Below, in pieces: positions 1 to 64,000 of a stretch of 64,000 nt of DNA. The notes under the pieces were generated by a model. It searched no databases, had not been told where the DNA came from, and saw only the letters and a program-made list of their open reading frames with translations. Positions within the stretch are counted from its first letter, which is position 1. Every line of letters starts with the position of its first letter. A program made the position numbers and the translations under genes. Source of the stretch: Lacunisphaera limnophila (GTDB taxonomy: Bacteria; Verrucomicrobiota; Verrucomicrobiia; Opitutales; Opitutaceae); NCBI RefSeq assembly GCF_001746835.1, contig NZ_CP016094.1, forward strand, positions 558,001 through 622,000, given 5' to 3'.

Positions 1-288
1 CATCACGGTTTGCACCATGCCGACCCGAAGAACACCTACTACTGCCCCGTCACCAACTTCGTAAACCCCCTGCTTGAGCGCATCGAGTTCTGGCCGCGCC
101 TGGAGGCGTTCATCGCCCTCCGCACCGGCGTCACCCACCGCCATGACACCGCCGTGCGCGGCCAGGGTCCCGGCCCGGCCTGGCTGGAACAATTTCGTCC
201 CCAGCCCGCGGCGCGCCCCTGTGGCCGGACCTGCCCCAACTGCCCGTGCGGCCAAACTCCGGCCGTCAACGAGCGCAGGGCGGCTTGA
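1..288 (+). CDS. C-terminal fragment, probable His-box membrane hydroxylase/desaturase
   Basis: The reading frame is open from the first base and stops at 288, so this is the 3' end of a gene that begins outside the window. The visible 95 or so residues open with clustered histidines (HHGLHHADP, then NTYY). This resembles the last di-iron histidine box of the fatty acid hydroxylase/sterol desaturase superfamily. The tail is Arg/Pro-rich and ends with several cysteines (CGRTCPNCPCG), which might bind metal or be poorly conserved. The family call rests on one motif only. A complete member of a related family lies at 9312-10181. Confidence 0.45.
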   Translation, partial: HHGLHHADPKNTYYCPVTNFVNPLLERIEFWPRLEAFIALRTGVTHRHDTAVRGQGPGPAWLEQFRPQPAARPCGRTCPNCPCGQTPAVNERRAA

Positions 289-328
289 GTGACTCAAGTC
301 GCCCTGGCTACACACCTGCATCCGACTG

Positions 329-790
329 CTATGGACCCAAATATCGCGGCCCCTGGCCGGCATCGTCTTCCGCCGGGTACTCATCCAGCTGGCCGAAAAT
401 CACGGGATCACTCGCCTCGAGGAAGCGCCGGCCATGCTCGTAATCCCACAGCCAGCACGAGCCGTCGTGGCTGTCGTTGACGAGCATGAACTCCGGCTCC
501 CCGCCCTCGGTGGCGCTGGCGATGTTGAACCGGCGGTCCGTGATCTTCTCCACGGTGTGCCGCAGGCGCCGCAGCAGCTCCGCGTCATCGACGAGCACGG
601 TCCACAGGCCGGCGACCACCACCGCCCGTTGCCCCGTGTAATAGTAACCAAAGAAACGCGGCACCTTGAAGCGGCCGGAGATCCCCAGCCGACGGGCGTG
701 ATCCTCCACCGCTTCGATGAATTTGATCCGCCACGCCATATCGCGGGGCAGGCGTAGTTCGGGTATGTCGATGATCATGTTGTCCGTCAT
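329..790 (-). CDS. Hypothetical protein, 153 aa
   Basis: I do not recognise the family. The protein has no signal peptide or membrane segment and looks like a soluble globular protein with mixed charged and aromatic content (FKVPRFFGYYYTGQ, SCWLWDYEHG). I chose the ATG at 790 (MTDN) over the one at 817 because an AAGGA-like ribosome binding site lies about 10 bases upstream of it. The gene is divergent from the TatD-like hydrolase and about 90 bases separate the chosen starts. Codon use matches the neighbours, so it is probably a genuine gene. No function can be inferred from context. Confidence 0.7.
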   Translation of the reverse strand: MTDNMIIDIPELRLPRDMAWRIKFIEAVEDHARRLGISGRFKVPRFFGYYYTGQRAVVVAGLWTVLVDDAELLRRLRHTVEKITDRRFNIASATEGGEPEFMLVNDSHDGSCWLWDYEHGRRFLEASDPVIFGQLDEYPAEDDAGQGPRYLGP

Positions 791-878
791 GGACGGTGTT
801 CCTTCCGTGGTTTCCACCTCTAACGGCCACTTTCCGCTCCAACTTGAGGCCGATTGCTGCCACCTTGCCCCCGTTCCC

Positions 879-1718
879 GTGCTCCCACTCTACGACGCCC
901 ACCAGCATTTCCATTTCGACCCGCTGCCCCCCCACCGGGCCGCCTTGCTGGCCGATCTGCAGGCCGTGGGTCTCCGCCGCGCCGTCGTCAACGCCACCAA
1001 CGAGGAGGAATGGCCCGTCGTCGCCGCCCTCGCCCGCACCCACGCCTGCCTCCTCCCCAGCCACGGCATCCACCCCTGGGACTGCGGCCAGCGTTCCCCC
1101 CACTGGCTCACCGGCCTGCGCGCCGCCCTGCTCGCTGACCCCTCCGCCGGGGTCGGCGAGATCGGCCTGGACCGCTGGATCATCGACGGCGTGCGCCCTG
1201 ACGACCCCCGCATCGCCGGCCTGCGGGTCGCGCCCCTGGACGAACAGGCCGAGGTCTGCGCCGCCCAACTGACCCTCGCCGCCGAACTCAACCGCGCCGC
1301 CTCGATCCACTGCGTGCAGGCCTATGGCGCCCTGCTTGACCTGCTCCGGCAGACCCCCCGGCCCGCCCGCGGCTTTCTCCTACACGGCTACGGCGGGCCG
1401 GCGGAAATGGTCCGGAGCTTCGCCGATCTCGGCGCCTATTTCTCCTTCAACATCGAGCTGCTCCAGCCCCGCCTCGCCGCCCGGCTGGAGAACTTCCGGA
1501 CCATCCCGGCCGACCGCCTGCTCGTCGAGACCGACGCCCCCACCAAGCCGCCCCCGCCCGAACTCAACCGCTTCCCCCTCCCCGGTGGCGACGGCACCGA
1601 GCTGAACCACCCGGCCAATATCCGCGTGGCGTACGAGCAACTCGCCACCCTGCGCGGCATGCCCCTCGAGACCCTGGCGACCCTGGTGGAAACCAACTTC
1701 CACCAACTGTTTCTGTAA
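879..1718 (+). CDS. TatD family metal-dependent hydrolase
   Basis: A TIM-barrel metallohydrolase of the TatD type, a family that includes DNases and D-aminoacyl-tRNA deacylase-like enzymes. All the metal-ligand signatures are visible in order: HxH near the N-terminus (DAHQHFHF), the Glu in VGEIGLDRW, the His in SIHCVQ, the His in LLHGYGG and the terminal Asp in LLVETDAP. At 279 residues it is close to the usual 250-280. I take the GTG at 879 as the start because homologous sequence begins there (VLPLYDAH). Upstream ATGs at 717 or 789 would overlap the divergent gene and add non-family sequence. The exact substrate cannot be read from sequence. Confidence 0.85.
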   Translation: MLPLYDAHQHFHFDPLPPHRAALLADLQAVGLRRAVVNATNEEEWPVVAALARTHACLLPSHGIHPWDCGQRSPHWLTGLRAALLADPSAGVGEIGLDRWIIDGVRPDDPRIAGLRVAPLDEQAEVCAAQLTLAAELNRAASIHCVQAYGALLDLLRQTPRPARGFLLHGYGGPAEMVRSFADLGAYFSFNIELLQPRLAARLENFRTIPADRLLVETDAPTKPPPPELNRFPLPGGDGTELNHPANIRVAYEQLATLRGMPLETLATLVETNFHQLFL

Positions 1719-1872
1719 GGATCGGGGTCCGGCTTTCACCCCGTACCGGCTCGACTGCGCGTAATTTGCCATTTGCTGCCCCCGACGCACTCCCGCCTTC
1801 CCTCCGCGCCCACCCGGGCGGATGATCGCCCCACGTCAGCCTAGCTTCCACTGCAAGGCCGTCGTCATCTGT

Positions 1873-3309
1873 ATGACCATGGCAAATCCAACGATCATCC
1901 AAGGCGGCATGGGCGTCGGCGTCTCCGGCTGGCGCCTCGCCCGCGCGGTCGCCCAAACCGGCCAACTCGGCGTCGTCTCCGGCACCGCCCTGCCCCTCGT
2001 GCTCGCCCGGCAACTCCAGCTCGGTGACCCCGACGGCGACCTCGCCCGCGTGCTCGCCCACTTCCCCCGGCCCGACCTCGTCGACCGCATCTGGTCCGCC
2101 TACCATGTCCCCGGCGGCAAACCCACCGACGCCCCCTTCAAGGCCATCCCGATGCCCGGCCTGCGACCCAGCGAGGCCTACCTCGATCTGGCCGTCCTCT
2201 CCGCCTTCGCCGAGGTCAGCCTCGCCAAGGAAGGCCATGACGGCCGCGTGGGCATCAATCTCCTGGAAAAGATCCAGTTCCCCACCCTCCCCACCCTCCT
2301 CGGCGCCATGCTCGCCGGCGTGGACTATGTGCTGATGGGCGCCGGCATCCCGCGGACCATCCCCGGCGTCCTCGACGCCCTCGCCCGCGGGGAACCGGCG
2401 GAACTCAAGATCGACATCGCCGACGCGACCGACGCCAACGACGGCCTCACCCGTTTCGACCCCCGTCCCTACCTCGGCAACCCGCCGTGCACGCTCTTGC
2501 GCCCGCAGTTCCTTGCCATCATTTCCTCGGCCACCCTCGCCCTCACCCTCGCCCGCAAGTCCAACGGCCGGGTCGACGGCTTCATCGTGGAAGGCCCGCT
2601 CGCCGGGGGCCACAACGCCCCGCCCCGCGGGCCGATGGTGCTGAGCGCGAGCGGCGAACCCGTCTACGGTCCGCGCGACGTCCCCGAACTCCCCAAGATC
2701 CGCGACCTCGGGCTCCCCTTCTGGCTCGCCGGCTCGGTCGCCCAGCCGGACAAGCTCGCCGAGGCCCGCGCCGCCGGCGCGGCCGGCATCCAGGTCGGCA
2801 CCGCCTTCGCGTTCTGCGCGGAATCCGGCCTGCTCCCCGACCTCAAGCGCCGCGTTTGCGAACTCAGCCGCACGATCGGCGCCCTCCGCGTCCGCACCGA
2901 CCCGCTCGCCTCGCCCACCGGTTTCCCGTTCAAGGTCCTCCAGCTGCTCGGCACCCTTTCGGAAGAGACCCGCGTCTTCGCCCGCCAGCGCATCTGCGAT
3001 CTCGGCTACCTCCGCCAGGCCTACCAGCGCCCCGACGGCACCATCGGCTACCGCTGCGCCAGCGAGCCGGTCGAGGACTACGTCCGCAAGGGCGGCACAA
3101 TCGAGGACACCAAGGGCCGGCTCTGTCTCTGCAACGGTCTCATGGCCAACATCGGCCTCGGCCAGCTCCGGCCCGAGGGCCCGGAGGACGCCCTGATCAC
3201 CGCCGGTGACGATGTTGCGCATCTCGCGCGTTTCCTCCCCGAGGGCGCCGACTCCTACCACGCCGCCGACGTCATCCGCTGGCTGCTCGGCACCCCCGCG
3301 ACCGCGTAA
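1873..3309 (+). CDS. Nitronate monooxygenase / 2-nitropropane dioxygenase-like FMN protein
   Basis: A cytoplasmic FMN-dependent TIM-barrel oxidoreductase that probably detoxifies alkyl nitronates. It starts with the typical PTIIQGGMGVGVSGWRLARAVA segment, has the glycine-rich VEGPLAGGHNAPPRGP loop near the middle, and ends with the phosphate-binding motif AGAAGIQVGTAFAFC. The length (478 aa) exceeds the classical 310-360 aa. The extra C-terminal part contains several cysteines (YRCASEP, RLCLCNG) and is typical of a long subclass. Start chosen at 1873 (MTMANPTII); the upstream ATG at 1822 would add sequence unlike the family. The TAA stop is followed at once by a small perfect hairpin. Confidence 0.85.
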   Translation: MTMANPTIIQGGMGVGVSGWRLARAVAQTGQLGVVSGTALPLVLARQLQLGDPDGDLARVLAHFPRPDLVDRIWSAYHVPGGKPTDAPFKAIPMPGLRPSEAYLDLAVLSAFAEVSLAKEGHDGRVGINLLEKIQFPTLPTLLGAMLAGVDYVLMGAGIPRTIPGVLDALARGEPAELKIDIADATDANDGLTRFDPRPYLGNPPCTLLRPQFLAIISSATLALTLARKSNGRVDGFIVEGPLAGGHNAPPRGPMVLSASGEPVYGPRDVPELPKIRDLGLPFWLAGSVAQPDKLAEARAAGAAGIQVGTAFAFCAESGLLPDLKRRVCELSRTIGALRVRTDPLASPTGFPFKVLQLLGTLSEETRVFARQRICDLGYLRQAYQRPDGTIGYRCASEPVEDYVRKGGTIEDTKGRLCLCNGLMANIGLGQLRPEGPEDALITAGDDVAHLARFLPEGADSYHAADVIRWLLGTPATA

Positions 3310-3310
3310 G

Positions 3311-3327
3311 GCCGGTCTCTGACCGGC
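3311..3327. repeat. Short perfect hairpin right after a stop codon
   Basis: GCCGGTC tct GACCGGC is a 7-bp perfect stem with a 3-base loop. It follows GTAAG, where the TAA is the stop of the upstream gene. It has the same shape as the GTAG-footed hairpins elsewhere in the window but a different stem sequence. It could act as a weak terminator, although no T-run follows. Confidence 0.55.
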
Positions 3328-3346
3328 CCGGATTGTCGCGCCACTT

Positions 3347-3370
3347 GGTCCAGTCCCAGACTGGACCTAC
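3347..3370 (-). repeat. GTAG-footed REP-like hairpin
   Basis: On the minus strand this reads GTAG followed by GTCCAGTC tgg GACTGGAC, a perfect 8-bp stem with a 3-base loop. The TAG of the foot is also the stop codon of tcdA. It lies 20 bases from the hairpin at 3311 in opposite orientation. Confidence 0.6.
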
Positions 3371-4149
3371 CCACCCGCCACCCGCCGCACCACCTCGCCG
3401 GCGGCCGCAAACCCGAACGCCGCGGTCACGAACACCGCCGTGCCGAATCCCGACGCGCAATCCAGCCGCAGGTTCGAGCCCGCCTCCGGTTCGCTCGCAC
3501 ACGTGCCATCCGCCCACGGAAACACCGGCCGCTCCTGCGATGAAACGCAGGGGATGCCATAGTCATTCCCCTCGCCTTTCGCGAAGCCGTGGTCGCGCCG
3601 CAGTTTCCGCCGCACCATCTTCAGCAGATCGTCGCCATGCGCGCCCCCCAGGTCACCGACGCGGATGCGCGTTGCGTCGCGCTTGCCGCCCGCCCCGCCG
3701 ACGGTGACGACGCGCTGCCCGCGCTTGCCGCACTCGGCGAGCACGTGCGCCTTGTTGGTCACCGCATCAATGCAGTCAACCACCCACGCGTACCGGGATT
3801 CCAGCAACCGGGGCGCCGACTCCACCGTGAAAAATTCCGCGACCGCCGTCACGCGGCACGCCGGGTTGATGAGCCGCACGCGCTCGGCCAGCGCCGTGAC
3901 CTTCGGCCGCCCGATGTTGCCGTCCAAGGCCGGCAGCTGCCGGTTCACGTTGGTCACGCACACATCGTCCAAATCGATCAGGGTGATCGCCCCGATGCCG
4001 GATCGCGCCAAGCCCTCGACCACCCACGAGCCCACCCCGCCCACGCCGATCACGGCCACATGCGCCGCCTGCAGCCGCGGCAGGGCCGCCGTGCCATAAA
4101 GCCGGCCCAGCCCACCGAACCGCTGCAGATAATCTTCGGTTAATTCCAT
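3367..4149 (-). CDS. tcdA: tRNA threonylcarbamoyladenosine dehydratase (TcdA/CsdL), ThiF/E1 superfamily
   Basis: This enzyme cyclises the t6A37 modification of ANN-decoding tRNAs to ct6A, using ATP. The N-terminus has RFGGLGRLYG followed by the nucleotide-binding glycine motif VIGVGGVGSWVVEGLARSG and the IDLDDV..TNVNRQ segment with the conserved Arg. The substrate Asp motif VVDCIDAV and the TcdA-typical VTVGGAGGKRDATRI follow. At 260 aa it matches the family. Start chosen at 4149 (MELTEDYLQRFGG); the upstream in-frame ATG at 4194 runs through a hairpin repeat. The stop codon is embedded in the foot of a REP-like hairpin. Confidence 0.9.
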   Translation of the reverse strand: MELTEDYLQRFGGLGRLYGTAALPRLQAAHVAVIGVGGVGSWVVEGLARSGIGAITLIDLDDVCVTNVNRQLPALDGNIGRPKVTALAERVRLINPACRVTAVAEFFTVESAPRLLESRYAWVVDCIDAVTNKAHVLAECGKRGQRVVTVGGAGGKRDATRIRVGDLGGAHGDDLLKMVRRKLRRDHGFAKGEGNDYGIPCVSSQERPVFPWADGTCASEPEAGSNLRLDCASGFGTAVFVTAAFGFAAAGEVVRRVAGG

Positions 4150-4154
4150 TTCCT

Positions 4155-4177
4155 GTAGCGGCGGTCTATGACCGCCG
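4155..4177 (+). repeat. GTAG-footed REP-like hairpin in the tcdA leader
   Basis: GTAG followed by CGGCGGTC tat GACCGCCG, a perfect 8-bp stem with a 3-base loop. It starts 6 bases upstream of the tcdA start codon, so the folded form would sit at its ribosome binding region. Confidence 0.65.
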
Positions 4178-4381
4178 AACCCCTCGCTCGTCAATCCCCG
4201 GCCTAATCCGGGTCCGGCCCGTGCATTCCGCGCCGATTGCTGCGCGTATCTTGTCCCCGGACCGGTAATAAGTGGCCGGACCGGCGCGTCCGTGCGATGA
4301 ATTCCTCTGTGCCGGCGCCATCCCCCGACGCCGGCCCGGCGCCCCTGGGGCGCCCACCCCCCGAAGCGATCCTCTACCCCG

Positions 4382-6019
4382 ATGAAAAACTATCGACATG
4401 GCAAACGCGGCGTGGACCTGTTGCACGACCCCCTCCTCAACAAGGGCACCGCCTTCTCCGACCACGAGCGCACGGTCCTCGGCCTGCGCGGCCTCCTGCC
4501 CCCCCGCATCCACACCCAGGCGGAACAGGTCACCCGGGTGCTCGGCAGCCTCCGCCGTAAGACTTCGGACCTCGAGAAATACATCTACCTCATCGCCCTC
4601 CAGGAGCGGAACGAGGCCCTCTTCTACCGCGTCGTCACCGACCACCTCGACGAGATGATGCCCATCATCTACACTCCGACGGTCGGCCAGGCCTGCCAGC
4701 GCTGGGGCCATATCTTCCGCCGCTCGCGCGGGCTCTACATCACCGCGGCCGACCGCGGCCGGATCATGACCCTCCTCCGCAACTGGCCCTACTCCGATGT
4801 GCGCATGATCGTCGCAACCGACGGCGAGCGCATCCTCGGCCTCGGTGACCTCGGCGCCAACGGCATGGGCATCCCCGTGGGCAAACTCTCGCTCTACACC
4901 GCCTGCGCCGGCATCCACCCCGCCCAGTGCCTGCCCATCATGCTCGATGTCGGCACCAACACCCAGAGCCTGCTGGACGACCCGCTCTACATCGGCACCC
5001 CGCAAAAGCGCCTCCGCGGACCCGAATACGACGACCTCGTCGAGGAACTCGTCCGCGCCGTGCAACAGATGTACCCGGCGGCCTGCTTCCAGTTCGAGGA
5101 CTTCGGCAACGCCAACGCCTTCGCCCTGCTCCAGCGTTACCAGGACCGCATCTGCTGCTTCAACGACGACATCCAGGGCACCGCGAGCGTCACGCTCGCC
5201 GGGCTCTACTCCGCCGCCCGCCTCTCCGGCGTCCGGCTGGCCGACCTGCGCATCCTCTTCTACGGCGCGGGCGAGGCCGGCATCGGCATCGGCGACCTGA
5301 TCGTCGAGGCCCTCGCCGCCGAGGGCGTCGGCGAGGCCGCCGCCCGCCGCCAATGCTGGTTCTTCGACTCCAAGGGCCTCGTCGTCCGGTCCCGCACCGA
5401 CCTCGTGGCGCACAAGCAGCGCTTCGCCCACGACCATGCCCCCGCCACCGACCTCACGGCCGCGATCACCGAGCTCAAGCCCCACGCCCTCATCGGCGTC
5501 TCCGGCATGGCCGGCGCCTTCACCGAGCCCGCGGTCCGGGCCATGGCCGCCCTCAACCCGCGCCCGATCATCTTCGCCCTCTCCAACCCGACCTCCAAAT
5601 CCGAGTGCACCGCGGAGCAGGCTTACACTTGGACCAACGGCGCCGCGATCTACGCCAGCGGCAGCCCGTTCGCCCCGGTCACCCTGGACGGACGCACGCA
5701 TGTCCCCGGCCAGGGCAACAACGCCTACATCTTCCCGGGCGTCGGCCTCGGCGTGATCGCCAGCCAGGCCACCCGCGTCACCGACGAAATGTTCCTCAGT
5801 GCCGCCCGCACGCTCGCCAGTCTCGCCACGGATCGCGACCTGGCCCAGGGCCGGGTGTATCCCGAACTGGCGCGCATCCGCGAGGTCTCCTCCGCCATCG
5901 CCCTCGCCGTGGCCGGGATCGCCTTCGACCGCGGCCTCACGCGCCAGATGCGCCCCGCCGACCTCCCCGCCCTCATCAAGGCGCACATGTATCAACCCGA
6001 CTACGAGGAATACATCTGA
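4382..6019 (+). CDS. maeA: NAD-dependent malic enzyme
   Basis: Oxidatively decarboxylates L-malate to pyruvate in the cytoplasm, feeding the pyruvate node (pyruvate kinase lies at 39.3 kb). It aligns by eye along its whole length with E. coli MaeA/SfcA: PLLNKGTAFS, FYRVVTDHLDEMMPIIYTPTVG, DGERILGLGDLGANGMGIPVGKL, QFEDFGNANAF, CFNDDIQGTASVTLAG, then the Rossmann segment FYGAGEAGIGIG and LSNPTSKSECT. The catalytic Tyr (IYTPTVG), the Lys (PVGKLSLY) and the metal-binding ED..D are intact. 545 aa versus 565 in E. coli. Start at 4382 (MKNYRHGKRGVDLL). It stands alone, with a 232-base leader shared with divergent tcdA. Confidence 0.95.
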   Translation: MKNYRHGKRGVDLLHDPLLNKGTAFSDHERTVLGLRGLLPPRIHTQAEQVTRVLGSLRRKTSDLEKYIYLIALQERNEALFYRVVTDHLDEMMPIIYTPTVGQACQRWGHIFRRSRGLYITAADRGRIMTLLRNWPYSDVRMIVATDGERILGLGDLGANGMGIPVGKLSLYTACAGIHPAQCLPIMLDVGTNTQSLLDDPLYIGTPQKRLRGPEYDDLVEELVRAVQQMYPAACFQFEDFGNANAFALLQRYQDRICCFNDDIQGTASVTLAGLYSAARLSGVRLADLRILFYGAGEAGIGIGDLIVEALAAEGVGEAAARRQCWFFDSKGLVVRSRTDLVAHKQRFAHDHAPATDLTAAITELKPHALIGVSGMAGAFTEPAVRAMAALNPRPIIFALSNPTSKSECTAEQAYTWTNGAAIYASGSPFAPVTLDGRTHVPGQGNNAYIFPGVGLGVIASQATRVTDEMFLSAARTLASLATDRDLAQGRVYPELARIREVSSAIALAVAGIAFDRGLTRQMRPADLPALIKAHMYQPDYEEYI

Positions 6020-6038
6020 GCCACGTTCCCCGCCGGCA

Positions 6039-6608
6039 CTACCTGATCCCGTTGATCGCGGCGATGGCCGCGCGCTCCCGCTCGGCCCAATCCCCGCGGA
6101 TCAACGTATAAGGCAGGCCGCGCCTCTCCAGCGCCCCGCGCCACACCCGCATCGCCTTCTCCCGGTCCGCCGGGTCGGGAAAACACCGCTGCGGGTCGGG
6201 CGCAAAGGGCACGTCGATGTCGAGCAGCAGGTAGTGTGCATACTGCCGGCACCGCTGCTCCGCCCCGCGCCTGACCTCCTCCGGCGTCGTGCCGTACAGC
6301 AAATCGCTCCACAGCATGGTGGTCAGCGCATCCGTGTCGCAAATCACCCGCGGCGGCCGTTGCCCTTCGGCGGCCTGGCCCAGGACGTTCCGTACCGCCT
6401 CGTCCTCCCGCCGCCACTGCTCGCGGGCCACCGGCAGCATGTCCTCCAGCGTCAACACCCCCTGCACGTCGCAGCGCTCCCGGGCATATTCGGCCACGAG
6501 CGGTGCGCCAAAATACGCCGCCAGCCGCGCGGCCAGCTCGGTCTTGCCCGTGGATTCGGGCCCGTAAACGGCGATGCGTTGCACGCGGATTGGGATTTCA
6601 GTTTCCAT
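6039..6608 (-). CDS. NadR-type ribosylnicotinamide kinase-like AAA/P-loop ATPase
   Basis: A P-loop kinase like the C-terminal domain of NadR, which phosphorylates nicotinamide riboside to NMN. The Walker A region is YGPESTGKTELAARLAAYF near residues 15-33, followed by the family's VAEYARE segment and the CDTDALTTMLW motif. The NadR adenylyltransferase and HTH domains are absent, so it is kinase-only (189 aa). It lies 15 bases downstream of pnuC on the same strand. That pairing of a nicotinamide riboside importer with its trapping kinase supports the assignment. A thiamine-related PnuT-type pairing is a less likely alternative. Confidence 0.8.
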   Translation of the reverse strand: METEIPIRVQRIAVYGPESTGKTELAARLAAYFGAPLVAEYARERCDVQGVLTLEDMLPVAREQWRREDEAVRNVLGQAAEGQRPPRVICDTDALTTMLWSDLLYGTTPEEVRRGAEQRCRQYAHYLLLDIDVPFAPDPQRCFPDPADREKAMRVWRGALERRGLPYTLIRGDWAERERAAIAAINGIR

Positions 6609-6623
6609 GGGTGGTGCGTCGGT

Positions 6624-7247
6624 CTAGGTCGGGCCGGTCGCGGCCGGGCCTCCGGCGGCCCGCCGCCACTCCCGCCAGCCCCAGAGGGCCATCGCCCAGA
6701 AGATCACATACAGCCCGGCCGTCAGCCGCAGGTCCTTCGCCCAATACACTCCGATCGCCACCGTGTTGACGCCCAGCCACAGCGCCCAGTTCTCCAGCTT
6801 CTTGCGTGCCTGCAGGCCCTGCGCGATCAGGCTGAACACCAGGATGCCCGCATCCCAATACGGCAACGCCGCATCGGTGGTGCGGTGCATGTAGGCGCCC
6901 CAGCCGGCGGTCGCCACGGCCCCGAGCCCGAGCCCGCTCAGCATGCCCGCGGCACTCAACCGCGTCACCGGCAGGGAGGGCGGCGCCGCGACCTCGCCGC
7001 GTTGGTCCGATGCCGGCGAGTTTGCCCGCGCGCCATCGCCTCTGACCCAATGCCACCACCCGTAGCCCTGGATCACAAAAAAACAGCCCTGCAGGATCAC
7101 GTCAGAGTAGAGCTTCGCCCCGTAAAACACCCAGGCATACACCGCCACTTGCACCAGCCCGACCGGCCAGCCCCAGATGTTCTGGCGGATCATCAGCGCC
7201 ACGCCAATCACCCCCAGCACCGTGCCGATGATTTCCGCGGGGCTCAT
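6624..7247 (-). CDS. pnuC: PnuC-family nicotinamide riboside transporter
   Basis: An inner-membrane facilitator for vitamin-B3 precursors. The 207-aa protein has about seven hydrophobic segments and the PnuC hallmarks IRQNIWGWPVGLVQVAVYAWVF near the N-terminus, QGYGWWHW in the first half, and NWALWLGVNTVAIGVYW near the C-terminus. The loop around residues 70-95 is soluble and slightly long. It forms a two-gene operon with the kinase at 6039-6608, which traps the substrate by phosphorylation. I saw no TPP or other riboswitch signature in the 100 bases upstream. The leader instead contains an inverted repeat. Confidence 0.9.
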   Translation of the reverse strand: MSPAEIIGTVLGVIGVALMIRQNIWGWPVGLVQVAVYAWVFYGAKLYSDVILQGCFFVIQGYGWWHWVRGDGARANSPASDQRGEVAAPPSLPVTRLSAAGMLSGLGLGAVATAGWGAYMHRTTDAALPYWDAGILVFSLIAQGLQARKKLENWALWLGVNTVAIGVYWAKDLRLTAGLYVIFWAMALWGWREWRRAAGGPAATGPT

Positions 7248-7274
7248 GGATGATGGGTTGGGCGCATTGATTTG

Positions 7275-7341
7275 GAGGAGCCTGCTTGCAGGCGATCACG
7301 ACGCAGCCTGCGGGTTAGCCCCTCGCCTGCAAGCCGGCTCC
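7275..7341. repeat. REPIN-like inverted pair of GGAG hairpins
   Basis: The left half reads GGAG CCTGC tt GCAGG CGA. The right half, on the opposite strand, reads GGAG CCGGCTTGCAGG CGA. The two lie head to head with about 28 bases between them, so the whole unit can also fold as one long hairpin. A related single copy lies at 24034. Confidence 0.6.
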
Positions 7342-7345
7342 TGCC

Positions 7346-8152
7346 TCAGACCGACGCCGGCCCTGCCAGCCAGGCCTCCATCGCCTCGCGCGTGATGGCA
7401 TAGCCGGCGGCGCAACGCGGACACTGCACCTGAATGACCTCCTCCTCGCCAAAGAGCCCGTCCAGGCCGCCCCGGGCGACGGGCGCCAGTGCGGCGAGGA
7501 TCTTGCGTTGGTTGCACCCGCAGTTCCACCGGTAGAGCCGGTGCTCGATCCGCGTCAGGGTCTCCGTCCCCGCCAGGGCGTTCAGCCCGGCAAGGTCGAC
7601 CGACCGCAACCACGCCTCGTCGCAATCGGGCAACGCCAGCAACAAGGCATGCCGGTCATCCCCGCGGTCAAAAAATCGTGCCGGCCGCTGCTCGCTCGTC
7701 GCATAGAAGGTCTCGGCCGCGCGAACGAGGTCGGTGCCCTCGAAGTTCACCACGCTGCGCCGCTTCTCGGCGCCCCGCCCGGGCATCACCTCGCTGTAGA
7801 ACACGTTCGCCGGCGCCTCGCGCACGTTCTCGGTGAACAGGCGGCCCGTCACCGTGCAGTCCTCGTTGTCGCCGGCCAGAAACAGATTCAGTCGCGGTTC
7901 CTGCAGCCCCACCGTCCAGGCCAGGTGCTCGTTGCGCGGCCGGGCCGCACAATGGAGCGTGAACACCGCCAGCGCCTGCCGCAGCAGGGCGTCGTGAGCG
8001 GGCTCCGGCCGCAACCGGTGATCCGCCTGGTGCAGGAAATAATCCACCAGCAGCGGGCCGGTGTCGGCCTGCACGAGCATGACGTTGCGGTGGCGGACGA
8101 AATCCGTCGTCACCACCGCACCGCACGGTTCCTGGGTCTGGTCATCGGGCAT
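7346..8152 (-). CDS. hslO: Redox-regulated chaperone Hsp33
   Basis: A holdase chaperone activated by oxidation. The C-terminal zinc-binding redox switch is intact: CGC (WNCGCNQRKI) and CPRC (VQCPRCAAGY). The N-terminal core fits Hsp33, with VTTDFVRHRN and a GLQEPRLNLFLAGDNEDC stretch somewhat unlike proteobacterial sequences. 268 aa, close to the usual 290. Start chosen at 8152 (MPDDQTQ); an ATG at 8203 would add 17 low-complexity residues. The oxidative-stress theme recurs in the exported MsrA at 10.3 kb, but the two are not in one operon. Confidence 0.85.
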   Translation of the reverse strand: MPDDQTQEPCGAVVTTDFVRHRNVMLVQADTGPLLVDYFLHQADHRLRPEPAHDALLRQALAVFTLHCAARPRNEHLAWTVGLQEPRLNLFLAGDNEDCTVTGRLFTENVREAPANVFYSEVMPGRGAEKRRSVVNFEGTDLVRAAETFYATSEQRPARFFDRGDDRHALLLALPDCDEAWLRSVDLAGLNALAGTETLTRIEHRLYRWNCGCNQRKILAALAPVARGGLDGLFGEEEVIQVQCPRCAAGYAITREAMEAWLAGPASV

Positions 8153-8212
8153 GCGGTCAGTGTAGCCAAAACCACGGGAAGTCGAGCGGGCAGCCGGGAC
8201 CAAGCTGCGGCC

Positions 8213-9226
8213 TTACGCCCCCATCAGGAAATCCCGCCCTTCACGGTAGCCCCGCTGGGTGAGGGCTGCCCGGGTCGTTTCGCGCGCCCCCCGTTTCCCC
8301 ACGTAACCCAGCACGAAGATCGACCCAGGCGGCGGCAGCGCCTCCGGCCCGATCACCGGCACGCCGCCCACCCGGTTCCCCGTCTTGCGTGGATCAATAT
8401 CCACGTAGCCCACAATCCTGACCCCGTGCTCCGTAAGCATTGCCGCGCGCTTCCGGGTCGGCCGCCCGGCGCCCCAGATCCAGACCTCCGGATCCGGGCC
8501 CCGGAGTCGCCCCACCTCCCGCGCCACATACCCGGCCTTCACCCGGAAAAACGCCTCCGGGCCGTAACGCGGATCCGTGCGCGACAAGCGTCCGGCCGGA
8601 TCGTGCCACGTGAGCAACTCGCGCGGGACCTTCGCCATCGCCACCCCAGCCTCCAGCCAGCGCAACCAAAGCTCATAATCCTCGGGCCAATCCCCGTCCC
8701 GATACCCGCCGTGTCGTTCCACCACCTCGCGCCGGAACATGACGCTCGGATGCGCCAGCGGCGATTCCACGAACCGGTTCAGCGCGATCTGGTCCGGCGT
8801 CACCAACCCGTTCTGCCAGTCCACATGATGCGCATACCCGGCCTGGACCGACCGGTCGCCGCCGTAACCCACCCGGCAGGCCACCAACCCGATCGTCGGA
8901 TGGTCCGCCAGAAAAGCCGTCTGCACCGCAAGGCGCTCGGGGTGACACTCATCATCCGCATCCATCCGCGCGATAAACCGGCCCCGGGCCGCTGCGAGGC
9001 CTGCATTGAGGGCCGCCACGATGCCTTGCGCCGGTTGTTCGATCAGCCGCAACCGCGGCTCGGCCCGGGCCGCCGCCCGCAGCCACGCCCGCGTGCCGTC
9101 GGTCGACCCGTCGTCCACCACCACCAGCTCCCAGTCCGTCCATGTCTGCGCCTGCACGGATGCCACCGCGCGGGCGATGGTCGTGACCGCATTGCGCACG
9201 GGCAGGAGGACGGAGAGGGCGCTCAC
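8213..9226 (-). CDS. Family 2 glycosyltransferase with C-terminal Rossmann-like domain
   Basis: Residues 1 to about 215 form a GT-A family 2 glycosyltransferase: SVLLPVRNA at the N-terminus, VVVDDGSTDGT (nucleotide binding), ARMDADDECHPERL with the DxD motif, and WPEDYELWLRW with the ED acid/base pair. Residues from about 245 carry a second module starting WIWGAGRPTRKRA, followed by YVDIDPRK and GSIFVLGYVGKRGAR, which looks like a small Rossmann-type nucleotide-binding domain. There is no transmembrane segment, so it is probably cytoplasmic or peripheral and acts in surface glycan synthesis. The acceptor is unknown and no other glycan genes are adjacent. Confidence 0.85.
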   Translation of the reverse strand: MSALSVLLPVRNAVTTIARAVASVQAQTWTDWELVVVDDGSTDGTRAWLRAAARAEPRLRLIEQPAQGIVAALNAGLAAARGRFIARMDADDECHPERLAVQTAFLADHPTIGLVACRVGYGGDRSVQAGYAHHVDWQNGLVTPDQIALNRFVESPLAHPSVMFRREVVERHGGYRDGDWPEDYELWLRWLEAGVAMAKVPRELLTWHDPAGRLSRTDPRYGPEAFFRVKAGYVAREVGRLRGPDPEVWIWGAGRPTRKRAAMLTEHGVRIVGYVDIDPRKTGNRVGGVPVIGPEALPPPGSIFVLGYVGKRGARETTRAALTQRGYREGRDFLMGA

Positions 9227-9311
9227 GGGACTAGGAAAAGCCCTGAGGCCCCCGGGAGAAAGTCATTTTCCACGATTGCGTTGCCGGGAAAAATCTTACG
9301 AAGTCGGCCAT

Positions 9312-10181
9312 ATGTCAGACCGTATCTCGACCAAACCCGTCGTTGAGGAGGAATTCTCCCTGCCCCTGTTCCTGGCCGTCGTCGCCGCGTCCTTCTCGGG
9401 CGTGCTGGGCCTCGTCTGGTGGCTGGCCCCCGCGCCGGTCTGGGCCGCCCAGACCCAGTCCGCCTGGTGGCAGTACCTTGCGCTGTTTCTCGGCATCTCG
9501 ATGTTCAACTGCTTCATGGAGTTCTTCTTCCACCGCTACGTCCTGCACAAGCCGGTGCTCCCGTTCCTCAGCTACTTCTACCGCCAGCACACCCACCACC
9601 ACAGCCTCACGCGCATCACGCGTCGCCGCACGCCCGGCGGCCTCGACGTCAACTTCGTCGAAAACTACTACCCGATCGTGAAGGAGGAGCAAAAGGAGGC
9701 CTCGTTCTTCCCCTGGTACACCTACCTCGCGTTCGCCGCCTGCATGACGCCTTTCCTGGTCGTGCTACAGTGGTTCGTGCCTTCCCTTCCCTGGTTCGTC
9801 GCCGGTTATAGCGCCATCGCCTCGTCCCTGCTGATCTACGAGCTCTTCCACGCCATCGAGCACTGGTCCTTTGAGCGCTGGGCCCCGCTCATCGAGCACC
9901 CGACGTTTGGCGCGTTCTGGCGCAAGGTCTACAGCTTCCACCTCCGCCACCACGCCGTCATCGACTGTAACGAGGCGATCTCCGGCTTCTTCATCATGCC
10001 TGTCGCGGACTGGGTCTTCGGCACCTGCATCATCCCCGGCGTGCTCTACAAGCACGGCCAGACCGTGGCCGAGGAGAAGGAATTCCTCAGCCCGAAGCCC
10101 GTCGCCCTCATCCGCTGGCTCGACCGCCTGACCGACGGCCTGGTCAAGGCCCGCCGCCAGCGCGCCCAGGGCGCGGCCTGA
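9312..10181 (+). CDS. Fatty acid hydroxylase / sterol desaturase superfamily membrane protein
   Basis: An integral-membrane di-iron oxygenase. Four hydrophobic stretches and the His-box set are visible: FFFHRYVLH, QHTHHHSL, FHAIEHW and SFHLRHHAV. The start at 9312 (MSDRISTKP) follows the non-coding stretch upstream. The longer open frame from 9006 overlaps the glycosyltransferase and is rejected. 289 aa. It could hydroxylate a lipid or hopanoid/carotenoid-like substrate, which the sequence does not reveal. The gene stands alone and is followed by a GC-rich hairpin that probably ends transcription. Confidence 0.8.
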   Translation: MSDRISTKPVVEEEFSLPLFLAVVAASFSGVLGLVWWLAPAPVWAAQTQSAWWQYLALFLGISMFNCFMEFFFHRYVLHKPVLPFLSYFYRQHTHHHSLTRITRRRTPGGLDVNFVENYYPIVKEEQKEASFFPWYTYLAFAACMTPFLVVLQWFVPSLPWFVAGYSAIASSLLIYELFHAIEHWSFERWAPLIEHPTFGAFWRKVYSFHLRHHAVIDCNEAISGFFIMPVADWVFGTCIIPGVLYKHGQTVAEEKEFLSPKPVALIRWLDRLTDGLVKARRQRAQGAA

Positions 10182-10210
10182 AGCTCACGCCATCGTCCGT
10201 TTCCCTGTCG

Positions 10211-10234
10211 GGGCGCACCTCGTGTGCGCCCTTT
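10211..10234 (+). terminator. Probable intrinsic terminator
   Basis: GGGCGCAC ctcgt GTGCGCCC followed by TTT. It is an 8-bp perfect GC stem with a 5-base loop, 29 bases after the hydroxylase stop. The T-tract is short, so efficiency is uncertain. Confidence 0.6.
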
Positions 10235-10242
10235 CCGTTGCT

Positions 10243-10268
10243 GGAGGGCCCGCGTCCCTGCGGACCGG
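10243..10268 (+). repeat. GGAG-footed hairpin repeat, copy 1
   Basis: Reads GGAGGGCCCGCGTCCCTGCGG, then ACC. A second copy at 18658-18683 has GGAGGGCCCACGTCCCTGTGG at the same place. The two differ by paired changes (CGC/GCG against CAC/GTG) that keep the stem. Confidence 0.65.
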
Positions 10269-10271
10269 ACC

Positions 10272-10871
10272 TCACTTCCCGATCACGCCCTTCTTGAGCA
10301 GCTTTGACACCTTCGGCTTGATCACGAACGTGCAATAGCCCTGCGAGGGGTTGTTCTTGAAATAGTCCTGGTGGTACTTCTCCGCGGGATAGAACAACGG
10401 CAGCGGGCTGATCTCCGTGACGATCGGGTCGTCGAACAATTTCTGCGCCGCCGCCTTGCCCGCCTCCGCGGCCACCCGCTGCTCCTCGTTGTGCGTGAAG
10501 ATCACCGAGCGGTACTGCGTGCCTTCGTCCGCCCCCTGCCGGTTCAGCGTGGTCGGATCGTGCGCCTCGAAGAACACCTCGACGAGCTTCTCGTAGCTCA
10601 CGTCGTGCGGCCAGTACTCCACCCGGATGACCTCGGCATGGCCCGTCCGGCCGGTGCAGATTTCCTCATAGGTCGGGTTGGCCTTCGTGCCGCCCGCGTA
10701 GCCGCTGACCACGGCCTTCACGCCCGGCAGCAGCTCGAACACCGCCTCCGTGCACCAGAAGCAGCCGCCCCCGAAGGTGGCGAACTCGGTTTTCAACGCA
10801 GGTTTGGTTTCGGCCGTGGCAGTCATGACAAGGGAGAGAAAGAGGAGGGATAGAAAAGGGCGCACGTGCAT
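10272..10871 (-). CDS. msrA: Exported peptide methionine sulfoxide reductase MsrA
   Basis: Reduces the S-epimer of methionine sulfoxide in proteins. The catalytic motif [13 protein letters not shown] is intact, followed by [16 protein letters not shown] and AEKYHQDYF typical of MsrA. An N-terminal signal peptide ([20 protein letters not shown]) indicates a periplasmic enzyme that repairs envelope proteins. Start chosen at 10871; an upstream ATG at 10919 would precede the signal peptide with non-family residues. 199 aa. A recycling Cys is present near the C-terminus (GYCTFVIKP). It is divergent from Hsp15, with a long inverted repeat between them. Confidence 0.9.
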
Positions 10872-10922
10872 GGACGTGGGAGCAGGTAAGCCCGATTTTA
10901 TTCCAGCGCAAGGCACCAAGCC

Positions 10923-10994
10923 ATTCTCCGCGGATGGCGCGGATCAATTCCGGATAAAACCCATCCGCGTCAATCCGCGCCATCCGCGGAGAAT
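10923..10994. repeat. Long perfect inverted repeat (22-bp arms)
   Basis: Arms at 10923-10944 and 10973-10994 are perfectly complementary, with the core TCCGCGGATGGCGCGGAT and a 28-base spacer. It sits between divergent msrA and hslR. The same words (ATCCGCG, CATCCGCGGAGA) occur as half-copies at 36905-36940 and, degenerate, at 18965-19015 and 20265-20295. Confidence 0.8.
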
Positions 10995-11036
10995 TCCGTC
11001 CCTTGTCTTTTCGCGGCAGAATAATTTGCTCAGCCC

Positions 11037-11414
11037 ATGGACGATCCCCGTCTCGACAAATGGCTCTGGTGCGTGCGGGTCTACAAGACCCGCCCCGAGG
11101 CCACGGCCGCCTGCCGCGCCGGCAAGGTCTTCCTCGGCGAGCTCGAGGCCAAGCCCGGCCGCGATCTCCACGTGGGCGAGGTCGTCACCGTCCGTCTCGG
11201 CGCCCTCACCCGCACCCTGCAGGTCGTCGCCCACCCCAAGTCGCGCGTCGCCGCCAAACTGTTGCCGGCCTTCATGGCCGACCTCACGCCGCCCGCCGAG
11301 TACGAGCGCGCCAAACAGGCCGGCATCGAGCACCTCCTCGCCCGCCAACGCGGCGAGGGCCGCCCCACCAAAAAGGACCGCCGCGACATGGGCCGGCTCT
11401 TCGGCTACGAGTGA
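11037..11414 (+). CDS. hslR: S4-domain RNA-binding protein, heat shock protein 15 (HslR)
   Basis: A ribosome-recycling factor of the Hsp15 family that binds stalled 50S subunits carrying nascent chains. The S4 domain lies at the N-terminus (RLDKWLWCVRVYKTRPEATAACRAGKV), followed by VGEVVTVR and a basic C-terminus (RPTKKDRRDMGRL). 125 aa versus 133 in E. coli. It starts at 11037 with ATG. It is a single gene, and the ribosome-associated EttA lies just downstream on the other strand. RNA binding is secure; the exact ribosomal role is by family. Confidence 0.85.
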   Translation: MDDPRLDKWLWCVRVYKTRPEATAACRAGKVFLGELEAKPGRDLHVGEVVTVRLGALTRTLQVVAHPKSRVAAKLLPAFMADLTPPAEYERAKQAGIEHLLARQRGEGRPTKKDRRDMGRLFGYE

Positions 11415-11429
11415 CGGGAGGGCAAAAAA

Positions 11430-11470
11430 GGTAGCCGCGTTTGAACGCAGTGAAAGCGTGGCCGCCTACC
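11430..11470 (+). repeat. GTAG-footed imperfect hairpin
   Basis: GGTAG CCGCGTTT ... AAAGCGTGG ... CTACC: the outer GGTAG pairs with CTACC, and the inner 8-9 bp stem includes one G-T pair. Its right end (CTA at 11466-11468) coincides with the stop codon of the ettA remnant described next. Confidence 0.5.
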
Positions 11471-11535
11471 GTGTCAGCTTGCGGTACTTGATCCGATGCG
11501 GCTGATCCGCGTCCTTTGCCTCGGTTTCGCCTAGC
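11466..11535 (-). pseudogene. Remnant of a second ettA 3' end
   Basis: Read on the minus strand, this stretch ends with DADQPHRIKYRKLTR and a stop, identical over 16 codons (KDADQ...) to the C-terminus of the intact ettA 140 bases away. About 7 of the 16 codons differ, all silently. Upstream of this tail the match fades (ETEA, then unrelated) and there is no ATP-binding domain. It is therefore a leftover tail of a diverged, protein-selected copy and not a recent duplication. Replacement of an older ettA by a related one is the simplest explanation. Confidence 0.75.
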
Positions 11536-11605
11536 GAGAACCGCGGACAAACACCGGGCGGCCAGCAGGCCGCAACGGTGTTCCCCGTAAGCCGCGCCTG
11601 AGGAC

Positions 11606-13291
11606 TTACCGCGTCAGCTTTCGATACTTAATCCGGTGGGGCTGGTCCGCGTCCTTCCCCTTCCGCTTCTTGAAATCCTCGAGATAAGACGAGTAGTTAC
11701 CCGCGAACCAGTGCACGTAGCTGTCGCCCTCGAAGGCCATGATGTGCGTCGCCGTGCGGTCCAGGAACCAGCGGTCGTGCGAGATGATCACGGCGCAGCC
11801 CGCGAAGGTCTCGAGCGCCTCTTCCAACGCGCGGATTGAATTCACGTCCAGGTCGTTCGTCGGTTCGTCCAGCAGGAGCAGGTTCGCCTCGCTCTTGAGC
11901 ACGCGCGCCAGCAGCACGCGGTTGCGCTCACCGCCGGAAAGCACGCCGACCTTCTTCGACTGGTCCGCGCCGGTGAAGCCGAACTGCGCGCAGTACGCGC
12001 GGCTGTTCACCGACCGCTTGCCCAGCTGCATGATCTCCTGCCCGCCGCTGATGACCTCCCAGATCGTCTTGTCCCCCTCCAGTGAGTCGCGGGACTGCTC
12101 GACGTAGGCGGTCTTCACGGTGTCCCCCATCTTGAAGGTGCCCGCGTCCGGCTGCTCCAGGCCGGTGATCAGCTTGAACAGCGTCGTCTTGCCCGCGCCG
12201 TTCGGCCCGATGATGCCTACGATGCCGCCGGGCGGCAGCGAGAACTCCAGCTTGTCGTAAAGCAGTTTGTCGCCGTAGGCCTTGGCCACTTGCTGCGCCT
12301 GCACGACCAGGTTGCCCAGGCGCGGCCCGGGCGGGATGATGATTTCGAATTTCTTCTCCTGCTCCGCCACGTCCTGCTTGAGCATGGCCTCGTAGGCGCT
12401 GATGCGCGCCTGCGATTTCGCCACCCGCGCCTTCGCGCTCTGCCGGATCCACTCCAGCTCGCGCGCCATCGCTTTCTGGCGCTTGCTCTCCGTGCGCTCG
12501 GCCACGCTCGCCATCGCCTGCTTCTGCTCCAGCCACGACGAATAGTTGCCCTTGAACGGCAGGCCGTGCCCGTGGTCCAGTTCGAGGATCCAGCCGGCGA
12601 CGTTGTCGAGGAAGTAGCGGTCGTGCGTCACCGCGATCACGGTGCCCTCGTAACGCGAGAGGTGCTGCTCCAGCCAGTTGACCGAATCGGCGTCCAAATG
12701 ATTGGTCGGCTCGTCGAGCAGCAGGATCGAGGGTTTCTGCAACAGCAGCCGCGCCAGCGCCACGCGGCGGCGCTCGCCGCCGGACAGCGTGTCCACGATC
12801 GCCTCGCCGGGCGGACACCGCAGCGCGTCCATCGCCTGCTCCACCATCGGGGCCACGTCCCACGCGCCCAGGTGCTCGATCTTCTCCTGCAGCTTCGCCT
12901 GCTTCTCGCTGATGGCGTCGCGCGCAGCGTCATCCGCCGCCTCGGACAGCTCGTCCCAGCTGGCGTCGTACGCCGCCGTCAAATCGGTGAGGTGCTTCAC
13001 GCCCTCCTCGACGCAGGCGCGCACCGTGGCGCCGGCGGTGAGCTGCGGTTCCTGCGGCAGGAAACCCACCGGGTAACCCGGCTCGAAATGCACGCGCCCG
13101 TCGATCTCGGTGTCGATGCCCGCGAGGATGCGCATGAGCGAGGACTTGCCGGAGCCGTTCAGGCCGAGCACGCCGATCTTGGCGCCGTAGTAGAACGACA
13201 GGGAGATGTCGCGGAGGATTTCCTTGCGCTCGATCTTCTTCGAGACGCCGAGCATCGAGAAAATGATCTTGGGGGCTTCGGGCTGGGCCAT
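11606..13291 (-). CDS. ettA: Energy-dependent translational throttle protein EttA (ABC-F ATPase)
   Basis: A ribosome-binding ABC-F protein that gates the first elongation cycle according to ADP/ATP level. It has two ATPase domains: Walker A GLNGSGKSS with signature LSGGERRRVALARLL and LLLDEPTNHLDADS, then Walker A GPNGAGKTT with signature LSGGERNRVLLARVL and LLLDEPTNDLDVNS. The linker carries the EttA-typical FKGNYSSWLEQK and a basic coiled segment (RTESKRQKAMARELEWIRQSAKARVAKS). It has no membrane domain. 561 aa, as expected (E. coli 555). The C-terminus (HRIKYRKLTR) is duplicated as a ghost just downstream. Confidence 0.95.
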   Translation of the reverse strand: MAQPEAPKIIFSMLGVSKKIERKEILRDISLSFYYGAKIGVLGLNGSGKSSLMRILAGIDTEIDGRVHFEPGYPVGFLPQEPQLTAGATVRACVEEGVKHLTDLTAAYDASWDELSEAADDAARDAISEKQAKLQEKIEHLGAWDVAPMVEQAMDALRCPPGEAIVDTLSGGERRRVALARLLLQKPSILLLDEPTNHLDADSVNWLEQHLSRYEGTVIAVTHDRYFLDNVAGWILELDHGHGLPFKGNYSSWLEQKQAMASVAERTESKRQKAMARELEWIRQSAKARVAKSQARISAYEAMLKQDVAEQEKKFEIIIPPGPRLGNLVVQAQQVAKAYGDKLLYDKLEFSLPPGGIVGIIGPNGAGKTTLFKLITGLEQPDAGTFKMGDTVKTAYVEQSRDSLEGDKTIWEVISGGQEIMQLGKRSVNSRAYCAQFGFTGADQSKKVGVLSGGERNRVLLARVLKSEANLLLLDEPTNDLDVNSIRALEEALETFAGCAVIISHDRWFLDRTATHIMAFEGDSYVHWFAGNYSSYLEDFKKRKGKDADQPHRIKYRKLTR

Positions 13292-13350
13292 GAGGCGTCA
13301 AAAAGGCATATCCCCCGGCCAAGGCAAGCGCGGCGCGGAAACCCCGGGGC

Positions 13351-13383
13351 AAAAAAAGAACGCCGGGCGCGGGCCCGGCGTTC
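13351..13383 (-). terminator. Strong intrinsic terminator of the ompW-like gene
   Basis: On the minus strand GAACGCCGGGC ... GCCCGGCGTTC forms an 11-bp perfect stem with a 4-base loop, followed directly by seven T. It lies 22 bases after the stop of the gene at 13406-14035. Confidence 0.9.
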
Positions 13384-13405
13384 TGTGGAGCGAACCGTAA
13401 TTCGC

Positions 13406-14035
13406 TCAGAACTCGTAGCGCACGCCCGCGGCGTACAGCCAGGGATCGAGCCGGGCCTCGGTCAGACGGGCCGCGCCGGCATACACGCCCGAGCGGATGT
13501 AAGCGCGCTTCAGGTCGAGGTTGAAGGACCAGCGCTCGTCGAGCTTCCAGTCCACACCCGCCTGCAAAGCCAGGCCGGTGCTGTTGTTTTCCAGACGCAG
13601 GGGCACGCCGGCCACGACGAGCCGGTCATCCCAGATCAGCGTGAAATTCACGCCCGCCGCCACGTAGGGACGGATCGCCGCACCCGGCAGGGCCCGGTAT
13701 TGGAACAGCAGCGTGGGGGGTAGGTGCTTGAAGGAACCGAGCCGGCCGACGCCGGCGAGCGAGACGGAGTGTTCCTGGGGGATGGTCAACACCAGCTCGG
13801 CGGAGAGCGTGTCGGTGAAGGCATAGGCGACGTCGATCTCAGGAATCAGCTTGTCGCTGACCGACACGGCGTTCGGGGCGAAGGCGATGCCGAGGGCGGA
13901 GAAGGCGTCGGACTTGTCGACGGTCTCGAGGTAGGTGGCCCGGAGGCGGACCGACCACGGGCTGGCCGCCGGCAGGGCGGTCGTGGCGACCAGGAGGAGC
14001 AGACAGGGCAGGACTTTACGGAGGGTTTTGTTCAT
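13406..14035 (-). CDS. OmpW-family outer membrane beta-barrel protein
   Basis: A small eight-stranded barrel of the OmpW/AlkL type that may carry small hydrophobic molecules. Residues 1-24 are a signal peptide (LPCLLLLVATTALPAAS). The mature part begins SPWSVRLRATYLET, has VDVAYAFTD-like alternation and FKHLPPTLLFQY, the signature OmpW segment, and ends with the barrel-closing aromatic GVRYEF. 209 aa is the usual length. Start chosen at 14035 (MNKTLRK); an ATG at 14077 adds unlikely residues. Single gene with its own terminator. Confidence 0.85.
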   Translation of the reverse strand: MNKTLRKVLPCLLLLVATTALPAASPWSVRLRATYLETVDKSDAFSALGIAFAPNAVSVSDKLIPEIDVAYAFTDTLSAELVLTIPQEHSVSLAGVGRLGSFKHLPPTLLFQYRALPGAAIRPYVAAGVNFTLIWDDRLVVAGVPLRLENNSTGLALQAGVDWKLDERWSFNLDLKRAYIRSGVYAGAARLTEARLDPWLYAAGVRYEF

Positions 14036-14150
14036 GGGTAGGGTTGCGCCGCGTTGGAAAAATGCCAACGGAGACACAGCCTAGCCTAACCGGCGGCCGG
14101 CGGCCGGGCTCGGCATCCCTTGACCAGCCCTACGCGGGAATTGAACGATC

Positions 14151-15509
14151 TTAAACCTCGTGCAGCCGCAGCGGCACCGGGTCAATGACCTTGGCCTTGG
14201 GCAACTGCTCGGCGAGCTGGGTCTTGAACCAGTCGCGCGCATCCGGGTCGCCGTGCGTCAGCACGATGCTCCGGGCCTTGGTCTGCACCGCAAACTCCAG
14301 CAGCTCGCCGCGCTCGGCGTGCCCGCTCAGTTCGAACCGGTCGACGCGCGCCTTCACCTTGGTCCGCACATCCAGCGCATCGAAGGCAAAGGTCGCGCCG
14401 GGCTTGGTCGCCAGCAGCTTGCCACCCGGGGTGTCCGGATCGCAGTAGCCCACGAAACCGATCGTGTTGCGCGCGTGCCCGAGCAGGCCCGAGGCCAGCG
14501 CGTAGCTCGGCGTCTTCTCGACCAGCATGCCGGAACTGACGATATAAAGGCCCTTCTGCGCCGGCTCCTGGCCGGGCATGATCTTCTTCGGCAGCTTGCG
14601 CAGGCCGAGATCCTTCAGGATGCGCATGTCGAACTGCACGTCCTTGGTCTTGCGCGAGACCTCATCAAAGAGCTCCGACAGGCCGATGCCCAGGCCGCCC
14701 GCGTAGATCGGGCACTCGATGAGCCGGCCGAAGCGGCGGGCGTCATGGAAGACCGCCAGCAGCTCCTGCATGCGCCCGAGAGCGAACACCGGCAGCAGGA
14801 ACGAGCCGCCCTTGGCGATCGTGTCGTTGATCGAGTCGATCAGGCGGGCGATCTCGTGCACCCGCTCCTTGCCGTAGGCGCGCTCGGTCATGCCGCGCGT
14901 CGTCTCGATGATCAGCGTGTCGAAATGACCGATCGGGAAATGCGCCCCCTTCAGCGTGCGCAGGTGCTCGAACAACACGTCGCCCGTCAGGAAAATCTTC
15001 CGCATGCCGTGGTGGATCTCGACCGCCGTCGCCCCGGCCACGTGGCCCGAGGGATGGAACATCAGCTCGATCTCGCCGCGCTTGCCCTTGATCTTTTTGA
15101 CCTTCTTGAAGGGCAGGCCCACGAACCGCTTGGTCAGGCCCTCGATCTCCTTGTGCGTGAACAGCGGGTAGCCGGGGACCCCGTCCTCCTCCTTCTGCTT
15201 CTGCATCACGTTGGCGGAATTGTGCAGCATCTTCTCGATCAGCATGCGGCTCGACTGCGTGAGTAGCACCGGGGTCTTCGGGTGCTGGCGCATCACCACC
15301 GGCAGGCCGCCGATATGGTCGAGGTGACAGTGCGTGATGATGATGAGGTCCAATTCGATGTCGCGGAGCAGCGAGAGGTCCGGCAGGGCGCCGACCCCCG
15401 GGGTCTTGGGGTTGAGCCCGCAATCCACGAGGATGTTCAGATCACCGATCATCAGAAGGAGGGAATTGGCGCCGATACCGCCTTGGCGGTTGAGATCGAT
15501 GAGTTTCAT
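14151..15509 (-). CDS. MBL-fold beta-CASP ribonuclease-like protein
   Basis: A metallo-beta-lactamase nuclease of the CPSF73/YSH1-like beta-CASP group. The zinc motif THCHLDHIGG lies near residue 60, a second His at HPSGHVAGA, an Asp at LTGDVLF, and the late His motifs SGHAERGEL and LTHGDPDA. The insert around residues 235-350 carries the beta-CASP cap. 452 aa with no signal peptide, so it is cytoplasmic. Such proteins process or degrade RNA; there is no RNase J C-terminal domain. It is a single transcription unit, and its substrate cannot be read here. Confidence 0.85.
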   Translation of the reverse strand: MKLIDLNRQGGIGANSLLLMIGDLNILVDCGLNPKTPGVGALPDLSLLRDIELDLIIITHCHLDHIGGLPVVMRQHPKTPVLLTQSSRMLIEKMLHNSANVMQKQKEEDGVPGYPLFTHKEIEGLTKRFVGLPFKKVKKIKGKRGEIELMFHPSGHVAGATAVEIHHGMRKIFLTGDVLFEHLRTLKGAHFPIGHFDTLIIETTRGMTERAYGKERVHEIARLIDSINDTIAKGGSFLLPVFALGRMQELLAVFHDARRFGRLIECPIYAGGLGIGLSELFDEVSRKTKDVQFDMRILKDLGLRKLPKKIMPGQEPAQKGLYIVSSGMLVEKTPSYALASGLLGHARNTIGFVGYCDPDTPGGKLLATKPGATFAFDALDVRTKVKARVDRFELSGHAERGELLEFAVQTKARSIVLTHGDPDARDWFKTQLAEQLPKAKVIDPVPLRLHEV

Positions 15510-15630
15510 TTGTGTAAGGGATCAGGGAGACGCCCCCCGCCCCCTCTAGCAAGCCCGGGTTTCGGGGCTCGGGGTGGCGGGATTTCCAAAGCCGGCCGGC
15601 CCGGCGCCCGACGCGGGATGTCCGGGCCCC

Positions 15631-15876
15631 TCACCGCCCACCCGGCTCGTCCGGCACCTTCGTGGCCTCCACGTCGATCACCTCACCAGCCGGCATCCGC
15701 GTCCGCCGACCCGAGGCCGCGGCCGGACCCGAGCGCACCGGCCGGGGTTTGCCCCGGAATAACTGCGTCACCCAACCCAGCAGACCCGCGAAAATCACGA
15801 CGGCGGCGGTGAAAGCCACCGCGAGCATCGCGAAGAGGGCGACGAATCCGGCAAACAGCAGGCGCAGCAAGGGCAT
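15631..15876 (-). CDS. Small single-pass membrane protein, 81 aa
   Basis: I do not recognise the family. Residues 3-38 are hydrophobic (LLFAGFVALFAMLAVAFTAAVVIFAGLLG in blocks), followed by a short basic and proline-rich cytoplasmic tail ending in EVIDVEATKVPDE. The start at 15876 (MPLLRLLF) is chosen because the longer open frame upstream lacks protein-like composition. It is divergent from the PilT-type gene and could belong with it, but nothing in the sequence demands that. Confidence 0.55.
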   Translation of the reverse strand: MPLLRLLFAGFVALFAMLAVAFTAAVVIFAGLLGWVTQLFRGKPRPVRSGPAAASGRRTRMPAGEVIDVEATKVPDEPGGR

Positions 15877-16024
15877 GGTCGGAAGACTCGCACACCTGCC
15901 GCGAAGTTGCACGGAAGATTCACCGCCCGGCCCCCGGCCGTCTCCCCTCGGCGGTTCCCGCCCCACCCCCGAGTCCAGCCTTGCCAACCATCCTCTCCTG
16001 CAGAGGATTCCGCCACTCCCCGGC

Positions 16025-17446
16025 ATGAACAACGAGACCCTCTGGCTCATCCGCCTCGGCCTGAACGCGAAGTTGTTCACCCGCGACCAGGCCCTCGCCA
16101 CCCTCCGGGCCGCCGGCCGCGACGCCGACCTCGTCACCTATGCCCAGCGGCTGATCGACGACGGGATCGTCAGCGACGTCGAGAAACTCGAGGAGCTCGC
16201 CGGCAACGCCGCCGCCCGCGCCGGGGTCGGCCCGCCCGAACCCAATCCCCTGCTCGCAGACCAGGACGACCACGCTGATGCCCCGGCGCCGACAGGCAAT
16301 GCCGGGACCAAGGCCAAAGCCACCGCCGGCGACGGCCCCGCCCCCCAGTTTCCCTTTGATCGCATCGGTACGATGGACGACACCGCCCTCGCCGCCGCCC
16401 TGCGCAAGCTTCTCATCGATGCCGGTCTCTACGGCGCGAGCGACCTCCATCTCTCCGCCGGCTCCAAGCCCTTCGTCCGCCGCCTGCGCGCCCTCTCCCC
16501 CATCACCGAGCACATCCTCACCGACGAGGAATCCCTCCGCCTCAACACCGTCCTCCTCGCCGAGCACCAGAAGAATATCTTCCTCGAGCGCCGCGACTAC
16601 GACCTCGCCCTCGCGCTCGACGCCGAGCACCGCTACCGCGTCAACCTGATGTTCCACAAGTGGGGCCCCTCCGGCTCCTACCGCATGGTGCCCGCCGGCG
16701 TCCCCAAGCTCGACGAGCTCGGCCTGCGCAACCTCGACGCCATCCGCAAGCTCCTCTCCTACCACAACGGCCTCATCCTCATCACGGGCCCTGTCGGCGC
16801 CGGCAAGACCACCACCCTCGCCGCCATGGTCGCCGAGCTCAACGAGCAGCGCGAGGACCACATCATCACCGTCGAGGACCCGATCGAGGTCGTCCAGCTC
16901 CCCAAGGGCTGCAACGTCACCCAGCGCGAGGTCGGCCCGCACACCAAGTCCTTCTTCTCCGCGCTCAAGGGCGCCCTCCGCGAGGACCCCGATGTCATCG
17001 TCATCGGCGAGCTCCGCGATCTCGAGACCATCGAGATGGCCATCAGCGCCTCCGAGACCGGTCACCTCGTGATCGGCACCATGCACACGAGCGACGCCTC
17101 CACCACGCTCAACCGCCTCCTCGACGTCTTCCCCCCCGCGCAGCAGACCCAGATCCGCGCCTCCGTCGCCGAGTCCCTCCGCGGCGTCGTCTGCCAGCGC
17201 CTCCTCCCCTCCACCGAAGGCGGGCTCGTGGTCGCCTGCGAGATCATGGTCTCCAACACCGCCATCCAGGCCCTCATCCGCGAGGGCAAGACCTCCGGCC
17301 TCCGCAACACCATGGAGACCGGCGTCAAGGAGGGCATGTGCATCATGGAAAACGTCGTCCTCGAGCTCTACCAGCAGCGCAAGATCACGAAGGAGACCGC
17401 CCTCAACAACATCAGCACCCGCAACGTCCGCGCCAAGGTCACCTGA
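16025..17446 (+). CDS. PilT-like type IV pilus ATPase with N-terminal extension
   Basis: A hexameric secretion/retraction ATPase. The core carries Walker A GPVGAGKTT (about residues 255-263; the usual form is GPTGSGKS), Asp box TVEDPIEVV, Walker B VIVIGELRDLETIE and His box LVIGTMHTSDA. The first 115 residues are an extension not found in standard PilT (340-360 aa). They comprise a helical segment (MNNETLWLIRLGLNAKLFTRDQALATLR in blocks) and an Ala/Pro/Gly-rich linker. 473 aa. Start chosen at 16025 from composition. It is followed after 45 bases by a second PilT, so the two are probably co-transcribed. Confidence 0.85.
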   Translation: MNNETLWLIRLGLNAKLFTRDQALATLRAAGRDADLVTYAQRLIDDGIVSDVEKLEELAGNAAARAGVGPPEPNPLLADQDDHADAPAPTGNAGTKAKATAGDGPAPQFPFDRIGTMDDTALAAALRKLLIDAGLYGASDLHLSAGSKPFVRRLRALSPITEHILTDEESLRLNTVLLAEHQKNIFLERRDYDLALALDAEHRYRVNLMFHKWGPSGSYRMVPAGVPKLDELGLRNLDAIRKLLSYHNGLILITGPVGAGKTTTLAAMVAELNEQREDHIITVEDPIEVVQLPKGCNVTQREVGPHTKSFFSALKGALREDPDVIVIGELRDLETIEMAISASETGHLVIGTMHTSDASTTLNRLLDVFPPAQQTQIRASVAESLRGVVCQRLLPSTEGGLVVACEIMVSNTAIQALIREGKTSGLRNTMETGVKEGMCIMENVVLELYQQRKITKETALNNISTRNVRAKVT

Positions 17447-17491
17447 CCCGCGCGACCGCCGCCTTCGTCCCCTGTCCTCCGCCCTCTGACC

Positions 17492-18568
17492 ATGGCCGCC
17501 ATCGACTCCCTCCTCCGCACGATGCTTGAGAAAGGCGGTTCCGACCTGCACCTCACCGTCGGCCTGCCCCCGAAGTCCCGCATCTCCGGCTCGCTCCAGG
17601 TCATCCGCGAGGGCGCGGTCACAGCCAAGGAAATGGAAGCACTCCTCAAGGAGATCACCCCCGAGAAACGGTGGCATGAATTTCTCGAGAAGAAGGACCT
17701 CGACCTCGCCCACGAGGTGGAGGGCCTCGCCCGCTTCCGCGCCAACTTCCTCTACAACCACTGGGGTCAGGCCGCCGTCATGCGCCAGATCCCGGCGAAG
17801 ATCCTCTCCTTCAGCACGCTCAACCTCCCCGAGGCGCTGAAGAAGCTCTGCCACCTTGACCAGGGCCTCGTCGTCGTCACCGGCCCCACCGGCTCCGGCA
17901 AGTCGACCACGCTCGCGGCGATGATCGACTACATCAACGACAACCTCGCCCGCCACATCATCACGATCGAGGACCCCATCGAGTTCGTCCACCCCTGCAA
18001 GAAGTCGACCATCGTCCACCGTGAGGTCGGCGAGCACACCGAGACCTTCGGCGCCGCGCTCAAGGGCGCCATGCGCCACGACCCCGACATCCTCCTCCTC
18101 GGCGAAATGCGCGAGATGGAAACCATCAAGCTCGCCCTCTCCTGTGCCTCGATGGGCATGCTCGTCTTCGGTACGCTGCACACCAACAACGCCCCGAAGA
18201 CCGTCGACCGCATCATCAACACCTTCCCCGCCGAGGAACAGAACCAGGTGCGCGTCATGCTCGCCGGCTGCCTCGCCGGCGTCGTCGCCCAGCTCCTCTG
18301 CAAGAAAGTGCCCAAGGGCCGCGTCGCCGTGCACGAGATTTTGCTCCAGCACGAGGCGCTCCCCAACACCATCCGCTCCGGCCAGATCGCCAACATCCGC
18401 GGCATCATCGAGAGCGGCAAGGAGGAGGGCATGATCACGATGGACAACAGCCTCATGGCCCGCGTGAAGGACGGCACCGTCGAGCCGAAGGAAGCCTACA
18501 TGAAGGGCAGCAACAAGGCCCTCTTCGCCCCGCTCCTCAAGCCCGGCGACCTCGACGGCGGCCACTAG
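17492..18568 (+). CDS. pilT: Type IV pilus retraction ATPase PilT/PilU
   Basis: A canonical-length (358 aa) retraction ATPase. Walker A GPTGSGKSTTLAAM near residues 131-144, Asp box TIEDPIEFVH, Walker B LLLGEMREMETIKLA and His box LVFGTLHTNNAPKTVDRII. The Asp after Arg in the PilT Walker B (RDLET) is Glu here (REMET), as seen in some PilU-like proteins. It pairs with the extended PilT-like gene upstream. Two ATPases in tandem parallel the PilT/PilU couple, which act together to depolymerise pili. No pilin or assembly genes are in the window. Confidence 0.9.
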   Translation: MAAIDSLLRTMLEKGGSDLHLTVGLPPKSRISGSLQVIREGAVTAKEMEALLKEITPEKRWHEFLEKKDLDLAHEVEGLARFRANFLYNHWGQAAVMRQIPAKILSFSTLNLPEALKKLCHLDQGLVVVTGPTGSGKSTTLAAMIDYINDNLARHIITIEDPIEFVHPCKKSTIVHREVGEHTETFGAALKGAMRHDPDILLLGEMREMETIKLALSCASMGMLVFGTLHTNNAPKTVDRIINTFPAEEQNQVRVMLAGCLAGVVAQLLCKKVPKGRVAVHEILLQHEALPNTIRSGQIANIRGIIESGKEEGMITMDNSLMARVKDGTVEPKEAYMKGSNKALFAPLLKPGDLDGGH

Positions 18569-18587
18569 CCCGGCGCCGCGCCGGGCA

Positions 18588-18618
18588 TCTCAAATCTCAA
18601 ATGTGAGATTTCAAATCG
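18588..18618. repeat. AT-rich word repeat (CTCAAAT)
   Basis: TCTCAAATCTCAAATGTGAGATTTCAAAT contains CTCAAAT twice, then the inverted word GAGATTT. It is far more AT-rich than its surroundings and sits just after the second PilT gene. Confidence 0.5.
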
Positions 18619-18625
18619 CCTGGGT

Positions 18626-18650
18626 GGAACCCGGCCTCCGGATGGGTTGG
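18626..18650 (+). repeat. AACCCGGCCTCC hairpin repeat, copy 1
   Basis: GGAACCCGGCCTCCGGATGGG then TTG. The second copy lies at 27780-27804. AACCC and GGGTT are the arms. Confidence 0.55.
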
Positions 18651-18657
18651 CCTATCT

Positions 18658-18683
18658 GGAGGGCCCACGTCCCTGTGGGCCGC
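18658..18683 (+). repeat. GGAG-footed hairpin repeat, copy 2
   Basis: GGAGGGCCCACGTCCCTGTGG, then GCC. GCCCAC gtccc TGTGGGC forms the stem. It shows compensatory changes relative to copy 1 at 10243. Confidence 0.65.
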
Positions 18684-18685
18684 GA

Positions 18686-18946
18686 TTAACTCGCCGGTCG
18701 CGTCGCCAATTCCAGGCCGCGCAGGTAATCCAGCGCTTCATCCCGGCTCACCCCGCACATGTCTTCCCTCGGCTGAAGCCCGACGCACACCGCCGGCCGC
18801 TCCGGCCGCCCGAAGAGCGCACACCGCATGTCCGGCAGCAACTGCACGCACGGGATCCCCGCCGGCTTCCCGTGCGGCATGCCGGGGATCGGCGAGGTGA
18901 TCGAGGGCGCGATACAACACGCGCCACAGCCGGTACGGCAGTCCAT
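18686..18946 (-). CDS. YkgJ-family zinc/iron-chelating cysteine-cluster protein
   Basis: A small (86 aa) cytoplasmic protein of the YkgJ/UPF0153 type with a Cys cluster: CRTGCGACC at the N-terminus, then C in IPCVQLLPD, C in MRCALFG, and a late Cys in VCVGLQPRED and MCG. The GxCCxxPxI-like arrangement and the LPDMRCxLFxxRPxxC pattern fit the family's proposed metal-binding site. The substrate or metal is not known for this family. It is a single gene with no meaningful neighbour. Confidence 0.75.
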   Translation of the reverse strand: MDCRTGCGACCIAPSITSPIPGMPHGKPAGIPCVQLLPDMRCALFGRPERPAVCVGLQPREDMCGVSRDEALDYLRGLELATRPAS

Positions 18947-19166
18947 GCCGGAGTATTAACCATGGATATCACGGATCGCCACCGATAAATTCCTTCTGTG
19001 TCCATCCGCGCCATCAGTGATAAAAATACTCCGGCTGTATTCCGCTTCTGTGCCTTGGGTGGCCAACTCCCTCCTGTGTCTTTCCCGATTTCCATGGTAG
19101 CTTCCTGACCATGAATCCCCACCGCCCGAAAGCGCGGCCTGCCCTCCCACCCCGGACCCCGGCGGC

Positions 19167-20204
19167 ATGAAACCGGCACTTCTGTCCGCGGTCATCCTCC
19201 TGCTCGCCGGCCTTCCCGGGCTGGCCACCGAACCGGATCTGTTGCCGGACCGCGCACGGGTGTCCAATCCGCACGACCCGCTGATCCTTCCCCCGGTCGT
19301 GGTGACCGGCGACTTCCCCACCAAGGGCTGGCTCTACGCGCGCAGCGGCCGCACGGAAATCCTCAGCCAGCTCCGGGCGCGGGAAACGCGGGACCTCCTC
19401 GACGATTTCCTCGTCTTCCAGGATTTCGTGCACGCGCACTTCCCCGAGGCGGCCCTGCCGGCCGACCAACCCGTGACCGTGGTCCTCTGCGAAAACACCA
19501 AGACTTTCCGGCTGTTCGGCGGTGAAGCGGACCGCACCTCCAGCGCCCGGTCGGGAACTCGTCCGGTCATCCTCATCGACGCCGCCGAAGCGCGCCACGT
19601 CGAGCGCTCCCTCCGCCGCCGCTCCGTCGCCCTCGCCTTCGAACGGTCGCCCCTCGGCCGTTACCCCCTCTGGCGCCAATACGGTACCCGCGAGATCCTC
19701 GCCCGCGTCGTCATCGGACGCCAGCGCCTCGAACTCGGCCTTTCCCACGCCCATTCCTTCGGCCCCCAACGCGGCCCGGACCTCGCCAGACTGCTGGCCC
19801 TCACTCCGGCCGCGCTGGCCGCCGCCGAGCGCAACGGCGAGCCCGTCCTCGACGCCTACCACCACGCCACGCTCTTCATGCACATGTGCCTCTTCGGCTC
19901 CACCCGGCCGTACCGCGACCTGCGTGACCCCTACCAAACCTTTATCCGTCGCCTGGAAACAGAACCCCTCTCGGAGGAACTGTTCCGCGCGTGCTTCGGC
20001 CGGGACTTCGCCGAAATGAACACCCTGCTCCAAACCTACAGCACCGGTGGCGCGAAAGTGAAATTCGAATCCCGCCACTACCGCTTCCCGCCGGGCCCAC
20101 CGCTTGAAATCCGCCCGGCCCGAGCCGCCGATCTCTCAAGCCTCTTCGCGTCCACCCACGCTCGGCCGCAGACAGGCCCCGCCAGCGAAGCGATCCCGCC
20201 CTGA
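19167..20204 (+). CDS. Hypothetical exported protein, 345 aa
   Basis: I cannot name the family. Residues 1-21 are a signal peptide (LLSAVILLLAGLPGLATE), followed by a mature protein whose segments DFLVFQDFVHAHFP, QPVTVVLCENTKTFRLF and AYHHATLFMHMCLFGS recall secreted proteins annotated near peptidase-MA-like folds. No HExxH zinc motif is present, so an active metallopeptidase is unlikely. It stands alone between small genes. The Pro-rich C-terminus beyond residue 315 looks disordered. Confidence 0.7.
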   Translation: MKPALLSAVILLLAGLPGLATEPDLLPDRARVSNPHDPLILPPVVVTGDFPTKGWLYARSGRTEILSQLRARETRDLLDDFLVFQDFVHAHFPEAALPADQPVTVVLCENTKTFRLFGGEADRTSSARSGTRPVILIDAAEARHVERSLRRRSVALAFERSPLGRYPLWRQYGTREILARVVIGRQRLELGLSHAHSFGPQRGPDLARLLALTPAALAAAERNGEPVLDAYHHATLFMHMCLFGSTRPYRDLRDPYQTFIRRLETEPLSEELFRACFGRDFAEMNTLLQTYSTGGAKVKFESRHYRFPPGPPLEIRPARAADLSSLFASTHARPQTGPASEAIPP

Positions 20205-20317
20205 CGAGTGCCTGAGCCAGTGGCATTCCACTTCACTCCGTGACCTCGCGCCCTTCCTTTCCCCGCGCCATCCGTCTTCATCCGCTTTATCCGCAGCAAA
20301 AGTTTAGCTGATCGAAT

Positions 20318-20341
20318 GTAGGGTCGGACCTTGGTCCGACC
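20318..20341 (+). repeat. GTAG-footed REP-like hairpin
   Basis: GTAG followed by GGTCGGACC tt GGTCCGACC, a 9-bp perfect stem with a 2-base loop. Its stem sequence is unrelated to that of the copy at 4155. Confidence 0.65.
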
Positions 20342-20374
20342 TCGAGCGCGAAGCTTGAGCGACCACCGCCCACC

Positions 20375-20743
20375 TCACTCCGACACCGGCATCACCTGCC
20401 GCACCTCGACCGAGCCGCCGTCGGCCAAGCCGGGACAATCCCGGGCGATCGCCTCCGCCTCGACCAGGCTGGCCGCGCGGATCACCATGTAACCGCCGAT
20501 GACTTCCTTCGCCTCGGCGTAAGGACCGTCCGTGACCGCCACCACCGGCGCCCCGCGCAACACGCGGCCCGGTGTCGGTTCGAGCGGTTCGCCCGCCACG
20601 TACTGGCCCTTGGCCCGCATGGCGGCGACCCAGTCGAGCCAGCGCTGAAAGGACTGCTGCATCTGGTCGGGCGCCAGCTCGGGCGGGCTGAGCGGCTCGC
20701 GGAAAAGGAACATGTAGTTGGGAACGGTAGCTGAGGTGCTCAT
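20375..20743 (-). CDS. YCII-related (YciI/DGPF) domain protein
   Basis: A small (122 aa) alpha-beta barrel-like protein of the YCII superfamily. The recognisable signature is TDGPYAEAKEVIGGYMVIRAASLVEAEAIA (in blocks) with the DGPFxE-like motif and the GG(Y/F) strand, as well as YMFLFREP near the N-terminus. Family members are often encoded beside ECF sigma factors, but none is next to this one. The biochemical role of the family is largely unknown. Confidence 0.8.
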   Translation of the reverse strand: MSTSATVPNYMFLFREPLSPPELAPDQMQQSFQRWLDWVAAMRAKGQYVAGEPLEPTPGRVLRGAPVVAVTDGPYAEAKEVIGGYMVIRAASLVEAEAIARDCPGLADGGSVEVRQVMPVSE

Positions 20744-21085
20744 GGTGGGATGGATGTGGGGAAGTTTGGGTGCTGCGGGATACGAGGTTCAGCCCGGGGA
20801 CAGGAGACGCAACCGCCCGCGGGCAGACCGGCGTGGGAAATGTTTGGCGGAGTGGCGGCGGCTCATGGCTTGAAGGCTCATCCCTACAACGAGCGAGCTG
20901 GCTCGTTCCGGACACTTTGCGTGATTTTTCCGACAGAATCCAGCCGGAGCGTGACCCGCACTTCCTGCAGGCAAACCAATCAGGCGACGTGCCCTGGCTC
21001 TGTCTCACTCCGCCCCGCCTCATTTCCGTCGCGGCTCACCGCTGCGCTTGCTCCCCCGGCGACCGCCTTCCATCTTTCGCCCCGC
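20744..21085. other. Gene-free stretch of about 340 bases
   Basis: Between the divergent YCII and thioesterase genes I see no convincing gene. Short open frames here have no protein-like composition. One hairpin, ACGAGC gagctg GCTCGT, lies at about 20889-20906. The stretch probably holds both promoters, but none stands out by eye. Confidence 0.5.
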
Positions 21086-21553
21086 ATGAGCGACTCCGTC
21101 CCCGCCAGCATGGCCCCGACCCGGCTGGAGCAATTCCTCCACGCCAAGATCCCCCTCACCGCCGCCATGGGCATCCGCGTGATCCAGACCGGCCCGGAAC
21201 TCCTCATCCTCGAGGCCCCGCTCGCCCCCAATATCAACCACCTCGGCACGGTCTTCGGCGGCGCCCTCCACACCCTGCCCACCCTCGCCTGCTACGCCGC
21301 GCTCTGGACCCTCCTCGTCGAGGGCGGCCTCGACGGCCACGTCGTCGTGAAAGAAAGCCACGCCCACTACCGCGCCCCCGTGCGCGGCACCTTTCGCGCC
21401 ACCTGCGCCCGCCCCTCCCCGGAACTCACCGCGACGTTCTTCGACGAACTCCGCCGCTTCAAGAAAGCCCGCATGGATTTGCACTCCGTTGTCCCGGGCG
21501 CATCCGGCAAACCCGCCGTCGAGTTCTCCGGCAGCTTCGTCGCTGTGGTCTGA
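21086..21553 (+). CDS. YiiD C-terminal-type thioesterase (hotdog fold)
   Basis: A 155-aa single hotdog domain. The helix-containing motif NHLGTVFGGALHTLPTLACYAALW aligns with the 'N..GTVFGGSL' segment of the YiiD_C thioesterase group, and the strand VVVKESHAHYRAPVRG with its pairing strand. Start taken at 21086 (MSDSVPAS); an ATG at 21110 is also possible, and the long upstream frame is discarded. The thioester substrate is unknown. The gene is followed 164 bases later by an exported protein and is not clearly in an operon. Confidence 0.75.
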   Translation: MSDSVPASMAPTRLEQFLHAKIPLTAAMGIRVIQTGPELLILEAPLAPNINHLGTVFGGALHTLPTLACYAALWTLLVEGGLDGHVVVKESHAHYRAPVRGTFRATCARPSPELTATFFDELRRFKKARMDLHSVVPGASGKPAVEFSGSFVAVV

Positions 21554-21717
21554 GCGCTTGGGAGGATGCCGGCGCCACGACCTGACAGCCGTGGTGCGGG
21601 TCCGTGCCCGCCGCGAAGTCTCCGCGGCTTCACTCACCCCCAACCCGGCTCTTCCCCTTCAATCCAGGTTTGCACCCCGCACCCCACTGAGAGCATCATG
21701 CGTCCATCGGAGTCATT

Positions 21718-22287
21718 ATGAATACCCCCCTACCCCACCTCCCGACCGGGCTACCGCGCTCCCCCCGCGCCCTGCCCCGTTACAGCCTCGCGCTCCTGAC
21801 CTTCGCCGCCGCCTGTTTCGTCTGGGCCCCGGCCCGCGCTTCCGTGCCCACGGTGACGGGCACCTACGAGAGCGAGGGCTCGATCGTCGAAACCGATTCC
21901 GACTACTCCGGCCCGGTCTCCCTGCGCGCCCTGTTCGGCCTCAATCTGGACCTCGCCGCCGGCTCCATCGAGCACGCCGCGATCACCCGCGTGGAAATCG
22001 AGCAACGCGACCGCACCTTCACCGTCCGCACCAAGGACGCCCGCGGCGCTACCGAATGGTCCGGCACCTGGGAACGCAACGGCGGCTACGAGCCCACCCC
22101 CGATGGCGTGAAAATTCTCCTCCGCCACGCCCGCTTCGGTGACGACTTCTTCATGTTCATCCTCTCGCCCCTGAAGGACGGAGAGGTCCTACTCGTCGAC
22201 GTGCAACGCATCCAGGCCGGCAAGTTCGGCCCGACCGGCAAGCCGGTGGGCAAGTTCCTGTTTCTGCGCGCGACCACGGGCGGTTAA
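21718..22287 (+). CDS. Hypothetical exported protein, 189 aa
   Basis: Family not recognised. Residues 1-42 form a long signal region (SLALLTFAAACFVWAPARAS). The mature protein alternates short beta-like strands (VTGTYESEGSIVETDSDYSG, FMFILSPLKDGEVLLVDVQRI) and resembles small lipocalin-like or beta-sandwich secreted proteins. Codon usage matches the genome. No cysteines are present in the mature part. It stands alone upstream of the convergent dUTPase gene. Confidence 0.65.
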   Translation: MNTPLPHLPTGLPRSPRALPRYSLALLTFAAACFVWAPARASVPTVTGTYESEGSIVETDSDYSGPVSLRALFGLNLDLAAGSIEHAAITRVEIEQRDRTFTVRTKDARGATEWSGTWERNGGYEPTPDGVKILLRHARFGDDFFMFILSPLKDGEVLLVDVQRIQAGKFGPTGKPVGKFLFLRATTGG

Positions 22288-22389
22288 GCCCGCGGCGTAA
22301 AACAACCAGGGCCAAGATCCCCGGCCGTGGGATACTTGGTCCTTGAGCCTTGGAACTTGTTAGTTGAGCGAAGCGCCCCGCGCTTCCGC

Positions 22390-22761
22390 TCAAATGTGCT
22401 TCGAGTCCGCCTCGTCCTTCTTCACGTAACCGCTGTCCTGCCGCTGGTGGTTCACGGCGTTCTTCTTGAGATAGGCCTGGTAAACATCATCCGGCGTCAT
22501 GCCGAGGGTCTGCGCCAGCGACACCAGAAAGTGGAAAAGGTCCACGACCTCGACCTTCGCGTTCTGCTCGTCGAACTTCTGGTATTTGGCCCACCATTTC
22601 CACGGCACGCTGTCGATCAGCTCAGCCGTTTCCTGCTGCATGGCCCGCGTATAATTGAGGATCCACTTGGCTTTTTCCTCGTCGGTCGGCGGGGGCAATT
22701 CCACTCCAATGCGCTTATTCAGCGCATCTTGCATACGGAAGATCTCCTCGAGTTTGTCCAT
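22390..22761 (-). CDS. All-alpha dUTP diphosphatase / MazG-superfamily
   Basis: A cytoplasmic 123-aa all-alpha NTP pyrophosphatase of the dimeric dUTPase kind. The metal-binding helices are visible: QQETAELIDSVPWKWW (ExxE) and KVEVVDLFHFLVSLAQTLGM (ExxxD). They are typical of the dUTPase_2 group, which keeps uracil out of DNA. The start at 22761 (MDKLEEIF) is used. The long open frame upstream to 23133 lacks protein character and overlaps the RGG gene. It is convergent with the exported protein at 21718. Confidence 0.85.
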   Translation of the reverse strand: MDKLEEIFRMQDALNKRIGVELPPPTDEEKAKWILNYTRAMQQETAELIDSVPWKWWAKYQKFDEQNAKVEVVDLFHFLVSLAQTLGMTPDDVYQAYLKKNAVNHQRQDSGYVKKDEADSKHI

Positions 22762-22978
22762 GGCCGGGGAGCTTGGGAGCCCCCTTTCCCTCTGGCAAGC
22801 CCCGCGCCGGGGAAAAATAACGTTGCCCTCCCAGAGGGGGTGGGCGACGTTGTCCGCGTTATTGCCGCCGTCTGCCCCGAGCGAAATCGAAGGGCCGAGC
22901 ACGTTACCACGAGCTCCGGCTGGCATCCCATACCGCGCCGCCCAATGGGCAGGCGCTTTCACAACCAACAACATAGAC

Positions 22979-23959
22979 ATGTCCTCCACAGAATCGTCCG
23001 GTGCTCCTGCCGAAGCCACCGCGACCACCCCGGCGCCCGACGCCGCTTTCCCGACCTTCGGCACCACCCGCGGCTCCGGCCTGGCCCGCGGGAAGGCTAA
23101 GCGTCCCAGCACCCCGGCCGCCTCCGCGTCCACCCCCGCCAGCGACTACAAGCCCACGGCCATCGAAGTCGTCACTGCCCCCCGCGAGTATACCAACCCG
23201 TTCGCCCCGGTGGAAACACCGGTGGCTGCAGCCGCTCCCGCGGCTCCCGTCATCCCGACCCCCGCGCCCGTCGCTTACGTCGCCCCCGCCGTCGCTGCTC
23301 CCGCCCCCGTGGCGGAAGTCGCCCCGGCCGCCATCGACGAGACGCCCGCCGAACTCAACATCCTGCCCCCCGCCGAGCAGAAAACCTCGACCGCCCAGAC
23401 TTGGGAGAGCGAAGGTTTCCGCCCCGCCCGCGAACGCGCCGAGCGTCCGCGTCGTGAGGAGCAGCCGCGCGCCGAGCGCGCCGAGGCCCCGGCCGACGAA
23501 CCCGTCGACATCGACTCGATCCCGCCCCAGTTCCTCTACGTGCGCCCCGGCGTGACGTTCGTGCCCACGCCCCGTAACTGGGGTGGCGCTCCCCGCGAGC
23601 GCCGCGAGCGTGACGAGTCCGCCCCGCGCAGCGCCGAGTCGCCCCGCGCGACCACGGCGCCTTCCGCCGAGGCCCCCGCCAAGTCCGGCGGCTTCCTCGG
23701 CTGGCTCAAGGGCCTCTTCGGCGGCTCCCCCGCCAGCGAGCCCGTCACCGCCGGCCCTTCCGCCGGTGGTGAACTTCGTCGCGACGGCGGCGAACAGCGT
23801 CGTCACCGTGGCGGCCGCAATCGCGGCGGCCCGGGCGGCGGTGAAGGTGGCGGCCAGCGCCGCAACCGCGGCGGCCGCGGCCGCAGCGGTGGTGGTGGCG
23901 GCGGCGGTGGCTACCGGGGCGAACGCTCCGAGGGCACCCGCTCCAGCGGCAGCCTCTGA
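22979..23959 (+). CDS. Disordered Ala/Pro-rich protein with C-terminal RGG box
   Basis: A 326-aa protein with almost no order-promoting sequence. Residues 1-130 are Ala/Pro/Thr-rich, 135-175 strongly charged (ERAERPRREEQPRAERAE), 182-205 a more ordered patch (DIDSIPPQFLYVRPGVTFVP), about 235-250 a short amphipathic motif (GGFLGWLKGLFGG), and the C-terminus is a classic RGG/GGR tract (RHRGGRNRGG, RRNRGGRGR, GGGYRGER). RGG boxes bind RNA and drive condensation in other organisms. A strong terminator follows, so it is a monocistronic, probably abundant transcript. Family unrecognised. Confidence 0.75.
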   Translation: MSSTESSGAPAEATATTPAPDAAFPTFGTTRGSGLARGKAKRPSTPAASASTPASDYKPTAIEVVTAPREYTNPFAPVETPVAAAAPAAPVIPTPAPVAYVAPAVAAPAPVAEVAPAAIDETPAELNILPPAEQKTSTAQTWESEGFRPARERAERPRREEQPRAERAEAPADEPVDIDSIPPQFLYVRPGVTFVPTPRNWGGAPRERRERDESAPRSAESPRATTAPSAEAPAKSGGFLGWLKGLFGGSPASEPVTAGPSAGGELRRDGGEQRRHRGGRNRGGPGGGEGGGQRRNRGGRGRSGGGGGGGGYRGERSEGTRSSGSL

Positions 23960-23980
23960 GCTCACCCTCCTGACCTGATC

Positions 23981-24009
23981 AAGGCGCCCCTCACCGGGCG
24001 CCTTTTTTT
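23981..24009 (+). terminator. Strong intrinsic terminator
   Basis: AAGGCGCCC ctcacc GGGCGCCTT followed by a further TTTTT: a 9-bp stem with a T-run, 22 bases after the RGG protein stop. Confidence 0.95.
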
Positions 24010-24033
24010 GTTCGCGGCTCCCCCGCGCTTTGA

Positions 24034-24056
24034 GGAGCCTGCTTGCCAGCGGCCTC
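24034..24056 (+). repeat. GGAG-type repeat, single degenerate copy
   Basis: GGAG CCTGC tt GCCAGCGGC resembles the left half of the inverted pair at 7275-7341, with one inserted C. Confidence 0.45.
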
Positions 24057-24091
24057 CCGCGCCGACAAGCAGACACCACCCTTTAAGCGAC

Positions 24092-25384
24092 ATGGCCGAT
24101 CTCATCATCCACGGCGGTAAACCCCTCAGCGGCACCATCACGCCGTCAGGCAACAAGAACTCCGTCCTGCCCATCCTCTGCGCGACGCTCCTGACCGACG
24201 CCCGGGTCACGCTCCGCAACGTGCCGCTGATCACCGACGTCGAGAAACTCGTCGCCTTCTTCACCGAGCAGGGCTCCGCCGTCACCTGGGACCGCGCCGC
24301 CGGCACCATGACGCTCGACCACTCGACGTTCGACGCCCGCCGCCTCAACGGCGAACTGCCCGCCGGCATGCGCTCCGCCGTCCTCCTCTTCGCGCCGCTC
24401 CTGCAGCGCATGAAGAAATTCGCGCTCCCCGCCAACGCCAAGGGCTGCTCCCTCGGCATCCGCGAGCTCGATCCCCACCTCGAGATTTTGGAAAAACTCG
24501 GCGCCAAGGTCGCCACGCACCGCGATGACCTGACCCTCACGCTGAAGGGCCGCTTCCAGGGCGCGCGCCACTGGCCCGACTACATGTCGGTCACCGCCAC
24601 CGAGAACTTCGTCATGGCCGCCGTCCTCGCCGAGGGCCAGTCCGTCCTCCTCAACGCCGCCAGCGAGCCCCACGTGCAGGATATGTGCGCCGTCCTCGCC
24701 GCCATGGGCGCCAAGATCGCCGGCCTCGGCACCAGCCAGCTCACCGTCACCGGCGTGGCGAAACTCAAGGGCGGCACGTTCACGATCAACTCCGACCACC
24801 ACGAGATCGTCACCTTCCTCGCCCTCGGCGCCATCACCGGCGGCGAGATCCGCGTCAAAAATTCCCTCCCGCATCACTTCGACCTCATCACCCGCTCCTT
24901 CGCGAAGCTCGGCGTGAAGATCGAGCACGACGGCGACACCGCCATCGTCCGCAAACGGCAGAAGCTCGTCGTCGAGGAGCCCTTCACCTCCAACCTCCTC
25001 CCCAAGATCGAGGCCGCGCCCTGGCCCTATTTTCCCGTCGACCTCCTCCCCTGCATGATCGCCCTCGGCGTCCGCTCGGAAGGGGCGGTCATGTTCTGGA
25101 ACAAGGTCTACGAGGGCGGCTTCACCTGGATGTCGGAGCTCGCCAAGTTCGGCGCTCATGTCGTCGTCAGCGACCCGCACCGCATCACCGTCTTCGGCGC
25201 CAAGCCCCTCCGCCCGTCCACCGTCGAGGCCCCCTACATCATTCGCGCCGCCGTCGCCCTCTACATGGTCGCCGCCAGCATCCCGGGCAAATCCGTGGTG
25301 AAGAACGCCGACACCATCAAGCGCGCCCACCCCAACTTCGTCGAAAACCTCCGCTCCCTCGGCGCCGACGTGGAGTGGAAATGA
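24092..25384 (+). CDS. murA: UDP-N-acetylglucosamine 1-carboxyvinyltransferase-type enzyme (MurA family)
   Basis: First committed step of peptidoglycan synthesis: transfer of enolpyruvate from PEP to UDP-GlcNAc. It has the two-domain EPSP-synthase-like repeat, starting IIHGGKPLSGTITPSGNKNSVLPILCATLL with the conserved Lys-Asn. The catalytic Cys is kept in the loop KGCSLGIRELDPHLEILEKLGAKV, equivalent to GGCxIGxRPxDxH, although the loop's usual Arg-Pro is Arg-Glu. The PEP-binding Arg in RSEGAVMFWNKVYEG is less certain. 430 aa, typical. The loop variation suggests a diverged MurA2-like enzyme, and whether it is the only MurA cannot be told. Followed by ruvB after a long repeat. Confidence 0.85.
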   Translation: MADLIIHGGKPLSGTITPSGNKNSVLPILCATLLTDARVTLRNVPLITDVEKLVAFFTEQGSAVTWDRAAGTMTLDHSTFDARRLNGELPAGMRSAVLLFAPLLQRMKKFALPANAKGCSLGIRELDPHLEILEKLGAKVATHRDDLTLTLKGRFQGARHWPDYMSVTATENFVMAAVLAEGQSVLLNAASEPHVQDMCAVLAAMGAKIAGLGTSQLTVTGVAKLKGGTFTINSDHHEIVTFLALGAITGGEIRVKNSLPHHFDLITRSFAKLGVKIEHDGDTAIVRKRQKLVVEEPFTSNLLPKIEAAPWPYFPVDLLPCMIALGVRSEGAVMFWNKVYEGGFTWMSELAKFGAHVVVSDPHRITVFGAKPLRPSTVEAPYIIRAAVALYMVAASIPGKSVVKNADTIKRAHPNFVENLRSLGADVEWK

Positions 25385-25392
25385 TTCGTGTG

Positions 25393-25462
25393 AACCACAA
25401 AGACCCAGAGGCACAAAGAGTCCGTCTGCCTCGACCCTTTGTGTCTTCGTGCCTTTGTGGTT
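25393..25462. repeat. Inverted repeat AACCACAAAG..CTTTGTGGTT
   Basis: Arms at 25393-25418 and 25437-25462 match at about 20 of 26 positions, including perfect outer AACCACAAAG and inner CACAAAG words. The sequence is AT-richer than its flanks. It fills the gap between murA and ruvB, and could separate them transcriptionally, although no T-run is visible. Confidence 0.7.
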
Positions 25463-25475
25463 AAAAATCTGATTC

Positions 25476-26519
<1,044 letters not shown>

Positions 26520-26577
26520 TCCGGCTCGGATTCTCGCGCTCCTGGTGCTTCTTGCGGCCAATCCTCCGGGTTTCCCC

Positions 26578-27153
26578 ATGAAGCGCTCCGCCCTCAACCA
26601 GATTTGCCGCGAAGCCCAGGCCTGTTTCACGCGGCATCATTGGGCGCTGCCCCCGAGCCCCCACTGGGACGTGACCGACTTCGGCCTCGGCGACTTCGAC
26701 CGTTACGGCCTGGTGCTCGTGAATCTCGCGACCGAACCCGAATACTGCGAGAAGCTCATGTATGCGCGCCGCGGCCAGACCACGCCCTGCCACACCCATG
26801 CCCGCAAGAAAGAGGACATCATCTGCCGCCACGGCGAACTCGGCCTGCGGCTGTGGCCGGCCCGCCCCGATACCACCCAGGCCCAGCCCGTCACCTTCGC
26901 CGTGCCTCTCAACGGCGTTCCCCTATCCGTCCGCGGCGGTGAATTGTTTCCCCTCGCCGCCGGCTCGCGGGTGACGCTCGTGCCCGGCGTGTGGCACGAA
27001 TTCGCGCCGCTCAGCGACGACTGCATCATCGGCGAGGTGTCGACCGCCAACGACGACCAGCACGACAACTTCTTCCTCAACCCCGCCGTCGGCCGTTTTC
27101 CTCGCCTCGAGGAGGACGAGCCCGCTCTTATCCGCCTGCTTTCCGAATCATGA
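26578..27153 (+). CDS. D-lyxose/D-mannose isomerase-like cupin
   Basis: A 191-aa cupin resembling D-lyxose isomerases. The metal site is visible as HTHARKKEDIICRHGE (two His and Glu) and a later His in GVWHEF. The N-terminus (MKRSALNQICREAQACFTRHHWALPPSPHWDVTDFG, in blocks) matches the family. It would interconvert D-lyxose and D-xylulose or mannose and fructose. The stop codon overlaps the start of the next gene (ATGA), so the two are translationally coupled although functionally unrelated. Confidence 0.8.
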   Translation: MKRSALNQICREAQACFTRHHWALPPSPHWDVTDFGLGDFDRYGLVLVNLATEPEYCEKLMYARRGQTTPCHTHARKKEDIICRHGELGLRLWPARPDTTQAQPVTFAVPLNGVPLSVRGGELFPLAAGSRVTLVPGVWHEFAPLSDDCIIGEVSTANDDQHDNFFLNPAVGRFPRLEEDEPALIRLLSES

Positions 27154-27728
27154 ATCCGCTCCGCCTGCTGCTTTGCCTTCTGCTCACCGTCGGTTGCGCG
27201 CTGCGCGCCACACAAATTCGCCTCCACACCGACCTCGGCGTGATCGAGGCCGAGCTCGACGCCGCCCACGCCCCGGCCACCGTCGCCAACTTCCTGAAAT
27301 ACGTCGACGCCGGCCGCTACACCGGCGGGGTTTTCCACCGCACGGTCACGCTCCAGCCCGACAACCAGCCGAACAACACAGTGAAGATCGAGGTCATCCA
27401 AGGCGGCGTGAATCCGGAATATTCTGAAAAAGACTGGCCCGCCCTCGCCCTCGAGCGCACCCGCGACACCGGCCTCTCTCACCTCGACGGCACCCTCTCC
27501 ATGGCCCGCGCCGGCCCCGACACCGCCACCTCGGATTTCTTCATCTGCGTCGGCGCCCAGCCCGAGCTCGACTTCGGCGGCAAACGCAACCCCGATGGCC
27601 AGGGCTTCGCCGCCTTCGGCCGCGTCACGCAAGGCATGGACATCGTGAAGAAAATCCAGACAGCCCCCGCCGACGGCCAGAAACTCACTCCCCCGGTCAA
27701 AATCTTGAAGATCGAGCGTCTGCCCTGA
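27150..27728 (+). CDS. Exported cyclophilin-type peptidyl-prolyl isomerase
   Basis: A periplasmic cyclophilin (192 aa) that speeds proline isomerisation in exported proteins. Signal peptide in residues 1-20 (LLLCLLLTVGCALRA). The fold is recognisable from TDLGVIEAELDAAHAPATVANFLKYVD, GVFHRTV (catalytic Arg), IQGGVNPE, LSMARAGPDTATSDFFICVG and FAAFGRVTQGMDIVKKI. The catalytic Arg-Phe-Gln set is mostly kept. Its ATG overlaps the preceding stop. The Cys in the signal region (TVGCALRA) is near a lipobox position, so it could be a lipoprotein. Confidence 0.88.
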   Translation: MNPLRLLLCLLLTVGCALRATQIRLHTDLGVIEAELDAAHAPATVANFLKYVDAGRYTGGVFHRTVTLQPDNQPNNTVKIEVIQGGVNPEYSEKDWPALALERTRDTGLSHLDGTLSMARAGPDTATSDFFICVGAQPELDFGGKRNPDGQGFAAFGRVTQGMDIVKKIQTAPADGQKLTPPVKILKIERLP

Positions 27729-27779
27729 TTCCGATCCACCACCCGAATCTCCCGAAGGTCGTTTCGATTTGCCTGAAGG

Positions 27780-27804
27780 GGAACCCGGCCTCCTGACGGG
27801 TTGT
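27780..27804 (+). repeat. AACCCGGCCTCC hairpin repeat, copy 2
   Basis: GGAACCCGGCCTCCTGACGGG then TTGT. It shares 12 bases with copy 1 at 18626 and keeps the AACCC/GGGTT pairing. Confidence 0.55.
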
Positions 27805-27817
27805 TCGAGCCATCCCC

Positions 27818-28642
27818 TTACCTGCCCCTCAGCTCGAAGATCGTCACCTCCGGCCGCACGTTGAACCGCACCCGCGTCAGATGCCCGAGCCCGCGGTTGA
27901 TATAAAGCTTCCGGCCTCCGCTCAGCGCAAACTCCCCCGCCGTGTACCGGCGGTTCTTCACCGGCAACAGCGGGGGCGGCAGAAACGGCGGGCGACACTG
28001 CCCGCCGTGCGTATGCCCCGCCAGGATCCACCCGGAAAATCCGTCCCAACCGGATTGATCGCACGCATCGGGATTGTGGCACAACACCAGCGCAGGCGCG
28101 TTCGCTCCGGTCAGCCAGTCCCCGCCATGCGCGCGCCCCGCCCACAAGTCATCCATCCCGCCGATGCGCAAGCCCTGCACCGCGACCGCCGTGTTGCGCA
28201 GGACCACGACGCCCACCTCCGCCAGGATTAGCGCGACGGCGTCGGCCACCTCCCCCTCTCGCCACGCCGCTCCGTAATCGTGGTTCCCCAGCACCGCCAC
28301 CGTGCCACTTCGGCCCCGCGGCAACCGGTCAGCCAGCCGCCGGAACTGCTCCAGCGTCCGCGGGCCCGCATACGAGATGAAGTCCCCCGTGTACGCCACC
28401 AGGTCCGGCCGCAGCCGCGCCACCGTCGCAAACACCCTCACCAGGTAATCATCCGATACCCGGTCCCCCACATGCAGGTCGCTCAACTGGAGCAGCGTGC
28501 GCCCGGCCCACGCCAGCGGCAGGCCGCGTATCGGCATCTGCCGGCGGACATACTCCTCCCACGTCGGTTCGATCCGCCACGAGTAGAGCCCGGCCAGCGC
28601 GGGCACCGCCAGCAGGCCGCAGAATTGCCGACGCGTGATCAC
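27818..28642 (-). CDS. Metallophosphoesterase (YkuE/YaeI-like)
   Basis: A calcineurin-like phosphoesterase with an N-terminal signal or anchor (MITRRQFCGLLAVPALAGLY, with twin-Arg). Motifs: DLHVGDR, AYTGDFISY, GNHDYGAAW, CHNPD and GHTHGGQ cover all five metal-ligand blocks. Members act on UDP-diacylglucosamine-like or phospholipid substrates, or others. 274 aa, and the twin-arginine start suggests Tat-dependent placement in the envelope. It is not obviously linked to the cre genes 40 bases away. Confidence 0.88.
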   Translation of the reverse strand: MITRRQFCGLLAVPALAGLYSWRIEPTWEEYVRRQMPIRGLPLAWAGRTLLQLSDLHVGDRVSDDYLVRVFATVARLRPDLVAYTGDFISYAGPRTLEQFRRLADRLPRGRSGTVAVLGNHDYGAAWREGEVADAVALILAEVGVVVLRNTAVAVQGLRIGGMDDLWAGRAHGGDWLTGANAPALVLCHNPDACDQSGWDGFSGWILAGHTHGGQCRPPFLPPPLLPVKNRRYTAGEFALSGGRKLYINRGLGHLTRVRFNVRPEVTIFELRGR

Positions 28643-28682
28643 GCCGGCTGCAGTAGCCTATTCGAACTCGTGCGCGCTCGGT

Positions 28683-29381
28683 TCATGGGCCGGTCTTGAC
28701 CCCCGCTTCCTGTGCGAACCAATCCACGTGGCGGGTGAAGAACATCACCGCCGCCATCACGACAAACAGCGCGGCCGTCCCTGCGAGCAGCGCATAATCC
28801 TCCATGCGCAACACCACATAGAGCACCCCGTGCTCCGCCGCGAGCAGTGCCGCGATCGAGCCCGCCCGGGCGTAGCTGTGCAGGATCGAAACGCTGTACC
28901 CCACGATGAGCAGCGACGACGCCACCGCCGCCCCGATATAAGCCAGCCCCGGCGTCAGCACCTCGCCGAGGGCCAGCAGCGCCAGGTAGAACAGGCACAG
29001 CGCGCCGCCCACCAGCCCGTAGTGGACCGCGTGCAGCCTCAGCCCGGCCAGAGTCTCGAATAGGAAAAATGCCGCGAACACCAGCGTCAGCACCAGCACG
29101 CTGTGCTTCAACGACCGCTCCACCATCCGGTAACCCTCCGCCGCCGCCACGGCCGGCGTCGGGATCCGCGCCGCTTCTGCCGGCGCGTCCGCCAGCTCGG
29201 CCCGCTGCCGCGTGTGCGCCGCTTCCCGGTTGCCGCTGCGCTCTTGCCTGAGCCCGTTGATCAGGGCCAACGGCACGTGGAGCACGAGCACCAGCACGGC
29301 GATGAAGAGCAGTTTCAGGGTGACGGTATGCCGGCGACGCGGGGTCGGCGGCGGAATCAGGGGCGGCAGGGTGTTTTCCAT
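28683..29381 (-). CDS. creD: CreD family inner-membrane protein, internally shortened
   Basis: CreD is the CreBC-regulated envelope protein. The N-terminal helix (LKLLFIAVLVLVLHVPLALINGLRQERSGNR) and the C-terminal helices (KHSVLVLTLVFAAFFLFETL, LHAVHYGLVGGALCLFYLALLALGE, GVLYVVLRMEDYALLAGT, MFFTRHVDWF) all match CreD by eye. The large periplasmic domain that normally separates them (over 200 residues) is replaced by about 44 residues, giving 232 aa instead of about 450. It is in frame with no sign of decay. A perfect cre-tag lies 23 bases upstream. Confidence 0.85.
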   Translation of the reverse strand: MENTLPPLIPPPTPRRRHTVTLKLLFIAVLVLVLHVPLALINGLRQERSGNREAAHTRQRAELADAPAEAARIPTPAVAAAEGYRMVERSLKHSVLVLTLVFAAFFLFETLAGLRLHAVHYGLVGGALCLFYLALLALGEVLTPGLAYIGAAVASSLLIVGYSVSILHSYARAGSIAALLAAEHGVLYVVLRMEDYALLAGTAALFVVMAAVMFFTRHVDWFAQEAGVKTGP

Positions 29382-29403
29382 GCCCCCACCCTGCCAGACT
29401 CCC

Positions 29404-29419
29404 GTGAAGTCCGTGTGAA
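29404..29419 (-). promoter_or_regulatory. Perfect cre-tag (CreB operator) upstream of creD
   Basis: On the minus strand TTCACACGGACTTCAC, which equals the CreB/BlrA binding consensus TTCAC-N6-TTCAC. It sits 23 bases upstream of the creD start, and creB itself is encoded 2.1 kb upstream. I found no second copy by eye in this window. Confidence 0.85.
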
Positions 29420-29456
29420 GGCCCGATGAATTCGGGGCTAAATCCCCCAGATCAAG

Positions 29457-29493
29457 CCGGGTGAAGCGCCTTGCCCCCAAGGCGCTGGCCCGG
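29457..29493. repeat. CGCCTTGCCCCCAAGGCG repeat, copy 1
   Basis: Stem AGCGCCTT ccccc-type loop AAGGCGCT, flanked by CCGGGTG and GGCCCGG. Copy 2 is at 44893-44930. It lies between creD and the SYLF gene. Confidence 0.65.
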
Positions 29494-29516
29494 GGCATTT
29501 CCCCGCCGGCCTTGCC

Positions 29517-30098
29517 TCAGTTCAGATCCTTGTCCTGCCAGTATTTCGTGCCTTGCAGCGTCGCCTGCAGGGCGAGGCCGTTCTTCGTGATCTGATAAAC
29601 CTCCACGCCCTCGACAATATTTCCGGCTCCGGCGGCGGCGCCGCCTTTCTCGCCGGACTTGGCGGCGGCGTCCGCCTGGCCGCTGAAATCCCAGCCCTTC
29701 TCCACGAAGGCCGTGAGCTTCGCCTTGTCGTTGAACACAAACACCGCGCGAAAATCCTTCACGCCCAGCCCGATCCCGATGCCGGCCGACCCCATCTTCA
29801 TGAAGGTCTCCGTATCCTTGATCCGGCCCTTTGCCACCACCACGCCATGCCCTCCGGCGAAACTGGCGAACACGAGGTTCACCCCGACATTCGAAAACAC
29901 CGCATAGCCGGCCGCTTTCTTGATCTTCGCCTTGGTCCCGGGATTCAGCGCGTACAGCTCCTTGAGGACCTCGTCCCGGGTCTCCCGGATCTTGGCCCGC
30001 TGCTCGTCGGGCGAGTCTTTCGCGATCGCCAAGGGACCGGAGATCAGGAGTCCACACAGCAACCCGACACGAAGGAGGAAAGGCAGGAGCGTTTTCAT
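29517..30098 (-). CDS. Exported SYLF (YSC84-like) domain protein
   Basis: A 193-aa protein with a signal peptide (residues 1-26, FLLRVGLLCGLLISGPLAIA) and a SYLF/YSC84 domain that binds lipids: AKIKKAAGYAVFSNVGVNLVFASFAGG, HGVVVAKGRIKDTETFMKMGSAGIGIGLGVKDFRAVFVF. A Gly/Ala linker (AAAKSGEKGGAAAGAG) precedes the last strand segment. It lies between creD and creC on one strand, so it may be part of the cre module. An envelope role fits. Start at 30098. Confidence 0.8.
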   Translation of the reverse strand: MKTLLPFLLRVGLLCGLLISGPLAIAKDSPDEQRAKIRETRDEVLKELYALNPGTKAKIKKAAGYAVFSNVGVNLVFASFAGGHGVVVAKGRIKDTETFMKMGSAGIGIGLGVKDFRAVFVFNDKAKLTAFVEKGWDFSGQADAAAKSGEKGGAAAGAGNIVEGVEVYQITKNGLALQATLQGTKYWQDKDLN

Positions 30099-30158
30099 GG
30101 GAGTGCCGCCCAGTTTGCGCGCCGGGCCCCGCGCGGCAATCCACAAACCGGCGCCGGT

Positions 30159-31523
30159 TCAGGCCGCCGGCAATTCCAGGCTCGCCCGAGCCCCACCCTC
30201 CGGCCGGTTCTCGAGCCCGGCCTCGCCGCCATGCAGGTGCGCGATCTCCCGGACCAGGGCCAGCCCGAGGCCGGTGCTCTTCCGTTCGGTTCCCGGACGC
30301 GGCAGCGAGTAGAAACGCTCGAACACCCGCGCCTGCGCAAAATCCGGCACCCCGGGCCCCTGGTCCTCGACCGTGAACAACACCCGGCCCGCCTCGCCGC
30401 GCGCCGCCAGCGTCACGGCGCCGCCGGACGGGGAAAAATCGAGCGCGTTCTGCAACAGGTTCACCAGCGCCTCCCGCAACAACACGGCCTCACCGCGCAC
30501 CTGGGCCCCCTCGCCCCCGTGCACCGACACGCGGATCCCCCGGGGCTCCCCCGCCGACCGCACCGTGTCCGCCGCCGCCCGCATGAGCCCCTCGACCGGC
30601 AGCATTTCCACCTGGCGCAGCTGCTTGCGTGCCTCAAGCGAGGACAGTTCCAGCAGGCGATCGATGATCCGCTGGATGCGGGCGGACTCCGTGCGAATGT
30701 TGGCCAGAAATTTCTGCCGCTGCTCGACCGGCATCGTTTCATCCAGCAATTCGGCGGCGCCCCGGATGGCGGACAACGGCGCCTTCACCTCGTGTGCCAG
30801 CGTCTGCGTGTACCGCTCGACATGCTGCCGCCCCTCCAGCGCCTCGCGCATCTCCTCGAAAGCCCGGCCCAGTTCGGCGATCTCCCGCGCCCGCGAAACG
30901 GGCGGGGCCGCGGGCCGGCCGTCGCGCACGCGGTGTGCGTAATCGGTCAGTTTTTCCAGGGACCGGGTCAGCCGCGCGGCAATCCACCACCCCAGCACCA
31001 CCATCACCCCCGCGATCGCCCCGATCAACGCGACGAGCCGCCAGCGCGCCGCGCGCACGCCCTCCTCCACGGCCGCGAGCGGCCGGCCGACCCCGACCCA
31101 CCCCAGATGCTCTCCTGCCGCCAGCACCCGCGCCACCACCCGGAGTTCCCCCTCGACCACCGCGACGTTCGAAACCGTGTAACCTTCGGAGGCGTTGTAG
31201 CCACCGCCGCGCATCGGCCACTGGTAGACTTGGTTCAGATCCTTGTCCGCGGAGTCGAAGATCACCTTTCCCTCCCGGTCGCAGGCAAACACCCGCAGCA
31301 GGTCCGTCTGCTTCGGGAGGGTCGCGAGTTTCGCCGTCCAGTCCTCCCCATCCGTCGCCGGCGCGGCAAATGCTGCCATGTAGGCCGCCGTGTCACCGAG
31401 CGTGCGGCGCATCGACTCGACATAGCGCAGCCGCACATCCCGCAACACCAACCCCGTTACCGCCACAAGCCCGAGCGCCGAGGCGCCCACATACACGACG
31501 AAGATGGCCGTGCGGATTCTCAT
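30159..31523 (-). CDS. creC: Sensor histidine kinase CreC
   Basis: A membrane kinase (454 aa) with TM1 near residues 7-26, a periplasmic Cache-like domain, TM2 near 163-182, a HAMP stretch and the kinase core. It resembles E. coli CreC closely by eye: CDREGKVIFDSADKDLNQ, GRPLAAVEEGVRAARWRLVALIGAI, YTQTLAHEVKAPLSAIRGAAELL (His244), NLLQNALDFSPSGG, ARVFERFYSLPRPG, STGLGLALVREIAHLHGG. It responds to an unknown envelope or metabolic signal and phosphorylates CreB. ATGA overlap with creB. Confidence 0.9.
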   Translation of the reverse strand: MRIRTAIFVVYVGASALGLVAVTGLVLRDVRLRYVESMRRTLGDTAAYMAAFAAPATDGEDWTAKLATLPKQTDLLRVFACDREGKVIFDSADKDLNQVYQWPMRGGGYNASEGYTVSNVAVVEGELRVVARVLAAGEHLGWVGVGRPLAAVEEGVRAARWRLVALIGAIAGVMVVLGWWIAARLTRSLEKLTDYAHRVRDGRPAAPPVSRAREIAELGRAFEEMREALEGRQHVERYTQTLAHEVKAPLSAIRGAAELLDETMPVEQRQKFLANIRTESARIQRIIDRLLELSSLEARKQLRQVEMLPVEGLMRAAADTVRSAGEPRGIRVSVHGGEGAQVRGEAVLLREALVNLLQNALDFSPSGGAVTLAARGEAGRVLFTVEDQGPGVPDFAQARVFERFYSLPRPGTERKSTGLGLALVREIAHLHGGEAGLENRPEGGARASLELPAA

Positions 31524-32215
31524 TGCTCCCGCAGCGCGTAGCCCAGCCCGCGGTGCGTCACGATCGGATCCGCCTCCGGCGCCACCTCCCGCAGCTTGGC
31601 GCGGAGGGTCTTGATGTGCGCATCCACCGTGCGATCCAGGGCGGAGCCCGGGTCGTCCCACGCCGCGACCATCAGCTGGTCGCGGCTGAAGACCCGGCCG
31701 GGCGCGGCGAGCAACGCGCCCAGCAGCCGGTATTCGTTGCGCGTGAGGTCGAGCGCCTGCCCGTGAAAACTAATGCGGCACCGGCCCTCGTCATGGGACC
31801 AGCCCGTCGCCGCCGCGGCCACCGGCGGCGCGGCCCCGCTCGTACCCGCGCGGCGCAGGATCGCCCGCACCCGCGCCGTCAGCTCCCGCGGGCTGAAGGG
31901 TTTCGCCAGGTAATCATCCGCCCCCAGCTCCAGGCCCACGATGCGGTCAACCTCGTTGCTCCGCGCGGTCAGAAAAATGATTGGCGGTGCCCCCTGCTTC
32001 TGCAGCTCCCGGCACACGTCGAAGCCGCTCATGTCCGGCAGCCCCACATCGAGCACCACCAGCGCCACCGGCTGCTGCCGCACCCACGTCAGCGCCTCCC
32101 GCCCGCTGGTTTTCCAAATCGGGTGGAAACCCTCCGTCTGCAGTGCATAGACGATGGTCTCGGCGATCGCCGCCTCATCCTCCACCACGAGCACGGTCTG
32201 ACGGGTTGCGGACAT
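31520..32215 (-). CDS. creB: Response regulator CreB
   Basis: OmpR-type regulator, 231 aa. The receiver has VVEDEAAIAETIVYALQTEGF, phospho-acceptor VVLDVGLPDMSGFDVCRE (Asp56) and Lys105 in AKPFSPREL, all matching CreB (DVGLPDISGF, PFSPRE). The winged helix is at the C-terminus (DRTVDAHIKTLRAKLR, THRGLGYALREQ). It should bind the cre-tag at 29404 and activate creD. It is co-transcribed with creC and precedes it. Confidence 0.92.
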   Translation of the reverse strand: MSATRQTVLVVEDEAAIAETIVYALQTEGFHPIWKTSGREALTWVRQQPVALVVLDVGLPDMSGFDVCRELQKQGAPPIIFLTARSNEVDRIVGLELGADDYLAKPFSPRELTARVRAILRRAGTSGAAPPVAAAATGWSHDEGRCRISFHGQALDLTRNEYRLLGALLAAPGRVFSRDQLMVAAWDDPGSALDRTVDAHIKTLRAKLREVAPEADPIVTHRGLGYALREQ

Positions 32216-32294
32216 GTCCCTTGCTTGTGCCGGGCGCCCCCGGCGCTGACAAGCCGGCTCTGCACCCGATCCGTCGCGCCGCCCGCCGGCCCGC

Positions 32295-32564
32295 TCAGCT
32301 CGTCACGGCCACGAGGTCCAGTTCCGGCTCCCGCTCCATCACGGTCTGCCACGCTCCGGCCAGTTGCCAGAGCGGGCGAATTTCATTCAGAAAGAGCGCG
32401 TGCAATCCCACGGCCACCTGCACCGGGCCCATGCACTTAAGCCACAGGGCCTGCGTGCTGTCGCCCGTCAGACCGTTGGGCGCAAAGACCTGCGGCCAAA
32501 GCTCCGGCAACAAAAACAGGGTCACTCCCAGCAGCAGGAAGGCGAAGGCGTTGGCGGTGTTCAT
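32295..32564 (-). CDS. Small hypothetical membrane protein, 89 aa
   Basis: Two hydrophobic stretches (AFAFLLLGVTLFLLPELWP and MGPVQVAVGLHALFLN) suggest two membrane passes. The family is unknown to me. The start at 32564 (MNTANAF) is chosen; an ATG 9 bases upstream is also possible. The C-terminus is short and acidic. It lies 79 bases downstream of creB's start in the opposite sense of transcription continuity, that is on the same strand and upstream of creB, so co-transcription with creBC cannot be excluded. Confidence 0.6.
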   Translation of the reverse strand: MNTANAFAFLLLGVTLFLLPELWPQVFAPNGLTGDSTQALWLKCMGPVQVAVGLHALFLNEIRPLWQLAGAWQTVMEREPELDLVAVTS

Positions 32565-32677
32565 GCCCCCCATGGACCCGGTGTTCCCCGCCGGGTGCCG
32601 GTCCCGGTTTTTTATTTCAGCAAGCGGGGCCCGCCGCGGAACATTCCCCGCTCGTTGTCACCGACCGGCCTCGGGGT

Positions 32678-33388
32678 TTATACGTCCCCGCGTTGGGGAC
32701 GGAGCACGATCTCCTCCAGCACCGTGCGGCGGCTGAGCCGGTGGGCGTCGACGATCGCCTGCGCGATGTCCTCGGCCGGCATGATGCGTTCCGGCTTCAC
32801 GCCGCTCTGCGCCCAAGAGGGCGACCACGTCGCCCCCGGGTGCACGCAACACACGCGGATGCCCTGCTCCTTGGTCTCCGCCCGCAACACCTGGGCCAGG
32901 CCCGTGACGCCAAACTTCGCCGCGCAATAGGCCGCCGCATTCGGGTAGGCCCCGAGCCCGGCGATCGAGCTCATGAAGAAGATATCGCCCTGCCGGCGCT
33001 GCACCATCACCGGCAGGAATGCCTGCGTCACCAGAAACGCACTGCGCAAATTCACCGCGATCATGCGGTCAAACGCCTCCAGCGTCGTCTCCGCAAAGGG
33101 CGCCATGGCAAACGCCCCGGCGTTGTTGACCAGCACATCCACCGCCTTGAACCGGCGCCGGACCGCGGCGGCCATGAGGGTGACCGACGCCTCGTTGCTG
33201 ACATCACACTCGAAGGCCTCGGCCTTGGCGCCCGCTTTCTGACAGGCCTGCGCCACGCGCTGCAGGTTCTTCACGTTCCGCGCCACCAGCACCAGCCGCA
33301 CCCCGCGGATTTGCCGGGCAAAGGCCAGGGCCACGGCCTCACCGATTCCCTGTGAAGCACCACTAATAAGCACGATGGGAGCACGCAT
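32678..33388 (-). CDS. Short-chain dehydrogenase/reductase
   Basis: A classical SDR, 236 aa. Cofactor motif SGASQGIGEAVALAFA, structural NNAGAFAM, catalytic Ser in FFMSSIAGLG, and YCAAKFG (Tyr/Lys). The cofactor loop after the second strand (VLVARNVKNLQ) suggests NADP(H). Start at 33388. The substrate is unknown and no pathway genes adjoin. It is divergent from the porin gene. Confidence 0.9.
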   Translation of the reverse strand: MRAPIVLISGASQGIGEAVALAFARQIRGVRLVLVARNVKNLQRVAQACQKAGAKAEAFECDVSNEASVTLMAAAVRRRFKAVDVLVNNAGAFAMAPFAETTLEAFDRMIAVNLRSAFLVTQAFLPVMVQRRQGDIFFMSSIAGLGAYPNAAAYCAAKFGVTGLAQVLRAETKEQGIRVCCVHPGATWSPSWAQSGVKPERIMPAEDIAQAIVDAHRLSRRTVLEEIVLRPQRGDV

Positions 33389-33553
33389 AGGGGTACCTTC
33401 CGATTTCACGCCAATAGTTCGAGTGAAATCTTTCCCTCCCAGCCAGTTCCCTTACCCGGGTGGACTCCGGAAGGCATACCATCAGGCGCCGCTACCAGGG
33501 GCCAATCAGCTGAGATGCCTCAAGCGCGGTGTCCGGAAGCCGATACCTGACCT

Positions 33554-34702
33554 ATGCCCCCTTCGCGTTTACATTATTTTACCGGTATCCTTGGCCTGCT
33601 CGGTTTGATGGCGCTGCCCCTGCGGGCGGCTCCCACGGTCGAAGAGCGTCTGGCCGCCCTCGAGGACAAACTCGCCGCCCTCAGCGCCGAAAATTCGAGC
33701 CTGCGCGAAAAACTGGCGGCCAAGCCCGGCGCCCTGCCCGTCACCATCGCCGGCAAGGAAACCAAGCTGGCCCTCGGCGGCTTCCTCCACCTCAACGCCG
33801 AGAGCGGCGACGCCCCCGACAGCCGCTATGCCGGCATCCACGAGCGCTTTCTCGTCCGCCGCGCCCGCCTGAATCTCAAGGGCAGCTTCGGCTCGGACTG
33901 GAGTTTCAAGCTCGAGTCCGACTTCGGCGCCAACACCACCGGCACCACCAGCGCCTACCGCGCCCAACTCACCGATGTCTATGTCGATTGGACGCCCAAC
34001 CCTGCCGCGCAGGTCCGCGTCGGCCAGTTCAAGACGCCCTTCGGCTGGGAGCAGCTGATGCCCGACACCCAGAATCCCTTCGCCGAACGCCCGCTCGCCA
34101 ACGACCGCCTCACCCTCAGCCGCCAAATCGGTGCCGCTCTGTCCGGCACTCTCGCCGGCGGCCGCGCCGACTACTCCGTGGGCGCCTTCAATGGCAACGG
34201 CGTCAACAACGCCGGCAACGACAACAATGCCTTCCTGACCGTCGCCCGCGTCTCCGCCAAGGCCTGGACCGGCAAGATCCACGAGCAGGCCGCCACGTGG
34301 TCGGTCGGCGCCAATGCCTTCACCACCCGCGACACCGGCACCTTCACCGGTCGCCGCGAAGGCTTCGGGCTCGACACCCAGTTCAACGCCGGTCCCGCCA
34401 TCCTCCGCGCCGAGTGGCTCACCTCCACCTCCGACCCGGCCGCCGCCGCCGCTACCGAGGCCGACGGCTGGTATCTCACCGCGCTCTACGATCTCACCAA
34501 GACCTGGCAGTTCGCCGCCCGGTACGAGACGTACGACGCGAACACCGCGACGGCCCGCAACGAGACTGATACCCTCGTGCTCGGCGTCAACCACCGCATC
34601 CGGGGCAACGACCTCGTCCTCACCCTCAACTACCTCGCCGGCAACGCCGACCTCGGCGGCAACGACGACCGCCTGATCGCCCGCCTGCAGGTGGTGTTCT
34701 GA
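33554..34702 (+). CDS. OprO/OprP-like outer membrane porin
   Basis: A 382-aa porin. Signal peptide in residues 1-25, then a predicted coiled coil (TVEERLAALEDKLAALSAENSSLREKLAAK, in heptads) that would lie in the periplasm, and a barrel with FLHLNAESGD, FLVRRARLNLKGSF, DWSFKLESDFGA, VRVGQFKTPFGWEQL and a closing LQVVF. This is the phosphate-selective-porin layout. Followed after 21 bases by a Cache protein and an MCP, a likely three-gene operon. Confidence 0.85.
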   Translation: MPPSRLHYFTGILGLLGLMALPLRAAPTVEERLAALEDKLAALSAENSSLREKLAAKPGALPVTIAGKETKLALGGFLHLNAESGDAPDSRYAGIHERFLVRRARLNLKGSFGSDWSFKLESDFGANTTGTTSAYRAQLTDVYVDWTPNPAAQVRVGQFKTPFGWEQLMPDTQNPFAERPLANDRLTLSRQIGAALSGTLAGGRADYSVGAFNGNGVNNAGNDNNAFLTVARVSAKAWTGKIHEQAATWSVGANAFTTRDTGTFTGRREGFGLDTQFNAGPAILRAEWLTSTSDPAAAAATEADGWYLTALYDLTKTWQFAARYETYDANTATARNETDTLVLGVNHRIRGNDLVLTLNYLAGNADLGGNDDRLIARLQVVF

Positions 34703-34723
34703 TCCCCGCCTCCTCCTCTCCCC

Positions 34724-35272
34724 ATGAAATCCTTTTCCCGCCTCCTCCCGCTCTGCACCCTGCTCACCCTCCCGCTCGCCGCCGCGGAACTCCCGGCCCG
34801 CGTCCCCGAACTCGCGCAGGGCGAAATCTCCGCCCTCGCGGCCGATCCGGTCATCGTCAGCGCGGTGACCGCCCAAAACGACCGCGGCGCCACCCTCGCC
34901 GATGTCACCGCCGCCGACAAGGTCTGGCTGGCCACCCCGGGGACCGCCGACTTCATGAAGCTCGTCATCGACTCGCCGGCCGGTGAACACCTGCGCACCT
35001 GGCGCAAGTCCCGTCCCTATGTGTCGGAGATCATCGTCATGGACCGGCTCGGCGCCAACGTCGCCATCACGGAAAAGACCTCCGACTACTGGCAGGGGGA
35101 CGAGCCCAAATTCTCCGCGTCCTTCAAGGACGCCGGCCTCGTCTTCATCGACCGCATGAAATTCGACGACAGCACCCAGACCTACTCCGTCCAGGTCTCT
35201 GTTCCCGTCCGCGACCCCGCCGGCACGCTTATCGGCGTGCTCTGCTGCGGCCTCGACCTCGAGCACCTCTGA
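34724..35272 (+). CDS. Stand-alone periplasmic Cache/PDC-like sensor protein
   Basis: A 182-aa exported protein: a signal peptide (residues 1-21) and a single PDC/Cache-like alpha-beta sensor domain with no membrane anchor or output domain. Recognisable Cache features are [45 protein letters not shown] and [24 protein letters not shown]. It lies 21 bases after the porin and 14 bases before the MCP start, so it is co-transcribed with both. It could bind the solute the porin admits and hand the signal to the chemoreceptor. Confidence 0.8.
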
Positions 35273-35286
35273 AGCATCCCGCCCCC

Positions 35287-36807
35287 ATGGCCCAGCTTTC
35301 CGTCAGTACCAAGCTCATCACCGGCTTCAGCGTGCTCGTGCTCCTCGTGGCGGTCACCGGCTTCGTCGGCTATCGCGCCGGCGCCGGCATCAACACGCAC
35401 CTGATCAAGGCCAGCGACCACACGCTGCCCTCGGTTTCCCTCCTCCTCGAGGCCGACCGCGACCTGCACCAGGCCCTCGTGGCCGAGCGCACGATGATCT
35501 TCGTCAACCCCGAGTCTGACCAGTTCAAGAGCCTCCTGCAGGACCACGCGGACAACATCAAGCAGGCCACCACCCGCTGGGAGAAATTCAAGGCCGTCAA
35601 CCGCCTGCCCGCCGCCGCCCGCGCCATCGAGGCCGACTATGAGACGAAGATCGCCGCCTGGATCGCCACCACCGAGCGCATCCGCGAGGCCCGTCGCGCC
35701 AACACCCCCGAGGGGCGGCGCGAAGCCATCGATCTCGCCAACACCACCGCCGTCGCCCAGTTCAACTCCGCCCGGGAGTGCATCAACCAGCTCACCGAGC
35801 TGCTCGCCGCCTCCTCCGCGGCCGATCAGGCTCTCGCCGCCGCCACTCACCGGCGCGCCACCTGGGGCAGCCTCGGCGTCACCGCGCTCAGCGTCGCCGT
35901 CGGCGCCGGCCTCACCTGGTTCGTCGGCATCCGCCTCGCCCGCACGCTTCGGACTGTCGTCCAGACCCTCTCCGTCAACGCCGGCGAAACCTCGTCGGCC
36001 GCCGGCCAGATCAGCAACTCCAGCCAGCAGCTCGCGTCGGGCGCCAGCACCCAGGCCGCCTCCCTCGAGGAAATCAGCGCCTCGCTCACCGAGGTCTCCA
36101 GCATGGTCCAGCGCAACGCCGAACACACGGGCAAGGCGCGCACCCTCACCCAGCAGACCCGCCAGGCCGCCGACCACGGCAGCGAGGAGATGCGCCACAT
36201 GGCCGAGGCCGTGCAGGCGATCGACGGCTCCAGCCGCAACATCAGCGCCATCATCAAGACCATCGACGAAATCGCCTTCCAGACCAACATCCTCGCCCTC
36301 AACGCCGCCGTCGAGGCCGCCCGCGCCGGCGAGGCCGGCGCCGGCTTCAGCGTCGTCGCCGAGGAGGTCCGCGCCCTCGCCCACCGCAGCGCCGCCGCCG
36401 CCAAGGAGACCGCCGAGAAGATCGAAGACTCCCTCGCGAAGAGCCGCCACGGGGTCGAGCTCAGCGCCCGCGTCGCCACCTCCCTCGAGGAGATCAACAC
36501 CCGCGCCCGCGAGGTCGACGGCGTCGTGCAGGAGATCGCCAGCGCCTCCCAGCAGCAGTCCCAGGGTATCAGCCAGATCACCAGCGCCGTCGCCGGCATG
36601 GACCGCATCACCCAGACCAACGCCGCCACGGCCGAGGAATCCGCCGCCGCCGCCGAGGAACTGAACGCCCAGACCCACTGCCTCCACGACGCCATCAACC
36701 AGCTCAACCAGCTCGTCGGCGCCGACCTCGCCGCCGCGGACCACTGCACGATCCGCCCCACCCCCCGCACCCGCCACGCCGAGCCGCACCTGGCCGCCGT
36801 TTCCTGA
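35287..36807 (+). CDS. Methyl-accepting chemotaxis protein
   Basis: 506 aa. TM1 residues 9-28, a helical periplasmic ligand domain of the four-helix-bundle type (30-185), TM2 near 190-212 and a short HAMP-like helix. The cytoplasmic signalling hairpin has the tip [48 protein letters not shown] (in blocks) intact, with flanking methylation helices ([26 protein letters not shown]). The terminal pentapeptide for CheR tethering is absent. The last gene of the porin-Cache-MCP trio. Confidence 0.93.
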
Positions 36808-36843
36808 CAACTTCCCGCGGATGACCGCGGATGGGGCAATCCG

Positions 36844-36871
36844 GTAGGCGCGGGCCCCGTTCCCGGCCCGC
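36844..36871 (+). repeat. GTAG-footed REP-like hairpin
   Basis: GTAG GC GCGGGCC ccgttcc C GGCCCGC: a 7-bp stem with an 8-base loop, between the MCP and folE2. Confidence 0.55.
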
Positions 36872-36946
36872 TCAAATTTCGTTCGGAGCTAAGATCGTCC
36901 CTCTATCCGCGTTGCTCCGCGCCATCCGCGGAGAGTTCCGCTTCTT

Positions 36947-37918
36947 TCAGCAGACCAACATGCCGAAATCCATGAAGTCCGCGCTGAAGCCGCCCTTCAC
37001 GCCCTTGCAGATCACGCTCACGGCGTCGTGCGAGTGCAGCGACTCCAGGTGCGAGCAGGCGATCCGGAAATCGGCGATCCGCTTGTCGCGGTCGAACTCC
37101 CGGTAGAGCAGCCGCGCGGCATCCTCCACGAATTTCAGGTAGGCCCCGTTGAGCTCGGCAAAGGCCTGCTCGTCCTCCCGCTTCACCATGACCTGCGTCT
37201 CGGTCTGCAGCGCCTTGAGGCAGAGGGCATGCACGTCCTCGATCCAGATCTTCTTTCCGTCCACCTCCTCCAGCGTGATGCGGGCCTTGCTCCGCTGCGA
37301 ATGCGGCACGCCGTAGGCCCCGCGCTTGGCGCGGGCGTGTTCGGTGAGTTCGGCCGAGCAGGGGCAGGCCGACGAATACACAAAGTCAAAGTGGATGAAC
37401 CGGCGGTAACGCCCGTCGCGGGTCATCACGCCCTCGAACGCCACGGTGTAGAACTGGTAGCCTTCCAGCCCCGTGCGCAGGCTCGTCCGCACCATCGGGT
37501 ACGAGAAGGCGATCTTCAGCCGCGCGTCCTTCGTCTCCACCTTGCGCAGGTAACCCTTCAGGATCTTGCCCATCCACTCGCCGGTGGTGACGCCATTCTT
37601 GTGCTCGTAGAACGTCCGCATGATGCGGCTCATGTTGATGCCCTTGAGCTCCGCCTCGAGCGACACCGTGCCGGTGACGCTGGTCTCCAGTGTGAGAGTC
37701 TTGCCGGCCTTGGTGCGGTACTTCAGCGGCAGCTTGAAATTGTGGATGCCCACCTGCTGGATCGGCACGTTCGCCCCTTGGATCGCCTCATGGGCGACAT
37801 CCATCATGTCGGGCAGCGTGGCCCGGTAGGCGGGGCTGGATTTGAACTTACGGTCGTAGCCCCGCTGGACGAGCGGCGGCTGCCCGCAGTCCGAGCGGTG
37901 GAGATACATCTGTTTCAT
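36947..37918 (-). CDS. folE2: GTP cyclohydrolase FolE2 (type IB)
   Basis: Opens GTP to 7,8-dihydroneopterin triphosphate, the first step of pterin/folate synthesis. It belongs to the metal-promiscuous type IB, not the zinc-dependent FolE. The family's active-site segment [31 protein letters not shown] is intact, with the Cys ligand and the His, as well as [10 protein letters not shown] and the tail [18 protein letters not shown]. 323 aa. It precedes the PTPS gene by 45 bases on the same strand order (PTPS first), so the two act in one pathway. Confidence 0.93.
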
Positions 37919-37963
37919 GGGCGATCGTTTTTGGTTGGGGCGGGTGACGTAACCGCCCGGAAA

Positions 37964-38443
37964 TCAGTGGTGGGCCGGGCCGAAGAACTCGGCGAAGTTG
38001 CGGGGCGTCTCGTACAGCCGCACGCAGTGCAGCCGGGCCGGCAGGTGGATGCGGGGCGCGATCTCGTGCCAGAACGCGATCACCAGGTTCTCCGTCGAGG
38101 GGATGATCCCGCGCAGAAAGTCGACCTCGTCGTTCAGGTTGCGGTGGTCGCACTTGTCCACCACCGCCGTGTGCAGGACCTTCTTCAGCCGGGCCAGATC
38201 CATAATGTACCCGGTGACCGGATCAGGCTGGCCCTTCAACGTCACCTCCAGCACATAGTTGTGGCCGTGCCAGTGCGGGTTGGTGCACATGCCGTATTGC
38301 TTCTGGTTCCAGGCGAGGCTCTTGGTGGGATTGTACAGCCGGTGCGCGGAGTTGAAATGCACCTGCCGCGTAATAAACACCGTGCCGGCCAGGGCCCGCA
38401 CGGAAGGTTCGCGGCTTTTTTGAGGGGAGGACTTCTTCGGCAT
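37964..38443 (-). CDS. 6-pyruvoyl-tetrahydropterin synthase-like protein (QueD/PTPS superfamily)
   Basis: Uses the triphosphate made by FolE2. The Zn ligands are HFNSAHRL and CTNPHWHGHNY. The spacing C-x5-HGH matches eukaryotic PTPS (CNNPNGHGHNY), whereas I recall QueD using a shorter spacing. Other eukaryote-like matches are CDHRNLNDEVDF, STENLVIAFW and YETPRN. 159 aa. It could make 6-pyruvoyl-tetrahydropterin, or act as QueD. The catalytic Cys, Asp and His triad is present. Operon with folE2. Confidence 0.85.
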   Translation of the reverse strand: MPKKSSPQKSREPSVRALAGTVFITRQVHFNSAHRLYNPTKSLAWNQKQYGMCTNPHWHGHNYVLEVTLKGQPDPVTGYIMDLARLKKVLHTAVVDKCDHRNLNDEVDFLRGIIPSTENLVIAFWHEIAPRIHLPARLHCVRLYETPRNFAEFFGPAHH

Positions 38444-38509
38444 GGAGGGTTCATCGAAGCGAGATTGCGGCTTGCGTCAACCCCCGGCCGCGCCGCTCAA
38501 TCCGCCGCG

Positions 38510-39304
38510 ATGGCCCTGCGTTTCCGCATCCTGGGCAGCGGCAGCTCCGGCAACGCCGCCCTCCTCTCCTCCGACGACACCCGCGTGCTCGTGGACGCGG
38601 GCTTTTCCGCCCGCAAACTCGGCGAACTCCTCGCCGCGGCCGACGAATCATGGTCGCGCATCGACGCCATCTTCCTCACCCACGAGCACGGCGATCACGC
38701 GGCCGCCCTCGGCGGGCTGGCCCGCCACCCCCACATCAAGGTCTTCGCCAACCGCCGCACCGCCGAGACCCTCCAGGCCGGCCTCAAGCACCGCATCAAC
38801 TGGCAGCTCTTCGAGACGGGCAGCGCCTTCCGCTTCCGCGACTTCGAGGTGCAAAGCTTCACCGTGCCCCACGACGCCCAGGACCCCGTCGGCTTCCTCA
38901 TCGCCCACGGCCACGACGACCTCCTCTCCCCCCGCCGCCGCCTCGCCTGGCTCACCGACCTCGGCCACGCCCCCGCCAGCGTCCGCGAGCACATCCGCGA
39001 GGCCGATGTCCTCGTCGTCGAGGCCAACCACTGCTCCACCATGCTCCAGGCCGACACCAAGCGCCCCTGGTCCACCAAGCAGCGCATCAGCGGCCGCCAC
39101 GGCCACCTCTCCAACGCCGCCGCCCGCGAACTGCTCGAGAGCACCACCGGCGCCCGCTGGCGCCACGTCTTCCTCACCCACCTCAGCCGCGACTGCAATT
39201 CCCTGGCCGCCGTCGAGGCCGCCTGCGGCGCCGTCCTCACCGCCCGCCAATGCGGCTTCTCCGTCGTTGCCCCCGGCGGCGGAACCCCTTTCTTTGAGTT
39301 CTGA
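38510..39304 (+). CDS. MBL-fold hydrolase, WalJ/YycJ-like
   Basis: A 264-aa metallo-beta-lactamase fold protein with RFRILGSGSSGNAALLSSDDTRVLVDAGF at the N-terminus and the zinc motif LTHEHGDHAAAL. Later His/Asp ligands occur in TVPHDAQDPVGF, WLTDLGHA and FLTHLSRDCN. The start (MALRFRILGSGSSGN) fits the YycJ family, which is linked to DNA repair or cell-wall regulation in Firmicutes. Here it is followed after 2 bases by pyruvate kinase, so it is co-transcribed with it. The substrate is unknown. Confidence 0.85.
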   Translation: MALRFRILGSGSSGNAALLSSDDTRVLVDAGFSARKLGELLAAADESWSRIDAIFLTHEHGDHAAALGGLARHPHIKVFANRRTAETLQAGLKHRINWQLFETGSAFRFRDFEVQSFTVPHDAQDPVGFLIAHGHDDLLSPRRRLAWLTDLGHAPASVREHIREADVLVVEANHCSTMLQADTKRPWSTKQRISGRHGHLSNAAARELLESTTGARWRHVFLTHLSRDCNSLAAVEAACGAVLTARQCGFSVVAPGGGTPFFEF

Positions 39305-39306
39305 CC

Positions 39307-40740
39307 ATGCCGCTCCCTTCCTACCGCCGCACCAAGATCATCGCCACCCTCGGGCCCGCCACCGAGAGCGAACCCGCCCTCACCCGCCTGATCGAGTGCG
39401 GCGTCGATGTCATCCGCCTCAACATGGCGCACGCCAAGCACGACTGGACGCGCACCGTCATCCGCCGCATCCGCGCCATTTCCAAGAAAGTCGGCCGCGA
39501 AGTGGCTATCATGATGGATATCAAGGGCCCGGAGATCCGGACCGGCGACGTCGACGTGCCGATCGAGCTGCGCCCCGGCGAGATTTTTGACTTTACCGTC
39601 AAACCCGGCGCCGAACGCGACAACTCCGAGGAAATCCGCTCCGTCGACGTCAACTACCAGAACCTCGTCAACGACATCAAGGTCGGCGACATCGTCCTCG
39701 TCGACAACGGCATCATCCGCCTCGAGGTCCGCCAGAAATACGACGCCCACATCCGCTGCTGCGTCCTCACCCCCGGCTCCCTCACCTCCCGCCGCCACAT
39801 CAACCTGCCGGGCGTCCGCGTCAACCTCCCCTCCTTCACCGAAAAGGACCGCGGCGACACCCTCGTCGGCCTGGAAGAGGGCATCGACTTCGTCGCCCTC
39901 TCCTTCGTCCGCGAGGCCGCCGACATCGTCCAGCTCCGCGGCTTCCTCAAGCAGCAGAATTCCACCGCCCGCATCGTCGCCAAGATCGAGGACCAGCAAG
40001 CCATCTCCAACCTCGACGAGATCATCCGCGCCACCGACGTCCTGATGGTCGCCCGCGGCGACCTCGGCATCGAGGTTCCCTTTGAGGACCTCCCCATCAT
40101 CCAGCACCGCGCCGTCCGCACCTGCCTCTCCGTCGGCCGCCCCGTCATCGTCGCCACCCACATGCTGGAATCGATGATCAGCCAACCGGTCCCCACCCGC
40201 GCCGAGATCACCGACGTCGCCAACGCCGTCTACGAGCAGGCCGACTGCGTCATGCTCTCCGGCGAGACCACCATCGGTAAATACCCCTTCGAGTGCATCC
40301 GCGTGATGGACTCCATCGCCCGCCGCGTGGAGGAGGAACTCGCCGCCGACTTCCCCGAACCCGCCGTGTTCATCGAGCCCCGCATGAAGTTCATGCGCGC
40401 CGCCGTCGTCATGGCCAACGAGTTCCCCGGCTCACGCATCGTCATCTTCACCCGCCGCGGCCTGAGCGCCGCCGGCCTCGCCGCCCACCGCCCCGCCCGC
40501 GCCCCGATCCTCGCCCTCACCGACAATGTCGCCGCGGTCCGCCAGCTCCGCATCGTCCGCTCGGTCGAGCCCTACCTCATCGGGCCCTTCGGCGATCCCG
40601 AGAAGACCCTCACCCGCGCCCTCGACATGCTCCGCGACGCCGGCCGCGTGAAGGCCGGCGACAAGCTCGTGATCATTTCCGACGTCCTCGCCGAAAACGG
40701 CGACCGGGTGGACAGCATCCAGATGCGCTCGGTCAGCTGA
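39307..40740 (+). CDS. pyk: Pyruvate kinase
   Basis: Last step of glycolysis. Canonical blocks: RRTKIIATLGPATES, VDVIRLNMAHAKHD, MMDIKGPEIRTGD, DFVALSFVREAADI, VAKIEDQQAISNLDEI (catalytic Lys), MVARGDLGIEVPFEDLP, PVIVATHMLESMI and CVMLSGETTIGKYP. The C-terminal domain is present. 477 aa. It starts at 39307, 2 bases after the MBL gene. The Asn-Met-Ala-His at LNMAH (usually NFSH) is a variant also seen outside Proteobacteria. Confidence 0.97.
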   Translation: MPLPSYRRTKIIATLGPATESEPALTRLIECGVDVIRLNMAHAKHDWTRTVIRRIRAISKKVGREVAIMMDIKGPEIRTGDVDVPIELRPGEIFDFTVKPGAERDNSEEIRSVDVNYQNLVNDIKVGDIVLVDNGIIRLEVRQKYDAHIRCCVLTPGSLTSRRHINLPGVRVNLPSFTEKDRGDTLVGLEEGIDFVALSFVREAADIVQLRGFLKQQNSTARIVAKIEDQQAISNLDEIIRATDVLMVARGDLGIEVPFEDLPIIQHRAVRTCLSVGRPVIVATHMLESMISQPVPTRAEITDVANAVYEQADCVMLSGETTIGKYPFECIRVMDSIARRVEEELAADFPEPAVFIEPRMKFMRAAVVMANEFPGSRIVIFTRRGLSAAGLAAHRPARAPILALTDNVAAVRQLRIVRSVEPYLIGPFGDPEKTLTRALDMLRDAGRVKAGDKLVIISDVLAENGDRVDSIQMRSVS

Positions 40741-40754
40741 GCCCCCGCCAGGCT

Positions 40755-40804
40755 GTAGGGCGGGATCCCCTGCCCCGAGTCCGTCGCAGGGGCCGAATCC
40801 CGCC
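40755..40804 (+). repeat. GTAG-footed long REP-like hairpin
   Basis: GTAG then GGCGGGATccCCTGC ... GCAGGG..AATCCCGCC: an extended imperfect stem with a 12-base loop, 14 bases after the pyruvate kinase stop. Confidence 0.65.
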
Positions 40805-40957
40805 GCGGGCGCGGCATCGGCTGGAGGAACCGTGAGAACGCCCCTCCCACGCTCCACCCCGCCTCCGTGCGGCTCGTCGCGCATTTTTATCCACTCGCCC
40901 TGTAACCTTTGCAGGCCACCCCCGGTTAAGCCACATCGACGCCCCTCCGGCGCCCGC

Positions 40958-43087
40958 ATGCCCATTTCTTCCCGCCTCCTCCTCTGCACCCTCCTGCTCG
41001 GCGCCCGTCTCGCGGCCGCTCCCTTTCTGGAGGTCCGTCCCGCCGACGCCCCCCCGGTCATCGACGGCGTGATCACCCCGGGCGAATGGGCCATGGCCAC
41101 GCCCACCGATGCCTTCCGCCAGGTCGAGCCGGTCGAAGACGGCGCGGTGACCGAACGCACTGAGTTCTGGGTCACCTACGACCGACACCACCTCTACGTC
41201 GCGATCCGCTGCCACGACACCGGCGGCCGCGCCGGCGTCCGCGCCTACTCCATGCAGCGCGACCAGGACAACGGCTCTGACGATCTCGTCCGCATCGTCC
41301 TCGACACCTTCCACCGGCAGAGCGACGGGTATTACTTCGCCCTCACCGCCGCGGGCGGCCGCCACGACGGCTTGGTCCAGAACAAGGAGGAGGCCAACGA
41401 CCAATGGGACGCCCTCTGGCACGGCCGCACCAGCATCGACGACGGCGGCTGGAGCGCCGAGTTCGCCATCCCGTTCAAGTCCCTCTCCTTCGACGCGGCC
41501 AACGACACCTGGGGCTTCAACGTCGCCCGCGCCGTCCGCCGCAAGCAGGAGGTCATGCGCTGGAGCGGCATCGTGCGCAACAAACCCACCGTCTCCCTCC
41601 CCCTGCTCGGCGAACTCCGCGGCCTTCGCGGCCTGGAGCAGGGCCGCGGTCTCGACCTCAAGCCCTTCGCCAGCGCCACCACCCGCCACGACCCGCGACC
41701 CGGGACGAAGCGCACCGAGTTCAAGCCCGGCCTCGACCTCGTCTGGAATGTCACGCCCTCCCTCGCCGCCACCCTCACCGTGAACACCGACTTCGCCGAC
41801 GCCGAGGTGGACGAGCGCCAGGTCAACCTCGGGCGCTTCCCCCTCTTCTTCCCGGAGAAACGCGGCTTCTTCACCCAGGACGCCTCGCTCTTCACCTTCG
41901 CCGGCATCCGCCAGGATCCCCTGCCCTTCTTCTCCCGCCGCATCGGCCTGGCCGGGGACGGCACCAAGGTCGATGTGCTCGGCGGCCTCAAGCTCACCGG
42001 CCGCGCCGGTCCGTGGACGCTCGGCCTCCTCGATGTGCAGATCGACGAACACGCCGGGGTGGATTCCCGCAACCTGCTCGCCGGCCGCGTCGCCCGCCAG
42101 GTCGGCGCCGAATCGAGCGCGGGCCTGATCTTCACGCACGGCGATCCACGCGGGGGCGACAACACCCTTGTCGGGACCGATTTCAACTACGTCAATAACC
42201 AGCTGCCAGGCGGCAAGTCGGTCACGATCCGCACCGCCCTGCAGGCCACCGACTCCGATCTCGCGGGCGGTCAGGGCACCGCCGCCACCTTGTCGGTCGA
42301 CTACCCCAACGAGCCCTTCGGCTACTACGCCTCCCTCAGCCGCATCAGCGACCGCTACGATCCCGCCCTCGGCTTCGTCTCCCGGACCGGCACGGGCAAT
42401 CTGTTCTTCTCCCCCTACTATGTTTTCCGCCGCCCCGCCGGCTGGATCCGCCAGACCCAGCTCTTCCTCGAGACCGAGCGCACGACCACGCTCGGCGCCG
42501 ACCTGCTCGACAGCGGCACCTGGCTGGGCGTCTACTCCGAAAACGAGCACGGCGACTACGCCAACCTCTGGTTCAACGAATCCCGCGAGACCTACGACGC
42601 CCCCTTCGCCATCCGGCCCGGCATCGTGATCCCGACCGGCGTGCACCGCTGGCACCAGGGCCAGTTCCAAATCGGCACGGCCCGCAACCGCCCCGTCGAT
42701 GTCTTCCTGCGCTGGCGCCACGGCGGCTTTCTCACCGGCCAAGCCGATGACTACCAGGTCAACCTCGGCTGGCGCCCCAGCTCCCGCCTGCAATTCAGCC
42801 TGCGCCAGACCTACCGGGACATCCGCCTGCCTTCGGGTGACTTTGTCGTCCGCACCGGCTCGGCCCGCGTCTCCTACACCTTCACCCCCGACCTGCAGCT
42901 CAGCCTGCTCGGCCAGTTCGACAACATCTCCGATTCCCTCGGCGTGAATTTCCGGATCAAGTGGACACCCCAGCCCGGCAACGACCTCTACCTCGTCGTC
43001 AACCAGGGCTACGACACCACCGAGGACCACTTCCGCCCCACCGGCAACGAAACCTCCCTCAAGGGCGCCTGGACCTACCGGTTCTAA
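40958..43087 (+). CDS. DUF5916 outer-membrane protein with N-terminal CBM9-like domain
   Basis: 709 aa. Signal peptide in residues 1-20, then a carbohydrate-binding family 9-like domain (FLEVRPADAPPVIDGVITPGEWAMA, WVTYDRHHLYVAIRCHDT) and the DUF5916 beta-barrel part with repeated outer-membrane strands (GYYFALTAAGG, FVARAVRRKQE, LFFPEKRGFFTQDASLF, LAGDGTKVDVLGGLKLTGR). The C-terminal sequence ends TGNETSLKGAWTYRF, with a barrel-closing Phe. Start at 40958. The role is unknown but probably outer-membrane associated. It is monocistronic. Confidence 0.8.
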   Translation: MPISSRLLLCTLLLGARLAAAPFLEVRPADAPPVIDGVITPGEWAMATPTDAFRQVEPVEDGAVTERTEFWVTYDRHHLYVAIRCHDTGGRAGVRAYSMQRDQDNGSDDLVRIVLDTFHRQSDGYYFALTAAGGRHDGLVQNKEEANDQWDALWHGRTSIDDGGWSAEFAIPFKSLSFDAANDTWGFNVARAVRRKQEVMRWSGIVRNKPTVSLPLLGELRGLRGLEQGRGLDLKPFASATTRHDPRPGTKRTEFKPGLDLVWNVTPSLAATLTVNTDFADAEVDERQVNLGRFPLFFPEKRGFFTQDASLFTFAGIRQDPLPFFSRRIGLAGDGTKVDVLGGLKLTGRAGPWTLGLLDVQIDEHAGVDSRNLLAGRVARQVGAESSAGLIFTHGDPRGGDNTLVGTDFNYVNNQLPGGKSVTIRTALQATDSDLAGGQGTAATLSVDYPNEPFGYYASLSRISDRYDPALGFVSRTGTGNLFFSPYYVFRRPAGWIRQTQLFLETERTTTLGADLLDSGTWLGVYSENEHGDYANLWFNESRETYDAPFAIRPGIVIPTGVHRWHQGQFQIGTARNRPVDVFLRWRHGGFLTGQADDYQVNLGWRPSSRLQFSLRQTYRDIRLPSGDFVVRTGSARVSYTFTPDLQLSLLGQFDNISDSLGVNFRIKWTPQPGNDLYLVVNQGYDTTEDHFRPTGNETSLKGAWTYRF

Positions 43088-43285
43088 AACGCGGCGCTTT
43101 CGCTCACCGGCCCCCGCCCCATGCTCGGGCGCTTCAGCCCGCGATGACCGATCGCGATCAGCATCCCTGGGCGGCACGCGGTAGCCTGAATGCGCCCGGC
43201 CTTGGGATTTGTCGGCGTCGCGTTTGCTTGCCGCGGCTTCTACAGCTTCTTTGGTGAAGGGGACGGACCCACCCTCCCCCTCGCC

Positions 43286-44608
43286 ATGAGCTCCCTCTTC
43301 CTCGAACTCCTCATCATCTTTGTCCTCCTCCTGGCCAACGGCGTGTTTTCCATGGCCGAGATCGCGATCGTGTCCGCCCGCAAGAACCGCCTCCGCCAGC
43401 TCGCGGACCATGGCGACCCTGCCGCCCTGCGCGCCCTGCAACTGGCCGAGTCCCCCAACACCTTCCTCGCCACCGTCCAGATCGGCATCACCCTGGTCGG
43501 GGTCCTGGCCGCGGCCTTCGGCGGTGCCGCCCTCGGCGATAAACTCGCGGTTCCGCTGGCCCAGATCGCCTGGCTCGCGCCCTACGCGGACCAGCTCGCC
43601 CTCGGCCTCGTCGTCGTGGTGCTGACCTACTTCACCCTGGTCATCGGCGAACTCGTGCCCAAACGCATCGGCCTCGGCCACCCGGAAGGCGTCGCCCGCG
43701 CCCTCGCCGGCCCGATGTATTTTCTCTCCCGCCTCGGCTCGCCCCTCGTGAGTCTGCTCGGCACGTCCACCGACGCCCTGCTCGCCCTCTGCCGCATCAA
43801 GCCCGAACCCGAGGTCAAGGTCACCGAGGAAGACGTCCGCCTGCTCGTCCGCGAGGGCATGCGCGTCGGCGTGTTTCACGCCCAGGAGCCCGCCATGATT
43901 GAAAGCGTCATGGCCTTCGACCGCCTGCCCGTCCACGACCTGATGACCCCTCGCGCCAAGATCATCTGGATCAACGCCCATGATTCCCACGAAACCATCT
44001 GGCATCGCATCGTCGTCAGCGCCCACACGACCTTTCCTGTCTACGAGGACCGGCGCGACAACGTGATCGGCACCGTCACCGTGAAGGCCATCTACGCCAA
44101 CCTCGCCGCCGGGGTCCCGGTCAACGTGCGCGACCTCATCACCCCCGCCCTCGTCGTCCCCGCGTCCCAACCTGTCTCCTCCCTGCTCGAGAAATTCAAG
44201 GCCACCGGCAAACATGTCGCCCTCGTCAGCGACGAGTTCGGAGCCATCGCGGGCCTGGTCACCCTGCACGACATCATGGAGGCCATCGTCGGCGAGCTAC
44301 CCTCGCCGGAGGACCGCCTGAAACCCAAGGCCGTGCGCCGCGACGACGGCTCCTGGCTCGTGGACGGCCTGATCGCGGCCGAAGACTTTGTCCAGGCCGT
44401 GACCGACTTCCCGCTGCCACCCGCCGCCCAGCGTGACTACCAGACCCTCGCCGGTTTCATCGTCAAACACCTCGGCCACGTGCCCGCCGAGGGCGAGACT
44501 TTCCAACTCCACGGCTACACGGTCGAGATCATCGACATGGACGGCCTCCGCGTGGACAAGGTGCTGCTCCTGCCCTTGAGAAATCCGCCGACGCCCGGAC
44601 CGGCCTAG
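43286..44608 (+). CDS. CNNM/HlyC-type transporter protein (DUF21-CBS-CorC_HlyC)
   Basis: 440 aa. The first 150 or so residues are the DUF21 transmembrane region (LLIIFVLLLANGVFSMAEIAIVSARKNRL, FLATVQIGITLVGVLAAAFGGAALGD, VIGELVPKRIGL). Two CBS domains follow (VHDLMTPRAKIIWINAHD, VPASQPVSSLLEKFKATGKHVALVSDEFGAIAGLVTLHDIMEAIVGE), then a CorC/HlyC transporter-associated domain (WLVDGLIAAEDF, YQTLAGFIVKHLGHVPAEGE). These proteins act in Mg2+/divalent ion handling, not haemolysis. Start at 43286. Its TAG stop shares CTAG with the convergent gene. Confidence 0.9.
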   Translation: MSSLFLELLIIFVLLLANGVFSMAEIAIVSARKNRLRQLADHGDPAALRALQLAESPNTFLATVQIGITLVGVLAAAFGGAALGDKLAVPLAQIAWLAPYADQLALGLVVVVLTYFTLVIGELVPKRIGLGHPEGVARALAGPMYFLSRLGSPLVSLLGTSTDALLALCRIKPEPEVKVTEEDVRLLVREGMRVGVFHAQEPAMIESVMAFDRLPVHDLMTPRAKIIWINAHDSHETIWHRIVVSAHTTFPVYEDRRDNVIGTVTVKAIYANLAAGVPVNVRDLITPALVVPASQPVSSLLEKFKATGKHVALVSDEFGAIAGLVTLHDIMEAIVGELPSPEDRLKPKAVRRDDGSWLVDGLIAAEDFVQAVTDFPLPPAAQRDYQTLAGFIVKHLGHVPAEGETFQLHGYTVEIIDMDGLRVDKVLLLPLRNPPTPGPA

Positions 44609-44841
44609 TCGCCCGTCCGCGCAAACCGAGGCACGCGCCGACCGCCGACCTCGACCATCTCGACGAACATCGCCGCCGGTCGCACAAACATCCCGCCGCC
44701 GCCATACAGCGCCTCATAGACCACCATCCACTCGTTGGTCTCCGTGTGCAGGGCCAGCCCCGTCACCCGGTAGGGGTTGTCCTTGTAGTGGCGATAAAGG
44801 CCGGGCCGGGGCTCGGTCGGTTGGGGCGGGGCGTCACGCAT
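44605..44841 (-). CDS. DUF1653 protein
   Basis: A 78-aa protein of the DUF1653 family: RPGLYRHYKDNPYRVTGLALHTETNEWMVVYEALYGG and MFVRPAAMFVEMVE. The start at 44841 is chosen because the family begins about there; an ATG at 44916 is possible. Function unknown. The stop codon lies in the same CTAG as the HlyC stop on the other strand. Confidence 0.85.
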   Translation of the reverse strand: MRDAPPQPTEPRPGLYRHYKDNPYRVTGLALHTETNEWMVVYEALYGGGGMFVRPAAMFVEMVEVGGRRVPRFARTGD

Positions 44842-44892
44842 GCCCCCAAACAGCGCATTCTCCCGGACGTCCGCAAGTCCGGACCCAACCAT

Positions 44893-44930
44893 CCGGGTGG
44901 AGCGACTTGCCCCCAAGGCGCTGGTTCGGG
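44893..44930. repeat. CGCCTTGCCCCCAAGGCG repeat, copy 2
   Basis: CCGGGTGGAGCGACTTGCCC, then CCAAGGCGCTGGTTCGGG. It matches copy 1 at 29457 except for three small changes, and one arm base (A for C) breaks the stem. Confidence 0.6.
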
Positions 44931-45048
44931 CCGTCGAAGGAAACGAGATCCTCCGTCCGCCTCCCCCGCGCGCCCGGCCCCGGTTTGCGTATTAACGCGT
45001 ATGGCGTGTTTCGGCCTGCTCCGCTAGAGTGATGAGTCCGCCCAGCCC

Positions 45049-45162
45049 ATGATCGTCTGCTGCCTCATTCTCGCCCTGCTCTGCCTTATCGTCGGCACCG
45101 ACCAACCGCCGGCGCCCACCGGGCAGCCCGTAGCCGAGGCGAAGCCCGTCCGTCGCCCCTAG
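45049..45162 (+). CDS. Possible 37-aa small membrane peptide
   Basis: ATG at 45049 and TAG at 45160-45162 give a peptide with one hydrophobic stretch, MIVCCLILALLCLIVG, then a Pro/Ala-rich tail ending in PVRRP. No convincing ribosome binding site is visible. The pattern of a hydrophobic block followed by a short basic tail is protein-like, but an open frame of 37 codons can occur by chance in GC-rich DNA. Confidence 0.35.
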   Translation: MIVCCLILALLCLIVGTDQPPAPTGQPVAEAKPVRRP

Positions 45163-45296
45163 GCCGTTCCCGGTCCGCGCCTCGAAAAGCGCCCGCCCCC
45201 CGCCGGCGGAGCGCCGGGTTGCAATCCGCGTTTCGTCAGCTTTGCTCTCCCTCCCCGCTTGCCGCGCCGTAGCCTCGGCGTAGGCGGGTCCTTCCG

Positions 45297-46706
45297 ATGT
45301 CCCTCCCCCCCATCCCCGTCACCGTCCTCACCGGCTTCCTCGGCGCCGGCAAAACCACCCTGCTCAACCGCATCCTCACCGAGCAGCACGGCAAAAAGAT
45401 CGCCGTCATCGAGAACGAGTTCGGCGAGGTCGGCGTGGACAACCAGCTCGTCATTCAGTCCGACGAGGAGATCTTCGAGATGAACAACGGCTGCATCTGC
45501 TGCACCGTCCGCGGCGACCTCCTCCGCATCCTCGGCCGGCTCATGAAGCGCAAGGACCGCCTCGACGCCATTCTCATCGAGACCACCGGCCTGGCCAACC
45601 CCGCCCCCGTCGCCCAGACGTTCTTCACCGATCCGGAGATGAAGGAACAGTTCGCCCTCGACGCCATCGTCACGCTCGTCGACGCCAAGCACATCCTCCT
45701 CCACCTCGACGACTCCCCCGAGGCCATGAAGCAGATCGGCTTCGCCGATGTCATCATCCTCAACAAGACCGACCTCGTCGCCCCCGCCGAGCTCGACGCG
45801 CTGGAAAAACGCCTCCGCTTGGTCAACGCCGTCGCCAAGATCCACCGCACGAAGAACGCCGAACTCCCGATCGACAAGGTGCTCAACGTCGGCGGCTTCA
45901 ACCTCGAGCGTGCCGTCGACGTCGACCCGCAGTTCCTCGAGATGGAATATCCCTTTGAATGGGCCGGTGCCTACGAGCTGCCTGCCGGGGATTACGAATT
46001 GGAAATCGGCCACGCCCACGGGGACCACCACCACGGCCATGATCACGGACACGACCACGATCACGAGTGCGGCCCCGACTGCGGCCACAACCACAACGAA
46101 CTCGATGTGGTGGTCATGCCGCTGAAGAGCCTCGCCGAGAAGGATCTCGCCGCCTGCATCAACGCCACCGTCCTCCTCTTCTCCGACTGGGAGAAGATCG
46201 TCCTCCCCGGCGAGACCATCACCGCCGGCGCCACCCTCCACCGCCTGAAACTCAAGGACGAGCACGGCAAGTTCAAGGTCACCCTCCCCGCCACCGGCCG
46301 CTACCTTCTCTTCACGGGTCACGACGTGCCGACGCACCTGCGGGACGCCACGGGCTCCGTCGTGCGCTACGGCTGGGACAAAACCTTCCGCCACGAGCAT
46401 TCACACGACGAGGCCGTCTCCTCCGTCGGCATCAGCGTCGCGGGCGAGCTCGACGGCAAGAAACTCAACGAGTGGATCAGCGAGCTCCTCAAGACCAAGG
46501 GCGGCGACATCTTCCGCATGAAGGGCGTGCTCGTCGTCAAGGGCACGAAGAAGCGCCTCGTCTTCCAGGGCGTACACATGCTCTTCGACGCCAAGTTCGA
46601 CCGCGAGTGGAAGGACGGCGAGAACCGCACCAACACCCTCGTCTTCATCGGCAAGAACCTCGACCGCGCCGCCCTCACCGAGGGTTTCAAAGCCTGCCTG
46701 GCCTGA
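45297..46706 (+). CDS. COG0523/CobW-type G3E GTPase metallochaperone with His-rich insert
   Basis: 469 aa. Walker [17 protein letters not shown], the COG0523 metal motif GCICCTV (Cys66, Cys68, Cys69), [11 protein letters not shown] and NKTDLV. A His-rich tract ([29 protein letters not shown], in blocks) follows the G domain at about residues 239-268. The C-terminal CobW_C region is present ([30 protein letters not shown]). Between them, residues about 280-380 form an extra domain. It probably delivers a divalent metal such as zinc to a client. The first tandem-repeat unit overlaps its stop codon. Confidence 0.88.
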
Positions 46707-46808
46707 GCCTGTCGATGGCCCTGACCTGAGCCCGTCAAAGGTTCTAGCCTGAGCTCGTCGATGGTCCTGACCTGAGCCTGTCGAAAGTCCTGGCCTGAGC
46801 TGATCAGG
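46702..46808 (+). repeat. 23-bp tandem repeat, about 4.6 copies
   Basis: Copies start at 46702, 46725, 46748, 46771 and 46794 with exact 23-base period. The first unit overlaps the stop codon of the GTPase. Consensus CCTGAGCCTGTCGAtGGtCC, then TGA. Each unit contains the GAGCCTGTCGA word also common in other genomes' extragenic repeats. Confidence 0.8.
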
Positions 46809-46923
46809 TGGAACCTGCCCTTCACTCAGCCCGCCCCCTCGGCTTTGTTTTGACCAGTCGCACCGGCGCATGCAGCCTGACCGGCGTTCTTCGTCGTCGG
46901 CCCCTTTCGTTTCACCCCACCCC

Positions 46924-47886
46924 ATGAACCGCCGCACCTTCGTCTCCTCCGCCCTCGCCGCCACCGGCGCCGCACTCTTGGCCGGCTCCTCGCGCCTCGC
47001 CGCCCAGGCCTTCGCGCCCAAGGGTAATCCCCGCTTCCGCCTCGGCTACGGCCCGCACCCGGGCATGTTCTCGACCTCCGCCCCCGGCGGCGTCCTCGAC
47101 GAGATCAAGTTCGCCGCCGACCAGGGCTTCACTGCCTGGGAGGACAACGGCATCTCCGGCCGCCCCGCCGCCGAACAGGAGGCGATCGGCTCCCTGCTGC
47201 GCGACCGCCAGATGCAGATGGGCGTGTTCGTAGCCCATGCGAGTTTCGACGAACCAACCTTCGCCGTGGCCAAGCCGGCCTACCGCGAACAGGTCCTCGC
47301 CAGCATCCGGAACGCCGTCGAGGTCGCCGGCCGCTGCGGCGCGAAATGGTTCACCGTCGTGCCCGGCTCCGTCGACCAACAATCGGACAAGACCGAACGC
47401 TGGAACCGCTACGGCGGCCCCCGCCTCGCCGAGGGTTACCAGACGGCCAATGTCATCGCCCTGCTGCGCGAGTGTTCCGCCCTCCTCGAACCCCACGGGC
47501 TCATCATGGTCCTCGAGCCGCTCAACTGGTATCGCGACCACGGCGGGGTCTTCCTCCAGAAATCCGACCAGGCCTACGCGCTCTGCAAGGCCGTCAACAG
47601 CCCGTCGTGCAAGATCCTCTTCGATATCTACCACCAGCAGATCACCGAGGGAAACCTGATTCCCAACATCGACCGCTGCTGGGACGAGATCGCCTACTTC
47701 CAGGCCGGCGACAACCCCGGCCGCAAGGAACCCGGCACTGGCGAGATCAATTACCGCAACGTTTTCCGTCACCTCCACCGCCGGGGCTTCACCGGCGTCG
47801 TCGGCATGGAACACGGCAACTCCCTCCCCGGCGCCGACGGCGAGACCGCTGTCATCCGCGCCTATCGCGACGCGGATGCATTCTGA
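46924..47886 (+). CDS. Tat-exported hydroxypyruvate isomerase-like TIM barrel
   Basis: A 320-aa AP-endonuclease-2-family barrel, similar to hydroxypyruvate isomerase. The N-terminus is a twin-arginine signal (MNRRTFVSSALAATGAALLAGSSRL). Metal ligands are suggested by VLEPLNWY (Glu), FDIYHQQITEG (Asp/His), FQAGDNPGRKEPG and VGMEHGNS (Glu/His). Start at 46924. Unusual in being periplasmic, but this is common in Planctomycetes and Verrucomicrobia. The substrate is unknown. Confidence 0.85.
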   Translation: MNRRTFVSSALAATGAALLAGSSRLAAQAFAPKGNPRFRLGYGPHPGMFSTSAPGGVLDEIKFAADQGFTAWEDNGISGRPAAEQEAIGSLLRDRQMQMGVFVAHASFDEPTFAVAKPAYREQVLASIRNAVEVAGRCGAKWFTVVPGSVDQQSDKTERWNRYGGPRLAEGYQTANVIALLRECSALLEPHGLIMVLEPLNWYRDHGGVFLQKSDQAYALCKAVNSPSCKILFDIYHQQITEGNLIPNIDRCWDEIAYFQAGDNPGRKEPGTGEINYRNVFRHLHRRGFTGVVGMEHGNSLPGADGETAVIRAYRDADAF

Positions 47887-47910
47887 CGCCCGCCCAGCGG
47901 GCGAGCAGTT

Positions 47911-47987
47911 GGTAGTTGGTAATCAGTAATTGGGCCCAAGGCAGAGAGACCCCGGCCTCTCCTCCTAAATACCAATTACTAACTACC
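47911..47987. repeat. Inverted TAGTTGGTAATTGG word repeat
   Basis: GGTAGTTGGTAATCAGTAAT then TGG at 47911-47933, with the inverted words CCAATTACTAACTACC at 47972-47987. AT-rich against a GC-rich genome. It lies between convergent genes. Confidence 0.6.
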
Positions 47988-47996
47988 GGGTACTCC

Positions 47997-50708
47997 TCAA
48001 AGTCCTTTGAGGTATGCCACCACGTCCGCCACCCCCTGGGCGTCCAGCCCGAGCTGCTCGCCGTTGAGCATCAGCGAGCGGTTCAGGCGCTGCTTCCTCT
48101 CCACGCGGTCGGCCGGGATCAGTTGCGTGACCCCACCCATGCTCATGACCACGAGCGGATCGCTGTCGGACACCACCATGCCCTGCACCACCTTGCCGTC
48201 CTTGAGGGTCACCGCCGTACCCTCGTAACCATGGGCGATGTCACCCGACGGGTTCACGATGGCGCCGATCACGACCTCGGTCGTCTGGAACTTGGCGAAC
48301 GACGTGATATTCGGACCGTAATCCACGCCTTGCTCGCCGATACGGTGACACAGGTAACAGGCCACCACCCGGGCCGCCCCGCGCGACGCATCGCCGACCA
48401 GCGCCGCGATCTCTGCCACCGACGGCAATTGGCTCGGCTCGGGCACGGGCACGACACTCTCGGTGACCACCACCGTCGCCGGATCATACAGACCGCGGGC
48501 CTTCAGCTCCGCGTCGAGACCGTGGCCGGCCCAACGCGTGTTCTTGTAATTCAGCAGCCACCAGAATGCCTGTCGCTGCACGAGCCCGTCACCCTTCTGG
48601 GCGAGATCCACCAGGGCCATGGCCGCTTCCTTCGATGACATGAAACCCAGCGCCGTGACGGCCGCGAGGCGGTCCTTCTCCATCAGGGAGGCTGCCGCCG
48701 CCCGCGCGGCAAACTGCGGCGCGGCCGCCGCCGGTGTGAGCCGCCAGAGCAATCCCGTGTAGGCCGGCGTCCATTGGAGCGGGTCGACGCCCGCGTGCGC
48801 GGCCAGCATCGCGGCGGCGATTTCCGTTACCTTGCCGGTGCAGCCGATGCCCCACGCTTCAAGATAGGTGCGGTCGGAGCCATCGTAACCCTTGGCCAGC
48901 GCCAGCAGGATGTCCCGGGCGGCGGCCAGCGGCACGTCACGCATCGCCACGGCCACCTCGCGGCGAACCACCGGTGAAGGATCCGCGGCCAGCGTCGCGG
49001 CGTGCACCAAGACCCGGTGATCCTGACGGCGCAGCGCCCGGAACGCCGTCAGCCGGGTCGCCGCATCGGCGTGGCCCAGCAATGCCTCGACCTGCGCGAG
49101 GCCGTCGGCCCCGAGCTCGGCCAGCAGCCAGATGGCGCGGGCCCGGATATAGGGATTGGTCTCCTGCAGCAATGAGGCCACCGGCCCGATGGCCGCGGCC
49201 CCCTGCGCCTTCAGGGCGTTGAAGCCAAGCGCGCGCACGTTCACCGCCGGGCTGCGCAGCGCCGTGAGCTGCCCCGCCGTCGTGGCGAGGTCGAACGTCG
49301 GCACGACGGATTTGAAACCCTTCGGCGCCACGCGGTAGATCGCCCCGGCGGTCAGGTTGTCGAAATCCTGGTGCCCGCCCACGCGCGGGTCGAACCAGTC
49401 GGCAATGTAAACGGCCCCGTCCGGCCCGACCATCACATCCGACGGACGGAAGAAGGTGTTGATCTCGCTGCTGGTCTTGCCCCGCAGGGCATCGGTGCCG
49501 GCCAGATCCTGCCCGGGATTGCTCGTGGCGAAATGCATGCGCTCCAGCTTGAAGCCCGCGCCGGCCGCCTGCGGCTTGTAACCGAAGATCGTGTTGCGCG
49601 CCGCCTCGGCGCTCAGGAGCAGGCCGCGCCACTCGGGCCCGAACGCATCACCCTCGTAGAACGCGATGCCGGTCGGCGCCCCCGCGCCATAGACATCGCC
49701 CGAGGGCATCACGCCCGGGTCTTCCTGGCGCCACTCCGCGGTCGGAATGTCCTGGCCCGGCCGGCGGTCGGCATTCCACATGCGCTTGCCGTCCTTGGAG
49801 AAGAATCCGGCGTTGCCGTACTCGAGCACAAAGGAGGTGCGGCTCGCCGGCGGGTCGTCGTTGTCATTCTGAAACACGTCGCCATAGGAGGTGACGGTCT
49901 GCTCGTAGCTGTTGCGGTAATTGTAGCCGATGATCTCGGTGCCCGTGGCGTCCGGCTTCATGCGGACGGTAAAGCCGCCGACATAGACGTGACCGTCGTC
50001 GCTCTTGGCGCCGGCGAGCTGGGTGGGCTTCCAGCTGTAGATCTGCGGCGCGGCCTTGCCCCAGGTGGGCTCGTAGGAACTGCCGACGCGGAAGGTCTTG
50101 CCCGCGCGGTCGGTGAAATGCGCGCTGTTGTTGCCCTGCGAAAAATACCAGCGGCCGTCCGGACCGACCGTCACGGAGTGGAGCGAGTGGTCGTGGTTGC
50201 GGCCGTTGAAGCCGGTGAGCAGCACCTCGCGCTTGTCGATGGCGGCATCCCAGCGCGCATTGCGGTCCACGTCGGTGTAGACGATCAGGTCGGGGGCGTT
50301 GGAGACAATGATGCGGTTGTCGATCACCGCGATGCCCAACGGGGCGCCGAGCGCCGGCTCCTGGATGAACACATGGCTGGAGTCGGCCGTGCCGTCGCCG
50401 TCGGTGTCCTCCAGCACCACGATGCGGTCGCCGGCCTTGTCCCGGTCGTCGTGACTGCGGTAGTTCACGCCCTCGGTCACCCAGATGCGGCCCCGGTAGT
50501 CCACGTCCATGTTCGTCGGGTTCCGCAGCTGCGGCGCCTGGGCCCACAGCGTGATTTCAAACCCCTCCGGCACCGCGAACCCCGCGACCGGCACGAGCGC
50601 GGGCGCCGGCGGGGTCTCGGCGCCGGGCGCCACCGCTTGGGCGCAAAGCGCAACGGGCAGCAACGAAAACAGGATCAGGGCAACAAGCGGACGCGTGGAC
50701 AGGGGCAT
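47997..50708 (-). CDS. PVC-type heme-binding dehydrogenase-like protein (CxxCH)
   Basis: A 903-aa exported protein of the Planctomycetes/Verrucomicrobia type. Signal peptide in residues 1-22. The N-terminal beta-propeller has GFEITLWAQAPQLRNPTNMDVDYRGRIWVTEGVNYR, NDHSLHS-like NHDHSLHSVTVGPDGRWYFSQGN, and DVMVGPDGAVYIADWFDPRVGGH. A HEAT/armadillo-like region follows (residues 520-680). The C-terminus is a c-type heme domain with CYLCH near residue 784. It is thought to oxidise sugars in the periplasm and pass electrons to heme. Start at 50708 (MPLSTRPL). Single gene. Confidence 0.9.
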   Translation of the reverse strand: MPLSTRPLVALILFSLLPVALCAQAVAPGAETPPAPALVPVAGFAVPEGFEITLWAQAPQLRNPTNMDVDYRGRIWVTEGVNYRSHDDRDKAGDRIVVLEDTDGDGTADSSHVFIQEPALGAPLGIAVIDNRIIVSNAPDLIVYTDVDRNARWDAAIDKREVLLTGFNGRNHDHSLHSVTVGPDGRWYFSQGNNSAHFTDRAGKTFRVGSSYEPTWGKAAPQIYSWKPTQLAGAKSDDGHVYVGGFTVRMKPDATGTEIIGYNYRNSYEQTVTSYGDVFQNDNDDPPASRTSFVLEYGNAGFFSKDGKRMWNADRRPGQDIPTAEWRQEDPGVMPSGDVYGAGAPTGIAFYEGDAFGPEWRGLLLSAEAARNTIFGYKPQAAGAGFKLERMHFATSNPGQDLAGTDALRGKTSSEINTFFRPSDVMVGPDGAVYIADWFDPRVGGHQDFDNLTAGAIYRVAPKGFKSVVPTFDLATTAGQLTALRSPAVNVRALGFNALKAQGAAAIGPVASLLQETNPYIRARAIWLLAELGADGLAQVEALLGHADAATRLTAFRALRRQDHRVLVHAATLAADPSPVVRREVAVAMRDVPLAAARDILLALAKGYDGSDRTYLEAWGIGCTGKVTEIAAAMLAAHAGVDPLQWTPAYTGLLWRLTPAAAAPQFAARAAAASLMEKDRLAAVTALGFMSSKEAAMALVDLAQKGDGLVQRQAFWWLLNYKNTRWAGHGLDAELKARGLYDPATVVVTESVVPVPEPSQLPSVAEIAALVGDASRGAARVVACYLCHRIGEQGVDYGPNITSFAKFQTTEVVIGAIVNPSGDIAHGYEGTAVTLKDGKVVQGMVVSDSDPLVVMSMGGVTQLIPADRVERKQRLNRSLMLNGEQLGLDAQGVADVVAYLKGL

Positions 50709-50881
50709 GACGCAGGGGGATCGGGGTTGTCGGGCGGACAGAACCAAACCAGCAAAGTGTCGCCCCCGGTCGAGGCAAGGCCGGCGTTGTGCAAATACCA
50801 CCATCGTAATGGACATTCTTGGCCCGCCGCCGGGATTTTCTGCTCTACTCACTCCCCGCTACCCGCTACTCGCTACAGGGT

Positions 50882-51940
50882 ATGAATTTTGCCAAGCACT
50901 GGGCCGCGACTCTCGACGACTACGCCATCGACCTCGCCTGGTCCCCCGACGGCACGCTCCTGGCCGCCGCCTCCGCCGCCGGCGGCATCACCCTCTTTGA
51001 CGCCGCCACCGGCGCCGTGCGACACCAGCTCCCTGGCCACGCCGATGGCGCTAACTGCCTCGCCTGGTCACCCGCCCCAGCCCCCACCTCCCTGCTCGCC
51101 ACCGGCGGCCAGGACGGCTGCGTGCGCTTCTGGGACGCACTCACCGGCCGCCAGACCGCCGAGGTGAAAATCGGCCCCGCCTGGGTCGAACACCTGTGCT
51201 GGTTCCCTGTGGGCAGCCCGCTCGCGGGCGCTGCATCGGACGCGGGCCAGCCCGCGTCCGCCCCCCGCCTCTTCGCCGCCGCCGGCAAAAAACTTGTCGC
51301 CCTCCATCCGGACGGCTCCAGCGCCCACGCCTTCCCCGACGCGCCGAAGACCATCTCCGCCCTGTCGGTCTCTCCGTCCTCCGTCCTCGCCGCCGCCTAC
51401 TTCGGCGGGGTCTGCACCTGGGACGCGACCACGTTCACCGCCTGCAAGGAATTCCCTTACGGCAACGCCATCTACGCGCTCACCTGGTCGCCCGACAGCC
51501 GCTGGCTCGTCGCCGGCTGCCACGACAACGCCGTCCACCTCTGGGCCCCGGCCGAAGCCGACCTCGAGTTGCACATGAGCGGCTATGAGACCCGCCTCAA
51601 GGAACTCTCCTTCAGCCACGATTCGAAGTGGCTCGCCACCGGCGGCGGCCGCGACGCCTGCGTCTGGGATTGCGCCGGCGCCGGCCCCGAAGGCCGCGAG
51701 CCGCTGCTCCTGCCCCATGACGCCCGCGTCTGCGCCGTGGCCTTTCAACACGCCCATAGCCTCCTCGCCACCGGCTCGGCCAACGGCCAGTTCACCCTCT
51801 GGATGCCCTCGCGCAAGAACCCGCTGGTCGCCGAGGTGACCATGCCTTCCTCCGCGACGAAATTCGCCTGGCGCGCCGACGACGCCGGCCTCGCCGTCGG
51901 CACGGAGAAAGGCCAGGTCTTCGTGTTCAAGACCACCTGA
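50882..51940 (+). CDS. WD40 repeat protein
   Basis: A 352-aa cytoplasmic beta-propeller with about seven WD40 blades. Clear repeats: AIDLAWSPDGTLLAAAS, CLAWSPAPAPTSLLATGGQDGCVRFWD, ALTWSPDSRWLVAGCHDNAVHLWA, ELSFSHDSKWLATGGGRDACVWD, AVAFQHAHSLLATGSANGQFTLWM. No signal peptide. It probably acts as a scaffold, with no enzymatic motifs visible. Start at 50882. It begins directly after a repetitive stretch (CCGCTACCCGCTACTCGCTAC). Confidence 0.88.
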   Translation: MNFAKHWAATLDDYAIDLAWSPDGTLLAAASAAGGITLFDAATGAVRHQLPGHADGANCLAWSPAPAPTSLLATGGQDGCVRFWDALTGRQTAEVKIGPAWVEHLCWFPVGSPLAGAASDAGQPASAPRLFAAAGKKLVALHPDGSSAHAFPDAPKTISALSVSPSSVLAAAYFGGVCTWDATTFTACKEFPYGNAIYALTWSPDSRWLVAGCHDNAVHLWAPAEADLELHMSGYETRLKELSFSHDSKWLATGGGRDACVWDCAGAGPEGREPLLLPHDARVCAVAFQHAHSLLATGSANGQFTLWMPSRKNPLVAEVTMPSSATKFAWRADDAGLAVGTEKGQVFVFKTT

Positions 51941-52145
51941 GCCACGCCCTCCGATAAAAGCTCGCTCCGAACCCGCAGCGCGGAGCTATTCCAGCTTGCA
52001 CGGCCACCCCTGCCTGTCAGTGGTTGGGCGGGCCAGTCGCCAGTATTAATCACCCTGCGATCATGTCTTCACGTCTCTCCGCCCGACCGGCCGACGACCA
52101 CCGCCGGCGCCTCCCCGCGCCGCCCACATCGACGCTGTTTTCCCT

Positions 52146-54104
<1,959 letters not shown>

Positions 54105-54169
54105 GGTCCGGCCGGCACGGCCAATGCTGGATTGCACCGGTAAGCCCGCCCGGCTTTACCCGACTGCGC

Positions 54170-55480
54170 ATGCCGCCCGAACCTCCGCCTTTGCCTCCGT
54201 CCCCCTCGGTCTTCCTGAGCTACGCCTCAGCCGACCGGGCCGTGGCGCGCGCCCTGCGCGACACCCTCGCTGCGGCCGGTCTCGATGTCTGGCTCGACGA
54301 GGAGGAACTCGCCGGGGGCGAGGCCTGGGACGCCAAGATCCGCCACCAGATCCGCACCTGCACCTATTTCATGCCGGTCATCTCCGCCACGACGGAGCAA
54401 CGCCGCGAGGGCTACTTCCGCCGCGAATGGCGCCTGGCCGTCGAGCGCACCCTCGACCAGGCGGACGATGTCCTCTTCCTGGTGCCCGTCGTAATCGACG
54501 ACACCCCCGACCATGGCGCGCGGGTGCCGGAACGCTTCCTGTCCGTCCAATGGCTGCGCGCCCCCGGCGGCACGGCCACGCCGGCCCTGCGCGAACTGGC
54601 CGCCCGCCTGGCCACCGGCGAGACCCACACTCCCGCGGCCGCCGGCCGACCCGCGGTCGCGGCACCGGCCCCCGCTCCGGCCCGCGAGAACCGCCGCCGC
54701 GGCACCCCGCCGCCGCTCCCCCGCTTCCCCGCCTACCCGCAGCCCGGCCAGCAAAACCGCTTTGTGTACGATGTCTTGCTCTGGGCCGGTCACCTGATCC
54801 ACGCCCTCTGGCTCCGCTTGCCGCGCGTCCTCCAGCTCTTCGGCGCCGCCCTGCTCATCATCAAGCTCATCGGCTGGATCTTCTCGGATCCCAGCCCGGC
54901 CGAAGAGTCCCCGGCCCAGGACCAACCCACCGCCGCCACCTCGCCCGCCGCCACCACCCCTCGCATGGAGCCGGTGACCCTCGACCGCACCGAGGCCGCC
55001 CTCAAAAACCTGGTCGGCGCCGCCGCCCACACCTTCCAAATCGGCCGGCCGCTGGCGGTCATCAGCTTCGGCGGTGACGACCCCGCCGCCCAACGGTACG
55101 CCGCCGCCGTCTTCGACGCCACCTACGACCCCTTGCGTGAGCCCGCCCCGGACCAGGTCGCGCTCAGCCCTCTGCCGCTGGAGCCAGACGAGGACGCGGA
55201 CGATGCCCTCGCCCGCGGCACCCAGCTGCACAGCCGCTTCCTGCTCACCGGCGTGGCCCGCCGGCCGTCGGCCGAGGGCGCCGTCGTCTTCACCGCCAGC
55301 CTCTACGCCGTGGAAACCCGGAGCGTGTTGTGGACGGAAAACTTCGATGCCAGCAAGGTCGACGCCCCGACGGCCGCCGCGCAACTGGTCGCCGCCGTCC
55401 GCCGCCACACCGCGCCGCCCGCCGACCCGGCGCCGCTCGCTGCAAACACGCCGCTGCCGGGCTCGCCCCCGGCACCGTAA
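54170..55480 (+). CDS. TIR domain protein with single TM and C-terminal FlgO/TolB-N-like domain
   Basis: 436 aa. TIR domain at residues 12-145: SVFLSYASADRAVARALRDTLAAAGLDVWLDEEELAGGEAWDAKI, with the Glu region where TIR NADases have their catalytic Glu, and WRLAVERTLDQADDVLFLVPVVID. A Pro/Ala linker, one hydrophobic helix (LQLFGAALLIIKLIGWIF, residues 221-238), then an exported-like beta domain with GTQLHSRFLLTGVARRPSAEGAVVFTASLYAVETRSVLWTENF, similar to FlgO/CsgG-type or TolB N-terminal domains. A signalling rather than defence role is possible. Start at 54170. Confidence 0.82.
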   Translation: MPPEPPPLPPSPSVFLSYASADRAVARALRDTLAAAGLDVWLDEEELAGGEAWDAKIRHQIRTCTYFMPVISATTEQRREGYFRREWRLAVERTLDQADDVLFLVPVVIDDTPDHGARVPERFLSVQWLRAPGGTATPALRELAARLATGETHTPAAAGRPAVAAPAPAPARENRRRGTPPPLPRFPAYPQPGQQNRFVYDVLLWAGHLIHALWLRLPRVLQLFGAALLIIKLIGWIFSDPSPAEESPAQDQPTAATSPAATTPRMEPVTLDRTEAALKNLVGAAAHTFQIGRPLAVISFGGDDPAAQRYAAAVFDATYDPLREPAPDQVALSPLPLEPDEDADDALARGTQLHSRFLLTGVARRPSAEGAVVFTASLYAVETRSVLWTENFDASKVDAPTAAAQLVAAVRRHTAPPADPAPLAANTPLPGSPPAP

Positions 55481-55656
55481 AAAAATCAGACTGCGCCCGG
55501 GCGCCTGCTCCCGTGGCCCCGACCGCTCCCCGCCAACTCCTCTCGCCCGCGCGGGTGCACATAAGATCGGTTGCGGTGCCTAACAGCGCGGGCGATGACC
55601 ATCGGACCACGCATTTTTTGTTTTGCTTCAACCAGCGGGATGGGGAGTGTGCCGCC

Positions 55657-56043
55657 GTGCGCCGCACGCTTTCCACGACCGCCCTCCTCCTCGCCTGGCT
55701 CTGTGCCAACGGCGCGGCCTGGAACGTCGTGCAGGTCGTCGCTTGGGCCAAGATGTTCTCCGAATACTCCCAGGTCATGCCGGTGGCCGACGCCCTCGAG
55801 CTGACTTTCGACGGCAGCGCGCCCTGCGACCTCTGCACCCTCGCCCAGAGCGGGCAGGATGGCGCCCGCTCGCAACTGCCGGCCGACGCCGCGCTCGGCG
55901 GCGGCACCGAGAAAATCCTTCTGATCGCCGACTGGTCGCCCGCCCCCGTGCTGGTCGCCCCTGAATTTTCCTGGCCGGGCCTCGTCGCCGAGGCCGGCCT
56001 GATTCGCCCCGAGTCGGTCCCCGTCCCGCCCCCGCGCGCCTGA
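55657..56043 (+). CDS. Small exported protein with CxxC, probable DUF2946-like
   Basis: A 128-aa protein starting at GTG 55657 (VRRTLSTTALLLAWLCANGAAWNV), with a ribosome-binding-like GGGGAG about 10 bases upstream. The N-terminal hydrophobic stretch is a signal anchor. APCDLCTLAQ gives a CxxC in the middle, as in DUF2946 proteins that accompany TonB copper receptors. An ATG-started version of the frame begins at 55330 but lacks this character. It precedes a TonB receptor by 183 bases and fits the copper locus. Confidence 0.55.
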   Translation: MRRTLSTTALLLAWLCANGAAWNVVQVVAWAKMFSEYSQVMPVADALELTFDGSAPCDLCTLAQSGQDGARSQLPADAALGGGTEKILLIADWSPAPVLVAPEFSWPGLVAEAGLIRPESVPVPPPRA

Positions 56044-56062
56044 CGCCCCGGCGTTGGTTCGG

Positions 56063-56087
56063 ATGTGGGAGGGGCTTTATGCCCCGA
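56063..56087 (+). repeat. Hairpin GGAGGGGCtttatGCCCC
   Basis: GTGGGAGGGGCTTTATGCCC then CGAC. Stem GGGGC/GCCCC with loop tttat, preceded by GGAG. Sits upstream of the TonB receptor gene. Confidence 0.5.
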
Positions 56088-56226
56088 CATGATCGCGGCC
56101 TGGCCCGCTCCCGCCCTGATTGACGCCCTCCCCCGTGGCGCGCCGTCCGCGCCGCGTTGCCCTGATCCACGCCCTCGTCGGGCCGCGTCCGTGCGCACGC
56201 CTCAACGCGCACACCCACCCATTCCC

Positions 56227-58458
56227 ATGCATTTCCGCACCTTCCTCACCGTATCCACCCTGGCCTCCGCCACGCTCCTGCGTGCGCAGACGGCCACCGC
56301 CACCGTCGAGCTCGACAAGCTCGAGATCAACGCCGGCAAGGAGGCCGTCTTCTCCCTGCCCCTCGACTCCGCCCCGGCCTCCGGCTCCCGCCTCGGCCTC
56401 GCCAACCGCGACCTCCCCGTCTCCGTCTCCGTCATCACCCAGGAGGTCATGCAACTCCGCGGCCTCCGCACCGCCGTCGAGGCCGTCGAGGCCGCCGTCG
56501 GCATGACCGGCGGCACCCAATTCGGCTCCATCCCCACCTACTCCACCCGCGGCTTCGGCTCCAACAGCGTCAGCGTCATGCGCGACGGCATCCGCCAGAA
56601 CACCGCGTCACAATCCTCCCGCACCGTCGACTCCTTCCTCCTCGATCGCGTCGAGGTCCTCAAGGGCCCTGCCTCCCTCATGTTCGGCGAGGGCGCCGTC
56701 GGCGGCGCCGTCAACTACCTCTCCAAGGCCCCCTCCCCCGTCGCCCGCGGCGAGGCCTTCGTCAGCGCCGGCTCCTGGGACAGCTACCGGCTCGGCCTCG
56801 GCTGGGGCGGCCCGCTCCCGCTCGGGACCAAGGAGCACCCCGTCACCGCCCGCGTCGACTACAGCCACAACGAGACCGCGGGCTACGTCGACCGCAACGC
56901 CCAACGCTACGACGCCGTCGCCGGCGCCCTCGCCTGGCAGGCCACCGACCGCCTCAAGCTCTCCTTCAACACCACCCTGCTCAAGGACTGGAACGAAAGC
57001 TACTATGGCAACCCCGTCGTCTACGACGGCGTGATCAACACCACGATCCCGGGCAATACCAACGTCGAGGTCCGCACCTTCAACAACGCCACCGACCGCA
57101 TGGTGAACCCGCGCGTCGTCGCCGCCGCCCGCACCACCAACTACAACATCCTCGATAACTACGCCAAAACCGAGAACACCTTCTCCCGCCTGCGCGCCGA
57201 GCTCCGCCTCACCCCCGACCTCGAGCTCCGCAACGAGGCCTACGTCGCCACCCAGCTCCTCAAGTGGCGCAACCTCGAGACCAACACCTGGAATCCGGTC
57301 ACGAAACTCGTCGCCCGCTCCTCCTTCCTGCACATCTACCGCGACGACGTGCTCGCCGGCAACCGCCTCGACCTTATCCACCGCGGCACGATCGCCGGCC
57401 GCCCCAACCGCCTCATCGTCGGCGGCTTCTTCGAGCGCAACGACCTCACCCGCGGCGGCACGCCCTTCGGCCTGCCCACCACCGCCAGCAGCGTCAGCCT
57501 GCTCAATCCCGCCGAAACCTCCGGCCCGGGCGACCCGGATTATTTCATGAAGACCTCCAAGGTCCTCATCGAGACCGCCGCCTTCTACGTGGAAAACGCC
57601 CTCGACCTGACCAACTCGGTTAAGCTTATCGCCGGCCTGCGCCACGATAGCATCGATCTGCGGCGCGATACCCTCGTCACCCCGGCCAACCCGACCTTCG
57701 CGCGCTATCGCAAAAGCTATTCCCCGCTGACCGGCCGCGCCGGCGTCGTGTGGTCCGCCACCAAGGCCGTCAACCTTTACGCCAGCTACAGCCGCGCCGC
57801 CGAGCCCACCACCCAACTCGTCAGCTTCACCGCCACGTCCAACGACTTCGCCCTCCAGACCGGCCGCCAGTTCGAGGTCGGCGCCAAGGGCTCCCTCGCA
57901 GACGGCAAGGTCGACTTCACCCTCGCCCTCTTCGACATCGAGAAGAACAACATCCTCGCCTCCACCCTCGACCCCGTCACCGGCCTGCGCGTCAGCCAGC
58001 AAATCGGCGCCCAGAATTCCCGCGGTGTCGAACTCGCCGCCGGCTTCTCCCCCGCCGACGGCTGGCGCCTCGAGGGCAACGTCGCCTGGACCGACGCCTG
58101 GTACGGCAAGTTCGCCGAGAACCTCGGCACCGGCGTGATCTCCCGCACCGGCAACACCCCGTCCAACGTCCCCGAGTGGGTGGCCAGCGCCTTCGTCGTG
58201 AAACGCTTCCCCGGCGGCTTCGCCCTCAACGGCGGCGTGCGCTATGTCAGCGACCGCTTCGCCAACAACAACAACTCCGTCATCGCCGAGGGCTACGTCA
58301 CCGTCGACGCCGGCGCCAGCTACACCTGGCACGACGTCACTTTCACCCTGCGCGGCCGCAACCTCCTCGACGAGGAATACCAGCCCGTCGCCGGCACCAC
58401 GATGTGGCGCCTCGCCGACCCGCGTAACCTCGAGCTCAGCGCCCGCTACACGTTCTGA
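56227..58458 (+). CDS. TonB-dependent receptor (siderophore type)
   Basis: 743 aa. Signal peptide 1-20 (FLTVSTLASATLLRAQ), plug domain with LANRDLPVSVSVITQEVMQLRGLR, PTYSTRGFGSNSVSVMRDGI and RVEVLKGPASLMFGEGAVGGAVNYLSK, then a 22-strand barrel ending in the aromatic ARYTF. It belongs to the siderophore receptor family by plug sequence. It takes up a metal chelate at the outer membrane using TonB energy. The chelate is unknown. It is the first of three receptors in the locus. Start at 56227 by signal peptide. Confidence 0.92.
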   Translation: MHFRTFLTVSTLASATLLRAQTATATVELDKLEINAGKEAVFSLPLDSAPASGSRLGLANRDLPVSVSVITQEVMQLRGLRTAVEAVEAAVGMTGGTQFGSIPTYSTRGFGSNSVSVMRDGIRQNTASQSSRTVDSFLLDRVEVLKGPASLMFGEGAVGGAVNYLSKAPSPVARGEAFVSAGSWDSYRLGLGWGGPLPLGTKEHPVTARVDYSHNETAGYVDRNAQRYDAVAGALAWQATDRLKLSFNTTLLKDWNESYYGNPVVYDGVINTTIPGNTNVEVRTFNNATDRMVNPRVVAAARTTNYNILDNYAKTENTFSRLRAELRLTPDLELRNEAYVATQLLKWRNLETNTWNPVTKLVARSSFLHIYRDDVLAGNRLDLIHRGTIAGRPNRLIVGGFFERNDLTRGGTPFGLPTTASSVSLLNPAETSGPGDPDYFMKTSKVLIETAAFYVENALDLTNSVKLIAGLRHDSIDLRRDTLVTPANPTFARYRKSYSPLTGRAGVVWSATKAVNLYASYSRAAEPTTQLVSFTATSNDFALQTGRQFEVGAKGSLADGKVDFTLALFDIEKNNILASTLDPVTGLRVSQQIGAQNSRGVELAAGFSPADGWRLEGNVAWTDAWYGKFAENLGTGVISRTGNTPSNVPEWVASAFVVKRFPGGFALNGGVRYVSDRFANNNNSVIAEGYVTVDAGASYTWHDVTFTLRGRNLLDEEYQPVAGTTMWRLADPRNLELSARYTF

Positions 58459-58535
58459 GCCCCCGCCGCCCGCCGCCCGATGAACTTCGACTTGGAGCCA
58501 CTCCTGCAAAATGGGACTGCCCGTGGATCCCATTC

Positions 58536-59099
58536 ATGGTGCGGGGGTGGCTCCTTCCGCTGATGCACCCGCCGGCCCCGCTCTCTGCCGCCCTCCCACC
58601 GCTGCTGGCCACTGCCGTTCTCCTCCTGGCTACTGCCAGCAGCTGGCGGGCCCGGCGCGTCTGGGTCGAGTCGGTCGGGCTAGCGGCCGGCGTGGCCGGC
58701 CTTGCGCTGGCCCTGGCCGGCCTGCCTCGCCCCGTCTCCGCTTCCCTCCTGCCGTCCGCCAGCCTCCTCCTGATCTGGGTTGTGTTCGCCGCCAGCGAAT
58801 GGCGCTTCGCCCCCGACCTGGGACAGACCGGCTTCAGCTGGACCTTCCAAGCCGCCCTCCGCCCGACTCTCGGCACCGGCATCGGCGCGACGCCCGGCTT
58901 CCTCGCGCTCCTGTTTTGGCATGACAACCCCTGGCTGCCGCTGCTGCAGCCGCTGGCCCTTGTCTCCGGCCTGCTCGCCGCCCACCGGCTCGATCTGGCT
59001 TTCCACCAACTCACCTGCTCCACCCCGGTCCGCCGCCCGTCCGATGACGACGAAAGCGACGGCCCGAACCTTCCTCTGCCCGAAAACACCCACGTATGA
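58536..59099 (+). CDS. Hypothetical inner-membrane protein
   Basis: 187 aa with five or so hydrophobic segments (LSAALPPLLATAVLLLATASSW, VWVESVGLAAGVAGLALALAGL, LLPSASLLLIWVVFAAS, LGTGIGATPGFLALLFW, WLPLLQPLALVSGLLAAHRL). Family unrecognised. The acidic C-terminal tail (PSDDDESDGPNL) is cytosolic or periplasmic. Its stop overlaps the start of the cytochrome gene (ATGA), so the two are translationally coupled. It may serve as an electron or metal carrier in the uptake operon. Confidence 0.7.
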   Translation: MVRGWLLPLMHPPAPLSAALPPLLATAVLLLATASSWRARRVWVESVGLAAGVAGLALALAGLPRPVSASLLPSASLLLIWVVFAASEWRFAPDLGQTGFSWTFQAALRPTLGTGIGATPGFLALLFWHDNPWLPLLQPLALVSGLLAAHRLDLAFHQLTCSTPVRRPSDDDESDGPNLPLPENTHV

Positions 59100-59638
59100 A
59101 CCTCCCCCCACGTCTCCTCACTCTCGCCCTGTCCCTTCTCACGCTCGCCCTGACCGGCTGCGGTCCGGCGGAAAAAACCACCGTCGCGTCGACGGCGGCT
59201 CCCGCTTCTGCGGCGCCGGGGGCCCCGGCTGCTCCCGCCGCGGCCCCCGCCCCGGCAACCGAGGCCGAGCTCGCCGCCGGCAAGGCCGTCTACCAGCGCG
59301 TTTGCATCGTCTGCCACATGGCCGACGGCAAGGGCGTGCCCGCCGCCTTCCCCCCGCTCAACGGCTCGGAGGTCATCGCCGGCGATCCCGACCGTCTCAT
59401 CCGCATCGTCCTCCACGGTCTGCAGGGCCCGATCGAGGTCGCGGGCAAGACCTTCAACTCGGTCATGCCACCCCAGGGCCCGATCCTGAAGGACCATGAG
59501 ATCGCCAAGGTCCTCACCTACGTCCGCCACACCTGGGGCAACGGTGCCTCCCCCGTTTCAGACCAGGCCGTCACCACGGTCCGCAAAAATGTCCAGCGCC
59601 CCACCCCGTGGACCTGGGCCGAACTCAACCAGAAGTAA
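59096..59638 (+). CDS. Lipoprotein c-type cytochrome
   Basis: 180 aa. A lipobox (LTGC, Cys22) after a hydrophobic signal, an Ala/Pro-rich linker (residues 25-54), then a monoheme cytochrome c domain: heme motif CIVCH (Cys70, Cys73, His74) and Met ligand in SVMPPQG. It is a small periplasmic electron carrier. It lies in a tight operon with TonB receptors, where such cytochromes often handle metal reduction. A role in copper reduction is inferred. Confidence 0.9.
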   Translation: MNLPPRLLTLALSLLTLALTGCGPAEKTTVASTAAPASAAPGAPAAPAAAPAPATEAELAAGKAVYQRVCIVCHMADGKGVPAAFPPLNGSEVIAGDPDRLIRIVLHGLQGPIEVAGKTFNSVMPPQGPILKDHEIAKVLTYVRHTWGNGASPVSDQAVTTVRKNVQRPTPWTWAELNQK

Positions 59639-59656
59639 CCTTTACCACCACGTACC

Positions 59657-61783
59657 ATGCAACTCCCCCGCCCCGTCATCGTCGCCCTGCTGGCCCTCGC
59701 GCCGGCCGCCCTCTCCGCCCAGACCGCCGCCCCTGCCACCGGCCCGGTCCTCAAGCTCGAACCTTACTCCGTCACCGGCTCCCGGCCAGATGACCTCTCC
59801 TCCCTCGCCGACAAGACCGGCGTGGACCCCCGGCTCGCCGCCCAGTCCTTCGCCGTCGTGCCCCGCGCCGTCCTCGACGACCAAAAGGTCCTCACCCTCG
59901 CCGAGGCCACCCGCAACGTCTCCGGCACCGCCACCGACTTCGGGTTCAACGGCAGCAGCGCTCCCCTCCTCATCCTCCGCGGCTTCCAGACCACCTCCAT
60001 GACCGCGATGGGCATGATGTCCGGCATGTCGAGCTACTACCTCAACGGCACCAAGGTCCAGGGCATCCCGGTCAACATGGCCAACGTCGAGAGCGTCCAG
60101 GTCGTCAAGGGCCCCGACTCCGTCCTCTTCGGCCGCGGCGAGCCCGGCGGCCTCGTCAACGTCGTCTCCCGCCCCGTTAGCGAGACCACCCGCTTCAGCC
60201 TCGAAGGCACCGCCGCCGATACCGGCGCCTACCGCGTCATCGCCGAGGGCAGCGGCCCGCTCGGCACCGGCCGCGCCCTCTTCGGCCGCCTCGCCGCCTC
60301 GACCACCCGCGTCGAGAGCGACCGCGACTTCGTCGTCGAAAACATCCTCGGCCTCAGCGCCGGCGCCGTGTGGGCGCCCGACGCGAAAACGCGCGTCAGC
60401 CTCACCGTCGACCGCGTCGAGCAGGAATACCGCAACGACTATGGCGTGCCCGCCCTTGGCAACCGTCCGGCCAACCTGCCCGACTCGCGCCAGTTCAACG
60501 ACGCCCCCGAGCTGTCCACCATCGACACCACCTCCGCCCTCCTCGAGTTCCGCCGCCAGCTCAACGACGCCTGGTCGCTCAAAGCCCGCGCGCTCACCCT
60601 CGAAGCCGACACCCACGAGATGGACATTTCCCCATGGCGTTCTGACCTAACGACCGGCGAGGACCGCATCGCCGTCGCCAACGAGCTCGCCCGCTACTAC
60701 TATTACATCCGCCCCGACGGCCGCTACCGCCTCGACCAGTTCACCCTCGACCTCACCGGCAAGTTCGAGACCGGATCCCTCGGCCACACCCTTCTCGCCG
60801 GCTTCGACACCTACTACGGCCGCAAGACCGGCACGACTTACTTCCAGCAGCTCAACTCGGTCAACATCTTCAACCCCGACTTCAGCCAGACGCCCCGCTT
60901 CGACCCGGCGATGGCCATGCCGGTGGAATACGACGACCATAACCGCTGGACCAGCGTATACGTCAACGACCAGGTCGCCCTCGGCCACGGGGTGCACCTC
61001 GTCGGCGCCCTGCGCTACGACCGGACCAGCGCGATCTTCGCCGCGCCCGGCACGCAGGCGAACAAGGAATCCTTCGTCACGCCGCGCGCCGGCCTCGTCT
61101 GGGAGGTCCGTCCGGGCCACGTGCTCTTCGCCCAATACCAGGACGCCGTCGCCGCCAACAACGGCCGCAACGTCGACGGCACCCCGCTCGACGCCGAGAC
61201 GGCCCGCCAGGTCGAGGCCGGCTGGCGCTACACCGCGCCCGACCAGCGCCTCACCACGACCCTCTCGGTCTACGAGCTGACCAAGAGCAACCGCACCGAC
61301 TACTCGCTCTACCCGGTCACCATCCAGACCATCGGCGAGGCCCGCTCGCGCGGCGTCGAGTGGGACTTCCTCGGCCGCGTCACCGACGAGCTCTCCGTCA
61401 TCGCCTCCGCCGCCTACACCGAGGCGGAAGTCACGAAGGATCCGTTCTACCAGGGTACCCGCCTGGCCAACGTGCCGCGCACCTCCGGCAGCCTCTGGAC
61501 CCGCTACCAGCTCGCCGGCGGGTGGGCCGTCGGCGCCGGCGTCTTCGCCCAGGGCCAGCGCCAGGGCGACCAGGCCAACACCTTCCAGCTCCCCGGCTAT
61601 GCCCGCACCGACGCGATGCTCTCCTACGACTTCACCGCCGGCATCGCCCGCGTCACCCTCCAGCTCAACGTGGACAACGTCCTCGACCGCCGCTTCTACA
61701 CCGGCAGCCACCAGTTCGTGAAGGACTGGATCGCCCCCGGCAAGCCGCGCACGTTCACGTTCAGCGCGCGCGTCGAATATTAA
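59657..61783 (+). CDS. TonB-dependent receptor (siderophore type)
   Basis: 708 aa. Signal peptide 1-21, plug PRAVLDDQKVLTLAEATRNVSGT, LLILRGFQTTS, VESVQVVKGPDSVLFGRGEPGGLVNVVSRPVS, barrel ending VEY. It resembles ferrichrome/siderophore receptors. It lies 18 bases after the cytochrome and 12 bases before the PfpI-YHS gene. The plug has a Met-rich patch (TTSMTAMGMMSGMSSYYLNG), which would suit copper binding, although this alone proves nothing. Confidence 0.93.
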   Translation: MQLPRPVIVALLALAPAALSAQTAAPATGPVLKLEPYSVTGSRPDDLSSLADKTGVDPRLAAQSFAVVPRAVLDDQKVLTLAEATRNVSGTATDFGFNGSSAPLLILRGFQTTSMTAMGMMSGMSSYYLNGTKVQGIPVNMANVESVQVVKGPDSVLFGRGEPGGLVNVVSRPVSETTRFSLEGTAADTGAYRVIAEGSGPLGTGRALFGRLAASTTRVESDRDFVVENILGLSAGAVWAPDAKTRVSLTVDRVEQEYRNDYGVPALGNRPANLPDSRQFNDAPELSTIDTTSALLEFRRQLNDAWSLKARALTLEADTHEMDISPWRSDLTTGEDRIAVANELARYYYYIRPDGRYRLDQFTLDLTGKFETGSLGHTLLAGFDTYYGRKTGTTYFQQLNSVNIFNPDFSQTPRFDPAMAMPVEYDDHNRWTSVYVNDQVALGHGVHLVGALRYDRTSAIFAAPGTQANKESFVTPRAGLVWEVRPGHVLFAQYQDAVAANNGRNVDGTPLDAETARQVEAGWRYTAPDQRLTTTLSVYELTKSNRTDYSLYPVTIQTIGEARSRGVEWDFLGRVTDELSVIASAAYTEAEVTKDPFYQGTRLANVPRTSGSLWTRYQLAGGWAVGAGVFAQGQRQGDQANTFQLPGYARTDAMLSYDFTAGIARVTLQLNVDNVLDRRFYTGSHQFVKDWIAPGKPRTFTFSARVEY

Positions 61784-61795
61784 CCGGATCCACCC

Positions 61796-62722
61796 ATGAA
61801 ATCCCGGCCTGCTGTTCGGCTCCTGCTTCCCATCGTCGCCTGGCTGGCGCTGGCCGGTCTTGTTGCTTCCGCCGCGCCTTCCCCCGACGCTGACGCCGTG
61901 CCGGATGCCCGGCTCACCGCCCCACTCGCGGTCCCCGCGAACGGTGAAATCCGCGTCGCTTTCCTCCTCTCGCCCGGAGCGGAAGTGGTCGATTTCGCCG
62001 GCCCATGGGGGGTGTTCGAATACGTGTTTGTCGGCCAGGATTACCGGAGACCCTTCAAGCTCTACACCGTCGCCGCGGCGAAGGAGCCGGTCACCGTCTC
62101 AGGCGGCCTGACCGTGATGCCCAACCACGCCTTCGCCGACGCTCCCGCGCCCGATGTCATCGTGGTACCGGCCATAGACCTGGAAAAGCTCGCCCCCTCC
62201 GCGCTCGAGTGGTTGCGCGCGGCGCAAGCAGACACCGCTGTCACGATGTCTGTTTGCAACGGGTCCCTTGTTCTCGGCCAGGCTGGCCTGCTCGACGGCA
62301 AAACCGCCACCGCCCACCATGGCGGCTATACCACCCTGCGCGCGGAGTTCCCGAAGGTGAACGTGGTCCGCGGCGTCCGTTACGTCGAGGATGGCAAGAT
62401 CGCCACCGCCGGCGGCCTGACTTCGGGCGTCGATCTCGCCCTGCGCGTGGTCGAACGCTACTACGGCCGAGAGGCGACGCTGCAAACCGCGCGGTATCTC
62501 GAATACCAAGGCACTGGCTGGATGCATCCGCAGAGCAATGCCGAATTCGCCCGGAAGCCCGCTCAAGTTCCAGGATATTCGCTCTGCCCGGTCTGCGAAA
62601 TGGGAGTCAGTGAAACAACCGCGCTGAAGACCGAATTTGAAAGGAAGACCCACTACTTCTGTAGCCAGTGGTGCCAAGATCACTTCGCGGCGAATCCCCA
62701 ACGCTACCTCGACGCGAATTGA
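61796..62722 (+). CDS. Exported DJ-1/PfpI-family protein fused to a YHS metal-binding domain
   Basis: 308 aa. Signal peptide 1-26, DJ-1/PfpI domain about 50-238 (IRVAFLLSPGAEVVDFAGPWGVFEY, nucleophile elbow MSVCNGSLVLGQAGLLDG with Cys154, and His174 in ATAHHGGYT), then a YHS domain at 262-306 with CPVC (264, 267) and FCSQWC (289, 293). YHS domains bind metal, often copper. Fusion of the two with export is unusual. Its position between TonB receptors suggests a periplasmic metal role. The Glu in the elbow environment was not verified. Confidence 0.85.
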   Translation: MKSRPAVRLLLPIVAWLALAGLVASAAPSPDADAVPDARLTAPLAVPANGEIRVAFLLSPGAEVVDFAGPWGVFEYVFVGQDYRRPFKLYTVAAAKEPVTVSGGLTVMPNHAFADAPAPDVIVVPAIDLEKLAPSALEWLRAAQADTAVTMSVCNGSLVLGQAGLLDGKTATAHHGGYTTLRAEFPKVNVVRGVRYVEDGKIATAGGLTSGVDLALRVVERYYGREATLQTARYLEYQGTGWMHPQSNAEFARKPAQVPGYSLCPVCEMGVSETTALKTEFERKTHYFCSQWCQDHFAANPQRYLDAN

Positions 62723-62749
62723 GCCCCGCCCTCTGCCGCCATTCACCCC

Positions 62750-63262
62750 ATGAACTCCTGGAAATTCTCCCTCAAGCAGACGGCCGTCACCGTCTACATT
62801 TTCTTCCTCATCATTGCGCTCGGCTACGCCGTCGGCTTCGCCGCCCACGGCCAGATGCTGGTCAAGATCGCGCTGCCGCTCGGCCTCGCCGTCATCCTCG
62901 CCGTGTTCTGGCTCGGCCGCACTGCCGAGCTGCTGGCCTGGGCCGGTCTCACCACCTGGTTGGGCATGACCTACGCCCACACCGGCCCGCCGGTCGAGAT
63001 CGCCGTGTTTTTCGGCTACGTCGCTTGCGCCGCCCTCGGCGTCTTCCGCTCGCCGTGGTTCCTTGCCATTCCGTGGCTGGCTCACATCGGGTGGGACTTT
63101 CTGCCGCGCTCCCTGCCCAAGATGTATGAGGAACTGCCCCACGCCTGCGCCCTCTTCGACGGCCCGATCGGCCTCTACCTCGCCTGGGGCGCCTGGCGGC
63201 GCCGCTGGCCGCAACTTTCGCCCACGCCAAATCCGCAACCGACAACCGATCCGCATCCATGA
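62750..63262 (+). CDS. DUF6010-like inner membrane protein
   Basis: 170 aa with about four membrane helices (TAVTVYIFFLIIALGYAVGFAAHG, IALPLGLAVILAVFWLG, VAVFFGYVACAALGVF). It ends with a polar Pro-rich tail. Conserved-looking residues include AIPWLAHIGWDFLP and HACALFDGPIGLYLAWGAW. The family assignment is by impression. It overlaps the next gene by ATGA, so it is coupled to the receptor. Confidence 0.6.
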   Translation: MNSWKFSLKQTAVTVYIFFLIIALGYAVGFAAHGQMLVKIALPLGLAVILAVFWLGRTAELLAWAGLTTWLGMTYAHTGPPVEIAVFFGYVACAALGVFRSPWFLAIPWLAHIGWDFLPRSLPKMYEELPHACALFDGPIGLYLAWGAWRRRWPQLSPTPNPQPTTDPHP

Positions 63263-64000
63263 AAACGTCCGCCCGTGTCCTCCTGGCGCTGCTGGCCCAA
63301 GCCTCCACCGCTCTCCTCGCCCAAACCACCGCCCCGGCCCCCGCCGCGGGCGAATCCGACCCGATCCGGCTCGAGCCAGTGGTTATCACCGCGGCCCAGA
63401 CCCAACAGCCGCTCGTCATCACCGCCGACCCGAAGGCCCCCGCCCAGCCCGTGCCCGCCCACGACGGCGCGGACGTCCTCAAGAACATCCCGGGCTTCGC
63501 CGTCATCCGCAAGGGCGGCACCGACGGCGACCCCGTCCTCCGCGGCCTCGCCGGCTCCCGCCTCGGCATCCAGGTCGACGGCGAGTGCATCTTCGGCGGC
63601 TGCGGCTCCCGCATGGACCCGCCCACCGCCTACGTCTTCCCCACGGCCTACGACCGCATCACCGTCATCAAGGGCCCGCAGACCGTCCTCCACGGACCGG
63701 GCAACACCGCCGGCGTCGTGCTTTTCGAGCGCGACCTGCGCCGCCTCGACCAGCCGTATAACGGCTTCCTGGCCTCCGCCACCGCCGCCAGCTTCGGCCG
63801 CGTCGACGGCGTCGTGGATGCCCGCAGCGGCACCGCCACCGTGCAGGCCCGCGCCACCGGCACCTTCACCCGCGCCGACGATTACGAGGACGGCGCGGGC
63901 CGCGCCGTGCACTCCGCCTACGAACGTTGGAGCACCAACGCCACCCTCGCCTGGACCCCCGACGCCCACACCGTCGTCGAGTTCACCGGCGCCCGCAGCG
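63259..64000 (+). CDS. oprC: TonB-dependent copper receptor OprC/NosA family, 3'-truncated by the window
   Basis: The first 247 residues are visible. After a signal peptide (1-22) come PLVITADPKAPAQPVPAHDGADVLKNIPGFAVIRKGGTDGDPVLRGLAGSRLG, matching OprC/NosA plug sequence, and GGCGSRMDPPTAYVF, which holds the CxxxM copper motif (Cys115, Met119) of OprC. A second Cys (Cys110) is five residues upstream. ITVIKGPQTVLHGPGNTAGVVLFER follows. The later copper ligands (HxM in the barrel) are beyond the window. Copper uptake at the outer membrane is the family role. Confidence 0.93.
   Translation, partial: MKTSARVLLALLAQASTALLAQTTAPAPAAGESDPIRLEPVVITAAQTQQPLVITADPKAPAQPVPAHDGADVLKNIPGFAVIRKGGTDGDPVLRGLAGSRLGIQVDGECIFGGCGSRMDPPTAYVFPTAYDRITVIKGPQTVLHGPGNTAGVVLFERDLRRLDQPYNGFLASATAASFGRVDGVVDARSGTATVQARATGTFTRADDYEDGAGRAVHSAYERWSTNATLAWTPDAHTVVEFTGARS

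Follow-up and report, generated by a model that had tools for sequence, protein, structure and literature searches.

A predicted CreB operator-promoter module of fixed plan in front of creD in Lacunisphaera limnophila

CreBC has been studied in few gammaproteobacteria, and its signal and regulon there are still unclear. The accessible parts of two reports (PMC3660660, PMC4689548) give TTCAC-N6-TTCAC as the consensus of CreB/BlrA in gammaproteobacteria and place this tag and its CreB/BlrA dependence in E. coli and Aeromonas, with a degenerate putative tag in S. maltophilia. Excerpts of other reports describe a response of CreBC to wall damage: in P. aeruginosa it answers the loss of PBP4 or cefoxitin and links PBP4 loss to beta-lactam resistance (PMC2654508), and in E. 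coli damage by colicin M raises creD and cbrABC (PMC3599342). As far as their accessible parts go, two community studies contain both CreBC and "Verrucomicrobi" (PMC9769763, PMC12542696), and CreB does not occur in the main text of PMC8041468. The window analysed here, a 64-kb stretch (64,000 nucleotides) of the L. limnophila genome, holds a single exact match to the consensus, TTCACACGGACTTCAC, at 29404-29419 on the minus strand. This is the creD strand, as the preliminary description had claimed, and the tag does lie upstream of creD, with 22 nt rather than the 23 bases given there separating it from the ATG. Is this tag an operator for CreB, so far from the gammaproteobacteria, and is it the whole of that operator? 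Our analysis points to a larger feature, a predicted module in which CreB operator and promoter follow one fixed plan, together with a predicted regulon (Table 1).

Table 1. Features of the creD locus, in window coordinates
Feature	Coordinates	Strand	Remarks
creB, OmpR/PhoB-family response regulator	31520..32215	-	NCBIfam equivalog NF008296, 331 bits (cut-off 273)
creC, sensor histidine kinase	30159..31523	-	NCBIfam equivalog NF008312, 392 bits (cut-off 356)
SYLF/Ysc84-domain gene, between creC and the operator	29517..30098	-	PF04366; no tag of its own
Distal half-site TTCAT	29426..29430	-	predicted -49..-45; from the sequence, the locus dimer scan and the triple-array search
Middle half-site TTCAC	29415..29419	-	predicted -38..-34; first half of the tag
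Proximal half-site TTCAC	29404..29408	-	predicted -27..-23; second half of the tag
Predicted -10 element CAGGGT	29388..29393	-	A at +12 and T at +16 past the last half-site
creD, short form, 232 aa	28683..29381	-	Pfam CreD 173 (cut-off 23); A of the ATG at 29381

The creB, creC, SYLF and creD genes all lie on one strand. The creB product is 53% identical to E. coli CreB and falls in a tree inside one group of 55 CreB rows (support 99/97), apart from 18 other regulators; creC begins a few bases before creB ends, and its product is identical to E. coli CreC at 153 of 398 aligned positions. A CreB equivalog with an adjacent CreC equivalog, both past the NCBIfam cut-offs, makes this a CreBC-type two-component system, so that the relatives announced by the preliminary description are indeed present, with creB, at 2.1-2.8 kb from the tag, slightly further off than the 1-2 kb it gave. 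The creD product reaches 175 bits against the 275-bit cut-off of the full-length CreD equivalog, because in this short form a good match is confined to the last third of the profile (best stretch 283-427 of 428 positions in Pfam, 284-428 of 429 in NCBIfam); judged by these matches, it is a CreD relative with a shortened architecture. Eight congeners have the short CreD in common, at 76-83% identity, and other congeners keep a long CreD. The N-terminal stretch and the C-terminal membrane block are kept in the short form and the middle extracytoplasmic part is missing, a natural deletion that could show the role of this part. Relatives of the SYLF gene were not found by tblastn at 80 creD loci from titled genomes, a set outside of which the congener loci lie.

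Read on the minus strand, the region before creD runs TTCAT-CGGGCC-TTCAC-ACGGAC-TTCAC-GGGAGTCTGG-CAGGGT-GGGGGC-ATG, that is, three half-sites, ten bases, a -10-like hexamer, six bases and the creD start. The additional half-site, TTCAT, absent from the tag as first described, is in 11-bp phase with the other two and completes an array TTCAT-N6-TTCAC-N6-TTCAC at 29404-29430 on the minus strand. The perfect dimer is thus a part of the operator and not the whole of it, and the dimer alone is not diagnostic. Work by Cariss in 2008 reportedly dealt with the sequences on which activation of E. coli promoters by CreBC depends. Among the literature matches listed, none recognisably described a third half-site or placed CreB operators beyond the gammaproteobacteria. 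Since no further dimer (TTCAY, one mismatch allowed) was found in 27601-32700 on either strand, we rejected autoregulation of creB, creC or the SYLF gene.

Perfect tags are not scattered in numbers through the genome (4,199,284 bases), which has three, the creD tag and two others at 3383943 and 3962291. These two overlap ORFs of 321 aa and 75 aa (called by a crude gene finder) and have neither an adjoining half-site (in the 22 bases upstream shown) nor the A and T at +12 and +16 past the last half-site (A+12/T+16) discussed below, and the perfect dimer was therefore rejected as a diagnostic. That a short TTCAC-N6-TTCAC just happened to fall near creD is an explanation to which we give almost no credence. 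Such dimers do arise by chance, as the two further ones, the two matches of the reversed-pattern control and the shuffled windows (mean 0.10 perfect dimers, at least one in 10 of 100) attest, yet the genome's density predicts only ~1e-4 of them for the 135-bp gap ahead of creD, the array stands at the same place before creD in congeners and in the family members with creD, with differing spacers, and the site associates with CreB across phyla (see below). Variants of the creD site were seen in G003 and G028, which keep the dimer only, and in G001, which has TTCAT-N6-TGCAC-N6-TTCAT (one mismatch); creD of G034 was left unjudged, as the contig ends inside the gene.

In 57 relatives, a search for the triple array TTCAY-N6-TTCAY-N6-TTCAY, a pattern of which the -10 is not part, matched 24 genomes, and its reversed control gave one match in the 57. 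Arrays were present in 21 of the 23 genomes with CreB above the NF008296 cut-off (the exact pattern being missing from G003 and G034) versus 3 of the 34 without (p 2e-10). The latter are G004, G027 and G044; the creD fragment of G004 sits at a contig end, so that its CreB is perhaps absent through an assembly gap. Within the genus, G002, G005, G007, G008, G013 and G019 lack the array, CreB above cut-off and creD together, three of these six being <92% complete. In a phylum sample of 337 genomes, searched with the -10 added to the pattern, arrays occurred in 23 of the 50 genomes with CreB versus 14 of the 287 without (p 8e-13; reversed control 0/337), the exact pattern being missing from 27 of the 50, and because the scoring covered 8 candidates per genome CreB may be missed in this sample. 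G099, for instance, was counted as CreB-negative and has a divergent CreB (65/57% identical) beside its array; the other arrays without CreB above cut-off are in G141, G185, G249, G252, G313 and eight genomes of genus g56. Corrected for G099 and the site shared in g56, the counts become 24/51 versus 6/279. The eight g56 genomes (loci L267-L273), in which no CreB is recognisable, share one near-identical array site ending ATGAATGT.

The same association holds at creD loci beyond the family. We sorted 80 creD loci from titled genomes by linked CreB (a CreB match >150 bits, 16 loci); 74 of them entered the dimer scan and 73 the matrix test, from which loci that begin too close to the end of a contig were left out. 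Dimers with at most one mismatch preceded creD at 11 of 16 linked versus 4 of 58 unlinked loci (reversed control 0/74). Where an unlinked locus has an array or dimer (L040, L046, L056, L074, L084), its genome carries CreB elsewhere, and no CreB above cut-off was found in the 17 genomes with an untagged, unlinked creD, which were searched whole. A 43-column matrix, trained on 28 Opitutaceae sites before genes other than creD, gave at least 15 bits at 17 of 18 CreB-positive creD loci (the eighteenth, L084, scores 12.6) versus none of the 51 loci without known CreB (17 genomes searched whole, 34 only around creD), which score at most -5.9, in a grouping that is partly post hoc, as the five unlinked loci with CreB elsewhere were placed among the 18, and L081, L092, L103 and L096 were set apart as "distant" after the results; under the original linked rule (>150 bits), 13 of the 16 linked loci score at least 15. 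When each locus was compared with its shuffles, all 18 CreB-positive loci and L096 beat 100 of 100, as did none of the 51. The linked regulators of L081, L092 and L103 are divergent (35-43% identical), and these loci have no array at creD; L096 has an array-like site and a CreC, at a contig edge, in a genome with no CreB above cut-off. Among the CreB-positive loci that score on the matrix, L104 and L083 come from MAGs with the titles Spirochaetes and Deltaproteobacteria, respectively, for which binning errors are possible; their CreB is not close to Opitutaceae CreB. In the relatives, the phylum and the creD loci alike, presence of the cre-tag follows CreB, with the exceptions named.

Co-occurrence could also arise if the array were read by one or more other OmpR/PhoB-family regulators that co-occur with CreB, creBC being a bystander. 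A few genomes without recognisable CreB (G141, G185 and G027) do keep arrays, and an array at 1399541 of the L. limnophila contig heads the genes of another two-component system, as such regulators would explain. We nevertheless regard this as improbable, because the array follows CreB even where creBC lies elsewhere in the genome and in other phyla, because it matches the CreB/BlrA tag in the accessible parts of PMC3660660 and PMC4689548, and because the reading head of CreB is conserved. The recognition helix (DRTVDxHIKTLRAKLR) is nearly identical in the E. coli and window CreB, differing at one residue. K200 is found in 55 of 55 CreB rows and T201 in 38 of 55, as opposed to R at these positions in 13 and 16, respectively, of 18 other regulators, so that K/T in CreB faces R/R in most other regulators of the same genomes; H219 is found in 50 of 55 CreB rows, where 17 of the 18 others have V or I. 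The suggestion in the preliminary description that conservation far from the gammaproteobacteria extends beyond the proteins to the operator thus gains support from the family arrays, the CreB-positive creD loci and the recognition helix, all of them comparisons at the sequence level. "Conserved" is here compatible with descent or with transfer. A CreB tree was tried as a means of telling the two apart and rejected, its backbone being unresolved and E. coli sitting on a long branch.

Evidence on how the array might act comes from the spacing of what follows it. After merging of overlaps there were 48 arrays, of which 46 were examined, with G015:C526 and G044 left out (both also show A+12/T+16). 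In these 46 Opitutaceae arrays, which include orthologues and are thus not independent, an A occurs 12 bases past the last half-site in 44, a T at 16 in 42, and both in 42, and the A..T pair at any other offset is never seen in more than 4 of the 46. The pair is found in 28 of 31 arrays before other genes and in 14 of 15 before creD, and it recurs upstream of several gene families that blastp does not link to one another. Among the exceptions, L013, L194 and L201 show A+12/T+16 and an ATG at 22-24 once one extra degenerate half-site is counted, and L192 does not fit even with an extra half-site. The ATG itself lies 22 bases past the array in 18, 23 in 5 and 24 in 9 of the 46. With A and T four bases apart, at an exact distance from the array and with the other positions free, A+12/T+16 has, by its pattern, the mark of a -10 element (NANNNT) and not of a ribosome site. 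A combined pattern of dimer, -10 and ATG was tried for counting and recovers the known sites, yet it also matches AT-rich CreB-free genomes and controls and was therefore not used for counts.

The spacing could be read otherwise, with the CreB site repressing or only modulating, the real creD promoter lying elsewhere (for example as read-through from creBC-SYLF) and A+12/T+16 reflecting a ribosome site or a coding constraint. A weak ribosome site could be present in the G-rich bases that separate the array from the ATG (CAGGGTGGGGGC), and the shared strand of the four genes would permit read-through; however, we find this very hard to reconcile with an A and a T that keep the exact -10 pattern at the array distance before unrelated genes, or with the increase in creD expression that CreBC/BlrAB brings about in E. 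coli, P. aeruginosa and Aeromonas, according to the part of PMC4689548 available. Given the array, its spacing, its co-occurrence with CreB and the reading head, the tag is very probably the core of a CreB-controlled promoter for creD. At this promoter, CreC would phosphorylate CreB in response to a presumed signal, and CreB~P would bind head-to-tail to the three 11-bp-phased TTCAY half-sites at 29404-29430 instead of a -35. With the last half-site at -27..-23, CreB would recruit RNA polymerase to the fixed -10 CAGGGT and activate transcription. The distances are observed; the remaining step is arithmetic, in that taking T+16 as -7 puts base 23 at +1, so that the mRNA should start on the ATG. 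For creD we predict a leaderless mRNA that starts on the A of the ATG at 29381.

In PhoB-dependent promoters, the 11-bp direct half-sites of the pho box (TGTCA) take the place of the -35, the last of them stopping some 10 bp short of the -10. The arrays with A+12/T+16 (42 of 46) have this PhoB-type geometry, with half-sites at a fixed distance from the -10 in place of a -35, and PhoB belongs to the same OmpR/PhoB family as CreB. The CreB plan differs from that of PhoB in its half-site, TTCAY and not TGTCA, in the recognition residues of its regulator (K200/T201, where most other regulators of these genomes have R/R), in its gene set and in its predicted leaderless start.

E. coli CreBC/CreD and Aeromonas BlrAB share with the locus the regulator and kinase families, the creD target and the TTCAC-N6-TTCAC core. 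When the E. coli promoters are read directly, cbrB has TTCAC-N6-TTCAC with TAAATT at the +12/+16 place, and creD has TTCAC-N6-TTCAC-N5-TTCAA followed by CATAGT, so that a -10-like hexamer stands at the Opitutaceae distance in both, for creD only if the weak third half-site TTCAA at 10-bp spacing is counted. Both reach only low scores (5.8 and -7.5) when the Opitutaceae matrix is applied to them, and the best windows in the matrix and offset scans differ from the sites read directly. Among 14 gammaproteobacterial creD promoters, whose CreB presence was mostly unchecked, a dimer with at most one mismatch occurs in 4 (reversed control 1/14). This weak dimer score was replaced afterwards by a three-half-site score with a fixed -10, by which, for the 14 promoters plus the E. 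coli two, offset 12 comes first among 22 offsets, with half-site scores that add up to 169.5, followed by 156.0 at offset 23 (12+11); four loci reach at least 12.5 at offset 12, and at a threshold of at least 13.5 offset 23 has three and offset 12 one. The scan is only suggestive of a shared -10 spacing. The Opitutaceae sites differ from the tag of E. coli and Aeromonas, stated as a pair, in having mostly three or four half-sites, and from the E. coli system in the ATG on the predicted start and, in the L. limnophila genome, in the short CreD.

The gene families that follow arrays are creD, YceI (PF04264), VIT+VWA (PF08487 plus VWA models; with arrays in five genera), DUF3142 and DUF2975, together with three families of about 60, 180 and 242 aa without a Pfam match that are hydrophobic by eye. 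The arrays would mark a predicted CreB regulon, small and family-wide, in which the same promoter plan would drive mostly membrane and exported proteins. Single array-led genes were also seen (L181 twice, L192, L198, L199), some of which may be there by chance. The predicted regulon (YceI, VIT/VWA, DUF3142, DUF2975 and unnamed membrane proteins) differs from that of E. coli CreBC, for which the accessible part of PMC3962086 names the metabolic targets ackA-pta and talA; neither was found among the array-led genes. We also considered whether the unnamed membrane proteins are related to E. coli CbrB and rejected this, as blastp gave no significant match (best E 2.1). In the L. limnophila genome there are three arrays: one before creD, one at 1399541-1399567 of the contig, outside the window (L174), before a YceI gene with the genes of an OmpR-type regulator and a histidine kinase behind it, and one before a pair of small genes for membrane-like proteins of 62 aa and 189 aa. 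A cascade from CreB to a second two-component system through the array at 1399541 is possible. In G001, an array-led YceI gene (C3:208) has a regulator about 1 kb beyond it.

We somewhat favour a broader reading in which the cre-tag is one piece of a rigid and more ancient promoter code with three or four 11-bp-phased TTCAY half-sites, an invariant distance to the -10 and a start on the initiation codon. In Verrucomicrobiota, spirochaetes, deltaproteobacteria and gammaproteobacteria alike, the regulator would have kept its fitting operator, whether through descent or because the two travelled together; the envelope regulon (CreD, YceI, VIT/VWA, DUF3142, DUF2975 and new membrane families) would be unlike that of E. 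coli, and CreB would stand above a second two-component system in L. limnophila. It would be an example of a regulator and its operator remaining paired across a great distance, in a geometry that lends itself to clean tests. As so strict a promoter code can be read from sequence, the CreB regulon could be listed in many uncultured species, and the array names candidate envelope-stress genes, those for YceI, VIT/VWA, DUF3142 and DUF2975. Two further arrangements were observed in the family. At L007 and L012 (G011 and G012), the array heads an ORF of 97 aa or 84 aa that ends at the creD start, the inserts between promoter and creD being two unrelated-looking small membrane-like genes. At L200 (G024, 9091-14582), a VIT/VWA gene and creD lie ~4 kb apart downstream of creB, each with a four-half-site array.
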